From: Polyangiaceae bacterium
GTDB taxonomy: Bacteria; Myxococcota; Polyangia; Polyangiales; Polyangiaceae
DNA: 17,599 bases
Direction: 5' to 3'
NCBI GenBank assembly: GCA_025936205.1
Contig: JAICTU010000154.1
Location: 1 to 17,599, forward strand
Below, in pieces: positions 1 to 17,599 of this stretch. The translations under genes and the position numbers were made by a program. Every line of letters begins with the position of its first letter. Within the stretch, counting starts at the first letter, position 1. The notes below the pieces were generated by a model. The model was not told the origin of the DNA, made no database searches, and saw nothing but the letters and a program-made list of their open reading frames with translations.

Positions 1-2
1 CC

Positions 3-131
3 TCGATGCGTGCCAACATCAAGCGTTACATCCTTCCCCCGCGGCGCCCGAAACGCCTGTATCCCCGCGTAGTTAAGATCAAGATGAGCAATTACGACCG
101 CAAGCGGCCTTCTGTCGAGCGTCTTAAATGA
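3..131 (+). pseudogene. C-terminal end of an IS4-type DDE transposase (partial, cut by window edge)
   Basis: The reading frame is open from the window edge to a TGA at 129-131. The last ~42 residues are rich in Arg/Lys and end with a [17 protein letters not shown] segment. I recognise this as the basic C-terminal tail common in IS4-family transposases of proteobacteria. The DDE catalytic residues would lie upstream of the window, so it cannot be said whether the transposase is whole. No terminal inverted repeat is visible between the stop codon and the next gene: only six bases separate the stop from the signal-peptide-like codons of the following lipoprotein, which reads in the same frame. 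An intact element would be expected to leave tens of bases of IS end here, so the 3' end of the IS appears to be lost. The family call rests on this short tail only. Confidence 0.6.
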
Positions 132-903
132 ACGGCATTGGCCCTAGTGCTGCTCGCCGCATGCGGGGGAAAGGGATCCGGGCGCATCAGCAGGCGCTAC
201 CTCCACAACGGATGGGAGTGCGCAGAGCAGCGCCGGGCCAGCGGCAAGCGGTGGTGGTCTGGGCGGCACCGGAGCAGATTGCTCGGTGCTGCGCGACGAG
301 ACGCTCCGGATCTTGAGCGACGCTGTCGCGGCTGCTCCGCGAGCTTGTGCTGTGGACCGAGATTGCTCTGTGTATGGCAGGAGAGCCAACTGTGTATACG
401 ACTGCGGTCTGTTTGCGGCCGTCGCTGATGGTGCGCTGCTGGACGCAGCGATCGATCGCGTGGATGCAGAACTTTGTCCCACGCGCTGTACATCAATCCC
501 TTCATCTTGCGGCGGCGGGGAAACGCCCTTCGACCAGCGGCGCGCTGTCTGCAGGGACAACGAGTGCACGATGGATACCCATTTGACGGTGATCCGTGAG
601 ACCTTCCAGGAGACCCTCTATCCGTTACTGACAAGCCATTGCCAGTCTTGCCACAGCTCTGACAGCCAGCAGCAAGTGCCACTCCTCGCGGACCCCGATG
701 TGGCCCAGGCGATGGAGGGCGCTCTGCCGAGGTCCTGGACTGGAGAGGGAGGACGCTGGTGGTTCGCCGACCCGGAGGCGTCGCCTCTCGTCCAGGTTTT
801 GAGCACTCAGCAACACCACTGCTGGTCGGACTGTTCAGCGAATGCAATCGAGATGCTGACGGCGCTCCGCGCCTGGTCGGACGCACAAGCCGAACGTTCG
901 TGA
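132..903 (+). pseudogene. Cys-rich exported lipoprotein with one CXXCH motif; start lost and frameshifted
   Basis: Codons from 132 read TALALVLLAACGGKGSG, a lipoprotein h-region and lipobox (LAAC), but no start codon precedes them: they follow in frame on the transposase TGA. The only local alternatives, ATG at 128 in another frame and TTG at 138, do not give a proper signal peptide. Around 179-181 the protein changes frame: removing one G from the GGG run joins the lipobox to a Gly/Ser/Ala/Thr linker (from ~182) typical of surface lipoproteins. The body runs to TGA at 901-903. It has a Cys-rich segment with CAVDRDC and several further cysteines, then CQSCH at 640-654, a c-type haem attachment motif, followed by more Cys/His. 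The C-terminal part may be a small cytochrome-c-like domain; no methionine ligand is obvious. The function is unknown. An extracytoplasmic electron-transfer or metal-binding role is inferred only from CXXCH and the lipobox. Confidence 0.6.
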
Positions 904-1425
904 TAACTTCTTCATCGAGTCCCCTCCCACGATAGTGCCAAGCCAGCCATACCAACGACCTGTGTCGCAGTCCTCGCATTGGCGTGGTGAGCGGCTGCTG
1001 GTTGCGCGAGAAATCGGCGAGGCAGGAGCAAAGCGGAGCGCTGACGTGTCCCCGAAGCAAGCGGGCACGGCCGCGCGCGGCCCCCAGCTCACCGGGTGCT
1101 CGCCGAGTCTCGAATCCAAGTGACAGATTCTGAATGGCGATCGGGGGGACCGTCTTCCGGGACAGCAGATCGGGATGAACCAGCGAAAAACCCAGTTGCC
1201 GCTCAGACTCTCCGAGCATGGGCACTCTGTATCCATGCCGTCGGACGGTGCCGATCCCCTCCCGTGCGGTCCGCCAGCACCTGGGGGGGGTCGGCGCACA
1301 GTCGCGGAGAGCTGGGCGCACCGGCGGGGTGCATCCTCGACTCGATACACCCGGCGCGGTGGTGCCTCGTTGCGTGCATTTCGCGAAGTCTCTCAGGGCC
1401 TGCACCGGGCTTTTGCATCACCTTG
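904..1425. other. Gene-free stretch with no recognisable content
   Basis: About 520 bases lie between the lipoprotein stop and the end of the RAYT gene. Open frames exist on both strands, as expected in GC-rich DNA, but none has a ribosome-binding site, a recognisable domain or plausible composition. A 14-bp self-complementary GC run lies at 1069-1082. I see no tRNA, RNase P, tmRNA or other RNA signature. It could be decayed DNA or the 3' flank of the RAYT unit. Confidence 0.5.
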
Positions 1426-2208
1426 CTAGGCGCCCGGAACCTCGTCCACATCGAACGGCCTCGCGCGAAGCTGGCCCCCGCGCAACAACCAGCTCTGCGC
1501 CGGCATCACCGGAGGGTCCGCCGAGCCGTTTGCCCGCGCCCATTCGGCGCGCGCCGCGCGCGCGCCGAATGCGAGCTCGCTGGGACGCGCAAAGCCCGCA
1601 AACCAGGGCGCGGAGGAGCAACGATCGACGAAGCCGGGGGGCACCTCCGGCGGGCGTCGGCTCGGCGATTTGCGGGGCTGTACGGGGGCGTGCGGGAGCA
1701 CGTCCGCGGGCCCTTCCGGGCCGCGGGCGTGCTTCCGCACGTTGAGCAACACATAGCGCAGCGCAAAACGCACGGCGCGCGGAGTCTTCAGCGCACGCGC
1801 ATGATAGCGATCGGCGAACACCTTCCCCTCGCGCTCCAGGCCGCGATTCACCGCGCGTGCGACGCGGATGGACAAGCCCTGCAAGCCCCGCGACAGCGCC
1901 CGCCGGTCGCGCACCTCCGCGATCAGGTGCAGATGGTCCCGCTGCACGGAAAATTGCACGAGCGCAAAGCCGAAGCGCTCCTTCCCTGCGTTCAACGCCA
2001 GCCGCACCCTCGAAAACAATGCCCGCTCGCGCAGCGACGAAATCCCGCGCCGCACCCGCATTGTCACGTGCACCGGATGGTGCCGCGACAGTGACGGCCG
2101 GCGCAGGTGCGATACGCCCGAGGCATCCCTGCGCGGACGGCCGGCGCCCTTACGCCGCCCCCCTCTGGAAGGGAAGCGCAGCTCGAGCTGTCGAGGCAAC
2201 GACATCAT
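1426..2208 (-). CDS. REP-associated tyrosine transposase (RAYT, Y1/HUH family)
   Basis: This 260-residue protein belongs to the IS200-related Y1_Tnp family. RAYTs are single-strand DNA endonucleases that act on REP hairpins and are usually domesticated rather than carried on an IS. A basic N-terminus (GGRRKGAGRPRR, ~16-27) precedes the catalytic domain. The HUH motif is HLH at residues 92-94. The helix carrying the likely catalytic tyrosine follows at ~150-160 (RYVLLNVRKH, Tyr152); Tyr135 is a second candidate. The C-terminal tail (SAPWF near 200, then SWLLRGG and DEVPG) resembles that of other RAYTs, so the protein seems full length. Two ATGs are adjacent at 2208 and 2205, with no clear Shine-Dalgarno. 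There are no flanking IS ends. The coding sequence contains a perfect 14-bp hairpin (1541-1571), and a REP-like inverted repeat lies ~370 bp beyond its start. Confidence 0.88.
   Translation of the reverse strand: MMSLPRQLELRFPSRGGRRKGAGRPRRDASGVSHLRRPSLSRHHPVHVTMRVRRGISSLRERALFSRVRLALNAGKERFGFALVQFSVQRDHLHLIAEVRDRRALSRGLQGLSIRVARAVNRGLEREGKVFADRYHARALKTPRAVRFALRYVLLNVRKHARGPEGPADVLPHAPVQPRKSPSRRPPEVPPGFVDRCSSAPWFAGFARPSELAFGARAARAEWARANGSADPPVMPAQSWLLRGGQLRARPFDVDEVPGA
1541..1571. repeat. Perfect 14-bp inverted repeat, 3-nt loop, inside the RAYT gene
   Basis: Arms at 1541-1554 and 1558-1571 (CATTCGGCGCGCGC and its exact complement) are separated by CGC. The hairpin lies in the codons for the RAYT tail (AFGARAARAEW). 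It could be a REP-like substrate hairpin or simply Ala/Arg codon bias; the ATTCGG/CCGAAT ends make pure GC alternation less likely. Confidence 0.7.
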
Positions 2209-2805
2209 TTGATTATGGCACTAATCCATTTCGTCGTCCAGTCGGTTGGATTGCCGGGAGATGCTCCCCGGGGTTTGTCCGGATACGGGCCGGACAGGTT
2301 GCTTTGTGAACACCTCGGACGTTCCGGGAGCGCTCTTCGAGCGCCACTCGCGCGCAGCAGTACTTCCCGGCTCCGGCGCTCGAGCCGCAGTCGCCGGCGT
2401 CCGGAACGGGGCCGCGGATCGCGACTGGCGCCGAATCAAGCCGGGGCGTGCCGCCGTGCTGAGTGGTCTGTGCAGCGCTCCTCCTGGTGGGCCGTCAGTG
2501 CCGGCGCGAGCAGGGCCCGGTTGCTGACGGTTCGGTGTGCCACCCAAACGCTAGTGTCGCGTCTCAGCTGTTGCACTCGTGGCCCGACGCGGGCCGGTTC
2601 GCCTGGTGGCGGCCCGCGTCGGGCCAAGCCGCGCGGAGCTCTAGACGCGCCACTAGCTGTATTGATTGTGCGCCTTCGGCGCACTCCGACTACCGGTCCA
2701 CGGTAGCTTTCCGGCTCCTGGAGCGACGCTGACGCCGGCGCGGGGCTGGTAACGCTTCCACGTCTGCGCGGGCTCGAGCTAGCGTGGTCGCCGGAGGAAT
2801 TCAGC
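2209..2805. other. Intergenic region between the RAYT and GH5 genes
   Basis: About 600 bases separate the divergent RAYT and GH5 genes. I find no credible coding sequence. The region contains the strong inverted repeat at 2580-2626 and small hairpins at about 2328-2344 and 2691-2707. Promoters for both flanking genes should lie here, but I cannot point to convincing -35/-10 boxes. The GH5 Shine-Dalgarno (GGAGGA, 2793-2798) lies at its right end. Confidence 0.5.
2580..2626. repeat. REP-like 17-bp perfect inverted repeat with 13-nt loop
   Basis: Arm 2580-2596 (TGGCCCGACGCGGGCCG) is the exact reverse complement of 2610-2626, with the loop at 2597-2609. A GTGG tetranucleotide (2579-2582) overlaps the foot of the stem; RAYTs are known to recognise GTAG/GTGG next to REP hairpins. 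There is no T-tract, and no gene ends nearby, so an intrinsic terminator is unlikely. Its link to the neighbouring RAYT is an inference. Confidence 0.7.
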
Positions 2806-4230
2806 ATGTCGTTGCTACGAGTCAGTGCCGGGAAGATCGTCGATCCACAGGACCGGGAGGTGCGCCTGCGCGGGGTGTGCGTCGGCGGCTGGATGAACAT
2901 GGAGAACTTCATCAACGGCTACCCGGGCTCGGAGCACGGGCTACGAGCGGCGATGGTGGACGTGCTCGGCGAGGGCAAGGCGCAGTTCTTCTTCGATCGC
3001 CTGCTCGACCACATGCTCGCGGAGTCGGACCTGAAGTTCCTGAAGAGCCTGGGGATGAACACGGTGCGGCTGCCGCTCAACTATCGGCACTTCGAGAGCG
3101 ACGGCGCGCCCTTCGAATACCTGGAGGCGGGCTTCGAGCGGCTGTCGCGCGCGATCGGCTGGTGCGAGAAGCAGGGGCTGTACGCCATCCTCGATCTGCA
3201 CGCGCTGCCCGGCTGGCAGAACCCCGACTGGCACTCCGACAACGGCTCGCGCCAGGCACTGTTCTGGGCCAATCAACAGTGCCAGGATCGCTTCGTCGCG
3301 CTGTGGGAGGAGCTGGCGCGCCGCTATCGGGGCAGCCGCGCCGTCGCCGGCTACAACGTGATGAACGAGCCGGTCACGGGCTGCCCGCGCGGGCGCTTCA
3401 GCAATCGCTACCGCTCCCACTGGGAGCCGCTGAACGCCATCTACCGCCGCGTGGTGGGCGCGATCCGCAACATCGATCCGGACCACATCATCTTCCTCGA
3501 AGGTGACCTGTATTCGATGCGCTTCGCCGAGCTGGACGCGCCCTTCGCCGACAACCTCGTCTACAGCAGCCACAACTACAACGCCGCGGGCTTCGGACCC
3601 GGCGCGTATCCGGGCAGCAACGGCGGCGAGCAGTGGGATGCCGCCAAGCAGCAGCAGGTGTTCGTGCAGACGGAGGGCGCGCGCTTCACGAGCCAGCACC
3701 AGGTGCCGCTCTGGGTTGGCGAGTTCGGCTCGGTCTACAACGGGCGGCCCGAGGAGATCCCGGACCGTCTGCGCGCCATCGATGACCAGATCGCGGTCTT
3801 CGAGCGGAACGGCGCGCACTGGACGGCCTGGACGTACAAGGACGTGGGCACGATGGGCTGGGTGATGCCGCAACCGGGCTCGGAGTACATGCAGCGCGTG
3901 GGTCGCCTGCTGGATCTGAAGCGCAAGCTGGGCACGGACTCCTGGGCGGGCTGGCTGCCGGCGGGCGACATCGCCCAGCTCATGGACAAGGCCGCCGAGC
4001 TCGCCTCCGAAGCGATCGGCAACCCCGAGCTACCGGCGAAGGAGTTCGCCTCCTACCTGAAGCAAGCGGCGCTCGACGGCTTCTTCGGCGGCTTCCTGCA
4101 GCCCGTCTACGCCGAAGCGTTCCGCGGCCTGTCGGAGACGGAGATCGACCGGGTGCTCTCGTCGTTTGCGATCGAGAACTGCCAGAAGAACGAGGGGCTG
4201 CTGGCGATCGTGAAGAAGCACGCGCGCTGA
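2806..4230 (+). CDS. Glycoside hydrolase family 5 (cellulase-like), cytoplasmic
   Basis: This 474-residue GH5 (clan GH-A, TIM barrel) protein would cleave beta-linked glycans with retention. The acid/base glutamate is in YNVMNEP (Glu188) and the nucleophile in WVGEFGS (Glu306). Supporting residues are the RLPLNY strand (~88-93), DLHALPGWQN (~130-139), SSHNY (His256) and WTAWTYKD (~339-346). There is no signal peptide or lipobox, so it should act in the cytoplasm, for example on imported oligosaccharides or glycosides; the substrate cannot be told. After the barrel (~365) there are ~100 residues of mainly helical sequence (to KKHAR at the C-terminus) that I do not recognise as a carbohydrate-binding module. 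ATG 2806 is preceded by GGAGGA (2793-2798) at seven bases. It is monocistronic: the next gene is convergent, with a 28-bp palindrome between. Confidence 0.9.
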   Translation: MSLLRVSAGKIVDPQDREVRLRGVCVGGWMNMENFINGYPGSEHGLRAAMVDVLGEGKAQFFFDRLLDHMLAESDLKFLKSLGMNTVRLPLNYRHFESDGAPFEYLEAGFERLSRAIGWCEKQGLYAILDLHALPGWQNPDWHSDNGSRQALFWANQQCQDRFVALWEELARRYRGSRAVAGYNVMNEPVTGCPRGRFSNRYRSHWEPLNAIYRRVVGAIRNIDPDHIIFLEGDLYSMRFAELDAPFADNLVYSSHNYNAAGFGPGAYPGSNGGEQWDAAKQQQVFVQTEGARFTSQHQVPLWVGEFGSVYNGRPEEIPDRLRAIDDQIAVFERNGAHWTAWTYKDVGTMGWVMPQPGSEYMQRVGRLLDLKRKLGTDSWAGWLPAGDIAQLMDKAAELASEAIGNPELPAKEFASYLKQAALDGFFGGFLQPVYAEAFRGLSETEIDRVLSSFAIENCQKNEGLLAIVKKHAR

Positions 4231-4277
4231 CTCGAGAGGTCGCCACCATTCACGGAGGCCGCCCTTCTCATTGGCGA

Positions 4278-4305
4278 AAACCCTGTTCGGCGCCGAACAG
4301 GGTTT
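4278..4305. terminator. Bidirectional terminator: 28-bp perfect palindrome
   Basis: 4278-4291 (AAACCCTGTTCGGC) is followed directly by its exact reverse complement at 4292-4305. It lies 47 bp after the GH5 stop and 36 bp after the end of msrBA on the other strand. The A-run on one side and T-run on the other suit termination in both directions. Confidence 0.85.
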
Positions 4306-4341
4306 CGAACTTTCAGATGCGCCCCGCGACGGGTCTCCGGC

Positions 4342-5517
<1,176 letters not shown>

Positions 5518-5687
5518 ATCGAGCCTCTAGCACACCTACGCAGGACCGAGGCGGCGGTTACCCGGCCGCGTGTAAAAGCGGCCAGTCACTCCAGCCCGTA
5601 CGGATCGCTTCCAGCACCGAAGCAAAGCTGATTTGGCCTTCCCTCGACCAGGGAAAGCACAGTTACCTAGAGTCATGTATACTTGTC
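5518..5687. promoter_or_regulatory. Divergent promoter region between msrBA and nasA
   Basis: This 170-bp region must hold promoters for both genes. A TATACT box at 5678-5683 is a reasonable -10 for nasA and would give a ~190-nt leader. It is flanked by two copies of GTCATGT (5672-5678 and 5685-5691), a possible repeat operator. No good -35 is visible at the standard spacing. A small inverted repeat (GGCCGC/GCGGCC) lies at 5564-5583. Confidence 0.35.
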
Positions 5688-5781
5688 ATGTCTCCAGCGT
5701 CGAAAATCGGCACACGTTCGCTTCGAGAACGGACCGCCGTTTGCGCGTTTCTCGGGTGTTTCGCTGACGGATCCGGGATCG

Positions 5782-5879
5782 ATCCAGGATCGATAGGGTC
5801 GACGCTCGATGCATTTTTCTCGAGCAACAACCGCTCGCGACATCTGCACGAAATCTCCCCTCGCCCAGAGTCGGGGCGC
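5782..5879 (+). promoter_or_regulatory. Conserved leader upstream of nasA (copy 1 of 2)
   Basis: Two blocks match the region before marR. Block A is 5782-5813 against 10190-10221, 27 of 32 identical without gaps. Block B is 5838-5867 against 10251-10280, 28 of 30 identical. The blocks are 24 nt apart here and 29 nt apart in the marR copy. Block B ends 12 nt before ATG 5880. Possible hairpins here are CGAGC/GCTCG (5821-5825 with 5833-5837) and CGCCC/GGGCG (5862-5866 with 5874-5878), the latter covering the G-rich ribosome-binding region. Weaker similarity may extend upstream to ~5752. I do not recognise it as a named riboswitch class. Confidence 0.6.
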
Positions 5880-8006
5880 ATGGCTCGCGCCGCACCGCAA
5901 CTCCGACTCGTGACGGCGGAGACCACGAAGACGCATTGCCCGTACTGCGCGTTCCAGTGTGGCATGACGATCACGGCGCAGCACGCCGATCGGCGACAGC
6001 TGTCGATCCAGGCCGATCCCGAGTTCCCGGTGAACCGCGGGCAGATGTGCATCAAGGGTTTCACCTCCGCCGCGCTGCTCGATCATCCGGCGCGCCTGCG
6101 CAGCCCGATGTTGCGGCAGAACGGGCGGCTCGTGCCCGTCAGCTGGGATCATGCGCTCGACTTCGTCGCGCAGCGCCTGCGCGAGCTGAGCGAGCAGTAT
6201 GGCCCGGCGTCGCTGGGCGCCTTCGGCAGCGGTGCGCTCACCAATGAAAAGGCGTACCTGCTCGGCAAGTTCGTGCGCCTGGCGCTGCGCTCGCCCAACA
6301 TCGATTACAACGGCCGCTACTGCATGGCTTCGGCGGCAGCGGGCCAGAACAAGGCCTTCGGACTGGATCGCGGCCTGCCCTTCCCCGTCTCGGATCTGGC
6401 CGAGGCGCAGACGCTGCTGCTCTGGGGCTCCAACTGCGCCGAAACGATGCCGCCCATCATGCAATGGGTGTTCGAGCAGAAGAACCGCGGCGGCAAGCTG
6501 ATCGTGGTCGACCCGCGCCGCACCGATACGGCGCGCTCGGCGGCCTTGCACCTGCAGCCGACCCCCGGCACGGATCTGTCGCTGGCCAACGGCCTGTTGC
6601 ACCTGGCGATCGAGGAGAAGCTGCTCGATGAGCGGTACATCGCCGAGCGCACCGAGGGCTTCGATGCCGTGCGGCGCAGCGTGCTCACCAGCCATCCGGC
6701 GCACGTGGAGCGCGTCACGGGCGTGCCGATCGAGCTGCAGCGGAAAGCCGTGCGCTGGCTCGCCGGCGCGGAGCGCAGCATGGCGCTCTCGGGCCGCGGC
6801 ATGGAGCAGCAGTCCAAGGGTACCGACACCGTGCTGGCGCTGATCAATCTGATGCTGGCGCTGGGCAAGGTGGGCAAGCCCGCCAGCGGCTATGGCTGTC
6901 TCACCGGGCAAGGCAACGGTCAAGGCGGGCGCGAGCACGGTCAGAAGGCGGATCAGCTGCCCGGCTATCGCTACATCGAAGAGCCGAAGCACCGCGCCGA
7001 GGTAGCCAAGGTCTGGGGCATCGATCCGGCAGAGCTCCCCGGCAAGGGCAAGAGCGCTTACGAGCTGCTCGATTCGCTGGGACCCGCCGGCGGCATCCGC
7101 GCGCTGCTCGTGTTCGGGTCCAACGTGGCGGTGGCGTCGCCCAACTCCGGCAACATTGTCGACAAGCTCGCGCAGCTCGACCTGCTCGTGGTGTGCGACG
7201 CCTTCGAGAACGACACCTCCGCGAACGCGCACGTGCTCCTGCCCACGACGCAGTGGGCGGAGGAAGACGGCACCACCACGAACCTGGAGGGCCGCGTGAT
7301 CCTGCGCCGCCGCGTCCAGGACCCGCCGCAGGGTACGCGCTCGGACCTCGAGGTGTTCGTGGCGCTCAGCGCTCGGCTCGGGCGCCCGCACGGCTTTCAG
7401 TTCGAGTCGCCGCGCGAGGTGTTCGAGGAGCTGCGGCGCGCGACGGCGGGCTCCAAGGCGGATTACAGCGGCATCAGCTACGAAAAGCTGGAGCGCCAGC
7501 AAGGCGTGTTCTGGCCGTGCCCGAGCGAGCAGCACCCGGGTACCCCGCGCCTGTTCGCCGAGCGCTTCGCGCACCCCTCGGGCCGCGCGCGCTTTCATGC
7601 CGTGCCCTATCGCGCCGCGGCGGAGCTCCCCGACAGCGAGTACCCGCTCTACTTCACCACCGGGCGCTACAAGGAGCACTACAACTCCGGAGCGCAGACC
7701 CGGCGCGTGGCGCAGCTGGTCGACGCCAAGCCCGTGCCGCGGCTGCAGATGCACCCCAGCCTGGCGCGGCGGCTCGGCGTCAGCGAGGGGGAAGCCGTGC
7801 TGGTGGAGAGCCGGCGCGGCCAGGTGCGCTTCGACGTGCTGCTGTCCGGCGACATCCGCCCGGACACCCTGTTCGCGCCCTTTCACTGGGGCGGCAAGCA
7901 AGCCGCCAACCTACTCACGATACCGGCGCTCGATCCCGCGAGCCGCATGCCGGAGTTCAAAGTGTGCGCGGTCAAGGCCCGCGCCGCCGGACCGCTGAAG
8001 GATTGA
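5880..8006 (+). CDS. nasA: Assimilatory nitrate reductase, catalytic molybdenum subunit
   Basis: This 708-residue cytoplasmic enzyme of the Mo-bis-MGD (DMSO reductase) family reduces nitrate to nitrite. The N-terminal [4Fe-4S] cluster motif is Cys20-x2-Cys23-x3-Cys27 (THCPYCAFQCGM) with Cys57 (GQMCIKG). The Mo ligand is the cysteine in NGRYCMAS (Cys148), as in Nas/NarB/Nap enzymes rather than the Ser or Asp of DMSO reductase or NarG. Cofactor-binding stretches include WGSNCAETMPP, VVDPRRTDTA, TGQGNGQGGREHGQKADQLPG, and the C-terminal molydopterin-binding domain (YFTTGRYKEHYNSG to PFHWGG). I chose ATG 5880 because family homology begins just after it. The frame is open back to ATG 5688, but that 64-residue extension has no family match and overlaps the conserved leader. 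The next gene follows after nine bases in an operon. A different oxyanion substrate cannot be excluded, since no nitrite reductase is present nearby. Confidence 0.9.
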   Translation: MARAAPQLRLVTAETTKTHCPYCAFQCGMTITAQHADRRQLSIQADPEFPVNRGQMCIKGFTSAALLDHPARLRSPMLRQNGRLVPVSWDHALDFVAQRLRELSEQYGPASLGAFGSGALTNEKAYLLGKFVRLALRSPNIDYNGRYCMASAAAGQNKAFGLDRGLPFPVSDLAEAQTLLLWGSNCAETMPPIMQWVFEQKNRGGKLIVVDPRRTDTARSAALHLQPTPGTDLSLANGLLHLAIEEKLLDERYIAERTEGFDAVRRSVLTSHPAHVERVTGVPIELQRKAVRWLAGAERSMALSGRGMEQQSKGTDTVLALINLMLALGKVGKPASGYGCLTGQGNGQGGREHGQKADQLPGYRYIEEPKHRAEVAKVWGIDPAELPGKGKSAYELLDSLGPAGGIRALLVFGSNVAVASPNSGNIVDKLAQLDLLVVCDAFENDTSANAHVLLPTTQWAEEDGTTTNLEGRVILRRRVQDPPQGTRSDLEVFVALSARLGRPHGFQFESPREVFEELRRATAGSKADYSGISYEKLERQQGVFWPCPSEQHPGTPRLFAERFAHPSGRARFHAVPYRAAAELPDSEYPLYFTTGRYKEHYNSGAQTRRVAQLVDAKPVPRLQMHPSLARRLGVSEGEAVLVESRRGQVRFDVLLSGDIRPDTLFAPFHWGGKQAANLLTIPALDPASRMPEFKVCAVKARAAGPLKD

Positions 8007-8015
8007 GAACGAGCC

Positions 8016-9458
8016 GTGGCCAAGAAGAAGCTGGCGATCATCGGAAATGGCATGGGCACCTGCCGGCTGCTCGACGAGTTTGCACAACGCGACGGCTTCA
8101 CGCGCTACGAGGTGACCGTCTTCGGCGAGGAGATCGGCGGCGCCTACAACCGCATCCAGCTCGGCAAGGTGCTGGCCGGCGAGGCTCCGAGCGCGATCGT
8201 GACCAAGCCGCCCGAGTGGTACGATCAACACGGCGTGCGGCTGCTCGCCGGCACGCGCGTCCAATCCCTCGATCCCCTGCGCCGCAGCATCGAGACCGAC
8301 GACGGCCAGAGCCGGCGCTTCGATCTGGCCGTGCTCGCCACCGGCAGCCAGCCGCTGGTGCCGCCGCTGGAGAACCTGCTCGTCGAAAACGGCGAGCTGC
8401 GGCTGGGCGCCTTCGTGTACCGCACCATCGGCGACTGCCTGCGCATGCGCGAGCGGGTCCGCCCGGGCGACTGCGCGGTCGTGATCGGTGGCGGCCTGCT
8501 CGGGCTGGAGGCGGCCAAGGTGCTCTCCGATCTGGGGCTGCACGTGACGGTGGTACACGTGGCGCAGACGCTGATGAACGCACAGCTGGATCTGCTCGGC
8601 GGCGGCATGCTGTGCCGGCAGATCGAGCGCGCCGGCATCTTCGTGCGCACGGGCAGGACTGCCGAGGCCGTCTACGGAGAGGAGCGCATCGAGGGCGTGA
8701 TCCTGGACGACGGCACCTCGCTGCCGGCGGACCTGCTGGTGCTGGCCTGCGGTGTGCGCCCGCGCGTGGACGTGGCGCGCGCCGCCAAGCTGCCCGTGAA
8801 CAAGGGCATCCTCGTCAACGACACGCTCGCCACCTCCGTGCCCGGCGTGTACGCCTTCGGCGAGTGCGCCGAGCACCAGGGCAAGCTCTACGGCATCGTC
8901 GCGCCCGTCTGGGAGCAAGCCGTGGTGCTGGCCGACGTGCTGTGCGGCACCAAGCCGCAGGCGCGCTATCGCGGCTCCAAGCTCTATACGCGGCTCAAGG
9001 TGGCCGGCGTCGACGTGGCCTCCATGGGCAACCTGGAGCCGGAGCTGGAGAGCGACCAAGTCTACCAGGTGATCGAAGATCGCCGCAGCGCGTACCGCAA
9101 GCTGATCGTACGCGACGGACAGCTGGTGGGCGCGATGCTGGTGGGCAACACGGCGGCGGCCGCCACGCTCGTGCAGCTCTTCGACCGCGGCGATCCGCTG
9201 CCTGAAGACCCGCTGGAGGCCCTGGTCAGCGCGCGCAGCGGCGCTGCTGCGGCCCCCGCCGATCGCACCATTTGCAACTGTCACAAGGTGAGCGAGGCGA
9301 CCCTGCGCGAAGCGATCGCCAACGGAGCCGACTCGGTGGCGGCCCTGGGCGAATGCACCAAGGCCGGCACCGGCTGCGGCTCTTGCAAAGGTGAGCTCGG
9401 GCAGCTCGTCTCTACCCTCGTCAGGAAGCCCGCTGCCGCCCTGCAAGTCGCGAACTGA
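8016..9458 (+). CDS. NirB/NasB-like FAD-NAD(P)H oxidoreductase with C-terminal BFD [2Fe-2S] domain
   Basis: This 480-residue protein is the probable electron donor of NasA. The FAD-binding Rossmann motif is IIGNGMG (~8-14), with ATGS at ~108-111 and the second FAD motif GVYAFGECAE. The NAD(P)H-binding motif is VIGGGLLGLEA (~156-166). The C-terminal bacterioferritin-associated-ferredoxin-like domain has Cys420-x-Cys422 (ICNCHKV) and Cys454-x2-Cys457 (GCGSCKG), which should bind one [2Fe-2S] cluster. This architecture matches the N-terminal half of NirB and the electron-transfer subunits of assimilatory nitrate reductases. It lacks the sirohaem nitrite reductase domains of full NirB. The start is GTG 8016, nine bases after the nasA stop, with only a weak ribosome-binding site, suggesting translational coupling. 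The stop codon sits in a hairpin shared with the convergent downstream gene. Confidence 0.88.
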   Translation: MAKKKLAIIGNGMGTCRLLDEFAQRDGFTRYEVTVFGEEIGGAYNRIQLGKVLAGEAPSAIVTKPPEWYDQHGVRLLAGTRVQSLDPLRRSIETDDGQSRRFDLAVLATGSQPLVPPLENLLVENGELRLGAFVYRTIGDCLRMRERVRPGDCAVVIGGGLLGLEAAKVLSDLGLHVTVVHVAQTLMNAQLDLLGGGMLCRQIERAGIFVRTGRTAEAVYGEERIEGVILDDGTSLPADLLVLACGVRPRVDVARAAKLPVNKGILVNDTLATSVPGVYAFGECAEHQGKLYGIVAPVWEQAVVLADVLCGTKPQARYRGSKLYTRLKVAGVDVASMGNLEPELESDQVYQVIEDRRSAYRKLIVRDGQLVGAMLVGNTAAAATLVQLFDRGDPLPEDPLEALVSARSGAAAAPADRTICNCHKVSEATLREAIANGADSVAALGECTKAGTGCGSCKGELGQLVSTLVRKPAAALQVAN

Positions 9459-9474
9459 ACGCCCCGCGCGTTCA
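9456..9474. terminator. Hairpin containing both convergent stop codons
   Basis: TGAACGC at 9456-9462 pairs perfectly with GCGTTCA at 9468-9474 across a CCCGC loop. The first three bases are the oxidoreductase stop, and the last three are the stop of the minus-strand lipoprotein. A short convergent terminator is plausible, though neither side has a long T-tract. Confidence 0.5.
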
Positions 9475-9862
9475 ACGCACCGGGAAGATATGCACGCCCT
9501 TCTGGGTGACATTGTGAGCGTCATCGCCGGAATCGGCAACGAACAGACGATGCTCCTCCGGATCGTAGGCCACGCCGCTCGGTCGGGCCACTGCCGGGGC
9601 AGCGACGAACGACGTGACGCTGCCATCCGCATGAATCTGCCGGACGGCGACGGCCTCGGAAGAGCCCGGAACAGCCTTGAATTGCGCGCTGAAGATGCTG
9701 CCGTCCGGTCCTGCGCAGAGTTGATCGGGCACCGGCAGCCGAGCAAATGCTTTCCGCTGCGGAAGCGGCTGGAGCCGGCCGCGCCGCGGAGGAACAAGCG
9801 CTCAGCAGCCCAACGAGAACGAGCAGGCTCAAAGCCAGCGACCGAGAGGTGATCCGCAGCAT
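9472..9862 (-). pseudogene. NHL/SMP-30-like lipoprotein, frameshifted remnant
   Basis: Reading from ATG 9862 gives a clear lipoprotein signal (SLALSLLVLVGLLSAC, then SSAARPAP). The frame then changes somewhere in ~9765-9795, and the other frame reads PLPQRKAFARLPVPDQLCAGPDGS, then a segment with HADGSVTSFV, RPSGVAYDPEEHRLFVADSGD and a terminal VHIFPVR. Repeated DG, PSGVAYDP and LFVADSGD are typical of NHL or SMP-30-type beta-propeller blades. Only ~85 residues of propeller remain, far below the ~250-300 of a full propeller, so it is shortened as well as frameshifted. One extra base would explain the shift. It lies antisense inside the Nas/Mop region and ends 13 bases from the oxidoreductase stop. 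TTG 9871 is an alternative start. It is probably non-functional; if expressed it would be an outer-membrane or periplasmic lipoprotein of unknown role. Confidence 0.55.
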
Positions 9863-9930
9863 TTCGTCCAATGATGGTTTACAACATGCCAGGTTTGCTT
9901 GTCATCTAGACGCAGCCAAGGAGGCCGAAC

Positions 9931-10135
9931 ATGAAGCTCAGCGCTAGAAACGTCATCCCGGGCAAAGTGGTCGATGTGAAAAAGGGCCAGACGAGCGCAT
10001 GTTCGCTTGGACGTCGGCGGTACCATCATCACGGCCTCCATCACCAACGAGGCAGTGGACGACCTTGCCCTGAAGGTGGGCGACTCGGCTTCGGCCGTGA
10101 TCAAGTCGTCCGACGTGATCATCGCGAAGGATTGA
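9931..10135 (+). pseudogene. mop: Molbindin (Mop/TOBE-domain molybdate-binding protein), single-base frameshift
   Basis: Reading from ATG 9931 gives MKLSARNVIPGKVVDVKKGQTS. The frame then changes at about 9997, and the new frame continues HVRLDVGGTIITASITNEAV and on to VGDSASAVIKSSDVIIAKD with TGA at 10133-10135. Together these make a ~68-residue molbindin, the usual family length. Mop proteins assemble into hexamers and buffer or store molybdate in the cytoplasm. Removing one base at 9997 restores a perfect family sequence (QTSHVRLDV). A strong AAGGAGG (9918-9924) precedes the start at six bases, so the gene looks recently functional. The context fits: it sits beside a molybdenum enzyme. A sequencing error is as likely as a real mutation. 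Confidence 0.75.
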
Positions 10136-10151
10136 GCGAACGCTGGTTCGG

Positions 10152-10176
10152 GAGTATCCGCGCTGCGCGGATACTC
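10152..10176. terminator. 11-bp perfect hairpin between mop and marR
   Basis: GAGTATCCGCG (10152-10162) pairs perfectly with 10166-10176 across a CTG loop. It starts 16 bp after the mop stop. There is no T-tract, so it may instead be an operator or part of the structured region before marR. Confidence 0.5.
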
Positions 10177-10189
10177 TGCCGAGCGAGCC

Positions 10190-10291
10190 ATCCAGAATCG
10201 ATACAGTCGCCGATCGATGCAGGATGGATTTCGTCGAGCGCAGATGTCCCCGACATCTGCGCGAAATCTGCCCTCGCCCAACGTGTTGGGG
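10190..10291 (+). promoter_or_regulatory. Conserved leader upstream of marR (copy 2 of 2)
   Basis: Block A is 10190-10221 and block B is 10251-10280, matching the nasA leader at 27/32 and 28/30 positions. Block B ends 11 nt before ATG 10292. Hairpins here are a 9-bp perfect stem GCAGATGTC/GACATCTGC with a CCC loop (10240-10260) and CCCAA/TTGGG (10277-10281 with 10286-10290), which covers the G-run next to the start codon. The same places fold in the nasA leader, with different bases. Confidence 0.6.
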
Positions 10292-10750
10292 ATGCCCAAG
10301 CTCTCCAACGCCGATTACCGCTCCCTGGCCGCCTTCCGCTACGAGATTCGCAAGTTCCTGTCCTTCAGTGAGCAGGCCGCGCGCGAGGCCGGCATCGAGC
10401 CGCAGCAACACCAGCTGCTGCTCGCGGTGCGCGGCCTGCCCGAGACCTTGCGCCCCACGATTCGCACCATCTCCGAGCGACTGTGCGTGCAACACCACAC
10501 GGCGGTGGCGCTGGTGGACAAGCTCGAGGCGCGCGGCCTGCTGCAGCGCGAGCGCAGCACCATCGATCGGCGCGAGGTGCTGCTGCGGCTCACCGAGAGC
10601 GGCGCCGAGCTGCTGCGCGGCCTCTCCACGCAGCACCGGCAGCAGCTGCAGAGCGCGGGGCCCGAGATGCTCCACGCCTTGCAGACGATTGCGTCGGGTC
10701 AGGCGCGCCGACCGCGCGCGTCGAGCGCCGCCCTCGCCGCCGGCGACTGA
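10292..10750 (+). CDS. MarR-family transcriptional regulator
   Basis: This 152-residue winged-helix regulator would bind DNA as a dimer. A helical N-terminus (DYRSLAAFRYEIRKFLSFSEQAAREAG) leads to the PQQHQLLLAVRG segment. The recognition region is ISERLCVQHHTAVALVDKLEARGLLQRERS (~63-92), followed by the wing DRREVLLRLTESG (~95-107) and a C-terminal dimerisation helix. The tail (RRPRASSAALAAGD) looks disordered. ATG 10292 was chosen because family similarity begins directly after it. An upstream ATG at 10217 is in frame, but that extension lies inside the conserved leader. The shared leader and the mop/nas neighbourhood suggest it regulates this island and itself. The ligand is not predictable from sequence; nitrate, molybdate and oxidants are all guesses. 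It ends 11 bases from the convergent Uma2 gene. Confidence 0.85.
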   Translation: MPKLSNADYRSLAAFRYEIRKFLSFSEQAAREAGIEPQQHQLLLAVRGLPETLRPTIRTISERLCVQHHTAVALVDKLEARGLLQRERSTIDRREVLLRLTESGAELLRGLSTQHRQQLQSAGPEMLHALQTIASGQARRPRASSAALAAGD

Positions 10751-10761
10751 GCGCCGGCGCT
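10750..10761. terminator. Short palindrome between convergent marR and Uma2 gene
   Basis: AGCGCCGGCGCT is a perfect 12-bp palindrome filling the gap between the two convergent stop codons. It may serve as a compact shared terminator; evidence is limited to symmetry and position. Confidence 0.35.
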
Positions 10762-11328
10762 TTAGCGCGCCCAGAGCGCGGCCAGCTCGAGCTCGATGGC
10801 GTCGAAGGGCTCCGCGCGCACTTTGGCATCGCCGCCGTGGCTGGCTACGAGCCGGTAGCTCTCGCCATCGAGGCGAAGCACCTCGAGCAACTGTGCTGCG
10901 GGGTCGATGAGCCACACGTGACGTACCTTCTCGCGCCGATAGATCGGCAGCTTTTGTACGCGGTCGACGCGCTGAGTCGATGGCGACAGGACTTCTGCGA
11001 GCCAGTCCGGTGCTGTTGTCAGATAGGCGGCATCCGGCAGCTCCGGCAATGTCTCGCGCCGCCAGCCCGCAAGGTCCGGCACGAGAATGTCGGGTTCAAC
11101 GCCCAAGTGGAGCTCGGGCTCGTCGAGAATGATCCAACCGCCAGGGCCCCCTCTGCCACGCTTGAATGGAGGGCCCAGTTCTTCGCCCAGGACCGAGCTG
11201 GCCTGGGCGTGCGGAGTCGCCGGGCGGGGATGCGTGTACAACACCCCATCGATCACTTCCGCCACTTGGTGGGGCGGAGCGTCGAGCACGTCTTGATACG
11301 TGGCGCGGCGGCGTACGGGGACGTTCAT
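10762..11328 (-). CDS. Uma2-family protein (DUF820, PD-(D/E)XK nuclease fold)
   Basis: This 188-residue protein has the usual Uma2 length and order. An N-terminal helix and VAEVIDGVLY (Glu24) are followed by the HAQASSVLGEEL helix. Then come GWIILDEPELHLG, VEPDILVPDLAGW (Asp80), APDWLAEVLSPST (Glu112) and RVQKLPIYRREKVRHVWLIDP (Lys126). Asp80, Glu112 and Lys126 fit the PD-(D/E)XK active site, with Glu24 as the additional acidic residue. Uma2 proteins are very common in cyanobacteria and myxobacteria; they are annotated as putative endonucleases, but their biological role is unresolved. The gene is convergent with marR and divergent from the GH16 gene, with a 22-bp palindrome in the 99-bp gap. 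The start ATG 11328 has no strong ribosome-binding site. Confidence 0.88.
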   Translation of the reverse strand: MNVPVRRRATYQDVLDAPPHQVAEVIDGVLYTHPRPATPHAQASSVLGEELGPPFKRGRGGPGGWIILDEPELHLGVEPDILVPDLAGWRRETLPELPDAAYLTTAPDWLAEVLSPSTQRVDRVQKLPIYRREKVRHVWLIDPAAQLLEVLRLDGESYRLVASHGGDAKVRAEPFDAIELELAALWAR

Positions 11329-11370
11329 GCTTGTCTCTCAGCATGCCACACTTTGGCTCAGCGATCCTGG

Positions 11371-11392
11371 CGCCGGCCAGGCCTGGCCGGCG
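11371..11392. promoter_or_regulatory. 22-bp perfect palindrome between divergent Uma2 and GH16 genes
   Basis: CGCCGGCCAGG at 11371-11381 is followed directly by its exact reverse complement (11382-11392). It begins 42 bp from the Uma2 start and ends 35 bp before the GH16 ATG. The position between divergent genes suits a shared operator. It is not placed to be a terminator for either. Confidence 0.5.
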
Positions 11393-11427
11393 GTTCAGGG
11401 TTGCTCACACGGCTCGCTCCGGGCACG

Positions 11428-12948
11428 ATGGCGACGATGACCGCGCTGCGCCGTTCGCTCGTCTTCGCGACGCTCCCCCTGCTGGCGCAGCTCGGCTGTG
11501 CGGAGTCCGGCAGCGGGCACCCGGAAACCGCCGGCACGCCGACGGCGTCCGGCACGACGCTCGAAGACCCGGATGACAGCGGCACCACCGCAGATCCATC
11601 GGCGGGCACCGATCCGAACGGCGCAGCCAGCAACGAAGGTCTCTCGACGGAGCTGCCGCTGACGCCCGCTCCGCCCGCGATACCCGGCGCCGATGGCGCG
11701 CGCTTCTTGAGCGATGTGTGCGCCGCTGCAGGTGAGCAGAACGGCTGGGGTCCGATCGAGCGGGATCTGAGCAACGGCGAGCAGGCGCTGGGCGACGGGG
11801 GTCCGTTGCGCATCGGCGGCCAGCTGTACGAAAAGGGTCTCGGCACGCACGCGCCGTCGAACGTGGGGTTCACGCTCGGCGGACGCTGCAGTCGTTTCAC
11901 GGCCGTCGCCGGCATCGACAGCGAGATGAAGCGCGCCGGTTCGGCACAGTTCAAGGTGCTCGGAGACGGTCAGGTGCTGGCGCAGACTGCCGTGGTCACG
12001 GGCGCCGACGCTCCGCAGGCCCTGGATGTCGATGTCACGGGGGTGCAGGAGTTGCAGCTCGTGGCCGACGCCGGCGACAACAACGGCAGCGACCACGCCG
12101 ACTGGGGAGACGCGAAGGTGGTGTGCGCCGCCGAGCTGCCGGCGTGTCCTTCCGTGTCGGCAAGCCTGCGCCCGACCGTCCCGGCTTACGACGGCTTCGA
12201 GCTGGAGTGGCAAGACGAGTTCGAGGTCGACGGCGCTCCGAACCCGAAGAACTGGGGCTTCGAGACTGGCTTCCTGCGCAACGAGGAGGCCCAGTGGTAC
12301 CAGCCGCAGAACGCCAGCGTCGCGGCGGGCTTCCTGGTCATCGAGGGCAAGCGCGAGCGCATCCCCAATCCGAACTATCGCGCGGGCAGCACGGACTGGA
12401 AGACGTCGCGCCAGTTCGCGGAGTACACGTCCGCCAGCCTGAACACGCGCGGCAAGCAGAGCTTCCGCTTCGGGCGGCTGGAGCTGCGCGCCCGCTTCCC
12501 CGCGTATGACGGGCTGTGGCCCGCGTGGTGGATGCTGGGCAACAACGGCGAGTGGCCGAGCAACGGCGAGGTCGATATCCTGGAGTTCTACAAGGGCTCG
12601 CTGCACGCGAACTTCGTGGTCGGCACCAACACGCGCTACGAGGGCAACTGGGACGCGATCGCGACGCCGCTGACTTCGCTCGGCGACGGCGACTGGGACG
12701 CGCGCTTCCACGTGTATCGAATGGACTGGGACGATCAGCGCATCACGCTCTCCGTCGACGGCACGGAGTTGAACACGCTGCAGCTCTCTGCGCTGCGCAA
12801 CCCGGACGGGCAGACTCCGTTCGTGAATCCGGCGTACACGCTCTTGAACCTGGCGATCGGCGGGCAAGCCGGCGGTGATCCCGCGGCCGTGCCCTTTCCG
12901 GTGCACTATGAGGTCGATTACGTGCGCGTGTACTCGCGCAGCGAGTGA
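11428..12948 (+). CDS. Exported GH16 glucanase with N-terminal NPCBM domain (lipoprotein)
   Basis: This 506-residue protein starts with a signal peptide (TALRRSLVFATLPLLAQLGC). Cys after LG suggests lipidation, although Gln at -3 is atypical. A ~60-residue Thr/Ser/Pro/Gly/Asp linker follows. An NPCBM carbohydrate-binding module spans ~90-235: GGQLYEKGLGTHAPSNVGF, FTAVAGIDSE, and LVADAGDNNGSDHADWGDAKV are its signatures. The GH16 domain occupies ~255-506: ELEWQDEFEVDG, TSASLNTRGKQSFRFGRLELRAR, WPAWWMLG and the catalytic motif EVDILE (Glu381, Asp383, Glu386), ending with YEVDYVRVYSR. These features fit endo-beta-1,3(4)-glucanase (laminarinase-like) activity on extracellular glucans. ATG 11428 is chosen because the signal peptide starts there, although the frame is open far upstream; ATG 11437 is an alternative. 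The membrane-protein gene begins six bases after its stop. Confidence 0.9.
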   Translation: MATMTALRRSLVFATLPLLAQLGCAESGSGHPETAGTPTASGTTLEDPDDSGTTADPSAGTDPNGAASNEGLSTELPLTPAPPAIPGADGARFLSDVCAAAGEQNGWGPIERDLSNGEQALGDGGPLRIGGQLYEKGLGTHAPSNVGFTLGGRCSRFTAVAGIDSEMKRAGSAQFKVLGDGQVLAQTAVVTGADAPQALDVDVTGVQELQLVADAGDNNGSDHADWGDAKVVCAAELPACPSVSASLRPTVPAYDGFELEWQDEFEVDGAPNPKNWGFETGFLRNEEAQWYQPQNASVAAGFLVIEGKRERIPNPNYRAGSTDWKTSRQFAEYTSASLNTRGKQSFRFGRLELRARFPAYDGLWPAWWMLGNNGEWPSNGEVDILEFYKGSLHANFVVGTNTRYEGNWDAIATPLTSLGDGDWDARFHVYRMDWDDQRITLSVDGTELNTLQLSALRNPDGQTPFVNPAYTLLNLAIGGQAGGDPAAVPFPVHYEVDYVRVYSRSE

Positions 12949-12954
12949 TAGCGA

Positions 12955-15423
12955 GTGAGCGAGGGGCGGATCGCGGCGCTGGGCGAGTCTCCGGTGCGAG
13001 GATGGCGGGCAGCTGCAGTCTGGCTGGCGCTCGCGCCTGCCGCGGTTCAGGCGTTGCCCCTCTTCTGGAAGACTCCGCTCAGCCACGATCACCCCACGCA
13101 CTTGTTCAAGGCCTGGCACTTCTGGACGGAGATGCTCGGCCAGTGGCGGCTGCGCGGTTGGAGCCATTTCTGGGGCTTTGGCTTTCCTTCGGATGAGTTC
13201 GTTCCGAGCGGCGGAGAGCTCTGGGTCTCGCTCTTCCGCGCGCTCAGCCTGGGCCAGCTCTCCTGGTTGCGGACTTACGCGCTCGCGTTCGCGGCGTTCC
13301 TGATCCTCGAGGCGCTCACCGCCTTCCTGTTCACGCGGCGCTACTTCGGCCCCACTGCGGGGCTGCTCGCGGCCTGGCTCACCTCGCTCGACGTGGGGGG
13401 CTTCTCTGAGGGCGGCTGGGTCTGGAGCGTCGAATGGGGAGTCTGGCCGGTCTCGCTCGCCATGTGTTTCCTGCTGCTCGCGCTCCTGCAGCTGAGCGCG
13501 GTCCTGCGCACGGGGCAGGCGCGGCACGTGCTGCAAGCAGGGCTGTGGAGCGCCGCTGCGCTGATCACTCACCAGATCGCGCTGCTCGTGCTGGCGGTGA
13601 CCGTTCCGTTGCTCTTGCTCGGGCAGTGCTCGATGCGTCGGCCCCTTCCAACGCTGCGTTTAGCGCAAACGCTCGGGGCCGCGCTGCTCGGGTTTGCGCT
13701 GCCCGCCACGACACTGCTGCCGTTTCTCGCCCGCAGCCACTACACGATGGATCTCGGCTACGCCACTCAATCGCTCACGGCGGTGGCGGCGCGCCTGATC
13801 GAGCTCCGGACCTTTGCCAACGTGTCTCCGGTGGTGCACGCGCTCGGCGTGTTGGGGGGCTGGTTCGCGCTGCGGAGGGGCCCGCGCCGCACTCGCTTCA
13901 TCGCGCTCTCGGCGATCGCTTTCTTGGTCGCCAGCTCCGATTTTCTGACTGGCGTGCTGCACCTGGAGCGCGTCCTGCCCAGCCTGATCAAGGTCGAGTC
14001 TGCGCGCTGCCTGCTGGTGGCCAAGTTGTTCTGGTACCCGCTTGCCGGCCATGCCTGCGTCACGCTGGTCCAGCGTCTGCGGCCGCTGTGGTCGCGGTTT
14101 GAGCGCGGGCGTATCGCTCTGGCGGCTCTGCTCGCGATCGGCGCTGCTGCTCTGCTGATGGGCTCGACGCTCCCGCACTGGTATGCGTCGCAGAGCCAAC
14201 GGCAGATCCAGGGTGAGGCCGAGACGGAATTCTTCGCCGATCTGCAGCAAGTCTGGGCCTGGTCGCGCGAGCTGCACGCGAACCACGCCGACCACTACCG
14301 CATCGCTTACTACATGCCGCACGGCGATCACCTGGCGACGCTGGCGCCCGTGTACGACCAGACGCTGCTCTACAAGATCGGCGTGACCCCGACGCAGATC
14401 TTCGATGGGCTGCCGCTGAATGACGGTCGCGACCTGTTGAAGGCGCTCTCCATCGAGTACGTCGTGAGCTGGAAGCCGCTCGAGGCGCCACTGTTCGAGC
14501 TGGAACGCAGCTTCGGCGCGCTGCGGCTCTATCGCTTCACGGATTACGATCCGGCTCCCTTCGACGTGCTCGGGCCGGGCCGGGGCGAGCTCTTGGAGTT
14601 CGCTCCCGAGCGCGTGCGCATCCGCCTGAGCGAGATGGGGCCCTGGAGTCGGCTGCGCATTCACGTCGGTGCAATGGATCGCTGGCAGGCGGAGATCGAC
14701 GGCCGAACGGTTCCGATCGTGACGGTCCCTGCTCAGGGCGTGGAAGATCCGGTGCTGATGGAGGTGCCCGCGCGCGACGGCGAGCTGCTGCTCCGGTACG
14801 TCTGCCGCTGGAGCGACTGGCTCGGACTGCTCGTGACCCTCGGCGCCCTGCCTGCCTTCTGGGCCCTCACCCGGCTGGGGCCGAGGCCCTGGCAGTTCCT
14901 GTTCTCCGAGCTGGCACGTCGGCGGCGGCTCCTGCTCCGGGTCGCGCTCGGCGGCGGCGTCTTGCTCGGCGGCATGCTGATGCTGCTCGCGCGCAACAAC
15001 GATCGGCTCTTGCCGGCGCGCTCACTGTTCTATGGGGGCCTCCCCCTCACACTCGGTGGCCACCCCTGCAGCAAGACCAGCCCGCTCGGCTATGGCTGCG
15101 GCGTCCAGCGCATCGAGGCAGCGCTGGTCCATGGTCGCGGCGACCATCTGTGCATGACCGCCACCAGCCGCGAGCCACTGCGCGTGCAAATCCCCGGAAA
15201 GCTCGGCGCCTTTCTGGTCGCTCAGTACGACGCGCTGGGCGCGCCGGGCAGCATCCGTGCGGAGCTCGACGGCAACCCACTCGGTCAAGCTCACACGCGC
15301 CCGGCGTACATGCTGCGCCAGACCCTTCAGTTCGACACGCGGGCACGATCGGGCACGGAGGGCGATCTCCAGGTCGTGCTGGAGGGTGGCCCCCTCGCCT
15401 GTTTCGACTTGTGGTGGCGCTAG
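12955..15423 (+). CDS. Large polytopic membrane protein, GT-C-like (PTPS-related membrane family)
   Basis: This 822-residue integral membrane protein starts at GTG 12955, six bases after the GH16 stop, suggesting translational coupling. About ten or more hydrophobic segments fill residues ~17-410. The first loop carries HDHPTHLFKAWHFW (~44-57), reminiscent of the acidic first-loop motif of GT-C glycosyltransferases that use lipid-linked sugars. A soluble domain (~420-615) includes YRIAYYMPHGDHLATLAP, then GRDLLKALSIEYVVSW. Two more membrane segments (~625-680) precede a C-terminal domain with four cysteines (GHPCSK, GYGCG, DHLCMT, LACFD). This layout resembles membrane proteins annotated as '6-pyruvoyl-tetrahydropterin synthase-related', which are not pterin enzymes. 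A role in exopolysaccharide or glycolipid assembly is an inference from fold and its GH16 neighbour. Confidence 0.7.
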   Translation: MSEGRIAALGESPVRGWRAAAVWLALAPAAVQALPLFWKTPLSHDHPTHLFKAWHFWTEMLGQWRLRGWSHFWGFGFPSDEFVPSGGELWVSLFRALSLGQLSWLRTYALAFAAFLILEALTAFLFTRRYFGPTAGLLAAWLTSLDVGGFSEGGWVWSVEWGVWPVSLAMCFLLLALLQLSAVLRTGQARHVLQAGLWSAAALITHQIALLVLAVTVPLLLLGQCSMRRPLPTLRLAQTLGAALLGFALPATTLLPFLARSHYTMDLGYATQSLTAVAARLIELRTFANVSPVVHALGVLGGWFALRRGPRRTRFIALSAIAFLVASSDFLTGVLHLERVLPSLIKVESARCLLVAKLFWYPLAGHACVTLVQRLRPLWSRFERGRIALAALLAIGAAALLMGSTLPHWYASQSQRQIQGEAETEFFADLQQVWAWSRELHANHADHYRIAYYMPHGDHLATLAPVYDQTLLYKIGVTPTQIFDGLPLNDGRDLLKALSIEYVVSWKPLEAPLFELERSFGALRLYRFTDYDPAPFDVLGPGRGELLEFAPERVRIRLSEMGPWSRLRIHVGAMDRWQAEIDGRTVPIVTVPAQGVEDPVLMEVPARDGELLLRYVCRWSDWLGLLVTLGALPAFWALTRLGPRPWQFLFSELARRRRLLLRVALGGGVLLGGMLMLLARNNDRLLPARSLFYGGLPLTLGGHPCSKTSPLGYGCGVQRIEAALVHGRGDHLCMTATSREPLRVQIPGKLGAFLVAQYDALGAPGSIRAELDGNPLGQAHTRPAYMLRQTLQFDTRARSGTEGDLQVVLEGGPLACFDLWWR

Positions 15424-15628
15424 TGACTGCCCCATTACAAGTCCAAGCCGAAATCCCCCGCCCAGAGTTAAGACCGCTGCTCCTATGTTGCACCGTGCAA
15501 TGAAACAGACAGTCTACTAGCGCTCGAGCGTGGATCTGCGGGGCGGCATCCGGGGGCGGGGGTTGTTTGGCTGCGCGCTCGAGCGAGATTGTAACGCGGC
15601 CAGCGCACGCTCCGTACGGAGGGTCAAC
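15424..15628. promoter_or_regulatory. Promoter region of the protease gene with twin CGCTCGAGCG palindromes
   Basis: This 205-bp gap holds two identical perfect 10-bp palindromes, at 15521-15530 and 15576-15585, 55 bp centre to centre (about five helical turns). They lie ~44-108 bp before the protease start, a good place for an operator pair. A strong GGAGGG Shine-Dalgarno lies at 15618-15623. No convincing -35/-10 pair was identified. Confidence 0.4.
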
Positions 15629-17535
15629 ATGAAGCGATTCGGGCAAGCGAAACGGACCGGTTGGATCGTGTGCGCGGCGGCGCTGGCAGCAGCTTGCGGC
15701 GCTGAACCAGAGGATCTGGAGCTCACGACGAAAGACCAAGACGTCATCGGCGGCACGCAGACGACAGCGCGCCCCGAGGTGGGGCAGATCTTCGTCACGG
15801 TCAATGGTACCCCGCTCTCGTGCACCGCCACGCTCATCTCGCGGCGCTACTTCCTCACCGCCGCGCACTGCATCGGCTACCTGAGCCGTTTTGACCCCGC
15901 GATCCAGGCATGGGCGGGGGCACGTTTCGGCTGACCCGGAACCCGCCTCCCGCGCCACCAGCCAGCCCGACCATTGACCGCGCGATCAGAGACATCTACG
16001 CGCTCGATGGAAACCCAGAAGGCGCCGTGCTCAGCCCGTGCCCGCCCAATACCCCCTGCGTCAACAACAGCGGGGCCGGGGACTTCGATCTGGCGATCGG
16101 GCGCTTGGCGCAGGACATCGATGCCACCTTGGCAACGCCGGCGGTGATCGGTACGCGCAAGCCGATCAACGGTGATACGGTCACGCAGTTCGGCTACGGC
16201 TGCAACCAGAAGCTGCCCAATCAAGCTGGTTTCGACGTCAAGCGGACTCGCACGTTCGTGTGGCCTCCCGTCGATGTGAACTGCTCGGGTGATTCTGGCG
16301 GCCCGATCTTCCTGGGCAATGCGGCCGCGAACGGACCGATCGTGGCGGTGACGTCAGGAAACCAGTCGGGTGCCAATACTGGCGACACGGACGCATACCC
16401 GGCACCGTTCAAGGCACATTTCGAGGCCCTGATGCGCTCGCTCGACGACGACTCTCTGGAGCCTACCGAGCCCGGCGTCAACCGCGGGGGCGGCGATCTT
16501 CCCGGCATGCCGGACGCCGCCGGCTCCAGCTTGGCCCTGTGCCAAGCCGAATGCGCCGCGAATCCGAAATGCCGCGCGTATACGTACGCTGGAGGAAGCC
16601 TTTGCTGGCTGAAGGGAAGCGTCCCGACGCCGACCGCCGGGACCGGCATGGCGTCGGGAGTCATGCAGAACGGCCTCGAGATCGGGATCAACCGTGGCGG
16701 AGGGGACATCACCAACTTTACGAGCACGGGGGCGACGTCCTGCCGGGACTCCTGCAACCAGCGCACAGACTGTCAGGCGTTCACCTTCCGAGCCGTGGAT
16801 AGCATGTGTTACCTCAAGAGCCGGGCGCCGAATCCCGTACCGCTCGACGGCGTGACATCGGGTCTGGCCCAGCACCGAGCCCTCTTCAATCTGGGCGGCT
16901 CCGACCTGGCGGGTATGCCCCTCACCAATCAGTCGTTCGATGGCTGCGAGGCCGCCTGCGCGGCGCGCACCGATTGTAAGGCGTACACGTTCACCATTAA
17001 CAACAACAACTGCTGGCTCAAGTCTGCGGTGCCAGCTGCCACGAGCTGCAACAGCTGCTGGTCAGGGATCAAGCGATCGCTGGAGGTGAACGTGGATCGC
17101 GGAAACAACGACCTCGCTGGCATGCCGGTGCCATCGCCGTCTGCCAGTGATTGCCAGCGACAATGTGTGCTGACCAACGACTGCGTCGCGTTCACGTAAA
17201 GTCCCACCAACGGGTGTTGGCTCAAAGGGGCAGTTTCGGCTCCGACCACGTCATCTGGCGGAGTCACGTCGGGGCTGCGGCGCGGCATCGAGATCAACGT
17301 GGACCGCCCAGGCAGCGACCTCAGCTTCGTCGACCTCCTCAACGGGCCCAATGCAGCCGAGTGCCAGCAAAAATGTGAGAACACAGCGGCCTGCAAGGCC
17401 TGGACACTCGCCATCAGACCCACTGGCACTTTCGGCGGCGCCAGCGTCAACCGCTGCTTCCTCAAGAGTGCGATCCCCGCGCCGACCGTCGGCTACGGCA
17501 TGTTCTCTGGCATCAAGGGCGGTTACCTCTTCTAG
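15629..17535 (+). pseudogene. Exported trypsin-like serine protease with five PAN/Apple repeats; frameshift plus in-frame stop
   Basis: ATG 15629 follows GGAGGG at five bases. The signal peptide ends in a lipobox-like ALAAACGA, followed by a short propeptide and VIGGTQ, the activation site of S1 (chymotrypsin) proteases. The triad is complete: TAAHC (His), GDFDLAIG (Asp) and CSGDSGGP (Ser). The frame changes within the G-run near 15910-15914, between FDPAIQAWAG and GTFRLTRNPP; one missing G explains it. The C-terminal half (16477-17532) is five ~65-residue PAN/Apple-like repeats with NRGG.DL, CxxxCxxxxxCxAYTF, CWLKSAVP and a closing SG. TAA at 17197-17199 interrupts repeat 4 (AFT-stop-SPTNGCWLK, expected Tyr). 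The frame continues to TAG 17533-17535. As written, translation would stop at 15934 before the active-site serine, so no active protease is expected unless the indel is an error. Confidence 0.82.
16477..17532 (+). repeat. Five tandem PAN/Apple-like repeats in the protease
   Basis: Repeat starts are near 16477, 16675, 16876, 17077 and 17284, with spacing of 198-207 bp. Each carries four or more cysteines in the same order, with CxAYTF-like and CWLK/CYLK/CFLK cores, and ends in an SG turn. PAN/Apple modules bind proteins or carbohydrates. Repeat 5 is longer in its centre and closes the protein; repeat 4 contains the stop codon. Confidence 0.8.
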
Positions 17536-17599
17536 TCTCGCTTCATAGGTGATCCCTTAAGCCAGGCGCCCGGGCAGACCGACCAGGTCGAGCCCGAGG

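Follow-up and report, generated by a model that had tools for sequence, protein, structure and literature searches.

MarR, OhrR and HpaR are local repressors of the MarR family that regulate their own genes, and repression is the usual mode of action of MarR proteins. The nitrate assimilation locus considered here resembles these systems in that the winged-helix domain of its regulator scores above the Pfam cut-off and in that a palindromic site lies beside the regulator's own gene and a neighbouring operon, but it differs in its predicted target, an assimilatory nitrate reductase operon. In excerpts of the work on NasS-NasT, an RNA-binding protein acts on the nasA leader RNA (PMC3795266). Judged from these excerpts, our locus shares with NasS-NasT a predicted action in the nasA leader and differs from it in that a DNA palindrome tracks marR, with no terminator-like site found. 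Similarly, excerpts on Haloferax place an Lrp/AsnC protein at the nasABC promoter (PMC8143581); here too a protein that binds DNA regulates an assimilatory nas operon, although it belongs to a different protein family, comes from an archaeon and uses another site. The open-licence literature on MarR or Sorangium and nitrate assimilation, covered mostly at the level of titles and abstracts, yielded no account of a bacterial nas operon under a MarR-family regulator. The locus may offer nitrate assimilation in myxobacteria a local regulator and operator that can be tested, and the regulator may have left its operon yet kept control of it via a copy of the operon's control region.

The window, that is, the whole stretch of 17,599 nt that was analysed, carries on the forward strand nasA (5880..8006), which family matches identify as the catalytic subunit of an assimilatory nitrate reductase, a molybdopterin enzyme. 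Its best NCBIfam match is NasC, at a score below the NasC cut-off, and its nearest relatives (67-74% protein identity) come from records named as myxobacteria, one being named 'Proteobacteria'; the window itself is probably of Polyangiales type. Downstream on the same strand are a nasB-like FAD/BFD reductase gene (8016..9458), whose product resembles the N-terminal part of NirB, a molbindin (TOBE) gene (9931-10135), and marR (10292..10750). The molbindin gene is split over two frames, and the frame change near 9990-9998 could be either a real break or a sequencing error. The marR product belongs to the MarR winged-helix families (PF12802, 41.8 bits against a cut-off of 27; PF01047, 33.7 against 24.6) and reached the NCBIfam equivalog cut-off of no named MarR. 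Start codons at 5880 for nasA and 10292 for marR agree with the protein families and with relatives. Upstream of nasA, and in the opposite orientation, lies MsrAB (4342-5517). The nas locus is flanked by a Y1_Tnp (IS200-like) transposase gene (1426-2208) and a Uma2 endonuclease-like gene (10762-11328). Near-perfect long palindromes are found at 1536-1576 and at 4272-4311, the latter between convergent genes, and a perfect 12-bp inverted repeat with a 1-nt loop (10152-10176) separates molbindin from the marR leader; it is terminator-like but has no T run.

The leaders of nasA and marR share two blocks of sequence on the forward strand. Block A (5782..5813 before nasA, 10190..10221 before marR) is identical at 27/32 positions on recounting, and block B (5838..5867 and 10251..10280) at 28/30, as the sequence-only reading of this DNA had reported. 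The repeat is real and well above chance: aligned locally, the two leaders score 46.5, the highest of 1436 random window pairs being 25.5, and all 14 direct pairs of 30-mers in the window with at least 25/30 identical positions fall inside blocks A and B. The same reading described one leader of about 100 nt with weaker similarity further upstream. The two common blocks stand, but they are not continuous, being spaced by 24 nt before nasA and 29 nt before marR, and the upstream similarity is at chance level (of up to 2000 random pairs, 1392 score at least as high as 5700-5780 against 10100-10188). Likewise, there is no significant similarity between the blocks (229 of up to 2000 random pairs reach the score) or after block B (247). 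Block B ends 12 nt before the nasA start codon and 11 nt before that of marR, exactly as first measured. Because the spacing from A to B varies while the distance from block B to the start codon is nearly constant, the blocks look like separate modules. The marR leader also contains an 11-bp inverted repeat (10238-10248 / 10252-10262), the right arm of which is the left part of block B; the nasA leader has no counterpart of it.

One explanation for such a repeat is that marR moved together with a duplicate of the control region, the likeness reflecting common descent without constraint. The two leaders belong to one locus, 4.4 kb from each other, and two relatives (G003 and G007) have just one leader for the operon, both of which would fit a duplication. 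However, the divergence is patchy, with two well-kept blocks, chance-level similarity between and around them and unequal spacing, and this points to selection on the blocks. At the protein level, three MarR homologues also have an N-terminal peptide resembling a translation of block B, and we regard unconstrained descent as distinctly improbable.

This peptide deserves a closer description. In the marR frame, block B reads TSARNLPSP, and neither of the two positions at which the leaders differ changes a residue of that reading (by eye). The corresponding N-terminal extension, MARTSARNLSSRNLLT, was seen in homologues P0003, P0004 and P0094 (3 of the 28 sequences read, from 120 listed among 2589 matches), a hint that block B DNA may be kept before marR in a sister species. 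Block B as a leader peptide was nevertheless rejected, given that nasA uses another frame, in line with the earlier codon-phase argument against a conserved N-terminal peptide, and that 21/28 homologues start directly at an MPKLS-type methionine. A search of the translated leaders in the protein set gave no match.

Clues to the function of block A come from the gene order in relatives. MarR searches gave matches in 13 of 183 genomes of the order (at E 1e-20), 3 of 377 of the phylum and 15 of 317 of the class, in overlapping sets. In G003 and G007, marR directly follows nasB as the third gene of a nasA-nasB-marR operon, and in G510, a member of the class set that is absent from the order set, the genes after nasA are a shortened nasB and a frameshifted marR. 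The window MarR falls into one clade (19 rows, support 95/91) with the MarRs encoded in the operons; the tree does not resolve orthology between the window marR and the operon marR, and this counts against an operator reading of block A.

The nasA leaders of G003 and G007 carry TATCGAGCATCGATA, a 10/10 match to the palindrome TATCG-N5-CGATA. The same motif was scored before 15 marR genes and matched at 10/10 in six, 9/10 in three and 8/10 in one; the other five reach at most 7/10, two of them being the operon-internal marR genes of G003 and G007. Random 340-nt regions reached at least 9 in 74/5000 draws and exactly 8 in 385/5000 (459/5000 at 8 or better), and these draws came from the same loci, so that some of their matches are true sites. 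The exact motif has nine genomic places in 158 sources (1.58 Mb), all nine before a marR or the nasA-nasB-marR operon; the sources partly overlap and were chosen for holding marR or nasA, only L199 having been fetched by the motif and kept in the set. Across 16 whole genomes there are 39 exact sites, against 12 for a reversed control pattern, and in each of eight genomes exactly one site lies before marR or nasA. The motif occurs once in the 8.7-Mb genome of G003, before nasA, twice in G007, with one site before nasA, and once in G091, before marR. However, most exact sites lie away from marR and nasA in most of the 16 genomes, which also counts against the operator reading.

Four genomes were examined after the motif had been fixed, and they gave one full fit, two partial fits and one failure: G526 has a 10/10 site, G288 two 8/10 sites 16 bp apart, the nasA leader of G510 an 8/10 site, and G437 at best 6/10, the last again counting against the operator reading. 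In G510 (L205, 5871-6413), the site in the nasA leader remains despite the shortened nasB and the frameshifted marR. The nearest marR (74%), a stand-alone gene in G167, is another adverse case, its best site reaching only 6 of 10. No convincing site precedes the stand-alone marR of G146 (6) or the second marR copy of G003 (7) or of G007 (8) either. A motif match in G146, 1.1 kb before a nasA-like gene, was discarded as a nas site because it falls within a different coding frame. Upstream of their second marR copies, G007 (L100) and G003 (L101) have another stretch in common, CACTATACAGAACTAATC..ATCTTATA. A different common stretch, GTTTAC..CGCTTGGTCGAnTCTTGAC, precedes nasA in L004, L005 and L006, from genomes in which the MarR search gave no match at E 1e-6.

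In both window leaders, block A opens with nATCCAGnATCGATA, which aligns with the site of the relatives. The candidate site I, on the forward strand, is GATCCAGGATCGATA before nasA (5781..5795) and CATCCAGAATCGATA before marR (10189..10203), each a degenerate 8/10 match. A possible site II follows 16 bp further on, at 7/10, as GGTCGACGCTCGATG (5797..5811) and AGTCGCCGATCGATG (10205..10219). The same spacing of two sites is seen in loci L099 and L142 and, by genome, in G139 and G288. Site I is identical at 12/15 columns in four leaders (window nasA, window marR, G003 and G007) and at 10/15 when G510 is added. No random register pair, of up to 20000 drawn, equalled the summed score of the aligned site I pair (16), and among the 1024 half-site motifs just 10 perform on this pair as well as the motif of the relatives. 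With 31 bp of block A as the query, the best match in 1.70 Mb of loci lies before marR in G139 (site 8967-8997, first marR start 9046), tied with an unrelated place in L038. A looser pattern, TC[CG]AGnATCGAT[AG], occurs at seven places in the 158 sources. Two are the window leaders, three are the nasA leaders of G003, G007 and G510, and the other two lie in L145 and, within coding sequence, in L199; the 6.2 Mb of G510 contain two such sites, one of them in the nasA leader. For ATCSAGNATCGATA, 32 matches were found in 26 of the 183 genomes of the order, two of them recognised as nas leaders. Compared with G003 and G007 alone, the window leaders are unremarkable (13/15 or better in 120/3000 random pairs). 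Nor does the number of 8/10 sites in the window, four, exceed what shuffles give (mean 3.23; at least four in 77/200), a further point against the operator reading.

A palindrome before the regulator's own gene and its target is clear in relatives, whereas the window has a degenerate form of it. Alternatively, both leaders might be bound by another regulator, for example of nitrogen or redox metabolism, with marR merely a co-target of nasA. The degenerate window sites, at a number not above chance, would suit this explanation, as would block B, which is better conserved than block A, is unrelated to the MarR motif and has an ATCT direct repeat with an 11-bp period (by eye). It is opposed by the way in which the motif tracks marR: nasA leaders have it at 10/10 in both cases with a linked marR (2/2) and reach at most 7/10 at all nine places without one (0/9 with the motif). 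Outside nas loci, too, the motif is found where marR genes begin. We consider a different regulator rather improbable.

On balance, we favour as probable the reading in which the MarR encoded at 10292-10750 has block A as its operator, placed before both units and giving autoregulation as well as control of nasAB. This operator option had been raised from the window alone. For block A it is strengthened by the nasA-nasB-marR operons of the relatives and by the clade-specific palindrome before nasA or marR; it does not account for block B. In this scenario, MarR proteins of the clade would bind TATCG-N5-CGATA, of which the opening of block A would be a degenerate copy, with a second, weaker site probably 16 bp downstream. 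In G003 and G007, one operator before nasA would serve nasA, nasB and marR. In the window, marR would form a unit of its own behind a second copy of the control region, which would let one regulator govern nasAB and itself, and marR may have left the operon with a copied leader. Most simply, MarR would act at block A as a repressor that is released by a ligand linked to nitrate use. Block B, for its part, may be an independent element connected with the initiation of transcription or translation.

Block B, searched with up to three mismatches, is absent from the 183 genomes of the order and has two copies in the window; a dispersed repeat, which would undermine a regulatory reading, was not seen in these 183 genomes. 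It was not found in viral contigs, nor was the nasA leader found in plasmids. A sigma-70 promoter was not recognised in the leaders, which also weighs against the operator reading, and no terminator-like site was found in them. Given that block B lies so close to both start codons, it or the whole leader could be a cis-acting RNA, for instance a start-proximal hairpin that hides the ribosome binding site, a sensor of Moco, molybdate or nitrate, or a leader of the NasT type. When block B is folded by itself together with the sequence that leads to the start codon, a similar small hairpin forms in both leaders, the first bases of the block pairing with unlike pre-start tails (pairing 0.83 and 0.98). 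This pairing was reached by 0/1000 and 27/1000 tail shuffles, and random 56-mers reach 0.8 in 90/4000 cases. The marR leader as a whole also folds well (z -4.12). However, the hairpin test was chosen after the folds had been seen, and in longer context the pairing is 0.00 in both leaders, block B pairing upstream instead. The two-row consensus energy of the hairpin is matched by 48/500 shuffles, the short folds have z of only -0.41 and -1.47, and the long fold of the nasA leader, at z -0.63, differs from that of marR. No Rfam family matches either leader at gathering score; there is no match up to E 1 at nasA, and the marR leader has one sub-threshold match, on the other strand. A known riboswitch is not supported. 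The search for ANTAR proteins, with matches in 0/6 related genomes, carries no weight for or against a NasT-type leader, since its controls gave no match either. Of the RNA sensor proposed from the sequence, there survives the small start-proximal hairpin, seen when block B is folded alone; the case that these folding models make for an RNA role of block B is weak, and we consider a cis-acting RNA very improbable as the explanation of the leaders.

The wider MarR clade offers a broader perspective on what the regulator may sense. A CLC channel gene comes immediately after marR in several of the distant members, at 48-58% identity. We consider it unlikely, though worth entertaining, that a myxobacterial MarR clade with the operator TATCG-N5-CGATA works as an anion-responsive switch, with assimilatory nitrate reductase under one branch and CLC anion channels under another, and with nitrate or some other anion as its possible signal. 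In the same scenario, block B would be an additional element at the start of both genes, specific to the lineage and conceivably an RNA hairpin that can adopt either of two mutually exclusive folds. At one position in CLC proteins, GSGIP is typical of chloride and GPGIP of nitrate. The channel family, PF00654, was confirmed beside marR in L102, L103 and L108 and also adjoins the marR of a 41% member, L145; all four of these CLC neighbours have GHGIP at that position.
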